Virus record (IMG/VR): IMGVR_UViG_3300030329_004521
Location: 1 to 37,532 of that record
Length of the DNA: 37,532 bases
DNA from: a virus
Direction: 5' to 3' (one strand)
Below, in pieces: positions 1 to 37,532 of the stretch. A program made the translations under genes and the position numbers. The notes under the pieces are model-generated. The model was not told the origin of the DNA. It saw nothing but the letters and a program-made list of their open reading frames with translations, and did not search any database. The stretch's first letter is position 1. Each line of letters opens with the position of its first letter.

Positions 1-98
1 CAGCCGTGGCCAGAGCCAGGGCCAGGGGCTTGTGCCAGCCATGCCGATTGCGGGACGGGAGGGGGCACCCATATAGGGGCGGGGGGGTATTCCCTCCC
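1..98. repeat. Terminal direct repeat, left copy
   Basis: Bases 1-98 are identical to 37434-37531; base 99 is C here and A at the matching final base. The simplest reading is that the contig is a circular or circularly permuted molecule whose assembly overlaps itself. A true short terminal repeat on a linear virion genome is the alternative. The repeat is GC-rich and contains a 16-mer (25-40) that occurs once more at 37423-37438. Confidence 0.9.
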
Positions 99-113
99 CC
101 CACCCCCCTTTCT
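76..113 (+). terminator. Possible GC-rich hairpin terminator
   Basis: A run of G with one C (76-87) can pair with a run of C with one A (92-108), followed by TTTCTT. If the genome is circular this lies just downstream of the small terminase gene. The U-tract is weak and the pairing includes a mismatch, so it may only be a G/C-rich tract. Confidence 0.3.
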
Positions 114-212
114 TGCCTCGCGTATGGAAAATATCCCCTCCTTTGCTTTTCTTGTCTTTTTCTGTGATGATTTATTTGCAGTCTTTGAGGGTCAAAATAA
201 GGTCTAAAAAAT

Positions 213-221
213 TGTGAATAA
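213..221 (-). promoter_or_regulatory. DnaA-box match (TTATTCACA on minus strand)
   Basis: The plus strand reads TGTGAATAA, a perfect match to the relaxed DnaA-box consensus TTATNCACA in reverse orientation. It faces the matching box at 454-462 across the octamer array. About one such match is expected by chance in a genome this size, so two within 250 bases of non-coding DNA is notable. Confidence 0.45.
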
Positions 222-259
222 ATCTGCTCTGAAGGGCAAAAAGGTCGTTGTGTACAAGT

Positions 260-411
260 ACTGACAAATCAGTTGTCAGTACTGACAAACATTTGTCAGT
301 AGTTACTGACAACTGACAACTGACAACCCCCCCTTTAGGGGGGGGTTGTCAGTTGTCAGTAGGTACTGTCAGAAGTGTCAAATTTACTGACAAACCCAAA
401 AAGTTGTCAGT
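260..411. repeat. Cluster of 11 ACTGACAA/TTGTCAGT octamers
   Basis: ACTGACAA starts at 260, 281, 305, 312, 319 and 386. Its complement TTGTCAGT starts at 273, 293, 346, 353 and 404. They form nested inverted pairs: 260/273 (5-base gap), 281/293 (4-base gap), the tandem groups 305-326 versus 346-360, and 386/404 (10-base gap). A diverged copy (ACTGTCAG) is at 365. The density and mixed orientation suggest a multi-site binding platform for one dimeric protein, such as an initiator, a repressor or a packaging protein. Confidence 0.9.
312..360. repeat. Long perfect-stem hairpin within the octamer array
   Basis: Two ACTGACAA copies plus a C7 tract pair with a G8 tract plus two TTGTCAGT copies around a TTTA loop, giving a stem of about 21 base pairs. 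A stem this long and G/C-rich could extrude as a cruciform, stop transcription entering terL, or be a structure recognised at an origin. Confidence 0.85.
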
Positions 412-453
412 GAATAAGTCTGCTCCAGAGGGGCATTTTAGCCCTTGCTGGAA

Positions 454-462
454 TTATTCACA
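454..462 (+). promoter_or_regulatory. DnaA-box match (TTATTCACA)
   Basis: Perfect match to TTATNCACA, 20 bases before the terL start codon and overlapping its leader. A near-match (AGTGAATAA, 8 of 9 in reverse orientation) is at 409-417. Confidence 0.45.
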
Positions 463-482
463 AAAATGCGAAAAGGAGGTTT

Positions 483-1895
483 ATGAAGGAGGAAGGGACG
501 GTTGTACGGAGGAAGAAGTTTGATCCTGCGATAACGGATTTGGAGAACTTCAGCAGGGAGATATTTGGGTTACAGTTGTACGACTGGCAATTGAAGGCGA
601 TGAAGTCGATAACTGGGAAGGGGGGGAAATGTCGGGTTGCTGTTCGGGCGGCTAATGGCAGTGGGAAGACTACGATGTTGGCGGCACCTGCTGCGTTGTG
701 GCATGCCTTGGTATATCCCGGCAGCATAACGATTACGACTTCTGGGGTATTCCGGCAGGTGAAGGAGCAGATGTGGCCCTGTATCAGGAGTTTGGCGGCG
801 AAGGTGAAGGGATGGGGGGTACAATGTACGCAGACGGACTTAACGACTGCGCATGGCAGTCGGGTGATAGGATTTTCCACCGATGACCCAGGGCGGTTTG
901 AGGGGTGGCATGCGGAGCAATTGATGATCATCATTGATGAGAGCAAGACGGTATCTGACGGGATATTTGAGGCGGTTAGTCGGTGTCAGCCTACGCGGCA
1001 GATAGTGATTTCGAGTCCTGGCGGGACGAGCGGGGAATTTTATCGGATATTCAACAAGCAGTCGCACATGTGGGATTGTTTCAAGGTATCGGCTTATGAT
1101 TGTCCGCATATTTCGGAGGAATGGATTAACGACCAGTTTGAGCGTTGGGGGCGTGATCATCCGTTGGTTCAGAGTTCGGTTTTTGGGGAATTTCAGGTAT
1201 TGGATGATGAGCGGTTGGTTTTGCCGTATCCCGTGGTGGAGAACTGCATGGAGAATCCGCCGAGGTTTAAGGGTAAGGACATGTCTGCTGGGGTGGATTT
1301 TGCTGGCGGTGGTGATGAGAATGTTTTGGCGATACGGAAGGGGAACAGGGTTGATCGTGTGGTGAGTTGGCGTGAGAACGACACGATGGCGGCGGTGGGT
1401 CGGTTTATTCTGGAGTTTCGTAAGGCTGGATTGAGTGGTGACCAGATATATGCGGATGTGGGTGGGTTGGGGTTACCGATGGCTGATGCGCTTCGGGAGG
1501 CGGGTTGGGATGTGCATCGGGTGAATTTTGGGGGGCGGGCGCAGGATAAGGAGGCATTTTCCAATCGTGCGACAGAGATGTATTTTGCGATGGCGCGATT
1601 GGTGGAGAAGTGTGAGGTGATTCTGCCGGACAACGATGATGTGTTAATCCAGCAATTGACGACCCGCAGGTGCAGTGCAAACAAGAATGGGCGCTTGAAC
1701 CTTGAGAGCAAGGCTGAGATGAAGTCGAGGGGGTTGGCCAGTCCTGACCGTGCGGATGCGGTGGTGATGGCGATGACAGGTGTTGGGGCGGTGGATGACT
1801 TGGTTTTCCAGTATCAAAGGCCGAGTTTGGAGGATGTGCTGGAGATAGCCGGAGGGGATGAGGGGATATTGCCGGGGATGAATGTGGGGCTGTAA
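483..1895 (+). CDS. terL: Terminase large subunit
   Basis: 470 aa. The packaging motor ATPase and nuclease. A Walker A motif, AANGSGKTT, lies near residues 56-64, and a Walker B stretch, LMIIIDES, near 147-154. The C-terminal half carries an RNase H-like nuclease pattern of acidic residues: VDFAGGGDE, ADVGGLG and a late DRADAVVMA. Size fits the usual 450-550 aa. The ATG at 483 follows a strong Shine-Dalgarno (AAGGAGG). On the circular map the small-subunit gene lies directly upstream, but the origin-like repeat array separates the two. That is unusual, because the pair is normally adjacent and co-transcribed. Confidence 0.95.
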   Translation: MKEEGTVVRRKKFDPAITDLENFSREIFGLQLYDWQLKAMKSITGKGGKCRVAVRAANGSGKTTMLAAPAALWHALVYPGSITITTSGVFRQVKEQMWPCIRSLAAKVKGWGVQCTQTDLTTAHGSRVIGFSTDDPGRFEGWHAEQLMIIIDESKTVSDGIFEAVSRCQPTRQIVISSPGGTSGEFYRIFNKQSHMWDCFKVSAYDCPHISEEWINDQFERWGRDHPLVQSSVFGEFQVLDDERLVLPYPVVENCMENPPRFKGKDMSAGVDFAGGGDENVLAIRKGNRVDRVVSWRENDTMAAVGRFILEFRKAGLSGDQIYADVGGLGLPMADALREAGWDVHRVNFGGRAQDKEAFSNRATEMYFAMARLVEKCEVILPDNDDVLIQQLTTRRCSANKNGRLNLESKAEMKSRGLASPDRADAVVMAMTGVGAVDDLVFQYQRPSLEDVLEIAGGDEGILPGMNVGL

Positions 1896-1953
1896 AGTTT
1901 GGTATAGGGGGGGGGTAGAAAACAGTCATAACTTTTTCCTTTTCCTTGTTGCC

Positions 1954-1971
1954 ATGACGCCAAAACGTCAT
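1954..1971. promoter_or_regulatory. Inverted repeat (ATGACG-6-CGTCAT)
   Basis: A perfect 6-bp dyad with a 6-base centre, 15 bases before the small HTH gene at 1986. It is a plausible operator for that gene's product; binding is inference. Confidence 0.45.
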
Positions 1972-1985
1972 ACGATTTAAGAGTG

Positions 1986-2231
1986 ATGAAGAATACTACA
2001 CTACTAAAGACGGGAGAGGTTGCCGAGATACTTCGGGTGGACGTGCAGACAGTTCGCCGTCTTATCCGTTCCGGGACACTTGTAGGCTACAAGTTTGGAT
2101 ACCGGACGATGCGAATAGACAAGGATTCAGTGGATCGGTTTATGGAAGCCCACAGACCCCCTGTAGGAGATGTGAACCAAAAAGCGGTGGAAACTGGGAG
2201 ATGTGAACCGATCCCGGCCCTAATGGGATAG
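1986..2231 (+). CDS. Small MerR/excisionase-like HTH protein
   Basis: 81 aa. The core, LLKTGEVAEILRVDVQTVRRLIRSG followed by a YKFGYRTMRIDKDSVDRFM wing, matches the HTH_17/excisionase (MerR-like winged helix) family, which binds DNA and bends or represses promoters. The C-terminal 25 residues are polar and probably disordered. A GTG lies one codon upstream of the ATG; neither has a clear Shine-Dalgarno. The gene sits between terL and portal, an odd place for a regulator or excisionase, with a palindrome before it and repeats and another palindrome after it. It could be an excisionase or a late-gene regulator; I cannot decide. Confidence 0.8.
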   Translation: MKNTTLLKTGEVAEILRVDVQTVRRLIRSGTLVGYKFGYRTMRIDKDSVDRFMEAHRPPVGDVNQKAVETGRCEPIPALMG

Positions 2232-2279
2232 GGGATTAAAAAGCCCCTTATAATCCCCTAATGGGATAGGGGATTAAAA
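2221..2279. repeat. Two 21-base direct repeats with a hairpin between
   Basis: The 21-mer at 2221-2241 recurs exactly at 2259-2279 with a period of 38 bases. GGGGATTA (2231-2238) inside copy 1 is complementary to TAATCCCC (2251-2258), forming an 8-bp stem. The first repeat overlaps the end of the HTH gene, and its stop codon lies inside it. This could be a terminator/attenuator before portal or a binding-site pair. Confidence 0.75.
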
Positions 2280-2301
2280 GGGTGTTTTGCGGCCCTAGTA
2301 A

Positions 2302-2332
2302 TTCCGAAGTAAATATTTTAGTTACTTCGGAA
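2302..2332. promoter_or_regulatory. Perfect 11-bp inverted repeat upstream of portal
   Basis: TTCCGAAGTAA (2302-2312) is mirrored by TTACTTCGGAA (2322-2332) around a 9-base AT-rich loop, in the 302-base gap between the HTH gene and portal. It lacks a T-tract, so an operator is more likely than a terminator. The rest of the gap (2333-2533) shows scattered CGACAAAA motifs and no convincing gene. Confidence 0.6.
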
Positions 2333-2533
2333 AGAGTCTCCAATTCTTGTAACGAGAATCGGCACAATTTGTTACATGACACCCCGTTGAGGTCTGTGAA
2401 TGATCGACAAAATCCGTTGCCGATCAAGTCTGAGCGACAAAAATACCCCAGACTTGGGTGGTGTTTTGGGCTTTTAGACAAACCCCATATTTTCTGTTTG
2501 CGGTAATTCTAATTATCAGCAGAATTATGGTTG

Positions 2534-4444
2534 ATGGTAAAAGGGGGTTCACGCAGGGATTTAGCGGGTGCTATATTTTCAGACCTGAAAGATCGAGTGA
2601 CTTGGGATTCGCGTCAGTCGATGTTTTACCGGATGCGCCATAATGGTTTGCGGCGGAAGAGCAAACCGTGGCCTGGGGCGTCAGACGCGCACTTCCCGTT
2701 GAGCGACACCATCATTGAGAAGCTCAAGCCTTATTTTTTCCAGCAGTTATTTGCCACGGATCAGGTGGCGCAATTCACTCCGATTAAGGGGGATGCACTG
2801 GTTTATGCAACTGGTTCGGCGCAATGGTTTGATTACCAGTTGAAGCAGAAGTCAAACCTTGAAAAGGAGATTTTGGCGGCGATTGACTCGATGCTGACTG
2901 GTGGGCGCGGGGTGATGAAGGTTTTCTGGGGGGACAAGGGGTCATCCTACAAGGGCGACGGCAAGGGGTTGGTGTATCAGTCTATTGACCCGCAGCACAT
3001 CATTGTGCCCGCATGGACGACAAAGCTGGAGGATGCTGATCGCATTGTGCATGTGCAGAATTATTCTCAGGAAGGTTACCGGCGCAACAAGTTGTTCAAG
3101 CAGGGCGACGATTTTATTCGGCGCATCACGGGTGAGGGCGACAGCAAGAAGGGCGACCTTGAGAAGCGGCAGGACATGTACCGTCGCGAGGGGTTGACCT
3201 TTAACCAGGATGACTCGATCTGTGTGTGGGAGACTTGGACAAGGGACGAGAAGGGCAAATGGTGGTGTGAAACATTCAGCCCGCTGGAACCCGAGGTGGA
3301 CATTCGTGAACCCTACCAGTTGCCGTATAAACATGGAATGCCGCCTTTCTGTGCCTTTGAGTACGAGGTGAAGGATCAGCGTTGGTATTCGCCGCGTGGC
3401 GTGTGCGAGATGGTTGCGGTGCATGAGGCTGAGTTGTGCAAGTTGATGAACGAGAAGAACGACTACATGACAATGGTCAACCGTCCGTTGTTTCGTTCCG
3501 CGCGCGAGATACCCAATGCTGCAAATTTAAAATTTAATCCCGGCCAGATTCTTCCCTTTGACATTCAGCCGGTGCAGATGCCGCAACCACCCATTAGTTT
3601 TGACCAGTCCTTGGTGCAGGTGCGGGACTTGGCCGAGCAGAGGGTGGCGACTCCTGACTTTGGGTTGTCGCAGACCTTCAGCGTGCAGGAGCGCCGCACG
3701 GCGACGGAGATCAATGCCATTGGCCAAATGTTTCATCAGTCGAGCGACCTGCGTTTGCGGGTGTTCCGCATGGGCCTCAATCAGCTTTATCGGATGAGTT
3801 GGGATTTATTGGTGCAGTATGCGGCTGACGACCTGAACTACTGGTTTGTGGATGACGCGGGTGAACTGGACGTGGATGCGCTGCGTGAGGAGTACGACAT
3901 CAAGCCCAGTGGCAGTGCGGACGGGGTGAACCGTGCGTTTATCTATCAGCGTGCATTGAATCGGTTCCAGATGATGGCAGGCGACCCGTTCATTGATCAG
4001 GGCGAGTTGCGCAAGAGCATTCTTGAGGCGGACGACGTGGCGCTGGTGAAGCGCCTGTATCGTGATCCTGAGTTGAAGATGGCGGATCAGGCAGAGGATC
4101 AGGCCAACGAGATCACGTTCCTGCGCCTTGGTTTTCCGGCAGTGGTAAAGCCAACTGACGACCATGCCACGCACATTCGCACGATCATGGGGTACATGCA
4201 GATGAGTGCGCAGACGAATCGTCAACTTGAGGCAATGGAGATGCAGCGTTTACAGGAGCACATTCAGTCCCACTTGCAGTTGTTGCGTGAGCAGGACTCG
4301 AAGGCAGCAAAGGCGATTGAGGCTGAGTTGCAGGAACTTTCAGCCGCCGCGCGGCGAGCGCAGCAACCTCCCGACGCGCCTGGGGGTTTGGGCGTTGATG
4401 CGGGCAATGAAGTAATGAGCGGGGAGGTATTGAGTGCTGCGTAG
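2534..4444 (+). CDS. Portal protein
   Basis: 636 aa. The dodecameric ring at the capsid vertex through which DNA enters and leaves. The sequence resembles podovirus-type portals of P22-like length: a polar N-terminus with an RQSMFYRMRHNGLRRKSKPWPGASDAHFPL segment, a central wing/stem region with an NEKNDYMTMVNRPLF helix, a conserved ERRTATEINAI stretch near residues 385-395, and a glutamine-rich C-terminal coiled region. It lies directly between terminase and the scaffold/coat genes. The ATG at 2534 is chosen over the TTG one codon upstream; no strong Shine-Dalgarno is visible. Family is assigned by pattern and context. Confidence 0.85.
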   Translation: MVKGGSRRDLAGAIFSDLKDRVTWDSRQSMFYRMRHNGLRRKSKPWPGASDAHFPLSDTIIEKLKPYFFQQLFATDQVAQFTPIKGDALVYATGSAQWFDYQLKQKSNLEKEILAAIDSMLTGGRGVMKVFWGDKGSSYKGDGKGLVYQSIDPQHIIVPAWTTKLEDADRIVHVQNYSQEGYRRNKLFKQGDDFIRRITGEGDSKKGDLEKRQDMYRREGLTFNQDDSICVWETWTRDEKGKWWCETFSPLEPEVDIREPYQLPYKHGMPPFCAFEYEVKDQRWYSPRGVCEMVAVHEAELCKLMNEKNDYMTMVNRPLFRSAREIPNAANLKFNPGQILPFDIQPVQMPQPPISFDQSLVQVRDLAEQRVATPDFGLSQTFSVQERRTATEINAIGQMFHQSSDLRLRVFRMGLNQLYRMSWDLLVQYAADDLNYWFVDDAGELDVDALREEYDIKPSGSADGVNRAFIYQRALNRFQMMAGDPFIDQGELRKSILEADDVALVKRLYRDPELKMADQAEDQANEITFLRLGFPAVVKPTDDHATHIRTIMGYMQMSAQTNRQLEAMEMQRLQEHIQSHLQLLREQDSKAAKAIEAELQELSAAARRAQQPPDAPGGLGVDAGNEVMSGEVLSAA

Positions 4445-4790
4445 GTTGCGGGCGGCTTTCTCATTTATGAGGCTGACCCGATGGACGAGTCATCGTGGGA
4501 TGCCGGAATGGCGTGCGGAGGATGCACGCGGGTTGCAGGTTTTTTTAAGGACAGGAACGGGGGTCAGGTTGCGGGCCTTATTACTGGCGATGACAGTGCG
4601 CCAGTCGATGGACGGCATGAATGCTGGGAAGGATTTGGAATATCGAGCCGGTTATGCGGCTGGATTTCGGGGTGCGGTGGCGAGCTTGGATTCGCTCCTG
4701 CCGAGGCCCGAGTTGACTGGCGAGGGGCAAAGGCCCGATGGCCAGCCAACGGATGATTTGGCGTGGATGACGGAGAACGCAGATGAGTGA
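4434..4790 (+). CDS. Small head-region protein, unknown function
   Basis: 118 aa starting at GTG 4434, which overlaps the portal stop by 11 bases and has a well-placed GGGAGG 7 bases upstream. The N-terminus is arginine-rich and the C-terminal half is acidic (DLEYRAGYAAGFRGAVASLDSLL, then a polar tail). It overlaps the scaffold start by 8 bases, so it is translationally linked to portal and scaffold. I do not recognise the family; position suggests a minor head-assembly protein. Confidence 0.7.
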   Translation: MLRRLRAAFSFMRLTRWTSHRGMPEWRAEDARGLQVFLRTGTGVRLRALLLAMTVRQSMDGMNAGKDLEYRAGYAAGFRGAVASLDSLLPRPELTGEGQRPDGQPTDDLAWMTENADE

Positions 4791-5763
4791 AGAACAAAAA
4801 GCTGAACAGTCGGAGACGGCTGCCAAGGAACCCGATTCGCGTGAGCAACTGCTGCAAGCGATAGCAGAAGCTGATGGCACGCAATCGGAACGCGCGGAAC
4901 CCCCGAAGGGTGAGAGTCGCGCCTCATCCGGGCAGGAGTCGGAAGACACGTCAACCACAACCAAGACTGCGAAGGAGGCGGAAGCCAAGGACGCAGGAGA
5001 TAGTGCCGAGGCAACCCAAGAGGAAGCCGAGGCCGGAACGGACAGCAGGCAGCAGGATGAAGCGGCGGAAAAGCCCGAATCCCGTCGCTCAGAAAAGGCA
5101 CGCGAACGATTATCAAAAGGTTGGCAGGATTTAAATCAGGCCAAGTCCCAATTGAAGAAGGAGCGGGCCGATTTTGAGCGTTGGAAGGAGGAGCAGACCG
5201 ATAGCGTGGAGGAATCCAAGGCGGACGGGATGCATTCGGCTGACGAGTACCTGCAACTTGCAAAGGAATACCGTGAGGAAGGTGAGGTTGAAATGGCGAA
5301 ATTGGCGGAACGCAGGGCCAAGGAGGCAGTTGCGAATAGCCAAGAGCGCGAGCGAGCCGAGGCGGAATCAGTGATCCAAGATGAGTGGAACAGCAATCTC
5401 GACAAGATGATCGAGAGGAATCCCGAGCTTGGCTCGGAGGATTCGGCGTTGTTTCGCGGCGTGACGGATGCGCTTGAGAAACGCCCTTTCCTCGGCAAAT
5501 ACCCTGAAGGGATTGTGGATGCGGTTGAGTTCGTAAAGGCCAAGGTGGCGGCTGGCGAAGCCGAGGCGTTGAAAGAGGAAAACTCGAAACTCCGGGTGGA
5601 GATTGACGAGTTGCAGGAAAAAACATCGGTCACAGGCGGGCCACCGAGCAGGGGCACAAAGGAGGCTAAAGGGTTTGACGACATGAACCACGGCGAAAGG
5701 CGTGAGGCGATATTGTCTGCCCTAAAGACTGCCGACGATGCTGGCGAGGTGGTGTTCAGGTGA
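4783..5763 (+). CDS. Scaffold-like head assembly protein
   Basis: 326 aa, very rich in E, K, A, S and Q. Residues 1-110 are low-complexity and acidic. Residues about 110-210 are predicted coiled coil (WQDLNQAKSQLKKERADFERWKEEQ and following). A more structured part spans 210-265, a second short coiled coil (AEALKEENSKLRVEIDELQEKT) follows, and the C-terminus is basic/polar. Composition, length and position just before the coat gene are typical of internal scaffolds that guide procapsid assembly and then leave. No protease motif is seen. Confidence 0.8.
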   Translation: MSEEQKAEQSETAAKEPDSREQLLQAIAEADGTQSERAEPPKGESRASSGQESEDTSTTTKTAKEAEAKDAGDSAEATQEEAEAGTDSRQQDEAAEKPESRRSEKARERLSKGWQDLNQAKSQLKKERADFERWKEEQTDSVEESKADGMHSADEYLQLAKEYREEGEVEMAKLAERRAKEAVANSQERERAEAESVIQDEWNSNLDKMIERNPELGSEDSALFRGVTDALEKRPFLGKYPEGIVDAVEFVKAKVAAGEAEALKEENSKLRVEIDELQEKTSVTGGPPSRGTKEAKGFDDMNHGERREAILSALKTADDAGEVVFR

Positions 5764-5784
5764 CCACAACTATGGGGGTAAATT

Positions 5785-6765
5785 ATGGCTAATATTGGAA
5801 GTGCCACTTCTGGAATTGCTGATCAATTTCAGCGGCATTTTAGCAAGGAGTTGCTCGACTACATTGTAAAGTCGTTGCAAATGGTACAATTCGCGAAGCG
5901 CGCACCGTTGCCGGAGAAGTCCGGCAGCAAGACGATCCGTTGGTTTCGGTTCGACGAACCGTCCACATCGAAGGTGCAGACGTTGACCGAGGGAACAGCA
6001 ATTGGTTCCAGTGATTACCGCACCATGAGCCTGTCCAGCGTTGACGCTGATCTGGTTCAGTACGGTGAGGTACTGGCAATCACCGACGTGCTGAAGCTGG
6101 CCGAGTTATTCAATCACCTGGAGCAGGGTGTGAAGGTGACCGGCCAGGATGCGGCGCTCCACTTCGATACGCTGATGCGCAATAAGCTGGCCAGTGATAT
6201 TACTGGCAAGCAGACGCGCATGGCGCAAGGGTTGGCCGATTATGCGGCGGTGAACAGTGCGACTGCGGCGGATGCTGCGGTTGTGGCCAATGACCTGCTG
6301 GATGCGGCAACCCAGTTGCGCAACAACAACACGCCGTCTGTTGGCGGCACGTTTGTGATGATCGCCCCTCCGGCGATTGCGCGCGACCTGATGACCACCT
6401 CTGCGTGGTTGAATGCATCGCAGTACAGTGCGGTTGAGCAGTTGTGGAAGGGTGAAATTGGCAGCCTCTATGGCGTCAAGGTCGTCCAGACCACCAACGG
6501 GTTCACCTCGGATGGTTCCACGCAGCACACCTATGATGCGGCAGGGGCGATTCATAGTTCATTCATCTGCGGCAGTGATGCCTTTGGCGTGAGTGATGTG
6601 AATTCCCAGTCGCCCTACGCGCCCAAGGTCTATGTGACCCAGGGAGCGAGCAAGGATGACCCAATCGACCAAGTAACCAAGGTCGGCTGGAAAACATTCC
6701 ACGCCGAGGCGGTGTTGCAGCCGAAGTATTACGTCGAGTTGTATTCGAAGACGAACTTCAGCTAA
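5785..6765 (+). CDS. Major capsid protein, N4-gp56-like
   Basis: 326 aa. The N-terminus (ISATSG-like start, then a helix DQFQRHFSKELLDYIVKSLQ) is followed by PLPEKSGSKTIRWFRFDEP and an LTEGTAI motif, the pattern of the N4-gp56 family of HK97-fold coat proteins. Later segments LASDITGKQTRMAQG, TFVMIAPPAIARDLM and KVGWKTFHAEAVLQPKYYVELYSKT fit the A-domain and C-terminal strands. GGGGGTAA precedes the ATG. It lies immediately after the scaffold, as expected. Confidence 0.88.
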   Translation: MANIGSATSGIADQFQRHFSKELLDYIVKSLQMVQFAKRAPLPEKSGSKTIRWFRFDEPSTSKVQTLTEGTAIGSSDYRTMSLSSVDADLVQYGEVLAITDVLKLAELFNHLEQGVKVTGQDAALHFDTLMRNKLASDITGKQTRMAQGLADYAAVNSATAADAAVVANDLLDAATQLRNNNTPSVGGTFVMIAPPAIARDLMTTSAWLNASQYSAVEQLWKGEIGSLYGVKVVQTTNGFTSDGSTQHTYDAAGAIHSSFICGSDAFGVSDVNSQSPYAPKVYVTQGASKDDPIDQVTKVGWKTFHAEAVLQPKYYVELYSKTNFS

Positions 6766-6855
6766 TCCCATCAGCCGGTGGGGGCGGCGGTCATTGGAGA
6801 CATCGGGAACCATGTCACCGATTTCCAGTGGCCGCTACCCCGCTGGTTTTTAACC

Positions 6856-7116
6856 ATGCCACTATTTACATTCATCAACTGGAAGGGCGAAACCATCGAG
6901 CGCATTGCGAAGCCTGACGAGAAGTCGATCACGGAGGACGGTCAGGTTTGGTTTAGGGGTGCGGCACCGGAGCAGTTTGCGTTCACGGGCAGGAGTCTTC
7001 CTGCCTCGCTCAAGGACAAGATTTTCAAGGGCTACCAAGAGCAGGAGAACCGTCATGGTTCACGCTGGCGGAGTTCATTCAGCAAGAAACAAATCAAGAA
7101 GATTTGGGAGGATTAA
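6856..7116 (+). CDS. Small unknown protein after coat gene
   Basis: 86 aa beginning MPLFTFINWKGETIERI. The open frame extends upstream to 6778, but the Met at 6856 starts the compact, conserved-looking part. A short beta-rich N-terminal half (VWFRGAAPEQFAFTG) is followed by a strongly basic C-terminus (RWRSSFSKKQIKKIWED). No family is recognised. Position between coat and fibre suggests a head-decoration or connector role, which is a guess. Confidence 0.6.
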   Translation: MPLFTFINWKGETIERIAKPDEKSITEDGQVWFRGAAPEQFAFTGRSLPASLKDKIFKGYQEQENRHGSRWRSSFSKKQIKKIWED

Positions 7117-7119
7117 ATC

Positions 7120-9213
7120 ATGGGCACACTGTACGACAGGACTATCTCATCGAGCTACACGGAGTTGTTGAAGACCACCTCCACGGGTGGCGTTACTGCC
7201 ACGCTTGACACGGTGGAGGATGGTGACGCCACGGCATCTGCCCTTCAGATTTCATCTGCTGGAATCAAGTCAACCGGCACGCTGGAGGCGACGGGAGACA
7301 CGACGCTGGGTGGTTCACTTTCATTGGGTGGCGTTGCAATTTCCGCGACTGGCACGGAGTTGAATTATTGTGACGGGGTGACCAGTTCGATCCAGACCCA
7401 GTTGGATGGCAAGCTGGGGTTGGCACCGGAGGTGAGTGATCTTGCGGCATCGGCAGTTGTATTGGAGTCGGAGGGAATTGCCAGCAACGACAATGACACG
7501 ACCCTGCCAACCAGTGCTGCGGTTAAGGACTACGTTGACACGAAGGTGACCGGCGAGGACTTGGACGTGACCACTGACAGTGGCACGATTGCAATTGATC
7601 TGGACGGGGAAACACTGACTGTCACGGGCGGCACGGGGATTGACACGTCTGCCACGGGCAACGCGGTTACTGCCGCGATTGACTCAACGGTCACGACACT
7701 CACGGGGTCACAGACTCTAACCAACAAGACACTGACTTCGCCCGTACTGGACACGGGCGTGTCCGGCACGGCAATCAAGGATGAGGACGACATGGCGTCC
7801 GACTCTGCAACCCATCTTGCAACCCAGCAATCGATCAAGGCATACGTCAATGCGACGGTGGGAATTTCAGATATCGTGGAAGATACGTCTCCACAACTTG
7901 GAGGCAACCTCGATGTCAACGGGAAGGATATAACTTCTGTCTCGAACGGCAACATCCCCTTGGTGCCAAACGGCACGGGCAAGGTGATTTTGGATGGACT
8001 GGAATGGCCAACCTCAGACGGCAGCAACGGGCAGGTGATACAGACGGACGGCAGTGGTGCGTTGTCGTTCGTTGACCAGACGGGTGGTGGTGGTGGTTCG
8101 AGCAACTCGTTTGTGACCATCGCACTTTCTGCCGATGGCGGTTCTGCGTCTGGCGACAGCAGTGTGGTTGCGGACTCAAGCACTGACACGCTTGCGCTGA
8201 AGGCTGGCAGCGGCGTGACGGTGACGGGTGATGCGGACAATGACGCGATAACGATTTCCGCTACTGACACGAATACAAATCAGCTTACCGAGTGGAAGCT
8301 GCGTGATGGCGACGAGTCAGTAACAGTCAATCACGACAAGGAGGTCAAGTTTGCTGCCAGTGGCGCGGCTTCGGTTGAATTGTCGGGCGCGGGAACGACT
8401 GGTGATCCGTTCCTGATGACTATTGGTTCCACGGACACGAACACGACATACACGGCGGGTGACGGACTTGATCTCTCTGGCACAGAGTTTAGTGCTGACC
8501 TTAAAGCAAATGGCGGGGTTGTTGTCGAGTCCACTGAGCTTGCAATAGACCTTGGCGCGTCCAGCATTACGGGCACGTTGGCGGCGACGGATGGAGGGAC
8601 GGGGTTAACCAGCATCTCAACACTCCTCAACTCAAACACCACCAAGTCCGATGTGGGTCTTGGCAGTGTGGAGGACACGGCACTTTCGACATGGGCCGGA
8701 ACCACGAATGTCACAACGCTTGGAACAATCTCAAGCGGAACATGGCAAGGCACAGACATTGCCGTTGCTGACGGAGGCACGGGGGCAAGCACGGCGGCAG
8801 ATGCGAGGACAAACCTTGGCCTAGAAATCGGCACGGATGTAGCGGGACTGGGAACTACCCAGACATTCACCAAGACCCAAATCCCCAGCACCGAAACAAA
8901 CACCTCTGTCACCGGCACAGTCACGCCGGATATGGATACCTATAATAATTTCATCTGGACGCTCACGGGGAACCTCACGCTTGGTTCACCCGCTGACGAG
9001 ACTGTGGGGCAGACAGGTGTTTTTGTTTTTATTCAAGACGGCACAGGCAGTCGGTTGCTCGATCATTCCACCAGCGGTCAATTCTTCGTTGCTGAAGGGT
9101 CGGCCCTGACTCTCTCCACCGCTGCCGATGCAATTGATGTAGTTCCCTACACGGTCATTGCAGATGGCAAGATTCTGCTTGGCCCGATTACCAAGTCATA
9201 CGCAGTAAGTTAA
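7120..9213 (+). CDS. Tail fibre-like structural protein
   Basis: 697 aa, threonine/glycine/serine-rich with almost no cysteine. It is built from beta-repeats typical of trimeric phage fibres: an ELNYCDGVTSSIQTQLDGK segment near residues 83-101, TLTGSQTLTNKTLTSPVLDTG, ADGGTGASTAADARTNLGLE and IVLQTDGSGALSFV-like turns. These motifs recur in fibres of many environmental phages. It probably projects from the tail and contacts the host, with the C-terminus as the likely receptor-facing end. It is followed after 2 bases by the glycine-rich protein, so the two are co-translated. Confidence 0.8.
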   Translation: MGTLYDRTISSSYTELLKTTSTGGVTATLDTVEDGDATASALQISSAGIKSTGTLEATGDTTLGGSLSLGGVAISATGTELNYCDGVTSSIQTQLDGKLGLAPEVSDLAASAVVLESEGIASNDNDTTLPTSAAVKDYVDTKVTGEDLDVTTDSGTIAIDLDGETLTVTGGTGIDTSATGNAVTAAIDSTVTTLTGSQTLTNKTLTSPVLDTGVSGTAIKDEDDMASDSATHLATQQSIKAYVNATVGISDIVEDTSPQLGGNLDVNGKDITSVSNGNIPLVPNGTGKVILDGLEWPTSDGSNGQVIQTDGSGALSFVDQTGGGGGSSNSFVTIALSADGGSASGDSSVVADSSTDTLALKAGSGVTVTGDADNDAITISATDTNTNQLTEWKLRDGDESVTVNHDKEVKFAASGAASVELSGAGTTGDPFLMTIGSTDTNTTYTAGDGLDLSGTEFSADLKANGGVVVESTELAIDLGASSITGTLAATDGGTGLTSISTLLNSNTTKSDVGLGSVEDTALSTWAGTTNVTTLGTISSGTWQGTDIAVADGGTGASTAADARTNLGLEIGTDVAGLGTTQTFTKTQIPSTETNTSVTGTVTPDMDTYNNFIWTLTGNLTLGSPADETVGQTGVFVFIQDGTGSRLLDHSTSGQFFVAEGSALTLSTAADAIDVVPYTVIADGKILLGPITKSYAVS

Positions 9214-9215
9214 TC

Positions 9216-10085
9216 ATGTTTGCCCACGGACAATTCTTCGGAAACCCCCCGACACCCTACAACCAAGCCACAGGCGGCACAGTGTCTTACGATGGCGATT
9301 ACAAGGTGCATGAGTTTACTGGCTCAGGCAGTTTCGTGGTAAGTGCGACTGGAACTACAGACGCCACTGTAGAGTACCTAGTCGTTGCAGGAGGTGGAGC
9401 AGGCGGCGGCGACGGTCAGGCGGGTGGCGGTGGTGGCGCGGGAGCATACAGGACAGAATCTGGCCTTACTGTATCAGCGCAGTCCTACACAATAACTGTC
9501 GGCTCAGGAGGTGCATCTGTTGACGGCATAGGCGGAGACGGTAGCGACTCAGTTTTCAGTACCATTACATCAGACGGCGGCGGTGGTGGTGGAATCTTTG
9601 GTGTGGCAGGAAATGATGGAGGTAGCGGAGGGGGCGGTGGATTTTGGGGCGGCGGAGCAGGGGGAACGAGCGACTACTCTTACGGCAACGATGGCGGAGC
9701 AGGCGACTCCTCAACCGATAATGGAGCTTGCGGTGGCGGTGGTGGTGGCGCAACTGGCACTGGCGGGGCCGGGAATATTGACACGGTGAGTTCTTTTCCC
9801 CGGACGACTGGAGGCTACGGAGGCGACGGCACTGCAAGCTCAATCACTGGCTCATCGGTTACTTACGCTGGCGGCGGTGGTGCTGGAACCAACAGCCCCG
9901 GAGCAGGGGCAGCAGGCGGGACTGGCGGCGGAGGGGCAGGCGGAGCGGCTTACGGAGACGGAGGCAGCGCAGGGACCACCAACACAGGCGGCGGTGGTGG
10001 CGGGTCGAGTGACGGGACTCAGGCTTACCACGGCGGAGCAGGCGGCTCAGGCATCGTGGTCATTCGCTACAAGTACCAGAATTAA
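9216..10085 (+). CDS. Glycine-rich adhesin-like protein
   Basis: 289 aa. After a short N-terminal beta domain (residues 15-60, VHEFTGSGSFVVS..TVEYLVVAGGGAGGG), most of the protein is runs of GGGGGAG and GGAGG separated by short loops, ending in GGSGIVVIRYKYQ. This resembles the glycine-rich domains of tail-tip adhesins, in which polyglycine-II helices pack into a bundle and variable loops bind the receptor. It sits immediately after the fibre gene. Repetitive GGC/GGA codons make the gene prone to length variation. Confidence 0.75.
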   Translation: MFAHGQFFGNPPTPYNQATGGTVSYDGDYKVHEFTGSGSFVVSATGTTDATVEYLVVAGGGAGGGDGQAGGGGGAGAYRTESGLTVSAQSYTITVGSGGASVDGIGGDGSDSVFSTITSDGGGGGGIFGVAGNDGGSGGGGGFWGGGAGGTSDYSYGNDGGAGDSSTDNGACGGGGGGATGTGGAGNIDTVSSFPRTTGGYGGDGTASSITGSSVTYAGGGGAGTNSPGAGAAGGTGGGGAGGAAYGDGGSAGTTNTGGGGGGSSDGTQAYHGGAGGSGIVVIRYKYQN

Positions 10086-10097
10086 GGAGATAGAATT

Positions 10098-10496
10098 ATG
10101 GCACACTTCGTTGAACTAGATGATGACAACAAGGTCATTAGGGGCATCGTCGTCAACAACGCTGACACGGCAGACGCCGATGGGGTTGAGGATGAGAGCA
10201 TCGGCATCGCCTTTTGCCGCAAGCTGCTGGGAGGTGCATGGAAGCGCACCTCATACAACACGCGCGGCGGCGAGCATTCCGGTGGCGGCACTCCGTTCCG
10301 AAAGAACTACGCTGGCAAAGGCTACACCTATGACGAGGATCGTGACGCCTTTATCCCGCCCAAGCCGTTTGATTCGTGGGTGCTGGACGAGGATACCTGT
10401 CAGTGGGGCGCGCCTGTGCCGTTGCCTGACGACGCTGGGCCGGATAAGCGGTATCGGTGGAACGAGGATGAGGGCAGTTGGGAGGTAGTAGAATGA
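10098..10496 (+). CDS. Conserved aquatic-phage protein of unknown function
   Basis: 132 aa. The pattern MAHFVELDDDNKVIRGIVV, GAWKRTSYN, FRKNYAGKGYTYDEDRDAFIPPKPFDSWVLDEDTCQW is one I recognise from fibre-linked proteins of cyanophages and other aquatic phages. Function is not established; it usually sits among tail genes. AGGAG upstream of ATG 10098 is a good ribosome site. The stop codon overlaps the next ATG (ATGA). Confidence 0.75.
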   Translation: MAHFVELDDDNKVIRGIVVNNADTADADGVEDESIGIAFCRKLLGGAWKRTSYNTRGGEHSGGGTPFRKNYAGKGYTYDEDRDAFIPPKPFDSWVLDEDTCQWGAPVPLPDDAGPDKRYRWNEDEGSWEVVE

Positions 10497-10702
10497 TGCC
10501 ACTCGATGAACATTACGATAGGGATGCGCTGGGGCCGACACTCTCGCGCATGGAAACAAAACTCGACCAACTGCTCACCGAGAGTAAGGAGCATGAAAAT
10601 CGCATCATGGCGTTGGAGCGTTTCCGTTGGTGGCTCGTCGGCGCACTGGGGCTGGGCAGTTCCGGTGGCGCGGTCTTGGCAACGAAACTTTTACAGCAAT
10701 AA
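10493..10702 (+). CDS. Coiled-coil plus single-TM protein, XhlA/holin-like
   Basis: 69 aa. A polar helix with heptad character (PTLSRMETKLDQLLTESKEHENRIMALERF, about residues 14-45) is followed by one membrane segment (WWLVGALGLGSSGGAVLATKLL). This architecture matches XhlA-type haemolysin/holin accessory proteins, which sit in the inner membrane and assist lysis. GGAGG lies 7 bases before the ATG, and the start overlaps the previous stop. It opens the membrane/lysis cluster. Confidence 0.6.
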   Translation: MMPLDEHYDRDALGPTLSRMETKLDQLLTESKEHENRIMALERFRWWLVGALGLGSSGGAVLATKLLQQ

Positions 10703-10707
10703 AGAAA

Positions 10708-11592
10708 ATGAAGACCTTGAGCGCAATTATTCTTGCGGGTTGGACACTGATCGCATCTGCGGCTGAGAGGTATATCCCCGAGTATCTGGGGAAAATCTCG
10801 GTCACGGTGCGTGCGGAGTCTGGTTACGGGAAGTCTGAGGGTAGCGGCACCCTGTTTGTGCGTAAAGTGGACGGCAATGACAAGACGTTTTGTTGGACGG
10901 CGGGCCACGTTATTGAGCGGCTACGGAGCGTGGAGGATCGGATTGTGGACGGCAAGACCTCCAAGCGGGTAACTTTTGAAAATCCCCGACTGGTTCGCGA
11001 GTTACGCAACAAGGATGGGCGACGGACAGGGGAGGTGGTGGTCGATGCGAAGGTGATCCGTTACTCGCCTGCCAACAAGCATGATTTGGCGTTATTGATG
11101 GTGATGTCCGAGGATTTTGAGGCGAAGGACACCCTTGTTTTCCTGCCGAAGGATGCTCCCCTGACTCGCATTGGCGCGAAGGTACATCACACGGGGTCAT
11201 TCTTGGGCGGGGACGGGGCAAATAGTTACTCGGACGGGGTGCTGTCGGCTCACGGGCGGATACTCTTCAAGGTGACGTTCTGCCAGACAACCGCTCCTGC
11301 CTACCCAGGCAGCAGTGGTGGCATCATGGCGGATGACAAGGGAAACTACATCGGCATGTTGGTCAGGGGTGCTGGCAGCGATTTTAACTTGAGCGTACCG
11401 ACTGCCCGTTTATGGCGTTGGGCGAAGGAGAACGGTGTTGAGTGGGCGATGAATCCCAAGCTGCCGATCACCATGAAGGAGATTGATAAGCTGCCCATTG
11501 AGGGGCCAGCGGCCAGCGGCAGCAAGCCTGGTGACGGGGATCATAAGGCTTACCCATTCTTGATTCGGCGCATTGGAGGGAAGGGGGAGTGA
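10708..11592 (+). CDS. Secreted trypsin-like serine protease
   Basis: 294 aa starting at MKTLSAIILAGWTLIASAAE, a clear signal peptide (basic start, hydrophobic core, small residues at the cut site). The mature part shows the S1 catalytic triad in order: His in CWTAGHVIE (about residue 70), Asp in KHDLALL (about 130) and Ser in PGSSGG (about 210). It lies inside the membrane/lysis cluster where an endolysin would be expected. Export suggests it acts in the periplasm or outside the cell. It might cleave envelope proteins at lysis or process virion proteins; its target is unknown. Confidence 0.82.
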   Translation: MKTLSAIILAGWTLIASAAERYIPEYLGKISVTVRAESGYGKSEGSGTLFVRKVDGNDKTFCWTAGHVIERLRSVEDRIVDGKTSKRVTFENPRLVRELRNKDGRRTGEVVVDAKVIRYSPANKHDLALLMVMSEDFEAKDTLVFLPKDAPLTRIGAKVHHTGSFLGGDGANSYSDGVLSAHGRILFKVTFCQTTAPAYPGSSGGIMADDKGNYIGMLVRGAGSDFNLSVPTARLWRWAKENGVEWAMNPKLPITMKEIDKLPIEGPAASGSKPGDGDHKAYPFLIRRIGGKGE

Positions 11593-11595
11593 GTG

Positions 11596-11760
11596 ATGAA
11601 TTGTATGTTTTTGCAGGTGTTAACTGCTGCACTGCTAGTACTGAGTTTGGTGGTCAATTATATGCTTTGGCAGGACTACAAGGCACTGGACGACAAGTGG
11701 GCTGAGATCGAGCGTGAGGCTGCCGCGAACAACGGCATTGCGGTGGTGGTGATTGAATAA
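11596..11760 (+). CDS. Small single-TM protein, possible inner-membrane spanin
   Basis: 54 aa: MNCMFLQVLTAALLVLSLVV forms an N-terminal membrane segment, followed by a charged helix (DYKALDDKWAEIEREAA). It starts 4 bases after the protease stop and lies in the lysis cluster. A short N-anchored protein with a periplasmic helix recalls an inner-membrane spanin subunit, but it is short for that role. Confidence 0.55.
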   Translation: MNCMFLQVLTAALLVLSLVVNYMLWQDYKALDDKWAEIEREAAANNGIAVVVIE

Positions 11761-11788
11761 TTTGGCGTGGGTTGGAGCATGATAAAAA

Positions 11789-11983
11789 ATGAAGGATAAG
11801 TTAAAGAGCAGGAAATTGTGGGTCGCAATAGGCGGACTGTTAATGGTCATGGCAACTGAGTGGTTCAATCTCAGTCCTGACGTGGCGGATAAGGTCATTG
11901 GCGCGATTGTTGTGATCGTGCCTGCCTACATCGGGGGTCAGGGAATAGTGGACGCAATGAAAGAATATGCCGCCAAGAAATAA
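11789..11983 (+). CDS. Holin-like membrane protein
   Basis: 64 aa. A basic N-terminus (MKDKLKSRKLW) is followed by two hydrophobic segments: VAIGGLLMVMATEW and VIGAIVVIVPAYIGGQGIVDAM, then a lysine-rich end. Size, charge distribution and place in the cluster fit a small class II-type holin, which forms inner-membrane holes at lysis. Its stop codon shares a base with the next start (TAATG). Confidence 0.65.
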   Translation: MKDKLKSRKLWVAIGGLLMVMATEWFNLSPDVADKVIGAIVVIVPAYIGGQGIVDAMKEYAAKK

Positions 11984-12135
11984 TGGCAGCCATTATCAAG
12001 GTCATTCTTGGTTTTCTGGCGGAGTTGTTCCGCCGAGAAATCAAGCAGGACGTAAAGGCAAGTGATGCAGAAACTGAAAAAAGCATTCGTGATCGTTGGC
12101 GTGCTCATCTTGAGCGCAAGCTGCGGGACGACTAG
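11983..12135 (+). CDS. Small amphipathic protein overlapping the lipoprotein gene
   Basis: 50 aa: MAAIIKVILGFLAELFRREI is an amphipathic or weakly membrane-seeking N-terminal helix, then a highly charged helix (DAETEKSIRDRWRAHLERKLRDD). Its last 71 bases lie inside the following lipoprotein gene in another frame, as in lambda Rz/Rz1. It may be a spanin-related or holin-associated protein; no family is recognised. Confidence 0.5.
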   Translation: MAAIIKVILGFLAELFRREIKQDVKASDAETEKSIRDRWRAHLERKLRDD

Positions 12136-12295
12136 GGTGGTGTTTGTGGACACTCAGGCCGATCTTGTGAGGTTGGGGCCGAATGTGAGCGGGAAGGTTT
12201 ACTTCCGAAAGGGAGGCGAGTGGGTGCTGTCGAAGAACAAGGTCAAGCTACCAGAAGGTTGGTACGCTGGCGGGTTACCGAAGGAGGAAAATTAG
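12065..12295 (+). CDS. Small lipoprotein, possible outer-membrane spanin
   Basis: 76 aa. MQKLKKAFVIVGVLILSASC looks like a lipoprotein signal with a lipobox-like end at Cys20, so the mature form would be lipid-anchored. The mature part (VFVDTQADLVRLGPNVSGKVYFRKGGEWVLSKNKV then LPEGWYAG) resembles small phage lipoproteins seen next to holins. In Gram-negative hosts such proteins can act as o-spanins that help disrupt the outer membrane. GTG at 12062 is an alternative start. Confidence 0.65.
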   Translation: MQKLKKAFVIVGVLILSASCGTTRVVFVDTQADLVRLGPNVSGKVYFRKGGEWVLSKNKVKLPEGWYAGGLPKEEN

Positions 12296-13339
12296 ATGCC
12301 GGACATTACAAAAGGTGTGACTTACAGTTCGGGTGATACGCTCACTGCGGCATCGCTCAATTCCCTGATTGATGATGCGACAATCAACGATGGGGTGGTG
12401 ACGACCAGCAAGCTCGCCACTGGCGCAGTCAGCACTGCGAAGATGGCGGCACTTGCTGATGGGAGGATCATCATTGGCACAGGTTCAGGGGTGGGTTCAT
12501 TTGCCGTGAGTGGTGATGCCACCATGTCCAATGCGGGCGTGATGACCATTGCCCCAACTGCGGTGGAGGGCAGCATGCTCAACGCAAACACGGTGGACGA
12601 CTCCACGTTGCAACTGTCTGCGTCCAAGCTACAGGTCAAGTCCGAGGGCATCTCGACCAGCGAGTTGGCAGCGGCAGTATCCAACGCACTTTGTCCAGCC
12701 GGAAGCATGATGCCCTATGCTGGGGCTACAGCACCCGGAGGATGGCTTTTATGCGACGGGCAGTGGTATGACAGCACTGGCAGCTACGCGGCCTTATATG
12801 CGGTTCTGGGGTACACCTACGGGCAGACAGATTCGGGCGGCACGCTCAGTGGGTCGGGAACCTACTTCAAAGTGCCGGACATGCGCGGGCGCGTTGCAGT
12901 TTGCGCCGACAACATATCGAGCCTTGGCGATGCTGGTGTTTTGTCCGCGAACGAGACTCGCGGGAGTACGGGTGGCTCGGAGAAAATTGGGCTGGCCGAA
13001 GCGAATCTACCAAGCCACACGCACGCCAACACTGTCACCAACAACTCGACCTCCTCGACTATAACAAACATTGCTGACAACCCGTGGAGAAACGACTGCA
13101 TGACAGTTTCTGACGGGGGTTCTGATGCACACCGCAAGGTGAGTGTTTGGAATGGTGCCGACTGCGTAGAGGTCACCGGCTACGCCAACCAAGACGCGGC
13201 TAATGACGTTGCGTGGAATGCTGCTTTCTCAGTCGCGAACACATCCAACGTATCGATCACCAACGCGGCAGTCGGTTCCGGCACCCAATTTAATGTCACC
13301 CAACCGTATGCGGTTACAACCTACATCATAAAGACATGA
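12296..13339 (+). CDS. Tail collar-domain protein
   Basis: 347 aa. The N-terminal half (1-130) is repeat-rich and fibre-like (SLNSLIDDATINDGVVTTSKLATGAV). From about residue 136 the phage tail collar pattern appears: CPAGSMMPYAGATAPGGWLLCDGQ, SYAALYAVLGYTYG, then FKVPDMRGRVAVCAD. A C-terminal beta domain with a PSHTHANTV metal-binding-like motif follows. Such proteins form short fibres or receptor-binding tips. AAGGAGG precedes the start, and the stop overlaps the next ATG. Confidence 0.85.
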   Translation: MPDITKGVTYSSGDTLTAASLNSLIDDATINDGVVTTSKLATGAVSTAKMAALADGRIIIGTGSGVGSFAVSGDATMSNAGVMTIAPTAVEGSMLNANTVDDSTLQLSASKLQVKSEGISTSELAAAVSNALCPAGSMMPYAGATAPGGWLLCDGQWYDSTGSYAALYAVLGYTYGQTDSGGTLSGSGTYFKVPDMRGRVAVCADNISSLGDAGVLSANETRGSTGGSEKIGLAEANLPSHTHANTVTNNSTSSTITNIADNPWRNDCMTVSDGGSDAHRKVSVWNGADCVEVTGYANQDAANDVAWNAAFSVANTSNVSITNAAVGSGTQFNVTQPYAVTTYIIKT

Positions 13340-13983
13340 CCCGATTGGAGATAGCCCAGCACGTTGCGGATACACTGCAAAAAACCGACACCGACTCGAT
13401 GGCGTTGTTGAAGAAGTTTGTTGATCGCCGGTACGACATGATCTGGAACAGTGCCCTCTGGCGGGAGACGCTTGGCACTACAAGTTACTCGGTGGCAGCT
13501 TCAACCAGTGAGGTGACCCTGAACAGCACTGTTAATTTCCCAGTGAGTATTGCTTGGGATGAGAACGAGATCATCCCATCCAACTACGAGCAGGTGTTTC
13601 AGGTTGACCCCGGACTGTTTTCTGACACGGGCACTCCCACAAACTTTATCGTGCTGCCGAAGGACGCGGATGGAAACTCGGTGATCCGGCTCATTCGCAC
13701 GCCTGACACTGCGAAGACGTTGTTGGTGTTGGGCAAGCTCAAGTTGGTCGCCCTTGCAGACTCTGATTCCCCGAAGATCAGTGGTGTGGATAATGCCCTG
13801 CTCGCATTCGTGGAGTCAGACATGCTGCGTCACCTGCGTCAGTATGGAAAGGCGCAGGTCACTCTTCAAGAGGCCGCTGGGCAAATGCAATTGATGCGCG
13901 ACCTGGAGACGGCTCAATCAGCAAAGGTTTCACGACTGATTCCGAGCATGGCACCGCAATGGGACGTAAACGACTTGGAGTAA
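13336..13983 (+). CDS. Tail adaptor / head-tail connector
   Basis: 215 aa. A helical N-terminus (MTRLEIAQHVADTLQ..LLKKFVDRRYDMIWNSALWRET), a beta middle and a C-terminal helical region (LLAFVESDMLRHLRQYGKAQVTLQEAAGQMQLMRDLE) match the pattern of podovirus tail adaptors in the position of P22 gp4 or T7 gp11. It would attach the tail tube to the portal. It overlaps the collar gene by 4 bases (ATGA) and is followed by the tail-tube gene. Confidence 0.7.
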   Translation: MTRLEIAQHVADTLQKTDTDSMALLKKFVDRRYDMIWNSALWRETLGTTSYSVAASTSEVTLNSTVNFPVSIAWDENEIIPSNYEQVFQVDPGLFSDTGTPTNFIVLPKDADGNSVIRLIRTPDTAKTLLVLGKLKLVALADSDSPKISGVDNALLAFVESDMLRHLRQYGKAQVTLQEAAGQMQLMRDLETAQSAKVSRLIPSMAPQWDVNDLE

Positions 13984-13984
13984 C

Positions 13985-15613
13985 ATGCCGCTACACTATA
14001 ACGACGCACTGGATGACACGCTGACGTTCGACGGGCAAATGAGCTTCGTTGGAGGGCAGGTATCCAACGTGCGCTCGTCGTTGATTGGTGAAACCCAGTA
14101 CGCAGAGGGGATCAATATTGATATTGACCGATTCGGGTCAGCAGTTACCCGACGCGGAACGAAGGTGGAGCAGGGTCGCATTGAGGGTGTGGACGACCCC
14201 AAGTGGCAGAATGCGAGCAACAAGTGGCACCTGCATGGAACGGTCTGGAACGCAACAACCGGCACGGTGCGCGGACTCGACTATTACGACACCACCAACA
14301 CTGAGGAACTGTTGGCGTGCGTGGACGGAAAACTTTGGAAGACCACTGGGGGTGCATGGTCGGAGGTCAGCGGGTACACGCCAAATTCCGATGAGAGAGT
14401 TGAGATGACTCAACTGGTGGACAGGATGTTTTTTACTGACGGTGTCAATAATGTGCATTCGTATGACGGTTCAACAATCACCGATGAGGGAACAGGCTCC
14501 GGTAATCCCCCCATCTGCAAGTATTTGGTGAACCATACCAACCGGCTTTTTGCTGCTGGCACCAGCACCCCTGACGCCCTGTTATGCAGCGCACTTCTGG
14601 ACGGGCAGGATTGGGATATAGTCAACGACCAGATTCGTATTGGTGCTGGAAACGATAAAATTACCGGACTTCAACCTTGGGACGGATTCAACCTGTTGGT
14701 TTTCCTTGAGCGCAGTATCTTCAACGTGGTGACCACGCCAACTGAAACAACCGCAGCAAACTGGTCGGTGGAGAACGTGGATCGCAATGTGGGGTGTGTG
14801 TCCGGGCGAACAATTGCCCAAGTCGGATCGGATGTATTTTTCTTGGCGAGGGACGGGATAAGGACGGTGCGCGGAATCCTTGAGGGTGCGCGTTCTGCGG
14901 TAAGCGAACCAATCTCGGTGGGCATCAATGACGTGATCGAGACGATCAACTGGGAGGCGGCAGTGGATGTTGCGTGCGCAGGATTCTTCAACAACCACTA
15001 CTGGTTGTCGGTGCCCACCTATTCATCGGACGTGCCGGATACCTGCATCGTGTTTAATACGATCTCGAAATCATTCGTTGGCAAGTGGACTGGCATGACT
15101 CCCACCAAGTTTGCGACCAGTGCGTTCAATGGTTACCCGAAGATGATTTTCGGGCAGACAGACGGCAAGGTGTTGACGTGGCAGGATTATGTTGCCGAGG
15201 CGAGCGAGTCGGTGGAAACATTTCAGGATGATGGTGTGAACTATGCCAGCAGCATCACTACCCGCGCATTCAACTGGGGTGACCAGTTTTCCGAGAAGCA
15301 ACCTGAGCATGTTGAGTTTGAGTTTAAGCCGGGACTATCTGATCGGGTGGAGGTGCGCGTTAAGATCGACAGCGTGGATGAGCGTGCGGTGCATGGTTCA
15401 ATCATCGACACGGGCAGCACCTCTGTTGTCCTGCCGGTTGTCCTGCCGGTTGCATTCCCATCCGAGCGCCCGATGCGCAGGCACTACAACATGATGACGC
15501 ATGGCCCATGCAATGAGGCTGAGTTCATCGCGAAAACCACAGCCAAGAAGATGGAGGTGCGCAGCGTGAAGGCGGCGGCTTACCTCAACACGATGGCACT
15601 GGAGAAAACATGA
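13985..15613 (+). CDS. Tail tubular / tail stabilisation protein, beta-propeller type
   Basis: 542 aa. Repeated blade-like strands (GKLWKTTGGAWSEVSGYT, DRMFFTDGVNNVHSYDGS, HTNRLFAAGTS, FLARDGIRTVRGI, YWLSVPTYSS) indicate a beta-propeller like P22 gp10 or T7 gp12-type tail tube B proteins. These sit beneath the adaptor and hold fibres. Near residues 478-487 a 12-base tandem duplication gives VVLPVVLPVA. It overlaps the next gene by 4 bases. Confidence 0.75.
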   Translation: MPLHYNDALDDTLTFDGQMSFVGGQVSNVRSSLIGETQYAEGINIDIDRFGSAVTRRGTKVEQGRIEGVDDPKWQNASNKWHLHGTVWNATTGTVRGLDYYDTTNTEELLACVDGKLWKTTGGAWSEVSGYTPNSDERVEMTQLVDRMFFTDGVNNVHSYDGSTITDEGTGSGNPPICKYLVNHTNRLFAAGTSTPDALLCSALLDGQDWDIVNDQIRIGAGNDKITGLQPWDGFNLLVFLERSIFNVVTTPTETTAANWSVENVDRNVGCVSGRTIAQVGSDVFFLARDGIRTVRGILEGARSAVSEPISVGINDVIETINWEAAVDVACAGFFNNHYWLSVPTYSSDVPDTCIVFNTISKSFVGKWTGMTPTKFATSAFNGYPKMIFGQTDGKVLTWQDYVAEASESVETFQDDGVNYASSITTRAFNWGDQFSEKQPEHVEFEFKPGLSDRVEVRVKIDSVDERAVHGSIIDTGSTSVVLPVVLPVAFPSERPMRRHYNMMTHGPCNEAEFIAKTTAKKMEVRSVKAAAYLNTMALEKT

Positions 15614-16035
15614 GCGATGAACCCGTACATTTTCAATTATCTGAGGTCGTTCGCTGGCTCAGGGCGCACGACAAGCGGAACTTATGTTTCGGCGGATGGC
15701 CGGACGATATCTTGGAAATTTACCTTCGATGGCACCATGCGAATGGGAGTCTGTTCATGGTCGAGGACAGGGGCAGCCTGGTCGCATTGGGTGTCGGGAC
15801 ACAAATGGATGAAACTGACATTGATCGACACTGGGTCACGGGACGATCCACGGGGAACGCTTTTTACGTCTCGGACGTTGTGGCGACGAAAAAAGAAGGG
15901 GTGGCAGCATGCGTGGACGAAATGCGCGCGCGTTGTCCGCGATGGCGGGAACTTAAACTGTATGCGCTCCGGCATGGGAAAAAAAGACGGTTAAGCGCGC
16001 GATTGTTTGATCGACTGTTGGACAAATGGAAATAG
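15610..16035 (+). CDS. GNAT-like acyltransferase fold protein
   Basis: 141 aa. The arrangement SLFMVEDRGSLVALGVGTQ (central strands), FYVSDVVATKKEGVAACVDEMRARCPRW (helix after the acetyl-CoA loop position) and LKLYALRHGKKRRLSARLFDRLL (last strand and helix) resembles a short GNAT domain. The usual Q/RxxGxG/A loop is degenerate (VVATKKEGVA), so activity is doubtful. It lies among tail and ejection genes. Similar small proteins are common there in podoviruses; their role is unknown. Confidence 0.55.
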   Translation: MSDEPVHFQLSEVVRWLRAHDKRNLCFGGWPDDILEIYLRWHHANGSLFMVEDRGSLVALGVGTQMDETDIDRHWVTGRSTGNAFYVSDVVATKKEGVAACVDEMRARCPRWRELKLYALRHGKKRRLSARLFDRLLDKWK

Positions 16036-16319
16036 CAGGGGAAGTCGTGACAGGCAGGGGGTGCAAGCAAAAGCCGCCAACGGCAAATGTGTTGATGGAT
16101 CGTGCGGCTCCGCTTGGCGTTTACCTTGGGGAAGCGTGGCTCGGCAGCGAGAAACTGGGGCGTGTATGTGCGTGGGTGCAGGATCATCAACCGCATATTG
16201 CAGAGGTGTATGTGGCGGGTTTTGAGGGTGATTTATATGGCAGTTTTTTGACAGTGAAAAAGATGCGGGAACTTGGGCGCAAGGAAATTACAGAACTCTA
16301 CGACAAGGCATTGGCATGA
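16026..16319 (+). CDS. Small unknown protein in tail operon
   Basis: 97 aa. The start overlaps the GNAT-like gene by 10 bases and the stop overlaps the next ATG. A mixed alpha/beta sequence with GVYLGEAWLGSEKLGRVCAWVQDHQPHIAEVYVAGFEGDLYGSF and a terminal helix (TVKKMRELGRKEITELYDKAL). No known motif is seen; it probably belongs to the tail or ejection set by context only. Confidence 0.65.
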   Translation: MEIAGEVVTGRGCKQKPPTANVLMDRAAPLGVYLGEAWLGSEKLGRVCAWVQDHQPHIAEVYVAGFEGDLYGSFLTVKKMRELGRKEITELYDKALA

Positions 16320-17248
16320 ATGATATGATGGCACATTGCATGAAACAGGCGCGGACAATCACCGCCGCCTATCGCAACCGTTACTGGGCAGCGACAGACG
16401 CCACCAACAAGGGCACGCCGCCACCGCCGCCGCCCGCACCAGACTATTCTGGCGCGGCACGCGAGGGCATACTTACAGATATCGAGGCTTTACCGGCACG
16501 CAAGATCATTGAGGCGGCGGCTCGCGCAGGCACGCGCGGCATGGTGGACATTGGCGGCAAGCAGGTGAACTTTGATTTTACCGGAGTGGGCGACTTGCAG
16601 CAGCAGGAAATTGACCTTGAGGCGCAGCGTCGTTCTGCCGATGCCATTGCTGCGATGGGATTGGATATCCAGCGAAGGTACGGCAAGGAATATAATTTAG
16701 AGCAAATTGCACGCATCAAGGAGGCAGACCCCGTGGGGTACGAGATGCGACAGGAATTGGCTCGCACCACGCTGGAACAGTTGGCCAAGGGCAGCGAATT
16801 GACTGAGGCACAGGCGAAGCAGGCGGAGGAGAGTGTGCGCGGCGCACAGGCAGCACGCGGCAACGTGCTTGGGCCAGCAAACATTGCACAGGAAGCACTG
16901 GCGAAGTTCGACATGGGGCAGCGCCTATTGACGCAGCGGATGCATGCGGCACAGTCGTATGTCATGGGGCAACCCTTGACTGCCCAATACGGAACAATAA
17001 GTGGCGCGCAGCAGGGTGCCGCCATGTTTGCGCCGCAACAGATGCGGCAAGGGATTGCTCAAAACCCCAACGCGATGCAGATGGGGGCACAGTTTGCAGC
17101 GCAGAATTACGGCACACAGGTGCAGGGATATCAGGCGCAGCTTGCCAATACGACGAATCCGTGGATGGAAGGCTTGGGGATGATTGCCGGAATTTCTGGA
17201 CAGGCACTGGGGGGATACATGCAGGGCAAGGCGATGGGTACGAAATAA
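16316..17248 (+). CDS. Internal virion / ejection protein (putative)
   Basis: 310 aa. A short polar N-terminus leads to a proline run (GTPPPPPPAPDYSG, about residues 33-46). The rest is mostly helical, rich in A, Q, G and M, with QQMRQGIAQNPNAMQMGAQFAAQNYGTQVQGYQAQLANTTN and a hydrophobic C-terminus (LGMIAGISGQALGGYMQG). Alanine/glutamine-rich proteins after the tail genes are typical of podovirus ejection proteins, which leave the virion to form a trans-envelope conduit. Start overlaps the previous stop. Confidence 0.6.
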   Translation: MNDMMAHCMKQARTITAAYRNRYWAATDATNKGTPPPPPPAPDYSGAAREGILTDIEALPARKIIEAAARAGTRGMVDIGGKQVNFDFTGVGDLQQQEIDLEAQRRSADAIAAMGLDIQRRYGKEYNLEQIARIKEADPVGYEMRQELARTTLEQLAKGSELTEAQAKQAEESVRGAQAARGNVLGPANIAQEALAKFDMGQRLLTQRMHAAQSYVMGQPLTAQYGTISGAQQGAAMFAPQQMRQGIAQNPNAMQMGAQFAAQNYGTQVQGYQAQLANTTNPWMEGLGMIAGISGQALGGYMQGKAMGTK

Positions 17249-17275
17249 TTTTAGCTAATAGAAGGGGGAACGAAT

Positions 17276-18547
17276 ATGCCAAGGAAAAGTAGTTTCTTGA
17301 TGGGGTTTGAGACTGGTTCTGCGCTGATGCGCGGGGCGCAGGCTGATGCACGCGCACGCCAACAGGCCGCTATGAACGCTCGCCTCAACGAGAGACGCCT
17401 GCAAGCTATGGACGCCGAGTTGCGGGCGGAGCAGGAGAAACGGAGGGTGGCGGCGGAGAACAAGGGCAAGGCATTTGCCGCCCTGAAAAGGGCGCGTGAT
17501 CATTTCAATGAGATGTCGGGCGAAGCCAAGACACTGGAGGAACGCTCCAAATTCTGGGTTGACTGGCGCACCAAGGTTCGCCCCTCCCATATTCGGGACA
17601 TCTATCTGGATGGGCAGGCGGAAAAGATATTTAGCGCATGGGAAGCAGGACTGGAGGCAGGGGAGGAGAGGCAGGCTTATGATGAGGTAAATTCGGTGCG
17701 AAAGGCGATGAGCACGGCCAAAGTCGCCCGGAAGGTTGGCAGTCTCAGTAACGCCGCAGAAACACTGGACGAAGCAAACAATTATCTGCCAGAACCCATT
17801 GACCAAGAACAGGAAGGGTGGCTGAAGCGTGCCCTTGATGTCGTGGCGGGTGTAAGGAACGCCAAGGCAGCCGCATCCATCTTGTGGGAGATGGAGGAGA
17901 AGGATTTTACTGAGCAATACCTGATGGTTGACGGCACGCCGAAGTATCGCCCGGCGGTCATGGCTGAAATTGCTAATCTTCATAAGGCCCATAAGATGTC
18001 CAAGTTGGCGGAGGACGAGCGCACCCTGAAGAAGTCCAAGAATCTCGCCCTGCAAAATGCCGCCATCGAGATCCAGCGATTCACTGGCCAGAAACCTGAC
18101 CCCAACTGGACTGATAACCAGTTGTTTTCCCGTGCGCAACAGGCGCGAGCGGAGGATGCGTTGAAGCGACAGGATCAATCACAGATCAACCAGGACATGC
18201 AGGTTTGGGATAAGGTCATAGCCGGTCGGGAATGGACGTTGCCGGATGGCAGGAAATGGGTGGCTCCCATGTCGGGCAAGATCACGGTGGAGGGGGAAGG
18301 CGGCGTGATTCGCCCCTGGGATCGCGCCAAGGAGCCGCCTCCCCTGTATGTCTATCAATTGCTCAACATGGAAACTGTTGAAACACCCGACAGGACATCG
18401 TTGGATCCGGCAACCAATACTTATACTCGCTGGTTCCGCACCAGTCGCCCGATGGGAGTCCAAGGTAAGCCTGAGCCGAGGGCTTTGCCTCCCGTGGTCT
18501 CCCCCCCCGCGCTTCCCAACCTCAACCCCCCGGCGCGCAACCCATAG
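17276..18547 (+). CDS. Internal virion protein (putative)
   Basis: 423 aa. Long helices rich in A, R, E and K occupy residues 20-100 and 220-310, with coiled-coil potential (ARQQAAMNARLNERRLQAMDAELRAEQEKRR). Residues 330-400 are beta/proline-containing and end in a proline-rich tail (PPVVSPPALPNLNPPARNP). It lies between two other large helical proteins of the ejection module. Function is inferred from position and composition; no family is recognised. Confidence 0.55.
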   Translation: MPRKSSFLMGFETGSALMRGAQADARARQQAAMNARLNERRLQAMDAELRAEQEKRRVAAENKGKAFAALKRARDHFNEMSGEAKTLEERSKFWVDWRTKVRPSHIRDIYLDGQAEKIFSAWEAGLEAGEERQAYDEVNSVRKAMSTAKVARKVGSLSNAAETLDEANNYLPEPIDQEQEGWLKRALDVVAGVRNAKAAASILWEMEEKDFTEQYLMVDGTPKYRPAVMAEIANLHKAHKMSKLAEDERTLKKSKNLALQNAAIEIQRFTGQKPDPNWTDNQLFSRAQQARAEDALKRQDQSQINQDMQVWDKVIAGREWTLPDGRKWVAPMSGKITVEGEGGVIRPWDRAKEPPPLYVYQLLNMETVETPDRTSLDPATNTYTRWFRTSRPMGVQGKPEPRALPPVVSPPALPNLNPPARNP

Positions 18548-18556
18548 GAGGCAGTC

Positions 18557-21500
18557 ATGGCGGAACAGGCACAACTCATTCCCACCCCGCTCCTAAAGCG
18601 GGTGCGGGGCAATTTCCCGGCGTTTGATGACATGTCAGATGAGGAATTTGCGCGTGGACTGATCAAGACCAACCCCAGCATCAAGTGGGAACAGTTATTT
18701 GAGGTTCCCGCGGATGAAAAGCCCCTGACCCGCGCTGCTCTGCGCCTGGCCCCCAGGGGATCAATGGGGGATCACGCGGCAGAGATGCGGCGAATGGGAA
18801 CGATTGGCCCAGCCCCTGAGAAATCCCGGCTGGAGAAAGCCTACAAGGCAGTGCGTGAACCTTTATCTCCGATTATTGGGTACACGGAGGAACAACAAGA
18901 GCAGAGAGGCGACAGGGGCGGTGGAACCAGTGCGGCAGACATTGGCCTCATTCCCTCGCTCGCCACGCCGCCCAAGGTGGTTAGTGAATGGCACCCGATA
19001 CCCAAGGCCAAGAAGAACGATCCCAAGTGGAAAAAATGGTCGTATGGCGCTGGCGAGGCACTGCTGGATGTCGGCAAGTTTTTTACCTCGCCACTAGGCG
19101 TGGCCACGATGGGCGGCGCAGGGGCGGGGCGGGCCATTATCAAGGAGAACATGGCACGCATTTCCCAGTTGCGGCAGGCGTCCGGCGCGCCGGGAGTGTC
19201 AGCCAGGCAATTGTTGCAGGCACAGAATGAAATCAAGCTGCTCCATGATGGCGCAATGACGGCACGCAAGTTGATGGCAGTGGGCGAAGGCGCATTTGCC
19301 GCCGATCTGCTGCGGCAGGGCGCTGAGAATGTCGGTCGGTTGAATCGCATCCTTGCCTCTGATGTCAGCGACCAGGAAAAGGCGCGTGAGATCACTTCAC
19401 AGGGGTTGGGGCTGATGTTTGCTGGACTTCTGGCAAGGGGGTCAAGCAGGGCATGGAAGGAGATGGGGGCTGCCCCTTCCCCGAAGTTGATTGAGCTAAT
19501 CAATCAATGGAAACCCACTGCCCCGGAGGGTGTGCGCATCCCTCGCGGGCCAGTTGCTCCTGCACGCCCGCAAGGTCCACAGCCGGGCAGGCCGAGCGAA
19601 CCCGTAGAGGCAAAGTCCAGGGGGGATGAGACTGTGCCCGAGGTTAAGCCAGTTGAGGAACCGGCTGCCGCGCCTGAAGTTCCCGTTGAATCCCTTGGCC
19701 AAGCTGTTGACCCGGCTGCCCCTGAGTCCGCTCCCGGCGTTGTGCCGCCCGAGGTGAATGTGCCAGCGGAATCAACCGGAGGAGCCACCCCCGAGGGCAA
19801 GGGGCGCGGGTTGCTGGAGCGGGCGGATGCGCTGGAGGGCGTGGATGCCACGCCGGAAATCAAGGCTGAAGCATTGGCGTCCCCTGAATCACGCTATGAG
19901 GTGCAGAGTCAGGCAGAAGTCAGTCGGGTTGTGCGGGAGATGTCCGATGCTCAACTTGCCACTGAGTCAGCCAAGGGACCGGGCGAGAGCAACATTTCCG
20001 TGGCGGCATCCGCCGAGCGCATTCGCCGCATGATTGCTGAAGGAAGGGGCGAGGAAGCCGCCGCCATTCTCGCCGAGGCCCGGCGGGCAACCACCTTCGG
20101 GCAGTTGGTGAACCAATACAAGAGGTTTAGAGAAGCTACGCCGGAGGGTGTCCTGTTCCTTACCAAGCAGGAGATGAGGGCGAACGGGCTGGACGCACCC
20201 AACAAGCGGCAGTCTGCCGAGATAAAGCGTCTTGCCGAGGAAAACATAAAGGTCAACGCCGAGTTGGCTGAAGCTGAACGCACTTATGCCGAGAACAAGA
20301 AGGCAATGGAAGAAGTCAGTCGGGCAATGCGGGAGGCGAAAGAAGGAAAGGATCAACAGGCAGCCGCCGCACTTGAGTCCCAATTTGAGGCTGCCAAGAA
20401 GCAACAGGCCGACAATTGGGCGCGCGTAGAGAAAAACTTGGCCAGGGCCGAGAATGCCTCACGCGAACTGGCGGTCTATCAGGGGAAACTCAACCCCAAG
20501 GGTTTGCAGGATACACTGATCACTATCTTGCAAGGCAACCTGCTCACGCCGACCTCGCTGGGAATCAACATCGTTGGCAATACCATCAACATGCCGTTTC
20601 GCGGGTTAGCCCACGGACAGGCGCGAGTGATTGATGCGATCCATGCCTATGCCACCGGGCGCAAGCCGGAGATTGCCATTCGGCCCTTTATGGATGCTGC
20701 TTCCCGCATGCGGTTGTTGAAGGGTCAGGCCAAGGAAATCGTGGACACCATCCGCAAGGGGCCGGAAGCCAACCTGTACGAGATTGAGCCGGGGCGTGGT
20801 TACAAGAAAAAGCCCCTCAATTCCATTCAGGCCATCAAGGACTTGGCCAACATGCTGCTGCGTCGGCATGACAAGCTGGACATGCCCACGGTTGGGGGGC
20901 AGGTTCCTGTCTCAGCCAAGCTGGCCACGCTCATGGAGGCAACCGTTGGAATGCCTGCTGACTTCATGCTGCGCTCCCTGTCCGTGGGTGACATCCCCTT
21001 CAGGACACGCGCGCGCAACCTGCGCATTCGTGAATTTGGCAAGCTGAAGGGATTGACACCGGAGGAAATCAGCCGGGCTACAGTTCATCCCGATCTTTTC
21101 TTTTCCCCCAAGGAACTCGCGCGCATCGAACTTGAGGCTGCAAGGGCAGTTTTTCAGCAGGAAAACGCCCTTACCAAGGCGGTGTCTTCCCTTAATCATT
21201 GGTTCAGGAGGGCATCAGAAAACGGTTGGGTGGGGTCAGAAATGGCGTGGCGCACCGTCACGCCCTACCAGCGCACCCCCATCAACGTGATGGGGGAATT
21301 GGCAACCTTCTTCCCGCCCACCGGACTGGCCAAGTTGGGCGCGGACATGGTGAAGTCCAACAAGCAGTACAGGGAGGCGCACGCCAAGGCGGCTGAAGCG
21401 TATGAGGCCAACCCCACTGAGGCCAACTTGAAGAAAATGCAGGGAGCGAAGCGCGACTTGCGCGAGGCCAAGATCACGGCTGGCAAGGTGGCGGTGGGAA

Positions 21501-22705
21501 TCGAGGTCATTGTCGCCTCAAACATGCTCTATGACTTGGGCATTGTTTCCCCTTCACTGGAGGGGCGGGATGCTCCGCAAAAAGCTAGGGAACTGACTTA
21601 CACTGAGGGCGTGATGAATCCCGGCAGTGTCAACCTGTCAGCCTTGGGGCGCTGGTTGGAGGGCAAGGACCATTCACCCCAACCAGAGGATGAAACCGCC
21701 CATCTGCCCAGACTGGGCGTGGTGGGGTACATCATGGGGGCAACAGCCGACATCCGGCGTGACATGGAAAAGCAACCCGAGTTCAGCGGCGTGGACTTTT
21801 CCATGTCGCTCATCGGCGCTGCTGGCACGCACACGGGGGGGCACATGCTGGAGCTTCCCGTGGCCAAGGGGTCGGCGGAATTGATCAAGGCTATTTACAA
21901 CAAGCAGGGCGGCAAGTGGATGCGGCAAATGTTTGAAACAGCCGCCAACATTCCCCTGCCCAATTCCCTTGCTGCCATTGACAGGTACGGCAGGGAATGG
22001 CGGCCTGACATGCGCAGCGAAAAAATCGGATGGAAGGGTGAATTGGAAAACTTCAGCAATCGCATCAATCAAAAGCTGGCAAGTTTTGGTTTCAGCCTGC
22101 CCGGCAGTGAGGGCACGGACAAGCTGGCCCTGAGGGTGGACTTGTGGGGGGAAAAGGTCAAACAAACCCCCAAGGGGGCCAATCGCTTTCTATGGAACCT
22201 GCTCAACGTGGGGCGGTTCCAAGAGCTAGGGCAAGACCCGGTGAATGAAGAAATTCACCGACTGTTTCGCCACACGGCTGGCACTGACATGATTCCCTCG
22301 CTGCCGGGCAATTCAATCCGAATCACGCCGAAGGTTGCTCCAATGGCAAGGCGCGCGCGGCAGGTTGCCAGCGAGATTAAATATAACCCCATGCCCCCCG
22401 CCCTTTACCAGAAGTACGCCGAGATGGTGGGTCAGAATCGCAGACGCTTGGTGGAGGCAGCCATGCTGGGCAAGGACGGCAAACCCGGCGAAGGCACCTA
22501 TGACCTTGCCTATCCAGACAACCCCCAAACAGGTGTGCCGCATGAGGGGCCGGAATGGAAGCACCTCAATGACGATCAGAGAATCAGGCGATTGAGGGGC
22601 ATTTATGGTCATGGCCTCAACCTCGCCAAGACTGAGTTTTTAAAGAAGCACGGCCGGCTCTTAACCAAGAAGAAGCCCAGAAAGGGCTTCAAGCCGGCCG
22701 AATAA
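18557..22705 (+). CDS. Very large virion protein, probable DNA-ejection protein
   Basis: 1382 aa, the largest gene. Residues 1-330 are helical with short hydrophobic stretches (GLGLMFAGLLARG). Residues 330-430 are a proline/glutamate-rich linker. A coiled coil covers about 560-645 (EENIKVNAELAEAERTYAENKKAMEEVSRAMREAKEG). Beyond it lie hydrophobic segments (TLITILQGNLLTPTSLGINIVGNTI; INVMGELATFFPPTGLAKLG; KVAVGIEVIVASNMLYDLG). Proteins of this size at the end of podovirus late operons are ejected with the DNA and may line the envelope channel. No lytic transglycosylase motif was visible. GAGG before ATG 18557 supports the start. Confidence 0.65.
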   Translation: MAEQAQLIPTPLLKRVRGNFPAFDDMSDEEFARGLIKTNPSIKWEQLFEVPADEKPLTRAALRLAPRGSMGDHAAEMRRMGTIGPAPEKSRLEKAYKAVREPLSPIIGYTEEQQEQRGDRGGGTSAADIGLIPSLATPPKVVSEWHPIPKAKKNDPKWKKWSYGAGEALLDVGKFFTSPLGVATMGGAGAGRAIIKENMARISQLRQASGAPGVSARQLLQAQNEIKLLHDGAMTARKLMAVGEGAFAADLLRQGAENVGRLNRILASDVSDQEKAREITSQGLGLMFAGLLARGSSRAWKEMGAAPSPKLIELINQWKPTAPEGVRIPRGPVAPARPQGPQPGRPSEPVEAKSRGDETVPEVKPVEEPAAAPEVPVESLGQAVDPAAPESAPGVVPPEVNVPAESTGGATPEGKGRGLLERADALEGVDATPEIKAEALASPESRYEVQSQAEVSRVVREMSDAQLATESAKGPGESNISVAASAERIRRMIAEGRGEEAAAILAEARRATTFGQLVNQYKRFREATPEGVLFLTKQEMRANGLDAPNKRQSAEIKRLAEENIKVNAELAEAERTYAENKKAMEEVSRAMREAKEGKDQQAAAALESQFEAAKKQQADNWARVEKNLARAENASRELAVYQGKLNPKGLQDTLITILQGNLLTPTSLGINIVGNTINMPFRGLAHGQARVIDAIHAYATGRKPEIAIRPFMDAASRMRLLKGQAKEIVDTIRKGPEANLYEIEPGRGYKKKPLNSIQAIKDLANMLLRRHDKLDMPTVGGQVPVSAKLATLMEATVGMPADFMLRSLSVGDIPFRTRARNLRIREFGKLKGLTPEEISRATVHPDLFFSPKELARIELEAARAVFQQENALTKAVSSLNHWFRRASENGWVGSEMAWRTVTPYQRTPINVMGELATFFPPTGLAKLGADMVKSNKQYREAHAKAAEAYEANPTEANLKKMQGAKRDLREAKITAGKVAVGIEVIVASNMLYDLGIVSPSLEGRDAPQKARELTYTEGVMNPGSVNLSALGRWLEGKDHSPQPEDETAHLPRLGVVGYIMGATADIRRDMEKQPEFSGVDFSMSLIGAAGTHTGGHMLELPVAKGSAELIKAIYNKQGGKWMRQMFETAANIPLPNSLAAIDRYGREWRPDMRSEKIGWKGELENFSNRINQKLASFGFSLPGSEGTDKLALRVDLWGEKVKQTPKGANRFLWNLLNVGRFQELGQDPVNEEIHRLFRHTAGTDMIPSLPGNSIRITPKVAPMARRARQVASEIKYNPMPPALYQKYAEMVGQNRRRLVEAAMLGKDGKPGEGTYDLAYPDNPQTGVPHEGPEWKHLNDDQRIRRLRGIYGHGLNLAKTEFLKKHGRLLTKKKPRKGFKPAE

Positions 22706-22759
22706 CCAAGCGGGAAACCGCGAAGTCAACCAAAGCGATGACAAGGTGGAGGCTCATCA

Positions 22760-23482
22760 ATGCAGAGGTTCATATTCGCAAGCGACCTGCACGGCGACCA
22801 GCAGTGTAAGGCAACAGTAAAGGTGCTCAGGGCGGCGACTGAAGACTTCAAGCCGCATCTGCGCATATTTGGTGGCGACCTCATTGACGCGCGCCCGTTA
22901 CGCAGGGGTGCAGGGCCGGAGGAGCGGGCTGAGAGCATGGTTGATGACTGGCACAAGGGACTTAATTTCCTTGGCGACTGGAAACCGACACACCTCGTCC
23001 TCGGCAATCACGACATCAGGCTTTATCACCTTGCCGAGGCTGACAAGGGTATTGAGTCGGACTTCGCGTGGAAAGGAGTCAACGAACTTGAGGCAACGCT
23101 AAAAAAGATCAACTGCCAATGGCTACCCTATCATAAGAAGTCGGTCTTCAAATTCGGACACTTAAAGTGTCTGCATGGATTTTTCCACGGAATGTACGCG
23201 GCTCGGCAACATGCCCAAGTCTACGGTAGTTGCATCTTTGGACACACGCACACGATTGATGAATTTTCCATCCCAGGACTTGAGCGCAGGGTGGCGCGGG
23301 GCGCAGGGTGCCTTTGCAGCCTTGACATGCGTTACAACACCCACATGCCCAACAGCATGCGTCATGCTCATGGATTTGTCATGGGCGTCATCAACGAGAA
23401 AACAGGCAACTACTGGGCGATGCACGCCGAGGAGGTGGACGGCAAATGGGTAATTCCAAGCGGATTCAAGACAATTGGCTAA
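22760..23482 (+). CDS. Calcineurin-like metallophosphoesterase
   Basis: 240 aa. All metal-site motifs are present in order: ASDLHGD (residues 7-13), FGGDLID (37-43), LGNHDIR (about 74-80), a lone His in LHGFFHG (about 138), and FGHTHT (about 153-158). This is a complete dinuclear phosphoesterase core, which hydrolyses phosphodiesters or phosphomonoesters; substrate unknown. Strong GGTGGAGG before ATG 22760. It opens a three-gene group with the next two ORFs (overlapping starts) at the end of the late region, next to attP. Confidence 0.85.
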   Translation: MQRFIFASDLHGDQQCKATVKVLRAATEDFKPHLRIFGGDLIDARPLRRGAGPEERAESMVDDWHKGLNFLGDWKPTHLVLGNHDIRLYHLAEADKGIESDFAWKGVNELEATLKKINCQWLPYHKKSVFKFGHLKCLHGFFHGMYAARQHAQVYGSCIFGHTHTIDEFSIPGLERRVARGAGCLCSLDMRYNTHMPNSMRHAHGFVMGVINEKTGNYWAMHAEEVDGKWVIPSGFKTIG

Positions 23483-23697
23483 CCTCGCTGGAAGAAGTCA
23501 TTCGCGAAGACGAAGAGAGGGTTCCCGAAGGTTGGTTGTCCATGATTGGGTTGGCAAAGCGCCTCGGCGTTTCGCGTTGCCACGCCAACAAACAGGTCAA
23601 CGAACTCATCGAGGCGGGCAAAGCCGAGATGAAAACATTCAGGGTCTGGCGCGGGAACCGCATCTATCCCGTTCCGCACTATAAGCTCAAAGAATGA
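23446..23697 (+). CDS. Small winged-HTH-like protein
   Basis: 83 aa. EGWLSMIGLAKRLGVSRCHANKQVNELIEAGKAEMKTFRVWRGNRIYPVPHYKL has the layout of a winged helix: a recognition helix at about residues 40-55 and a beta wing at 62-80. It begins inside the phosphoesterase gene (37-base overlap) with GAGGAGG some 11 bases upstream of the ATG. Probably DNA binding; target unknown. Confidence 0.65.
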   Translation: MGNSKRIQDNWLTSLEEVIREDEERVPEGWLSMIGLAKRLGVSRCHANKQVNELIEAGKAEMKTFRVWRGNRIYPVPHYKLKE

Positions 23698-23933
23698 AAA
23701 TCCCCAAGGCAGGCCGGAGGGTGCATGTGGAATGGATAGACATTGTCGGCCTGGTCAACGACGTTTTGTCCAAGGCCGTGCCAGCCCCCTGCTGGTCGGA
23801 AGGGTTACTGGTGAGGGTGGAGAAAGATTTCATCGTGCTCGCCAGCAGCATGTACGGGGATAGTCCAGACGATCCCGTGGGGGATTACACCGTCATTGTC
23901 ATTGGATGCATTAAGCGCATCCGCGTCCTTTAA
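23694..23933 (+). CDS. Small beta-barrel-like phage protein, unknown
   Basis: 79 aa, ATGA overlap with the previous gene. Strand-rich: RRVHVEWIDIVGLVND, EGLLVRVEKDFIVLASSMYG, DPVGDYTVIVIGCIKRIRVL. This pattern recalls short phage proteins with a V-x-W-x-D start and an LxVRVEKDFIVLA-like core, of unknown function. It is the last gene before the attachment region. Confidence 0.6.
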   Translation: MKIPKAGRRVHVEWIDIVGLVNDVLSKAVPAPCWSEGLLVRVEKDFIVLASSMYGDSPDDPVGDYTVIVIGCIKRIRVL

Positions 23934-24081
23934 TCCCCCCGCCAAACCGTTCGTGCTCGCCCTCATGCAGACTGCCGACAGTATGTCAGCGTGAAAAGGG
24001 CGAGCGCCACGGCCATCAACTGGAGACACTGGAGCATCATGGTTAAAATTCCCCTCACAACTCATTAGACGCTGCAACCTT

Positions 24082-24107
24082 GCTAACGGTTTTGCTAACA
24101 GGAAGGG
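24082..24107. repeat. 26-base direct repeat flanking attP, copy 1
   Basis: Contains TTGCTAAC, 4 bases, then TTGCTAACA, followed by GGAAGGG. The same 26-mer recurs exactly at 24326-24351 on the other side of the tRNA-like core. Paired sites around a phage attachment core are typical of integrase arm-type binding sites. Confidence 0.85.
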
Positions 24108-24114
24108 TGATTAT

Positions 24115-24144
24115 TCCTGATCACTCCTGATCACTCCTGATCAC
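24115..24144. repeat. Three tandem TCCTGATCAC decamers
   Basis: TCCTGATCAC repeats perfectly three times with a period of 10 bases, one DNA helical turn, so each unit presents the same face. Each unit contains the palindrome TGATCA. It lies between the left arm repeat and the attP core, a place where excisionase or accessory proteins bind in other phages. Confidence 0.9.
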
Positions 24145-24219
24145 TTCCAAGGAGAGTTTCGCATCGGTGAAATAGGGGAAAGTATGGTTTTACCGAGGGA
24201 AAGTGAAAGGGCGTAGTTG

Positions 24220-24267
24220 TGACTACGGATCAGGAGGTTTGAGGTTCGACTCCTCATGCGCGTGCCA
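24220..24267 (+). other. attP: attP core: 3' half of tRNA-Arg(ACG)
   Basis: From 24223 the sequence folds as the 3' half of a tRNA: anticodon loop CTACGGA (anticodon ACG at 24225-24227), stem TCAGG, variable loop AGGTT, T-stem TGAGG/CCTCA around TTCGACT, acceptor strand TGCGCGT, discriminator G and CCA (24265-24267). The 5' half is absent: bases before 24220 do not complete the anticodon stem. This is the signature of an attachment core carried by a phage that integrates into a tRNA gene and restores its 3' end. The integrase gene ends 96 bases away. The host attB should be a tRNA-Arg(ACG) with this exact half. Confidence 0.85.
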
Positions 24268-24325
24268 TTTAACTCCCTGTTTCTCAACAACTTCCAAGCC
24301 CACAGTTTTTGTGGCAGTTTTTACC

Positions 24326-24351
24326 GCTAACGGTTTTGCTAACAGGAAGGG
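24326..24351. repeat. 26-base direct repeat flanking attP, copy 2
   Basis: Exact copy of 24082-24107, 59 bases beyond the attP core and 11 bases before the integrase stop codon. Probable arm-type site. Confidence 0.85.
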
Positions 24352-24362
24352 GCTGGAAAAAA

Positions 24363-25445
24363 TCAGCCTTCGAGCGCCACGTCGGGGGTCGGGTCAGCGT
24401 AGAAACGGTCAGTCGTAGAGATGTCTTTGTGACCGAGGAGGTGTTGAGCCGCGTGCAAGCCTGCGATCTTGGATACCTCCGAGCCGAAGTGGCGACGTAG
24501 TTCGTGCATGCGCTTGTTGGAGTGTGTCCACCCCTTGCCGGACAACCAGGCATTGAGACGGTCAGGGATTTTTTCCGCGCGTGCGGTCTTGGGGCCATCA
24601 AGCAGATAGCCGGTGCGCCCCTTGGTGAGTTGACGCACCTCATGGTATACATCGGGCGCGAGCTTGATTTCCCGTTCGGTGGAATTTTTGGTGTCGAAAT
24701 CTCCATCAGGCTGAATCTCGATGGAATGATCCCCGAGCCACTCCATGCGTGCATTGGCAATCTCACTGCGCCGCATCCCTGCGAAGAAAGCCAAAAGGAA
24801 CATGAGATATGCTTCCCGGTCATTCACTCGCAACTCAGTTCTGGCGGCAGCAAGGGTGCGCGCCGCCAGCCCCCTGTCCCTTGGTGCCTTGTAGCGCACG
24901 CGCGGGCCATTCTCAACTTTTCGGGTGATGAAATCCTGAATGCACGGCGGCAATTGAATATCCTTGTCTGCGAAGCGTTGCAGCATCAACGCGGAGAAGA
25001 CGGACTTGGCTTGGCGCACCGTTGAAAAAACGGTTCGCTTGGCGGCGTGCATGGCTTTCACTCCAATGGTTTTTTTCTGGCGAATTTTTTCAAAATCAGA
25101 GAGCAGGGCACCGTTCAGCACGGTGATGGGTTGTTGATCGGCATCCTCCCCAGTCACTTCCCTGACGATCAGGCGCATGCTATTGGCATTGGACTTGATG
25201 CTCGCAAGGCGAATACCGGCAAGGGCTTCGTAGTGCTCAAGCAGTCTGCCAATGGTGATGACCCGTGAGCGCCGCAGTCGCAGTCTCTCGGCGTCAGTCC
25301 AGCGCCCCTCACGCAGGCGCGTGAAGTATTCCTTCGCCCGCTTTCGGGCAGTGGGCTTATCCGCCGAGCCGGTGGCAAACCACTTCTGATGACCGTCCAC
25401 CCGAATGACAGCACTGTAATGTTTCCCTCGCTTGATAAGCGTCAT
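24363..25445 (-). CDS. int: Tyrosine recombinase integrase
   Basis: 360 aa from ATG 25445 (MTLIKRGKHYSAVIRVDGHQKWF, a typical arm-binding N-terminus); a TTG at 25520 would add 25 residues. A core-binding domain spans about 75-170 and the catalytic domain follows: Arg in FFAGMRRSEIANA, Lys in the DTKNSTEREIKL hairpin, HELRRHFGS (H-x-x-R), LLGHKDISTTDRFY with the second His and nucleophile Tyr. All catalytic residues are present. It faces attP and ends just beside it. A TGTCTATAC sequence like the 26009-26033 operator lies 29 bases upstream of the ATG (25474-25482, minus strand). Confidence 0.92.
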   Translation of the reverse strand: MTLIKRGKHYSAVIRVDGHQKWFATGSADKPTARKRAKEYFTRLREGRWTDAERLRLRRSRVITIGRLLEHYEALAGIRLASIKSNANSMRLIVREVTGEDADQQPITVLNGALLSDFEKIRQKKTIGVKAMHAAKRTVFSTVRQAKSVFSALMLQRFADKDIQLPPCIQDFITRKVENGPRVRYKAPRDRGLAARTLAAARTELRVNDREAYLMFLLAFFAGMRRSEIANARMEWLGDHSIEIQPDGDFDTKNSTEREIKLAPDVYHEVRQLTKGRTGYLLDGPKTARAEKIPDRLNAWLSGKGWTHSNKRMHELRRHFGSEVSKIAGLHAAQHLLGHKDISTTDRFYADPTPDVALEG

Positions 25446-25562
25446 GGCGACGGCATACTGATTGCGTCGATATGTATAGACAAGTCTTTTTTGAGTTTGA
25501 TGTATTTTTTTTATTGCCAACTTGTTTGAGGCTCTTAAAAATTACACGCAACTCATTTGGGC

Positions 25563-25718
25563 ATGATGATTTGTCAATTCAACCTGACCGATCTTTCAGA
25601 TGAAGATTTGAGGCAAGTACTAGAAGACCTTCAGTGCGCGCAGGAGGAAGTGCTAGCGGAGATTAAGCATCGCGAATCAGGAGAAGATGAAATGCTTCTT
25701 GTGATTCAGAGGAATTAG
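25563..25718 (+). CDS. Small acidic helical protein, unknown
   Basis: 51 aa: MMICQFNLTDLSDEDLRQVLEDLQCAQEEVLAEIKHRESGEDEM.., one long acidic helix. It lies between the divergent integrase and the convergent ribbon-helix-helix gene, overlapping the latter's stop by 4 bases. The ribosome site is weak. Not in a known family; it could be a small regulator, or not a gene. Confidence 0.4.
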   Translation: MMICQFNLTDLSDEDLRQVLEDLQCAQEEVLAEIKHRESGEDEMLLVIQRN

Positions 25719-25945
25719 CTCTTTTTCGAGCTTTTTCGCTGGTTTTTAAGGCGCTCCTTAACAACATCGAAGCTCGATTCCTCGCGCCTGATGATCTCAT
25801 CAATGTGCGCTTCAACGCACTCCTCTATTATAGCCGTCTGGGTGATCCCCGTCACCCGAGCAGCATCAGAGAGCATCTCCTTAAATTCAGCACGAAAACG
25901 AAATGCCTGAGTGTGTGATTTTTTTTCCTGCGATTTTGAGTCCAT
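25715..25945 (-). CDS. Ribbon-helix-helix (Arc/Mnt-like) regulator
   Basis: 76 aa. THTQAFRFRAEFKEMLSDAARVTGITQTAIIEECVEAHIDEII has the Arc fold order: a short strand (QAFRFR), helix A, a turn at TGIT, helix B. Such proteins bind operators as dimers of strands. It is transcribed away from the early genes and divergently from a second RHH-like gene at 26041, across a 95-base gap holding three CTATACTG repeats. It is a candidate lysogeny repressor. Confidence 0.75.
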   Translation of the reverse strand: MDSKSQEKKSHTQAFRFRAEFKEMLSDAARVTGITQTAIIEECVEAHIDEIIRREESSFDVVKERLKNQRKSSKKS

Positions 25946-26008
25946 TTTTACGGGGCTGAAAGGTCACTCGTATAAACGAACAATGCAAGCACTAAAAAAT
26001 AATACTTG

Positions 26009-26033
26009 CTATACTGCTATACTGTCTATACTG
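26009..26033. promoter_or_regulatory. Three CTATACTG repeats in the divergent promoter region
   Basis: CTATACTG occurs at 26009-26016, 26017-26024 and, after one base, 26026-26033. The units also contain TATACT, usable as a -10 element; TTGCTA (26006) with a 15-base spacer to TATACT (26027) would start transcription near the GTG at 26041. Tandem sites overlapping a promoter between two RHH genes fit an operator. Part of the motif (TGTCTATAC) is also found before the integrase start. Confidence 0.6.
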
Positions 26034-26040
26034 TAGACGC

Positions 26041-26208
26041 GTGCGTAAGGAGAACGGTGCGAAGAAGGAGTTGACCGCCTTCCGGCTGAGACGGGATTGC
26101 CGGAAATATCTGCGGCGACACGCGACCAAAAACCAAACGACCATGACTGCGGTCTTGGAGTCCTTAATTCTGGAGCACTGCTCTCCGGCAAAGGCGAAAC
26201 AACAATGA
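26041..26208 (+). CDS. Second ribbon-helix-helix-like small regulator
   Basis: 55 aa from GTG 26041: VRKENGAKKELTAFRLRRDCRKYLRRHATKNQTTMTAVLESLILEHC... The order LTAFRLRRD (strand), CRKYLRRHAT (helix A), NQTTMTAVLESLILEH (helix B) matches an RHH domain. No Shine-Dalgarno is visible, and the proposed promoter starts 1-3 bases upstream, so translation may be leaderless. Its stop overlaps the ATG of the next gene (ATGA). Confidence 0.6.
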   Translation: MRKENGAKKELTAFRLRRDCRKYLRRHATKNQTTMTAVLESLILEHCSPAKAKQQ

Positions 26209-26489
26209 ACCCGAGGAGTTTCCTGAAGCTATTCACCCGCACGGAGGCGGCAGAACTGTTGCGCGTCTCAAAGCCGACAATAGACCGGATGCGCCGCCGT
26301 GGCGACCTGGACACCGTGCATCCGGTGGGTGGTGCCCCGAGGATCACCGAAGAGTCCATCCGTCGCGCAACGTGCGTCAAGGTGGTGTTGGCATTCCTGA
26401 TTTTAGCCCACCTATTACTCTTCATAAAAACTCAACCAAAGGAGGGCGTTGCCGCCCCGCGACCCTCCCGTGGTGCGGCAGCCAATTAA
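26205..26489 (+). CDS. HTH protein with C-terminal transmembrane segment
   Basis: 94 aa. Residues 9-55 form an excisionase/MerR-type winged helix (LFTRTEAAELLRVSKPTIDRMRRRGDLDTVHPVGGAPRITEESI). Residues about 58-75 (VKVVLAFLILAHLLLFIK) are a clear membrane helix, followed by a short polar tail. A membrane-tethered HTH of this size is unusual; it might repress or bend DNA at the membrane, or the hydrophobic part might pair with another protein. A role as excisionase is possible from the domain and the location near int. The start is fixed by the ATGA coupling. Confidence 0.7.
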   Translation: MNPRSFLKLFTRTEAAELLRVSKPTIDRMRRRGDLDTVHPVGGAPRITEESIRRATCVKVVLAFLILAHLLLFIKTQPKEGVAAPRPSRGAAAN

Positions 26490-26493
26490 AATC

Positions 26494-26838
26494 ATGGACA
26501 TCAAGCAGGAACAATTCGAGTTGCCGGGGATGCCACAACCCGTGCCCGAGCCAATCGCCGAGGATGTACGGATGCTGCGCGAATATCTCGACCATCGTGG
26601 ATGGGTATTGGCCAAGCAGATCAAGCAGTCACTGGGGTGGGATGAGCGCACGGTCAGGGCGGTTGCTGCTGCCTCCCGTGGGCATGTGATCTCAGGCCAA
26701 CAGGGTTACCGGCTCACCAAGCAGGCACCCGATGACGAGGTACAGCATGCAGTCAACTGGATGCGCTCGCAGGCGAGGAACATGACGCTGCGCAGCGACG
26801 AAATAGAGTGTGTTCGGCGGGGGAGTGCATGGGCCTGA
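26494..26838 (+). CDS. Winged-helix-like early protein, unknown
   Basis: 114 aa from ATG 26494; a TTG at 26449 follows AAAGGAGG but with only 3 bases spacing, so the start is uncertain. Residues 28-75 (DVRMLREYLDHRGWVLAKQIKQSLGWDERTVRAVAAASRGHVISGQQGYRLTK) have a wHTH layout; the C-terminal helix region ends near ECVRRGSAWA. It is the first gene of the replication/recombination block and overlaps the next by 10 bases. DNA binding is inferred. Confidence 0.6.
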   Translation: MDIKQEQFELPGMPQPVPEPIAEDVRMLREYLDHRGWVLAKQIKQSLGWDERTVRAVAAASRGHVISGQQGYRLTKQAPDDEVQHAVNWMRSQARNMTLRSDEIECVRRGSAWA

Positions 26839-27197
26839 AGAGTCGCCAAAAAGGGAAGCGGGGCGAACGGGCGTGGGTGAGGTTTCTGCGCGAAGAAGGA
26901 GGTCTGGACGCGCGCCGTGGACTCTCCCAGAGCGGAGGTGCAATCGAACCGGATGTGGTCTGTAGCGATGTGGACTTTTTACACTTCGAAGTGAAGGTGG
27001 GCAAACGGCAACCCAACCTGTCGGACGCAATGAGCCAAGCCAAGCGAGATGCGGGGCAGAAGGTGCCCGTCGTTGCGCACAAAAAGGACTTTGATGGCTG
27101 GATGATCACGCTGCCTGCCGAGGAATTTTTATCCCTCATCTTGGGCGATTTGCCCGACGAAAAAGAAACCCCAAAAGAAGGAAGTAGAAATGACTAA
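26829..27197 (+). CDS. PD-(D/E)XK nuclease, Holliday-junction-resolvase-like
   Basis: 122 aa. The catalytic frame is visible: KGKRGERAWVRFL (Glu13), RRGLSQSGGAIEPDVV (Asp42), FEVKVGKRQ (Glu54 and Lys56), then a helix with QAKRDAG. This order is shared by archaeal Hjc-like resolvases and phage relatives that resolve branched DNA before packaging. GGGGGAG precedes ATG 26829. Adjacent to the SSB-like gene, supporting a replication/recombination role. Confidence 0.75.
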   Translation: MGLKSRQKGKRGERAWVRFLREEGGLDARRGLSQSGGAIEPDVVCSDVDFLHFEVKVGKRQPNLSDAMSQAKRDAGQKVPVVAHKKDFDGWMITLPAEEFLSLILGDLPDEKETPKEGSRND

Positions 27198-27810
27198 TGA
27201 CCCGTTAATACTCGAATACAAAGCCGAGGCGGATTTTCAACCGTGCCCATCAGGCGACCATAAGGCCGTGCTGGTGGACGTGATAAAGTCCGATCAGGAG
27301 CCATCGTTCTATGGGCCAAAAGACCACGTTTATCTGGTCTTCGAGTTGGAAGCCGAAAAAGATAATGGATTCCGGTGGACGCTGAACTATCGAGCAACAG
27401 CAAGCATGCACCCGAAAGCCAACCTCAACAAGTTCCTCGCGAAATGGCGCGGGAAGGCGATTGAAAAGGGAGAAAAAATCAACATGCGCTCCCTGATCGG
27501 CAAGTGCTGCATACTCGAAGTTGAACATACCGAGGGAAATGATGGACGCACATGGGCGAACATAGATCGCGCACGGCCATTGACAAAGGCCCAGTGGATA
27601 AAGCCGAAAGGCGAATACGACGGGGAACGTGAGCGGCAACGCATCACCGAGCGGGTTGATAAACGCCGCCAAATGGACGGGTACACCTCGGACGATGAAC
27701 CTGCCGTTGTAGCGTCAGACCCCCCTGGGGCGATCAAGCAGTCCGAGAAAAAGAAACCCGAGCCGGTGTTGATCGAGGTGGACGATGACGCCGATGACGT
27801 ACCCTTTTAA
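27190..27810 (+). CDS. Single-stranded DNA-binding-like protein
   Basis: 206 aa. Strand-rich core (HKAVLVDVIKSDQEPSF; DHVYLVFELEAEKDNGFRWTLNYRATASM; GKCCILEVEHTEGNDGRTWANIDRARPL) like the OB-fold phage SSB/DUF669 type. The C-terminus is acidic and ends EVDDDADDVPF, strikingly like the DDDIPF tail that bacterial SSB uses to recruit partners. It would coat single strands and dock nucleases or primase. Start overlaps the nuclease stop by 8 bases; the two are coupled. Confidence 0.75.
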   Translation: MTNDPLILEYKAEADFQPCPSGDHKAVLVDVIKSDQEPSFYGPKDHVYLVFELEAEKDNGFRWTLNYRATASMHPKANLNKFLAKWRGKAIEKGEKINMRSLIGKCCILEVEHTEGNDGRTWANIDRARPLTKAQWIKPKGEYDGERERQRITERVDKRRQMDGYTSDDEPAVVASDPPGAIKQSEKKKPEPVLIEVDDDADDVPF

Positions 27811-27892
27811 GGGTGCCCCGCTACTGGGCAACTCCTCTTGGGAATAATCCTCCCACTTCATTGCTCAGGGGCATCCTGAACTTTTTTGCGAC

Positions 27893-28036
27893 ATGAATAA
27901 AAAATCAATCCGCAGCAGGGGCAGTCGCGTGCTTGGCAGGGTGTTCACACTCCTTGTTTCCCCTGTCACTTGGGCGGGGCTGACCCTTGCTGCGGGCCTG
28001 TATGTGTTCTGGAAATGGAACAATGCAATCCAATGA
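27893..28036 (+). CDS. Small membrane protein
   Basis: 47 aa: a basic N-terminus (MNKKSIRSRGSRVLGR) then a hydrophobic segment (VFTLLVSPVTWAGLTLAAGLYVFWKW). Likely one transmembrane helix with the N-terminus in the cytoplasm. The ribosome site is weak. Its end overlaps the next start by 14 bases. Function unknown. Confidence 0.5.
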   Translation: MNKKSIRSRGSRVLGRVFTLLVSPVTWAGLTLAAGLYVFWKWNNAIQ

Positions 28037-28352
28037 AAACCTATCCGCGTATCGTTGCCTGCTGGCAGGAGTCCTGTTGCAGGCGCTGGAGGATTACCAG
28101 TGGTTGCGCAACAAGGGCTGGATCGTGAATGGCGAGATTCTCGACTCACGACCAGACAAGAGAATGAACCATCACTGGACGGGAACAAATGAACTGCGCG
28201 AATTGCAAATGTTCATCTTCGGGCGTGGATGTGAATTATTCATCGACCTCGGCGACCTCGACTTTAACGCGGACTTGTTGCGCCAAAAATGCGAACCGCA
28301 CTACTGGAGCGAACTAAAGGAGAAGAACAACAAAAAATGTCAACCACACTAA
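28023..28352 (+). CDS. Unknown early protein
   Basis: 109 aa. AYRCLLAGVLLQALEDYQWLRNKGW and ELRELQMFIFGRGCELFIDLGDLDFNADLLRQKC resemble a common short phage family in which a helix is followed by an FxxLCEL..DPD-like C-terminus; its function is not known to me. It overlaps the small membrane protein and the following nuclease-DnaA fusion gene (16 bases), so all three are translated together. Confidence 0.6.
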   Translation: MQSNENLSAYRCLLAGVLLQALEDYQWLRNKGWIVNGEILDSRPDKRMNHHWTGTNELRELQMFIFGRGCELFIDLGDLDFNADLLRQKCEPHYWSELKEKNNKKCQPH

Positions 28353-29422
28353 TTACGCCCAAAAACGACTCCCATCTTTACACCGCAAATGGCGAGGCAA
28401 TGCACACTATCATCGGAAAGAATGGCAAGACGCGAAAGACCACATTGGCGGATGCCCGCAAGCTGAATCTATTCTTCTCGGTGACATCCATCCTCAAGCT
28501 GATCCACAACCCGTTTTTGGAATCGTGGAAAATTAACACTGCAATTCTGGCAGCACGCACGCTGCCCAAGAAGGACAATGAAAGTGAGGAGGAATTCGTG
28601 ACGCGCGTCATCGAGGACTATGGATCGACCAGTCGCTTGGCGATGGAATTCGGGTCAAGCATCCACAATGACATTGAGCGGATAAACCTCGGGAAGGCAG
28701 CGCTTAACGCGAAGATCGCAGAATACATCGAGAAGTATATCGAGTGGAAAGAGGAACGGATCGGCAAGGTGCTGGCGGCGGAACAGGTGGTTGTTAATCA
28801 CGATCACGGTTATGCGGGCACACTGGATTTGCATGCCGTCCACAAGGTGCATGGGCCGGTGGTCATTGACTTCAAGACCCAGGCAATCCGGCAGGGGCGC
28901 GAGCCGAATTTCTACGAAAATTTTCCGCTGCAACTGGCTGCCTATCGCGAGTGTCTGCCGGATAAACCAAGGTGCTTGTCGGTGGTGATCAACTCCACAT
29001 CGCCGGAATTGCCCCATGAAAAACTATGGAATGAAGAGGCAATCGAGAATTCGTGGCTGCAATTTTTCCATGCCAACAGGTTGTTCCAGTTGAAAAAAAA
29101 CTATAAGCCGGAATGTTCCCTAGCCGACAAGTCGCCCGCCGAGATGGCGCGGGTTGTCACGGAAGCGGCGGCGGAGGTGTTCGACGTGACTCCGCGCGAA
29201 ATCCTCGGACGACGTCGCAAGGAGCCGATAGTGACTGCGCGCCAAGTAAGTTACTACCTGCTGCGCAAGTGCGGACTGAAATACGAGAGGATAGGGGAGG
29301 TATTCGAGCGCGACCATGCTGCCGTGATCCACGGGTGCAAGCGCATCGGTGATTTGTCCGAGGTGGACAAGAAAATGAAGATCGCCGTCTGCCGACTCGA
29401 AAACATGGTGATGGCAACATGA
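28337..29422 (+). CDS. RecB-like PD-(D/E)XK nuclease fused to a DnaA domain IV
   Basis: 361 aa from ATG 28337. Residues 40-260 have the RecB/Cas4-type nuclease frame: GSSIH (His110), GTLDL (Asp164), VIDFKTQ (Asp178, Lys180) and QLAAY (Gln199, Tyr203). Residues about 275-357 match the DnaA C-terminal DNA-binding domain: AAEVFDVTPREILGRRRK, TARQVSYYLLRKC, then the signature-like ERDHAAVIHGCKRI at 324-337, where bacterial DnaA has GRDHTTVLHACRKI. The RDH part is kept, the two Thr are Ala. No AAA+ domain is present, so it cannot initiate as DnaA does. It may target a nuclease to DnaA boxes or to origins. Confidence 0.85.
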   Translation: MSTTLITPKNDSHLYTANGEAMHTIIGKNGKTRKTTLADARKLNLFFSVTSILKLIHNPFLESWKINTAILAARTLPKKDNESEEEFVTRVIEDYGSTSRLAMEFGSSIHNDIERINLGKAALNAKIAEYIEKYIEWKEERIGKVLAAEQVVVNHDHGYAGTLDLHAVHKVHGPVVIDFKTQAIRQGREPNFYENFPLQLAAYRECLPDKPRCLSVVINSTSPELPHEKLWNEEAIENSWLQFFHANRLFQLKKNYKPECSLADKSPAEMARVVTEAAAEVFDVTPREILGRRRKEPIVTARQVSYYLLRKCGLKYERIGEVFERDHAAVIHGCKRIGDLSEVDKKMKIAVCRLENMVMAT

Positions 29423-29541
29423 TGGACTTCGACGAACTGGCAGAACTCAGGCATCTCGATCACGACGACAGGGATGACGATCCATGCGAGTGGTGCGGGC
29501 AATATGAGTCTCAGTGCCACTGCGAGGAACAAAATGGATGA
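29419..29541 (+). CDS. Small zinc-ribbon-like protein
   Basis: 40 aa: an acidic N-terminus (MMDFDELAELRHLDHDDRDDDP) followed by CEWCGQYESQCHCEEQ, a CxxC..CxC cluster able to hold one zinc. The start overlaps the fusion nuclease stop (ATGA) and the end overlaps the next gene by 8 bases, which argues that it is translated. Function unknown. Confidence 0.6.
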   Translation: MMDFDELAELRHLDHDDRDDDPCEWCGQYESQCHCEEQNG

Positions 29542-30346
29542 AGTAAGTATCACAAAACAACTCACTGTATTGAGTCTTGGGGCCGGAGTGCAAAGCACTG
29601 CATTGGCGTTGATGGCAGCAAGAGGCGAGGTTGTGCCGATGCCTGATGCTGCCATCTTCGCTGATACGCATGAACCCCGCGAGGTGTACGAGCATCTTGA
29701 GTGGCTGGAGAAGTTCCTGCCGTTCCCGGTGTACCGTGTTGCGCTGGGGGATATATACAAGGATGTCCTGCATTCTGCAAAGACCGGGGAGAGGGTCAGT
29801 AACCCGCCCTTCTACACGCTCTCCGAGAAGGGCGAGAAGGGTATCCTTATGCGTAAATGCACTGCTGACTACAAGGTTAAGCCTATTGTGAGGAAGGTGC
29901 GCGAGCTTCTGGGGTTCGGTAAAGGCGAGCGAGTCAAGGACGCGCACTGCGAGCAATGGATCGGGATAAGTCTGGACGAGACTACAAGGATGAAGGAAGC
30001 CCCTGAGAAATACATCACCCATCGTTGGCCGCTGATTGAGAAACGAATGAGTCGGCATGACTGTTTGAGGTGGATTGTTGACAATGAGTTCCCTGCGCCT
30101 GCAAGGAGTGCCTGCACTTTCTGCCCGTACCACAACAATGATTACTGGCGTTACCTTAAAAAGAACTACCCGGATGAATTTGAGGAAGCGTGTCAATTCG
30201 ATGAGTCAGTCAGGAACGGCATAAGCGGAACGACAGACACCTTGTTTGTCCACCCCGACATGGTGCCGCTGCGGAGTTTGACAACGGACGTGGACAAGGG
30301 GCAACTCACCTTCCTCGATGAATGCGATGGAGTTTGCATGTTGTAG
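29534..30346 (+). CDS. PAPS-reductase-family protein (PP-loop ATPase fold)
   Basis: 270 aa. SLGAGVQSTALAL (residues 14-26) is the PP-loop of N-type ATP pyrophosphatases. FADTHEPREVYEHL, MRKCTADYKVKPI (Cys109), EQWIGISLDE and a CTFCPYHNND motif (Cys194, Cys197) match phage PAPS reductase-like proteins; a CDGVC tail adds two cysteines. The family activates sulfur or modifies bases (CysH, DndC, TtcA relatives). In a phage it may supply sulfur or modify DNA or tRNA. It lies three genes before the methyltransferase. Confidence 0.8.
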   Translation: MDEVSITKQLTVLSLGAGVQSTALALMAARGEVVPMPDAAIFADTHEPREVYEHLEWLEKFLPFPVYRVALGDIYKDVLHSAKTGERVSNPPFYTLSEKGEKGILMRKCTADYKVKPIVRKVRELLGFGKGERVKDAHCEQWIGISLDETTRMKEAPEKYITHRWPLIEKRMSRHDCLRWIVDNEFPAPARSACTFCPYHNNDYWRYLKKNYPDEFEEACQFDESVRNGISGTTDTLFVHPDMVPLRSLTTDVDKGQLTFLDECDGVCML

Positions 30347-30358
30347 ATGGAGGACGGG

Positions 30359-30475
30359 ATGGCAACTCACCGCAAGGTTATGGAAATTACGAGTCTGTAT
30401 GCAGCGCGTAAAGGGCGAACACAACAAGAACAGGCACGGGTTAAGCGTGCATCTAGGTTGGTGGGGGTAAGCTAG
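30359..30475 (+). CDS. Small basic protein, unknown
   Basis: 38 aa from ATG 30359: MATHRKVMEITSLYAARKGRTQQEQARVKRASRLVGVS. GGAGG is 5 bases upstream. An upstream ATG at 30347 in the same frame is less well placed. Highly basic and helical, possibly nucleic-acid binding. Confidence 0.5.
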   Translation: MATHRKVMEITSLYAARKGRTQQEQARVKRASRLVGVS

Positions 30476-30487
30476 GCGAGGAGGAGA

Positions 30488-30670
30488 ATGAAAACTGAAC
30501 AACAACGCAAGCGATGCCACCAGTGGCAGGAGTTCCAGTGCCACTCGAAGGCAAGCAAGCTGAAAGCTGCGCGTGAGCGGATCGTGGGGCAGGTTATTCG
30601 CAAGGAGATCAGCATTGACGAGGGGTGCATCAGAGTGCGGCAGCTTGAGGAGGAAAATGAATGTGGATAG
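30488..30670 (+). CDS. Small basic helical protein upstream of methyltransferase
   Basis: 60 aa: MKTEQQRKRCHQWQEFQCHSKASKLKAARERIVGQVIRKEISIDEGCIRVRQLEEENECG. A very strong GAGGAGGAG precedes the start. Its last 14 bases overlap the methyltransferase start. No motif is recognised; it may help translate the downstream gene by coupling. Confidence 0.6.
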   Translation: MKTEQQRKRCHQWQEFQCHSKASKLKAARERIVGQVIRKEISIDEGCIRVRQLEEENECG

Positions 30671-31748
30671 TTCCAAGACAATTACTCATCTCAGTCTCTG
30701 CACAGGGTACGGAGGCATTGACATTGGACTCAGAAGAGTTCTCCCAACTTGCAGAACAATCGCTTATGTGGAGATCGAAGCCTTCGCCTGCGCGAACCTG
30801 GTCGCAAAGATGGAAGCGGGTGAACTGGATGCGGCACCTATCTGGACGGATCTTAAAACCTGCGACTGGGAAATCTTTCGTGACCGAGTGGATATCCTCA
30901 GCGGTGGATATCCGTGTCAGCCATTCTCAGCAGCAGGGCAGCGAAAAGGAAAAGAAGACCCCAGACACCTCTGGCCATTTATACAGAGGGCAATTGGACT
31001 TATTCGTCCGAGATACTGCTGGTTTGAGAATGTCGAAGGGCATCTTACCCTCGGCTTTAAAGACGTGTGCCACGACTTGGGAGAGTTGGGTTACGAGCTT
31101 ACGGCAGGAATATGCAGTGCGGCTGAGTGCGGCGCAAGTCATCAACGCAAACGAGTTTTCATCTTGGCCCACCGCATCGGCGCGGGATTGGAAGGGTTGC
31201 TATGTGACGCTAAAGCGGAAGGACGGGAAGATGCGGGGCGACTTGCTGCCCGATGCAGTGAACATCGAAGAGAATGGCCCGCCCGACCAGGCGAACCCCA
31301 ACAAGAGTGGGAAGAGCCAAGAGTCGTGGCCGACGCCAAGGGCGGGGAATCCAGGCACCAGAAAACCGGGGACGGGCGGGAAAGTGCTGTCGGAACAAGC
31401 TCAACAGAATTGGGCGACACCGCACGTTCCAAATGGCGGCCAAACGACATCGGGGAGCAAGGACAAGAAAACGAAAAAGCAAATTCAACTACAGCATCAA
31501 GTGCAGAACTGGCCGACGCCGAGGAACATGACCGGAGGCACTTGCAAGAACGGAGCGAAACACTGCGATCTGAACAGCAAAGCCGGCGGCAAATTAAATC
31601 CAAGCTGGGTCGAACAACTGATGGGATTGCCGGTGGGCTGGACGCAACTGCCAACCGAGTGGATCGCCTCCGCCTTCTCGGAAATGGAGTCGTCCCCGCC
31701 ACCTGCGAAGTAGCTTTTCGGACATTGTATGAGGAGTTAAATCCGTGA
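30657..31748 (+). CDS. C5 cytosine DNA methyltransferase
   Basis: 363 aa, complete. Motif I is LSLCTGYGGIDIGL (residues 12-25), motif IV is GGYPCQPFS with catalytic Cys87, motif VI is ENV (124-126), motif VIII is ASHQRKRVF (160-168), and motifs IX/X are NRVDRLRLLGNGVVPATCEVAF (333-354). The target-recognition part (170-330) is low in structure and has VADA, LGDT and LADA repeats. It probably protects phage DNA from host restriction; no partner nuclease gene is adjacent. AGGAGG ends only 3 bases before the ATG, a short spacing. A second open frame runs along nearly the whole gene. Confidence 0.92.
   Translation: MNVDSSKTITHLSLCTGYGGIDIGLRRVLPTCRTIAYVEIEAFACANLVAKMEAGELDAAPIWTDLKTCDWEIFRDRVDILSGGYPCQPFSAAGQRKGKEDPRHLWPFIQRAIGLIRPRYCWFENVEGHLTLGFKDVCHDLGELGYELTAGICSAAECGASHQRKRVFILAHRIGAGLEGLLCDAKAEGREDAGRLAARCSEHRREWPARPGEPQQEWEEPRVVADAKGGESRHQKTGDGRESAVGTSSTELGDTARSKWRPNDIGEQGQENEKANSTTASSAELADAEEHDRRHLQERSETLRSEQQSRRQIKSKLGRTTDGIAGGLDATANRVDRLRLLGNGVVPATCEVAFRTLYEELNP
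30661..31713 (+). CDS. Overlapping frame inside the methyltransferase, WPTP-repeat protein
   Basis: 350 codons, frame +1 relative to the methyltransferase, beginning 4 bases after its ATG and 7 bases after the same AGGAGG, the better spacing. Its C-terminal half carries SWPTASARDWKG (residue 169), SWPTPRA (223), NWATPH (251), NWPTPR (284) and LNPSWVEQLMGLPVGWTQL (312-330), which I recognise as recurring in phage proteins annotated as methyltransferase-related. The four W-x-T repeats coincide with LAHR, VADA, LGDT and LADA of the main frame. Long shadow frames are common in this genome, so expression is unproven. Confidence 0.45.
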   Translation: MWIVPRQLLISVSAQGTEALTLDSEEFSQLAEQSLMWRSKPSPARTWSQRWKRVNWMRHLSGRILKPATGKSFVTEWISSAVDIRVSHSQQQGSEKEKKTPDTSGHLYRGQLDLFVRDTAGLRMSKGILPSALKTCATTWESWVTSLRQEYAVRLSAAQVINANEFSSWPTASARDWKGCYVTLKRKDGKMRGDLLPDAVNIEENGPPDQANPNKSGKSQESWPTPRAGNPGTRKPGTGGKVLSEQAQQNWATPHVPNGGQTTSGSKDKKTKKQIQLQHQVQNWPTPRNMTGGTCKNGAKHCDLNSKAGGKLNPSWVEQLMGLPVGWTQLPTEWIASAFSEMESSPPPAK

Positions 31749-31906
31749 AACTCAAACGGGATTTAAAGTTACATATTTACCATCGCAAGGGCAGCGCACT
31801 GCGGATGTGGCATAGGGAGGGCGAACAAATTGACAAAAAAGTCTTACATGCATTGCTGCGCTCACCTGTGTTCCGGCATGAGATGGAAAAACCAAAACAG
31901 AAATAA
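31745..31906 (+). CDS. Small basic protein, unknown
   Basis: 53 aa starting GTG 31745, overlapping the methyltransferase stop (GTGA). MKLKRDLKLHIYHRKGSALRMWHREGEQIDKKVLHALLRSPVFRHEMEKPKQK is basic and helical; no family recognised. Confidence 0.55.
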   Translation: MKLKRDLKLHIYHRKGSALRMWHREGEQIDKKVLHALLRSPVFRHEMEKPKQK

Positions 31907-31910
31907 CTAT

Positions 31911-32150
31911 ATGAAATCAAGACCAGCATTAAGACCAATACATCCCGCGCGTGCCGAGATGGAAGGAATGCTGCCCCTGACAACCCCCTACAAGCTGCCC
32001 GAGGAGGCGCGACTGCTTGTGCGGGCGCTCGACGACCTTGAACGCGGAGGAATCAGTCATGCATTGGTGAAGGAAAAAGGGTGTGATGATGTTGGCGAGA
32101 AATTTGAAGGAGTAACAATTTGGCGTGGATATAGATCAACTAAAAAATGA
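31911..32150 (+). CDS. Small unknown protein before primase-helicase
   Basis: 79 aa from ATG 31911: MKSRPALRPIHPARAEMEGMLPLTTPYKLPEEARLLVRALDDLERGGISHALVKEKG... Its end overlaps the primase-helicase start by 26 bases. No clear ribosome site; a downstream Met (31959) is an alternative. Function unknown. Confidence 0.5.
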   Translation: MKSRPALRPIHPARAEMEGMLPLTTPYKLPEEARLLVRALDDLERGGISHALVKEKGCDDVGEKFEGVTIWRGYRSTKK

Positions 32151-34077
32151 ACTGCCGCTTCCAGATTTAATCACCCGTTTGGGTTACCCAGAGGAGATCA
32201 TCAGGAAATCGGCGCGTTGCCCGTTTCACGACGATTCAAACCCGAGTTTTGGGGTATGGGAATCCGATGGGCGCTGGAAGTGGAAGTGTCATGCCGGATG
32301 CGGAGGGGGCGATGAACTCGACTTCATCGAACGCGCACTGGCACTTGACCGAAAGGGGGCGCTTGCCGAGTGGAAACAACTCGCCGGAGATGAGCCAGCC
32401 GTCATCGACTGGTCTGAACCCGTTCCCAAGATAGACTGGGCGGCAGCAGTATCCGCCTTTCCTGAATCATGGAAGGAACGCCTCGCGGAAAGGCGAGGAT
32501 ACAGCAAAAAATTTACCAATTGGATGGTCGATAACCATCTGGTGGGCACCGTCGATGGGCAACTGGCCTTTCCAGTCGTCCATGCGCCAAAACCAACGAA
32601 CCCACGCCAAATGGGCCAGGTAGACGGTGCCCACCTTTTTTCTGAGAAAGGTTGGCGGGTTAAGGGGGGCAAAAATTCACCGTGGTTTATCGGTGAACAC
32701 CCGGATGTGCTCCTCGTATTCGAGTCGCAATGGGACGCATTCGCGTTCATGGACGTTTCCGACTGGGCCGAGCAGGGAAGCACCATGTCCTCCATTCTCA
32801 TCACGCGCGGCGCATCAAACGGCAAGAAACTCGACGGGCTGATCCCACAACGCACCCGCGAAATGTACCTGTTCACCCAAAAGGACGAGGCAGGACACAA
32901 GTGGGAAGCAGATATAGCCAAAATCTTCCGAAAGGCAAAGCGCATCGAGATGCCTGAGCCGCACAATGATCTCAATGACTGGACTCGCAGCGGTGCCACG
33001 ACAGGCGACCTCCAAAAATGCATCGAGACAGCAAGGCGCGTGCATGAACCCAACCTCCCTGAACCCTATGGATGGCAGGATTTACTCTCCTTCAAGCCAA
33101 CCGAGGACAACAACTGCCTGCTGGGAAATCGTTGGCTGGGAAAATCAGGTTCGTGCGTGTGGATAGGCCAATCCGGCCTTGGAAAATCAGTCCTGACAAT
33201 TCAAGCCGCCATGACGTGGGGAGCAGGACAACCGTTCTTTGGCATCCGCCCGCACAAACACCTCTCAAGCCTCATAATAGAGGCTGAGAACGACTTCGGC
33301 GACGTTGCTGAGACTGTGCAGGGGGTAAATCACGGGATGGCTGAGACAGCCGCTCAGGTCGATTTAACGCAATCACAGGGGAATGTGAATATAGTGCGCG
33401 TTGTAAACAAAATGGGACTGGATTTTGTGGCTTTAGTGACTGACATGGTCGCTGAGTATCAGCCTGACATGCTCTGGATCGATCCACTGCTGTCTTATCT
33501 CGGCGGAGACGCCAATTCGCAGGAGGATGTGGGCAATTTCATAAACGCACTTGGAGAATTGGCGCTCAATACCGGCACACTCCTGCATATAATCCATCAC
33601 ACCGGCAAACCAAAGACAGGACGGGACGCCGCACACTCTTCAGTCAATGACCTTTCCTACGCAGGTCTGGGTTCGTCAGTGCTCACCAACTGGGCAAGGG
33701 CAATCATGGTCTTGCAAGGCGTGCGCGGGCATGACGATATCTTCCAGTTGACCGCTGCCAAACGGGGGCGACGTGCCGGTTTGCGCCTGCCGGATGATGA
33801 TTTTGCCAGTCAATCAGTATACGTCGAGCATGCACCCGTAGGACTCTGCTGGATGCCCTCGGCTTTCGTTCACGAAGAAAAAAACAACAAACGCAGCGAA
33901 GTCCCAGGTGATCTCATCCTGCGCTTGGCCCAGGAACATCCGGTCAGTGCATGGAAATTGGCATCCATCGTCGCAGAAGAGGCAAAAGTAAGCCAGCGCA
34001 CGGGACATCGGCGCATCAAGGAAATGTTGGCAGTCAATTCCCTCATCGCGCGCGATGGAATTATTGTTGCCAACTAA
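32125..34077 (+). CDS. Primase-helicase fusion (CHC2 zinc finger, Toprim-like, RepA-like ATPase)
   Basis: 650 aa from GTG 32125. Residues 31-55 hold a CHC2-type zinc finger (CPFHDDSNPSFGVWESDG, then CHAGCGGG) for primase. Residues about 195-295 are Toprim-like (LLVFESQWDAFAFM, LFTQKDEAGHKW). Residues 345-560 are an AAA RecA-like ATPase: GQSGLGKS Walker A, MLWIDPLLS Walker B, HIIHHTGKP, and DLSYAGLGSSVLTNWAR. A C-terminal winged helix (LASIVAEEAKVSQRTGHRRIKEML) ends the protein. It should unwind DNA and prime synthesis. No DNA polymerase gene was seen in the window, so the host polymerase is probably used. Confidence 0.85.
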   Translation: MDIDQLKNELPLPDLITRLGYPEEIIRKSARCPFHDDSNPSFGVWESDGRWKWKCHAGCGGGDELDFIERALALDRKGALAEWKQLAGDEPAVIDWSEPVPKIDWAAAVSAFPESWKERLAERRGYSKKFTNWMVDNHLVGTVDGQLAFPVVHAPKPTNPRQMGQVDGAHLFSEKGWRVKGGKNSPWFIGEHPDVLLVFESQWDAFAFMDVSDWAEQGSTMSSILITRGASNGKKLDGLIPQRTREMYLFTQKDEAGHKWEADIAKIFRKAKRIEMPEPHNDLNDWTRSGATTGDLQKCIETARRVHEPNLPEPYGWQDLLSFKPTEDNNCLLGNRWLGKSGSCVWIGQSGLGKSVLTIQAAMTWGAGQPFFGIRPHKHLSSLIIEAENDFGDVAETVQGVNHGMAETAAQVDLTQSQGNVNIVRVVNKMGLDFVALVTDMVAEYQPDMLWIDPLLSYLGGDANSQEDVGNFINALGELALNTGTLLHIIHHTGKPKTGRDAAHSSVNDLSYAGLGSSVLTNWARAIMVLQGVRGHDDIFQLTAAKRGRRAGLRLPDDDFASQSVYVEHAPVGLCWMPSAFVHEEKNNKRSEVPGDLILRLAQEHPVSAWKLASIVAEEAKVSQRTGHRRIKEMLAVNSLIARDGIIVAN

Positions 34078-34104
34078 AAAACCCCACCTGCGCGCAGGCG
34101 GGGC
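34076..34104 (-). terminator. Rho-independent terminator for the minus-strand operon
   Basis: CCCCACCTGC (82-91 of line 34081) pairs with GCAGGCGGGG up to 34103 with one mismatch. On the minus strand the hairpin is followed by TTTTTT (34081 down to 34076). It lies between the convergent ends of the primase-helicase and the minus-strand XRE gene. Confidence 0.8.
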
Positions 34105-34130
34105 GTGTAGCCTGTAGCACCTGTAGCCCG

Positions 34131-34310
34131 TCAAGGGGCAATTCTCGATACCAACAGCTTCAATACATAACCGGCGGGACAATGCACACCCTGTTCCCAC
34201 TTCTGGTACGTCACAAGGGCACACCCAATTTCCCGCGCGGCGGCTGCCTGGGTCAACCCCTCCCGCGCGCGCCATGCGCGCAGGAGGGTGGGTAGGTCTT
34301 GGGTTGTCAT
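34131..34310 (-). CDS. XRE-type HTH regulator
   Basis: 59 aa, starting MTTQDLPTLLRAWRAREGLTQAAAAREIGCALVTYQKWEQGVHCPAGYVLKLL. This is a single Cro/CI-type helix-turn-helix, LTQAAAAREIGCALVTYQKWEQG, with no extra domain. The ATGA overlap with the previous gene fixes the start at 34310. It is the last gene of the minus-strand operon and may control it or the early genes. Confidence 0.8.
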   Translation of the reverse strand: MTTQDLPTLLRAWRAREGLTQAAAAREIGCALVTYQKWEQGVHCPAGYVLKLLVSRIAP

Positions 34311-34516
34311 TTCGCTGAATCCTCCTCGCCTGGAAGCCAATTGTCCATGATAGCTTCGCCTGTGGAGTCGTCGATGTAGTACGTTCGCCCGTTCATTTCA
34401 ATATAAGCTGCCGTAATCTCATCCGCCAAAGTCAGCTTGACCAACGGATGAGATTGCATGGCCGATTCAACGCGAACAGGTTTCCATTTGTCTTTTGGTT
34501 GCTTGTTTTCTAACAC
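34307..34516 (-). CDS. Small unknown protein
   Basis: 69 aa from GTG 34516. MLENKQPKDKWKPVRVESAMQSHPLVKLTLADEITAAYIEMNGRTYYIDDSTGEAIMDNWLPGEEDSAK. AAAGGAAAAGCA immediately before the GTG is the shared operon ribosome box. Mixed alpha/beta with an acidic end; no family recognised. Confidence 0.65.
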   Translation of the reverse strand: MLENKQPKDKWKPVRVESAMQSHPLVKLTLADEITAAYIEMNGRTYYIDDSTGEAIMDNWLPGEEDSAK

Positions 34517-34537
34517 TGCTTTTCCTTTCTTTTTTGT

Positions 34538-34996
34538 TTAGAGTTCAATTAAGAATTTTTCAGCGAAGTCTTTTCGTATTTGCTTGCGCTCCCGCGCCTG
34601 TTCCCCGCGCGTGTGCTTGTCATTCAAGGCAACAGCCCGCGCCTGTTCCTCTCTGGGCTTTGCAAACGTGGCGATGCGGTACAGGTTGCGCCCCTTAATC
34701 AGCATTTTTTCGGAGCCGGTTTTGATCGTAAACGTGTGTTGCTGTTTTCCTTGCCCATATGAGTCATTTACAATTTCGCCAGTGACTATTTCAATCCCGG
34801 CAAATCTTGGCTTCCGCCTGGAGCCGGTGAATACGGCGCGCGCGAACATTACTTTGTCCCCTTGGCAAGCATCGCCGGTGACATCGCGCGTGTAGCCAAG
34901 GGACTTGGCATAGGTTCGCAGGCGCAAGGCACGGTTCCCGTCCGCATCCCATCCGCGCATGGCGGACAACTCTTTTTCAATGGTCTTTTTGTTCAC
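34538..34996 (-). CDS. Unknown basic protein
   Basis: 152 aa from GTG 34996, chosen because the AAAGGAAAAGCA box precedes it; the frame is open further upstream. The sequence reads MNKKTIEKELSAMRGWDADGNRALRLRTYAKSLGYTRDVTGDACQGDKVMFARAVFTGSRRKPRFAGIEIVTGEIVNDSYG..., then a long basic helix (KPREEQARAVALNDKHTRGEQARERKQIRKDFAEKFL). Possibly nucleic-acid binding; not recognised. Confidence 0.65.
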   Translation of the reverse strand: MNKKTIEKELSAMRGWDADGNRALRLRTYAKSLGYTRDVTGDACQGDKVMFARAVFTGSRRKPRFAGIEIVTGEIVNDSYGQGKQQHTFTIKTGSEKMLIKGRNLYRIATFAKPREEQARAVALNDKHTRGEQARERKQIRKDFAEKFLIEL

Positions 34997-35105
34997 TGCT
35001 TTTCCTTTCTTTTTTCCTCCCGCATGCACGCGGGAAAATTTCTAGTAATAAAGCCTGTAGTACCTGTAGACTCTCCATTCCAGCCGCCCGCGTTGCACCG
35101 CGTGC

Positions 35106-35150
35106 GCCCAGGGCCAGGGCTTTGCATTGCATTTCCCCTTGGCCCTGGGC
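35106..35150. terminator. 11-bp perfect hairpin between minus-strand genes
   Basis: GCCCAGGGCCA (35106-35116) is complementary to TGGCCCTGGGC (35140-35150), with a 23-base loop. It lies downstream of the zinc-ribbon gene on the minus strand. There is no T-tract next to it, so it may attenuate rather than stop transcription or may protect the mRNA 3' end. Confidence 0.5.
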
Positions 35151-35168
35151 CGTGCGGCTGGATTTTTT

Positions 35169-35345
35169 TTAAATTAATCCGGCGCGAATAAGCGGTGATT
35201 GCAACCGGCCCCGCTTGCATTCCGGGCAGGGATAATCCCCATCAGGCTCAACATCCTGTGAATATCCGCATTCCCTGCATTCGCCGACGCAAACGCCGTC
35301 CATCATGGCGCTTTCCAATTCTGCCATTTCATATTCGTCAAACAT
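35169..35345 (-). CDS. Zinc-ribbon-like small protein
   Basis: 58 aa from ATG 35345 (AAAGGAAAAGCA box upstream). MFDEYEMAELESAMMDGVCVGECRECGYSQDVEPDGDYPCPECKRGRLQSPLIRAGLI has CRECGYS and CPECKRG, two CxxC pairs 14 residues apart, the layout of a zinc ribbon. Such small proteins often bind nucleic acid or partner proteins. Function unknown. Confidence 0.7.
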   Translation of the reverse strand: MFDEYEMAELESAMMDGVCVGECRECGYSQDVEPDGDYPCPECKRGRLQSPLIRAGLI

Positions 35346-35389
35346 TGCTTTTCCTTTCGCTTTATCCAGGCACTCCAATGCCCGGCAAG

Positions 35390-35411
35390 GCGGGGCCACG
35401 CATGGCCCCGC
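35390..35411. terminator. 9-bp hairpin in the minus-strand operon
   Basis: GCGGGGCCA, a CGCA loop, TGGCCCCGC: perfect stem between the zinc-ribbon gene and the cysteine-rich gene. The core GGCCA/CGCA/TGGCC is nearly the same as in the hairpin at 36200-36222. No T-tract follows on the minus strand. Confidence 0.5.
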
Positions 35412-35423
35412 GTGTGCCGTTCA

Positions 35424-36140
35424 CTACTGCCCCTTGGCTACCCTTTCGGCCTTGCGTTTGGCTGCCCCATGAGCAGGAAATCCAACCACGCAAGAGCGCT
35501 CCCCCTTGGCGCACAATTGGCAACGCGCACAGTCTGTATCAAGATCAGCGCGCGTGGCGGGGCATTGCACGATTTTTCGGCCCGCAGGCGTATAGGCCGT
35601 ACCCGTCCAGTCAACCGGCATAACCACGACCACGGGCGCAATGTTAAGCCTTGCCAGTTTATCAACTTCTCCGACGTGATTTGCGGACAGATTCACGGTA
35701 AAGCCGCTGGCGTTTGCCTCTTTTATAAGCTGGCGATTGATGGCGCGCACAGCGCCAGTGCCCAACATTGGCTTATGAGTGTACGTGAAGCCGCGTCTGC
35801 CTTTGTTCGCTTTGATCAATTCACGCATTCGCTTGGCGTGAATGCGGCTGCGTTTGCCTGGTAAATCTCCAGCTTGGTTGTGGCGCCATAATTCGCCAAC
35901 AGGCAATTCACGGATTGAATCCAAAAACGCGCCCCATAACTGGCGCGCCAGATTCTCAGCCTTTTGGGATACCTTGCCCCAAAACATGCCAAGCGGCCCA
36001 TAAGCCGCGTAGCAGCCGTCATTTATAAACGGGCATTCTGGTGGGCACGTTTCGTTTGCGCTTGTGGAAACAGGGATTGGCCCGGTTTTCCGATTCGAAG
36101 ATTCACGCGTTAAATGTACGCGTGGGTAATATTCTGCCAT
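35424..36140 (-). CDS. Cysteine-rich protein, DUF7227-like
   Basis: 238 aa from ATG 36140 (AAAGGAAAAGCA box). The N-terminus has PIPVSTSANETCPPECPFINDGCYAAYGPLGMFWGKV, and the C-terminus CPATRADLDTDCARCQLCAKGERSCVVGFPAHG. I recall this TCP..CPF..GCYA..GP pattern from plasmid and phage proteins of unknown function. Eight or more cysteines in two clusters suggest metal or Fe-S binding. It is the largest gene of the minus-strand operon. Confidence 0.65.
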   Translation of the reverse strand: MAEYYPRVHLTRESSNRKTGPIPVSTSANETCPPECPFINDGCYAAYGPLGMFWGKVSQKAENLARQLWGAFLDSIRELPVGELWRHNQAGDLPGKRSRIHAKRMRELIKANKGRRGFTYTHKPMLGTGAVRAINRQLIKEANASGFTVNLSANHVGEVDKLARLNIAPVVVVMPVDWTGTAYTPAGRKIVQCPATRADLDTDCARCQLCAKGERSCVVGFPAHGAAKRKAERVAKGQ

Positions 36141-36195
36141 TGCTTTTCCTTTCCGCCCCTTGCACAGGGCTTATTTAACTGGATAAAATACCCAG

Positions 36196-36222
36196 AAAAG
36201 GGCGGCCACAGCATGGCCGCCC
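36196..36222 (-). terminator. Hairpin terminator between minus-strand genes
   Basis: GGGCGGCCA, loop CAGCA, TGGCCGCCC: perfect 9-bp stem. On the minus strand it is followed by TTTTC (36199 down), a short U-tract. It lies between the first and second genes of the operon, so it probably reduces downstream transcription. Confidence 0.6.
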
Positions 36223-36231
36223 GTGTTCTGG

Positions 36232-36648
36232 CTATTGGCCTAATGCTTGGCGCCACGCTTCACTGGCGCTGCTTTTTCCGCCCCTTATAACAAGCGCCAG
36301 TGTGTCGAGTTGATTGTACAATTCGCGCCCCGTGATTTTGAGATTTAACTTTTCCGCAGCATTCGCCGCGTGAATGTCCAGTAAGGCAATGCCCCACAAG
36401 TTGCCACCAGAACCATGCCAGTGAATCAACTTGTGTAGAATGTGCCCCAAAGGCGCCTTGGCCAGCTTGGGCGCCTTGGCCAGCAAATTGCCCGTCCTGC
36501 TGTTAAGGCATTCAATGAATGCTTGTTGCGTTATTTCCTTTTCAGGCAAGGGGCAATCCGGCCCGAGCTTGCCCCGTTTTTGCTCCAGGCTTTCCGCCAT
36601 TAGATTTGCGCGCAATTGCGCTTTGTTTGATGTTCCTTGAATCTTCAC
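36232..36648 (-). CDS. Unknown protein, first gene of minus-strand operon
   Basis: 138 aa from GTG 36648, preceded by AAAGGAAAAGCA. MKIQGTSNKAQLRANLMAESLEQKRGKLGPDCPLPEKEITQQAFIECLNSRTGNLLAKAPKLAKAPLGHILHKLIHWHGSGGNLWGIALLDIHAANAAEKLNLKITG... Mostly helical, with an 'LAKAP' duplication at about residues 57-66. The C-terminal part is a helical bundle with GGK. No family is recognised. Confidence 0.65.
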   Translation of the reverse strand: MKIQGTSNKAQLRANLMAESLEQKRGKLGPDCPLPEKEITQQAFIECLNSRTGNLLAKAPKLAKAPLGHILHKLIHWHGSGGNLWGIALLDIHAANAAEKLNLKITGRELYNQLDTLALVIRGGKSSASEAWRQALGQ

Positions 36649-36708
36649 TGCTTTTCCTTTCTCCCCTTGCACGGGGCGCAACGGGTTCATTCCCTGTTGC
36701 TGTGGTAG

Positions 36709-36737
36709 ACACTATTATATATAGTGCATTGCGTCAA
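36709..36737 (-). promoter_or_regulatory. Possible promoter/operator of the minus-strand operon
   Basis: On the minus strand TTGACG (36737-36732) could be a -35. TAGTGT 17 bases on, or TATAAT 12 bases on, could serve as -10, neither ideal. The region contains a dyad CACTAT-5-ATAGTG (36710-36726), a likely operator overlapping the -10. It lies about 60 bases before the first gene of the operon. Confidence 0.4.
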
Positions 36738-36753
36738 TCCCTTTTTTTTCGTG

Positions 36754-36783
36754 TTGCACATTTTTTTTTGACGTGCCGATAAT
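36754..36783 (+). promoter_or_regulatory. Possible promoter of terS
   Basis: TTGCAC (36754-36759), an 18-base spacer with a T-tract, and GATAAT (36778-36783) give a fair sigma70-type match. Transcription would start about where terS translation starts (36790), and no Shine-Dalgarno is present, so a leaderless mRNA is possible. Confidence 0.4.
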
Positions 36784-36789
36784 TGTTGA

Positions 36790-37374
36790 ATGGCAGAAAA
36801 GAAACGCGTTAGGAAACGGAAACGGCCTGGTAATTCTGCTTTGTCTACCGTGCCAGCGTTACTTGATCCAGGGCGATTGGATATTGACGACCTGGTGCCG
36901 CAATCGGCAATCGATAATGGTAAGCTAAAGAAAAAAGGCGGAAAAGGATCAGGGCCAGCCAAATACATGCCGCATACGGTTCGAGCCATCTTCCGCAATG
37001 TGGCAATCGGATTGCCAGAAGGCCGCGCAGCAGAATTAGCAGGGATTTCAGCGCGGACGCTGTGTTATTGGAAAAAAGAGTATGATGATTTAACTCAAGC
37101 GCTCGCGCGTGTGAATGCAATCGCGCAGGATGAATTGCTTGGAAAGGTACGGGCCGGAATGGAGCGTAACCCACGCCTTGCCCTGGATGTGCTAGAACGG
37201 CGTTTTCCTAAAGACTGGGCACCACAATCAAAACATGCGCATGCCGGAATGATTCTTCAATCCGCGATCCCACCTGAAATGATGGCCGCCCTTTACTCAG
37301 GGCGAGCGGGGCGTGATGGTGGGCCTACTGATTCAGAATCAGTAGGTTCTAGTGAAAACCCAATTGAAATTTGA
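36790..37374 (+). CDS. terS: Terminase small subunit
   Basis: 194 aa. A basic N-terminus (MAEKKRVRKRKRPG) is followed by a helix-turn-helix at about 75-105 (FRNVAIGLPEGRAAELAGISARTLCYWKKEYDDLTQALARVNAIAQ), then a helical RAGMERNPRLALDVLERRFPKDWAPQ stretch, as in many phage small terminases. The C-terminal tail is polar. It binds the packaging start site and hands DNA to TerL. No Shine-Dalgarno precedes the ATG. On the circular map terL follows about 640 bases downstream. Confidence 0.82.
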   Translation: MAEKKRVRKRKRPGNSALSTVPALLDPGRLDIDDLVPQSAIDNGKLKKKGGKGSGPAKYMPHTVRAIFRNVAIGLPEGRAAELAGISARTLCYWKKEYDDLTQALARVNAIAQDELLGKVRAGMERNPRLALDVLERRFPKDWAPQSKHAHAGMILQSAIPPEMMAALYSGRAGRDGGPTDSESVGSSENPIEI

Positions 37375-37388
37375 TTATCCCCCGTGGA

Positions 37389-37409
37389 TTGCTAACTGAT
37401 TTGCTAACA
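37389..37409. repeat. Third copy of the attP-arm-like motif, after terS
   Basis: TTGCTAAC, 4 bases, TTGCTAACA: the same 21-base design as the two repeats flanking attP, with two mismatches in the gap, 15 bases past terS. It may be an integrase-related site far from attP, or a site for another regulator shared by both loci. Confidence 0.7.
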
Positions 37410-37433
37410 CTGGCCATGCCCTGGGGCTTGTGC

Positions 37434-37531
37434 CAGCCGTGGCCAGAGCCAGGGCCAGGGGCTTGTGCCAGCCATGCCGATTGCGGGACGGGAGGGGGCA
37501 CCCATATAGGGGCGGGGGGGTATTCCCTCCC
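37434..37531. repeat. Terminal direct repeat, right copy
   Basis: Identical to 1-98. A 16-mer (GGGGCTTGTGCCAGCC) within it at 37458-37473 also occurs 35 bases earlier at 37423-37438, just outside the repeat, forming a two-copy tandem array at the junction. Confidence 0.9.
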
Positions 37532-37532
37532 A

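Follow-up and report, generated by a model that had tools for sequence, protein, structure and literature searches.

Human MGME1 prefers single-stranded DNA, can process flaps and loses its activities when the conserved PD-(D/E)XK lysine is replaced (K253A); when MGME1 itself is lost, the 5' ends of 7S DNA in the mitochondrial origin region are incompletely processed (PMC4222359). In the DnaA protein of Escherichia coli, R399 and T435 are important for the binding of DnaA boxes (PMC5742627, PMC7561715), and the T435M protein is defective in box binding (PMC5742627). The nearest precedent that we saw for a DNA-processing enzyme bearing the DNA-binding domain of DnaA (domain IV, Pfam Bac_DnaA_C; DnaA_C below) is provided by the Y1 (HuH) transposases of subclass 2.1.2, which have a C-terminal Bac_DnaA_C-like tail that, according to the authors, could target the enzyme (PMC6006769). 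The titles and abstract openings of the open-licence papers retrieved yielded no fusion or pairing of a nuclease with DnaA_C. Phages also encode DnaA_C as a stand-alone protein; we know of no role assigned to these proteins, and none appeared in the titles and abstract openings of the open-licence papers retrieved on DnaA and phages.

The DNA analyzed here, referred to as the window, is a whole virus record of 37,532 bases. A previous reading, made from the sequence alone, had proposed that a single gene in this window joins a phage nuclease to DnaA domain IV, and this was borne out. The gene is one stop-free ORF, and a Shine-Dalgarno-like stretch of -8.4 kcal/mol is present upstream of its start codon. 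In the 361-residue translation, Pfam places Bac_DnaA_C at residues 274-337, with 67.5 bits (cut-off 31.5) and an E value of 1.1e-18, and residues 45-210 match PHROG 298, annotated as “exonuclease” (E 3.8e-22). The nuclease model PDDEXK_1 scored 20.7 bits, slightly below its Pfam cut-off of 22, and 26.5 bits for the relative at locus L035. The AAA+ domain III of the full DnaA initiator is absent, as Bac_DnaA_C and PDDEXK_1 are the only Pfam matches at E values up to 1. Every part of the protein belongs to a known family, and the new fusion itself is very probably real. The features discussed here are listed in Table 1.

Table 1. Positions of the fusion gene, its parts and other features in the window.
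Feature	Position	Strand	Remarks
Fusion gene	28337..29422	+	361 aa, stop-free ORF; MGME1-like exonuclease + DnaA domain IV
Nuclease part, residues 1-261	28337..29119	+	PHROG 298; invariant H110, D164, D178, K180, Q199, Y203; MGME1 fold, Z 17.9
DnaA domain IV part, residues 262-361	29120..29419	+	Pfam, separate model, Foldseek, box-contact residues
Old gene junction	29100..29122	+	Out-of-frame ATG left, no ribosome-binding site
RusA-like / PDDEXK_15 resolvase	26808..27197	+	PHROG 244, E 2.1e-17; PDDEXK_15 24.1 bits against a cut-off of 27; same operon as fusion gene
SSB-like protein, DDVPF tip	27190..27810	+	Same operon as fusion gene; counterparts in relatives; PHROG 862 (function unassigned)
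C5 cytosine methyltransferase	30573..31748	+	Counterpart directly after DnaA_C in relatives, e.g., L035, L031
Primase-helicase	32125..34077	+	CHC2 zinc finger, Toprim-like stretch below cut-off, RecA-like AAA_25
Cluster of DnaA-box-like sites, terS-terL gap	213..462	.	Candidate binding region

Human MGME1 was the top fold match of the nuclease model by a clear margin (Foldseek E 6e-9). In the VIA comparison, MGME1 obtained a Z score of 17.9 over 194-197 residues against 12.2 for RecE, the next different protein, followed by a putative exonuclease (11.0) and by Cas4, AdnAB and Dna2 (about 10-11). Moreover, MGME1 was the only match in the PDB of a profile built from 39 nuclease rows (E 6.5e-12); a profile of five rows gave nothing at E 0.1, and a phmmer search of the PDB with the single fusion protein returned DnaA chains and no nuclease at E 1. 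The motifs H, D, D-x-K and Q-x-x-x-Y line up with those of MGME1, and the six catalytic residues that the sequence-only reading had named (Table 1) are invariant in 39 of 39 rows, including that of the window. K180 lines up with the lysine of the MGME1 D-x-K motif, from which we infer that it occupies the position of MGME1 K253. The enzyme had been described as RecB/Cas4-like. Its membership of the RecB family of PD-(D/E)XK nucleases stands, but the likeness to Cas4 does not. Cas4 requires four conserved cysteines for its iron-sulphur cluster, and no cysteine is present in the invariant or near-invariant columns of the 39 rows; Cas4 is therefore a poor name for this nuclease, for which MGME1 is well ahead. 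The fold and the invariant residues point to catalysis, and the phage nuclease is predicted to be an MGME1-like single-stranded DNA exonuclease.

The full-length model, built from the 39-row alignment, was confident for the nuclease and had pLDDT values below 50 in long stretches of the DnaA part, because in that alignment this part is covered by the window sequence alone. The DnaA fold was therefore judged from a separate model. Residues 262-361 modelled alone adopt a helix-turn-helix fold (mean pLDDT 94.5), whose best Foldseek matches are the DNA-bound DnaA domain IV structures of Mycobacterium tuberculosis (3pvp) and E. coli (1j1v), with TM scores of 0.85-0.90. Thus, both the DnaA_C match and the helix-turn-helix on which the sequence-only reading had staked its claim were found. 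Most positions contacting the box are kept: R294, R302, Q303, D326 and H327 correspond to R399, R407, Q408, D433 and H434 of E. coli DnaA, and A328 and A329 are present at the positions of T435 and T436 (for R407, Q408 and T436, we take this E. coli numbering to be that of the box-contact positions). Since the T435 position is an alanine, and DnaA T435M binds boxes poorly, the DNA target of the fusion protein may differ. The fused DnaA_C domain scores higher than the DnaA_C proteins of six relatives (21.7-63.3 bits, the lowest being truncated by a contig end), showing that it is not decaying; DnaA_C of another phage group reaches 73.8 bits. Of 17 records labelled “Bacteriophage”, the eight examined (L170-L177) were rejected as phage relatives, because they hold DnaA-like proteins of 414-472 residues that contain the preceding domains and are probably bacterial DnaA.

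The record ends share a repeat of 98 bases (positions 1-98 and 37434-37531, compared by eye), so the genome is probably complete and the contig can probably be joined into a circle. TerL, a major head protein, a primase-helicase, a RusA-like resolvase and an integrase (24363-25520) are encoded in the window, and on this gene content the phage is a temperate, tailed one; the nearest named relative of its TerL is that of an Akkermansia phage (39.2%). Rfam (gathering threshold) and tRNA scans of the window gave nothing. The SSB-like neighbor with a DDVPF tail that had been reported earlier is indeed present in the operon of the fusion gene, to which the resolvase, the methyltransferase and the primase-helicase also belong. 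It matches no Pfam family, and it is called SSB-like because of the acidic DDxPF tip and the position of its gene within the operon.

Several repeats were observed elsewhere in the window. At 254-411, within the terS-terL gap, ACTGACAA / TTGTCAGT occurs at least nine times, in both orientations, together with a G/C-tract stem, and GACAAAAC repeats are present in or beside the primase-helicase-terS gap of contigs G007, G026 and G020. These GACAA-type repeats near terS are a candidate for a separate packaging or origin site, not tied to the DnaA part. Direct GCTAAC repeats are located at 24080-24351 and about 37390, by the integrase gene, one 26-base repeat being present twice in exact form; TGCTAACA repeats are common to the window, G007, G026 and G020, and the two kinds of repeat are candidate integrase arm sites. 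In addition, TCCTGATCAC is present as three tandem copies at 24108-24145. Finally, positions 1980-2150 and 26184-26411 match the same ORF of G011 and G022, and as the second stretch is excisionase-like, two related genes of the excisionase type may be present in the window.

Scans of viral and genome contigs with the fusion protein as a single query gave no relative, and neither did its DnaA_C part alone in viral sequences. Relatives were obtained with TerL and then with an alignment of the nuclease; the alignment-based scan of genome contigs gave none, and there was no match in plasmid sequences. The TerL search resulted in 22 related environmental contigs, seven of which contain matches to the fusion protein. 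Five of these (G006, G007, G011, G015 and G022) have the nuclease and DnaA_C as two adjoining ORFs, and DnaA_C alone was matched in the other two (G012 and G020). Nuclease rows and DnaA_C rows were aligned separately; a joint alignment misplaces the latter. With the nuclease alignment, 187 viral loci were found, the best 80 of which were examined using our own HMMs. The sequence-only reading had called for a search for the same domain order in other phages: none of these 80 loci is fused, and what close relatives have are separate neighboring genes. DnaA_C is located closely behind the nuclease gene in 13 of the 80 loci. In 12 of these, the nuclease gene ends in a four-base overlap with the start (ATG or GTG) of DnaA_C, and in the thirteenth (L051), one small ORF (1791-2030) lies between the two genes with ATGA coupling on both sides, as judged by eye. 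The 13 coupled contigs appear to represent about five lineages. A DnaA_C-like ORF is located 2.8-3.8 kb away in another six loci (that of L047 scoring below the Pfam cut-off), and none was seen in the sequence examined of 61 of the 80, an absence that means little because many of the 80 are short fragments; the 61 loci suggest that the nuclease family does not need DnaA_C. When the Pfam model was applied to whole records, a DnaA_C match was obtained in 14 of 50, 13 of them above the cut-off.

The pairing is not restricted to one type of nuclease. In G020 (IMGVR_UViG_3300030329_005906), whose TerL is 66% identical to that of the window, a PolB-type DEDD exonuclease gene (L032, 1806-2558 on the minus strand; PF10108, E 1e-9) replaces the PD-(D/E)XK nuclease gene and overlaps the DnaA_C gene by four bases. 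Because the pairing outlasts this exchange, it suggests a link between DnaA_C and exonucleases rather than chance adjacency. In the phage group of loci L179-L185, a YqaJ-type nuclease is encoded about 0.8 kb downstream of DnaA_C (checked with Pfam in L179), and ORFs similar to the L179 nuclease are present in at least four of these seven loci. In phage C72C1, the genes preceding DnaA_C are Sak and SSB genes, in phi18:3 they are methylase genes, and at L186 the DnaA_C protein (3974-4411) has a TniB/AAA-type ATPase gene nearby. These contexts, which come from few independent lineages, suggest, without proof, that DnaA_C is linked to DNA-end processing irrespective of the nuclease family.

The reading that we favor, with a confidence a little short of even, is that the window contains a real fusion of two operon neighbors, in which DnaA domain IV holds an MGME1-like exonuclease at DnaA-box-like sites of the phage. 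We infer that the MGME1-like half acts on single-stranded DNA, where it would trim the flaps and ends arising as the phage primase-helicase replicates the DNA. Domain IV would bind DnaA-box-like sites in the phage DNA and so tether the exonuclease to chosen places, most likely the cluster in the terS-terL gap, and in the relatives two separate co-translated proteins would form an equivalent pair. A real, though minority, chance belongs to the possibility that DnaA_C is an independent DNA-binding regulator or origin marker, for instance one that loads the primase-helicase or controls early transcription; the gene overlap would then serve co-expression, and the fusion would be a tolerated accident. 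The stand-alone DnaA_C genes of phages without an adjoining nuclease, the six loci with a distant DnaA_C-like ORF and the ease with which overlapping genes fuse all speak for such independence, whereas the persistence of an exonuclease partner through the change of nuclease family in G020, the direct coupling in 12 of 80 loci and the good conservation of the fused domain argue against it.

If the favored reading is correct, the phage DNA may contain binding sites for the DnaA part, of the DnaA-box form TTWTNCACA. Exact matches to TTATTCACA are present in the window at 213(-) and 454(+), and sites with one mismatch at 249(-) and 409(-), all within 250 bases. We compared the clustering of such boxes in 20 contigs, of which G015, G038 and G056 are not whole, with that of 559 permuted motifs. 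As strong a clustering was obtained for two of the 559 permuted motifs in the window and for none in G023 and G015, which form one lineage. In the remaining 17 contigs (five with coupled DnaA_C, one with distal DnaA_C, two found by TerL only and nine with the nuclease and no DnaA_C found), at least 212 of the 559 do as well. Dinucleotide shuffles reached the observed score in 0 of 4000 and 1 of 4000 cases, for regions that had been picked after looking at the scores. The place of the cluster differs between the lineages, being the terS-terL gap in the window and the int-xis region in the other, and there is no cluster in G007, G011, G022, G026 and G020, all of which have a coupled DnaA_C. A conserved phage origin with boxes was considered and rejected, because relatives do not keep the boxes that lie upstream of TerL. 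The residue at the T435 position is alanine in both lineages with a cluster and glycine in the five others without one, some of which have further changes; this may be a hint. Binding of DnaA boxes by the fusion protein is plausible, and unproven because most relatives are without a cluster; host DnaA could be the real binder of the boxes in the window.

Three functions had been offered by the sequence-only reading: processing of the phage origin, attack on or silencing of the host origin, and the making of recombination ends. The data fit best with a nuclease that processes phage DNA at sites resembling DnaA boxes, because the gene belongs to a replication operon and the window has the box cluster at 213-462; the making of recombination ends is possible. 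Bacterial origins carry DnaA boxes at high density, and the equivalents of R399, R407, Q408, D433 and H434 are kept, as would suit a takeover of the host in which domain IV brings the nuclease to oriC or other host DnaA boxes and replication of the host is blocked or damaged. We consider this improbable: the genes of the operon serve replication and recombination and not takeover, the integrase marks the phage as temperate, and the phage DNA itself has a box cluster. Moreover, MGME1 prefers single-stranded over double-stranded DNA (PMC4222359), so cutting of duplex oriC by an MGME1-like enzyme is not expected.

The favored reading also requires that the two genes are truly joined. At the place where DnaA_C of the relatives starts, the window has an out-of-frame ATG, and a frame shift of a single base separates the fused state from the split one. 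The separate DnaA_C genes have Shine-Dalgarno sequences of -9.5 to -12.1 kcal/mol in 14 of 14 cases (the 13 coupled loci and G020), against -0.7 kcal/mol for the old ATG of the window and -0.2 kcal/mol for the next in-frame ATG; a value of -0.7 kcal/mol or better is found at 78.5% of 3000 random places. Among the 26 other starts listed for the window, 11 are also weak, with -3.2 kcal/mol at best, and this number includes an alternative start of the fusion gene; the missing Shine-Dalgarno sequence is therefore support rather than proof. A comparison with eight relatives revealed no frame break in other conserved genes of the window: of the 246 ORFs of relatives that had hits, counting shadow frames, none gives two frames. 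The junction pattern has no second record among the viral contigs searched, a set that may omit records near the window. In the nuclease tree, the window forms a long branch beside, and outside, a supported clade of coupled pairs (96/92); the set holding the window and this clade has a support of 95/91, with long rows placed unsurely. It is improbable that the phage has two overlapping genes joined in the record by one indel of assembly or sequencing, as could be imagined from the single base between the states, the ATG still at the right place, the split state of all 13 relative pairs examined and the one record from which the fusion is known, since the internal starts have no Shine-Dalgarno sequence and none of the 246 matched ORFs shows two frames. 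Thus, a genuine gene fusion is the likelier account of the window, and an assembly error of one base the less likely one.

The conserved gene pair underlies the fusion and is the more interesting finding. Together, the two provide a concrete partner for phage DnaA domain IV. A broader reading, which is rather doubtful at this stage, is that DnaA domain IV serves phages as an address label for exonucleases: MGME1-like end trimming would be guided by boxes to the phage origin, by a coupled pair in close relatives and by one polypeptide here, and the label would be kept while the nuclease fold changes (PD-(D/E)XK, DEDD and possibly YqaJ). If true, this would show a way for a phage to keep an exonuclease at the origin of its own genome, and would constitute a phage parallel to mitochondrial MGME1 beside a primase-helicase.

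Among the known systems, the Y1 transposases share the layout of a DNA-processing enzyme with a C-terminal tail, but their catalytic domain is unrelated and their flanking repeats are unlike DnaA boxes (PMC6006769). The stand-alone DnaA_C proteins of Cellulophaga phage phi18:3, phage C72C1 and Microcystis phage Mvi-Yong1342-1 have the same domain, with replication, recombination or methylase genes near, and differ in being separate proteins. The phage exonucleases of PHROG 298 belong to the same sequence family as the nuclease half, and that of MW202674 is encoded in an operon with SSB and Erf genes; the three annotated relatives are, however, 238-262 residues long and show no DnaA_C in the stretches of DNA examined. 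With domain IV of E. coli (1j1v) and M. tuberculosis (3pvp) DnaA, the fusion protein shares the fold and most box-contact residues, whereas it is without the AAA+ domain, has alanines at the T435 and T436 positions and is joined to a nuclease. To our knowledge, MGME1 has no DnaA domain. It resembles the nuclease half in fold, profile match and motifs, and both have a primase-helicase and an SSB-like protein as companions; the difference is that here the gene is that of a phage, with an activity that is predicted from the model.

Follow-up and report, generated by a model that had tools for sequence, protein, structure and literature searches.

Within a 37,532-nt stretch of viral DNA (IMG/VR virus record IMGVR_UViG_3300030329_004521, positions 1 to 37,532; hereafter, the window), a C5 methyltransferase gene contains a second, conserved protein-coding sequence in its +1 frame, and the two form an overprinted pair with protein-level selection in both frames. 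Comparisons with relatives indicate that this dual-coding gene probably specifies a C5 cytosine methyltransferase made of two polypeptides (Table 1). Specifically, frame 0 would encode the catalytic large domain (motifs I–VIII, a low-complexity linker, and motif X), and frame +1 would encode a subfamily-specific N-terminal domain, exchangeable WPTP target-recognition cassettes, and motif IX, making it the DNA-recognition small domain. The +1 chain would be initiated at an ATG four bases downstream of the main one, using a shared ribosome-binding site, and the active enzyme would be an assembly of both chains, with a specificity set by the cassettes and a role that is most likely the protection of phage DNA from host restriction. 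We infer the separate initiation, the assembly, the identity of the chain that reads DNA, and the biological role.

Table 1. Features of the overlapping methyltransferase gene, in window coordinates.
Feature	Coordinates	Strand	Basis
Shine-Dalgarno-like GAGGAGG, single copy ahead of both start codons and placed for both	30647..30653	+	sequence, position
Frame 0 C5 methyltransferase, predicted catalytic chain, motifs I–VIII and X	30657..31748	+	PF00145, phrog_363, and M.HhaI matches
Overlapping +1 ORF, 350 codons: N-terminal domain, four WPTP cassettes, putative motif IX	30661..31713	+	ORF, phrog_1008, stop avoidance, fourfold-site conservation
+1 N-terminal domain, ~168 aa, overlapping motifs I–VIII	30661..31164	+	alignment; fourfold identity 0.62–0.71
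+1 cassette 1 (WPTASARDWKGCYV...)	31165..31326	+	common to L002, ~85% DNA identity
+1 cassette 2 (WPTPRAGNPGTRKPGTGGK...)	31327..31410	+	also in L003, L009, L097
+1 cassette 3 (WATPHVPNGG...)	31411..31509	+	sequence
+1 cassette 4 (WPTPRNMTGG...)	31510..31593	+	sequence
+1 motif IX-like block LNPSWVEQLMGLPVGW	31594..31641	+	position, conservation; equivalent block in relatives
Frame 0 motif X RLRLLGNGVVPATCEVAF	31665..31718	+	position, by inspection

Protein-coding conservation of the +1 frame

The preliminary description of this DNA, made from the letters alone, had reported a +1 frame open for 350 codons and had posed two readings, namely, a real dual-coding gene or a WPTP family that is largely a shadow of methyltransferases. 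The open frame was confirmed (ATG at 30661, end of the stop at 31713, 350 aa), and it stays open in 24 of 20,000 synonymous shuffles of the window gene, which carry a mean of 4.5 stops. Searches of viral contigs returned 70 loci with the main-frame protein alone and 8 with the +1 protein; at nearly all such loci, the +1 ORF is as long as the gene, and nearly all relatives in the subfamily have overlapping starts a few bases apart, as ATGTG or ATG(n)ATG. Among 42 representatives sharing <80% identity, 34 of which came from the main-frame search alone, the +1 frame was open in 40, and internal +1 stops numbered 2 versus 236 expected from synonymous shuffles. The same shuffles gave 287 stops versus 317 expected for 17 other genes of the window and 563 versus 576 for 36 genes beside the relatives, and, because both control sets lie near expectation, we take the test to be calibrated. 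The two +1 stops belong to related loci, in which TAA is followed by AAA ATG (L001:3322-3330 and L011:3323-3331) and the flanking pieces are both conserved; the +1 N-terminal domain is there split from the rest, as if into two chains with re-initiation.

Conservation was also evident at the level of the +1 product, the similarity of which to the window protein was 2 to 3 times that of synonymous shuffles in all 41 relatives. Further, third-base identity at conserved fourfold-degenerate codons was 0.71, 0.62, 0.49, and 0.74 along the overlap, compared with 0.375 (0.254 for mixed pairs; chance, 0.267) in the single-coding DNA past the +1 stop, where frame 0 motif X ends, a tail that serves as an internal control with identical genes and pairs. 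The preliminary description had named +1 stops in close relatives, or an unreduced synonymous variability of the methyltransferase frame, as signs of a chance shadow. There were almost no such stops, and the reduction at fourfold sites was strong; its dual-coding reading is supported on both counts. A +1 frame held open merely by base composition and main-frame protein constraint, an idea to which the reading of the LADA repeats of cytosine methyltransferases as WPTP in the next frame lends some appeal, is refuted by how rarely stops occur relative to the calibrated controls and by the fourfold-site conservation. It is contradicted as well by protein similarity above that of shuffles and by the +1 periodicity, the loci with a broken frame 0, and the in-frame homologues described below, and we regard it as exceedingly improbable.

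The frame under stronger selection differs along the gene. In pairs picked by nucleotide similarity, and therefore biased to neither frame, mismatches between motifs VIII and IX amounted to 0.135, 0.031, and 0.052 at main positions 1, 2, and 3, respectively (pairs 90–98% identical). Main position 1 is the third position of the +1 frame, and it is there that the recognition region changes most; the motif I–VIII half and the tail show the substitution periodicity of frame 0. Across the recognition region of 137 loci, there were no +1 stops versus 298 expected and 34 frame 0 stops versus 737 expected, all in L097, L141, L187, and L196, such that frame 0 is open in 133 of the 137, and the third frame is at expectation (1178 versus 1109). 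In L097 and L141, both from the window's subfamily, stops interrupt frame 0 past motif VIII until it is taken up again at motif X, and the +1 ORF is intact; WPTP is thus independent of an intact overlapping frame. Apart from such broken loci, selection holds both frames open. The protein signal between motifs VIII and IX is stronger in the +1 frame, and it is the LADA reading that looks like a by-product. The notion of WPTP as a methyltransferase shadow is rejected and, between these motifs, reversed. A frame 0 that merely connects to motif X might need less openness than this, which counts against the two-chain model. A constraint acting on DNA or RNA, such as recombination repeats or RNA structure, could in principle produce conservation in place of a second protein, and the swapping of cassettes as DNA blocks is in keeping with it. 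We give this explanation next to no weight, given that substitutions follow the three-base periodicity of the +1 frame and that stops are avoided in that frame with the third frame at expectation.

Allocation of motifs between the frames

In C5 enzymes, the large domain comprises motifs I–VIII and X, and the small domain comprises a variable region and motif IX (PMC3404938). The 363-aa frame 0 protein matches the Pfam DNA_methylase family PF00145 at 2.5e-31 (residues 10–204 on profile positions 2–169 of 324), phrog_363 at 1.4e-55, and M.HhaI at 2e-9 (residues 18–176, with the match ending at residue 176), and it contains the catalytic motifs GGYPCQPFS at 30903 and ENVEG at 31026. A recognizable motif IX or recognition domain was absent from frame 0 in the Pfam profile match and the M.HhaI comparison. 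The main frame had previously been described as a complete C5 methyltransferase. Motifs I–VIII and X bear this out, but completeness is unsupported, because the Pfam match spans only profile positions 2–169 and motif IX and the recognition domain go unrecognized. In the two-polypeptide layout that we consider probable as a whole, frame 0 between motifs VIII and X would be a low-complexity linker.

The +1 protein sits precisely where C5 enzymes carry the recognition region and motif IX, neither of which is visible in frame 0. The window +1 protein matches phrog_1008 ("DNA methyltransferase") at 1e-16, and its N-terminal domain has residues that are invariant across the subfamily alignment, including R38, K40, W47, and K52. 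The four W-x-T repeats noticed earlier proved to be the starts of the four cassettes, followed by LNPSWVEQLMGLPVGW; the coincidence of the repeats with main-frame LADA, VADA, and LGDT holds for the last three, with VADA, LGDT, and LADA (31326, 31410, and 31509) each starting one base before cassettes 2 to 4. Position, pattern, and in-frame relatives, rather than a profile match to a solved methyltransferase, suggest that the block after the cassettes is motif IX; a motif IX-like block followed by motif X in one frame also occurs in L187, L196, L197, and L204. Cassettes, as DNA identities indicate, are traded between genes as DNA blocks: window cassette 1 is ~85% identical to that of L002, compared with ~74% for the upstream gene where alignable.

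Structure prediction and database searches covered the +1 protein as well. AlphaFold2 modeled the +1 protein alone (31 sequences) at low confidence (pLDDT 52), and, for an in-frame mycobacterial relative, it gave a good catalytic part that matches M.HhaI, with cassettes at pLDDT <50; neither model resolved a small-domain fold in the recognition region. The +1 protein had no match in Pfam or NCBIfam and no meaningful profile or sequence match to solved structures.

In-frame and split relatives and their distribution

In Mycobacterium prophages (prophi91-4 and its relatives, L209–L219 and L221–L224), motifs I–VIII are followed in frame by 2 to 5 LPTP cassettes and by motifs IX and X; the cassettes occupy the recognition region of the catalytic chain, between motifs VIII and IX. 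A profile of +1 segments from overlapping genes detected all 14 in-frame segments tested, at 6e-13 to 2e-6, and no decoy made by shuffling or reversing them, and L196 and L197 matched at 5e-45 and 1e-38 in single comparisons. On these profile matches, the +1 segment is homologous to recognition-region, IX, and X segments that elsewhere are in frame with the catalytic parts. The conservation of WPTP where frame 0 is broken, together with the catalytic-frame cassettes of the mycobacterial prophages, makes the two products look like halves of one enzyme instead of unrelated proteins. Split versions occur in actinophages and overlap by only ~26 nt; in mycobacteriophage TygerBlood, gp79 has motifs I–VIII, and gp78 has the cassettes, IX, and X. 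Of 155 loci, 143 have motif X in frame 0, and the +1 frame extends into motif X in Alicyclobacillus L187, TygerBlood, and Gordonia phage Geodirt.

Other arrangements were observed in single loci or small groups. Four Mycobacterium prophages (L209, L211, L212, and L221) combine catalytic-frame LPTP cassettes with a second set upstream in the +1 frame of the same gene. Arthrobacter phage 1191A (L203, 2024–3139) has an intermediate arrangement, with motif IX now in the catalytic frame and the cassettes still in +1. In L066 (3001–3979), an indel displaces both overlapping frames jointly and keeps their relation; either a sequencing mistake or a recently arisen mutation could account for it.

The switch of the dominant selection signal between frames near motif VIII would suit programmed frameshifting, in which translation starts in frame 0 and slips to +1 past motif VIII to yield one chain with motifs I–VIII, the WPTP cassettes, and IX. 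The single-chain forms of mycobacterial prophages and the short overlap of the split actinophage forms fit this as well. However, the +1 N-terminal half, which would be of no use to such a fusion, is conserved with a conserved ATG beside the main start, and the presence of motif X in frame 0 at most loci would require a second shift. We consider frameshifting unlikely and favor separate initiation because the +1 N-terminal domain and its ATG are conserved.

Methyltransferases were also gathered by Pfam only from an unbiased bacterial sample, the 60 genomes of which belong to the class of one host, with the +1 profile built without sequences of that class. A +1 WPTP ORF accompanied none of the 31 methyltransferases with an in-frame motif IX-X versus 15 of the 20 without one (P = 5e-9); these 15 include two near-identical copies and the locus that first pointed to the class. 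On inspection by eye, L269, which is among the five exceptions, has such a +1 ORF as well, and loci L229–L261, first tested with a profile that included L189 and L190, were tested again without both. An in-frame motif IX and a +1 ORF are mutually exclusive in this class-wide sample. The +1 product might instead be a separate, unrelated protein (for example, a regulator or anti-restriction factor) overprinted on an already complete methyltransferase, as its own start, an N-terminal domain without known relatives, and a frame 0 held open throughout would allow. Single-chain enzymes, which have homologous cassettes and motif IX in the interval from motif VIII to motif X, speak against this, as does the finding that the class-wide sample has a +1 ORF only where frame 0 is without motif IX, and we hold it to be quite improbable.

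The +1 profile found at least 80 viral loci among the matches listed (510 candidates confirmed), in addition to 33 bacterial contigs from many phyla, and all 113 of the listed loci overlap a methyltransferase ORF in an identical relative frame. It had been proposed to look for WPTP proteins in genomes with no overlapping methyltransferase frame. No WPTP protein separate from a methyltransferase turned up among these 113 loci. However, WPTP is conserved where the main frame is broken. Distant family members are matched by named phages of Paenibacillus, Mycobacterium, Arthrobacter, Gordonia, Acinetobacter, Escherichia, and others and prophages or prophage-like plasmids of Klebsiella, Salmonella, and Marinobacter; DNA resembling the E. 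coli phage gene, by DNA-level similarity, is present in 66 E. coli genomes. The layout appears to recur in many unrelated phages and prophages, with its second half usually unannotated. We lean toward the view that these genes represent a large and mostly unrecognized class among the C5 methyltransferases of phages and prophages, in which two interleaved polypeptides share one stretch of DNA, the recognition half is built of tradable cassettes in the overlapping frame, and indels can shift cassettes between frames, thereby interconverting two-chain and one-chain enzymes.

Relation to known enzymes

The small chain of M.EcoHK31I is read from an alternative frame within the large-chain gene. In this two-polypeptide C5 methyltransferase (YGGCCR), motif IX alone is in the small chain, and motifs I–VIII and X are in the large one (PMC3404938). 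It is the closest precedent by motif layout, with I–VIII and X in one chain and IX in a second. Unlike in M.EcoHK31I, the window +1 ORF takes up almost all of the gene, begins beside the main start, and has an extra N-terminal domain; the recognition region is apparently in the +1 chain here and predicted in the large chain there, and the window layout recurs in phages of many hosts. M.AquI is a split C5 methyltransferase with its two chains parted between motifs VIII and IX (PMC3404938). It resembles split actinophage genes, such as TygerBlood gp79/gp78, and it differs from the window gene in that its small subunit has IX and X, whereas motif X is here in the catalytic frame and the genes overlap almost completely.

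Parts of this arrangement have been recorded in databases and annotations. The family phrog_1008 is matched by the window +1 protein and by every one of the 32 sequences in the +1 alignment, and its label is silent on members lying in the second frame of another methyltransferase. In Paenibacillus phage Diva, DIVA_50 ("g49 internal gene") is an annotated +1 CDS inside the cytosine methyltransferase DIVA_49, with similar cassettes and motif IX; compared with the window +1 ORF, it is shorter, has an internal start, and is annotated without a function. We found no discussion of the internal gene in P. larvae phage papers and no paper on this overlap as a class. In the multispecific phage C5 methyltransferases SPR, phi3T, and rho11, the stretch from motif VIII to motif IX holds exchangeable recognition modules, each ~40 residues long and arranged in tandem. 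The window cassettes are likened to these by arrangement, and they differ in being in the +1 frame, given that the modules share one chain and one frame with the catalytic part.

If the two-chain reading is correct, many of the genes whose annotation is a lone "DNA cytosine methyltransferase" would have no recognition domain in the annotated frame, the annotated ORF cloned alone may give an inactive enzyme, and a target-site prediction made from it would rest on the wrong protein. The gene would also stand out in double-stranded DNA phages as a dual-coding gene of unusual length and wide occurrence, with an overlap explained by its encoding two halves of one enzyme, and it would become testable whether the exchange of overlapping-frame cassettes drives phage escape from restriction. 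Elsewhere in the window, a 377-aa protein (28289–29422, + strand) matches the DnaA C-terminal DNA-binding domain at 1.2e-18 and, weakly, a PD-(D/E)XK nuclease at 4.6e-4, just under the family cut-off.
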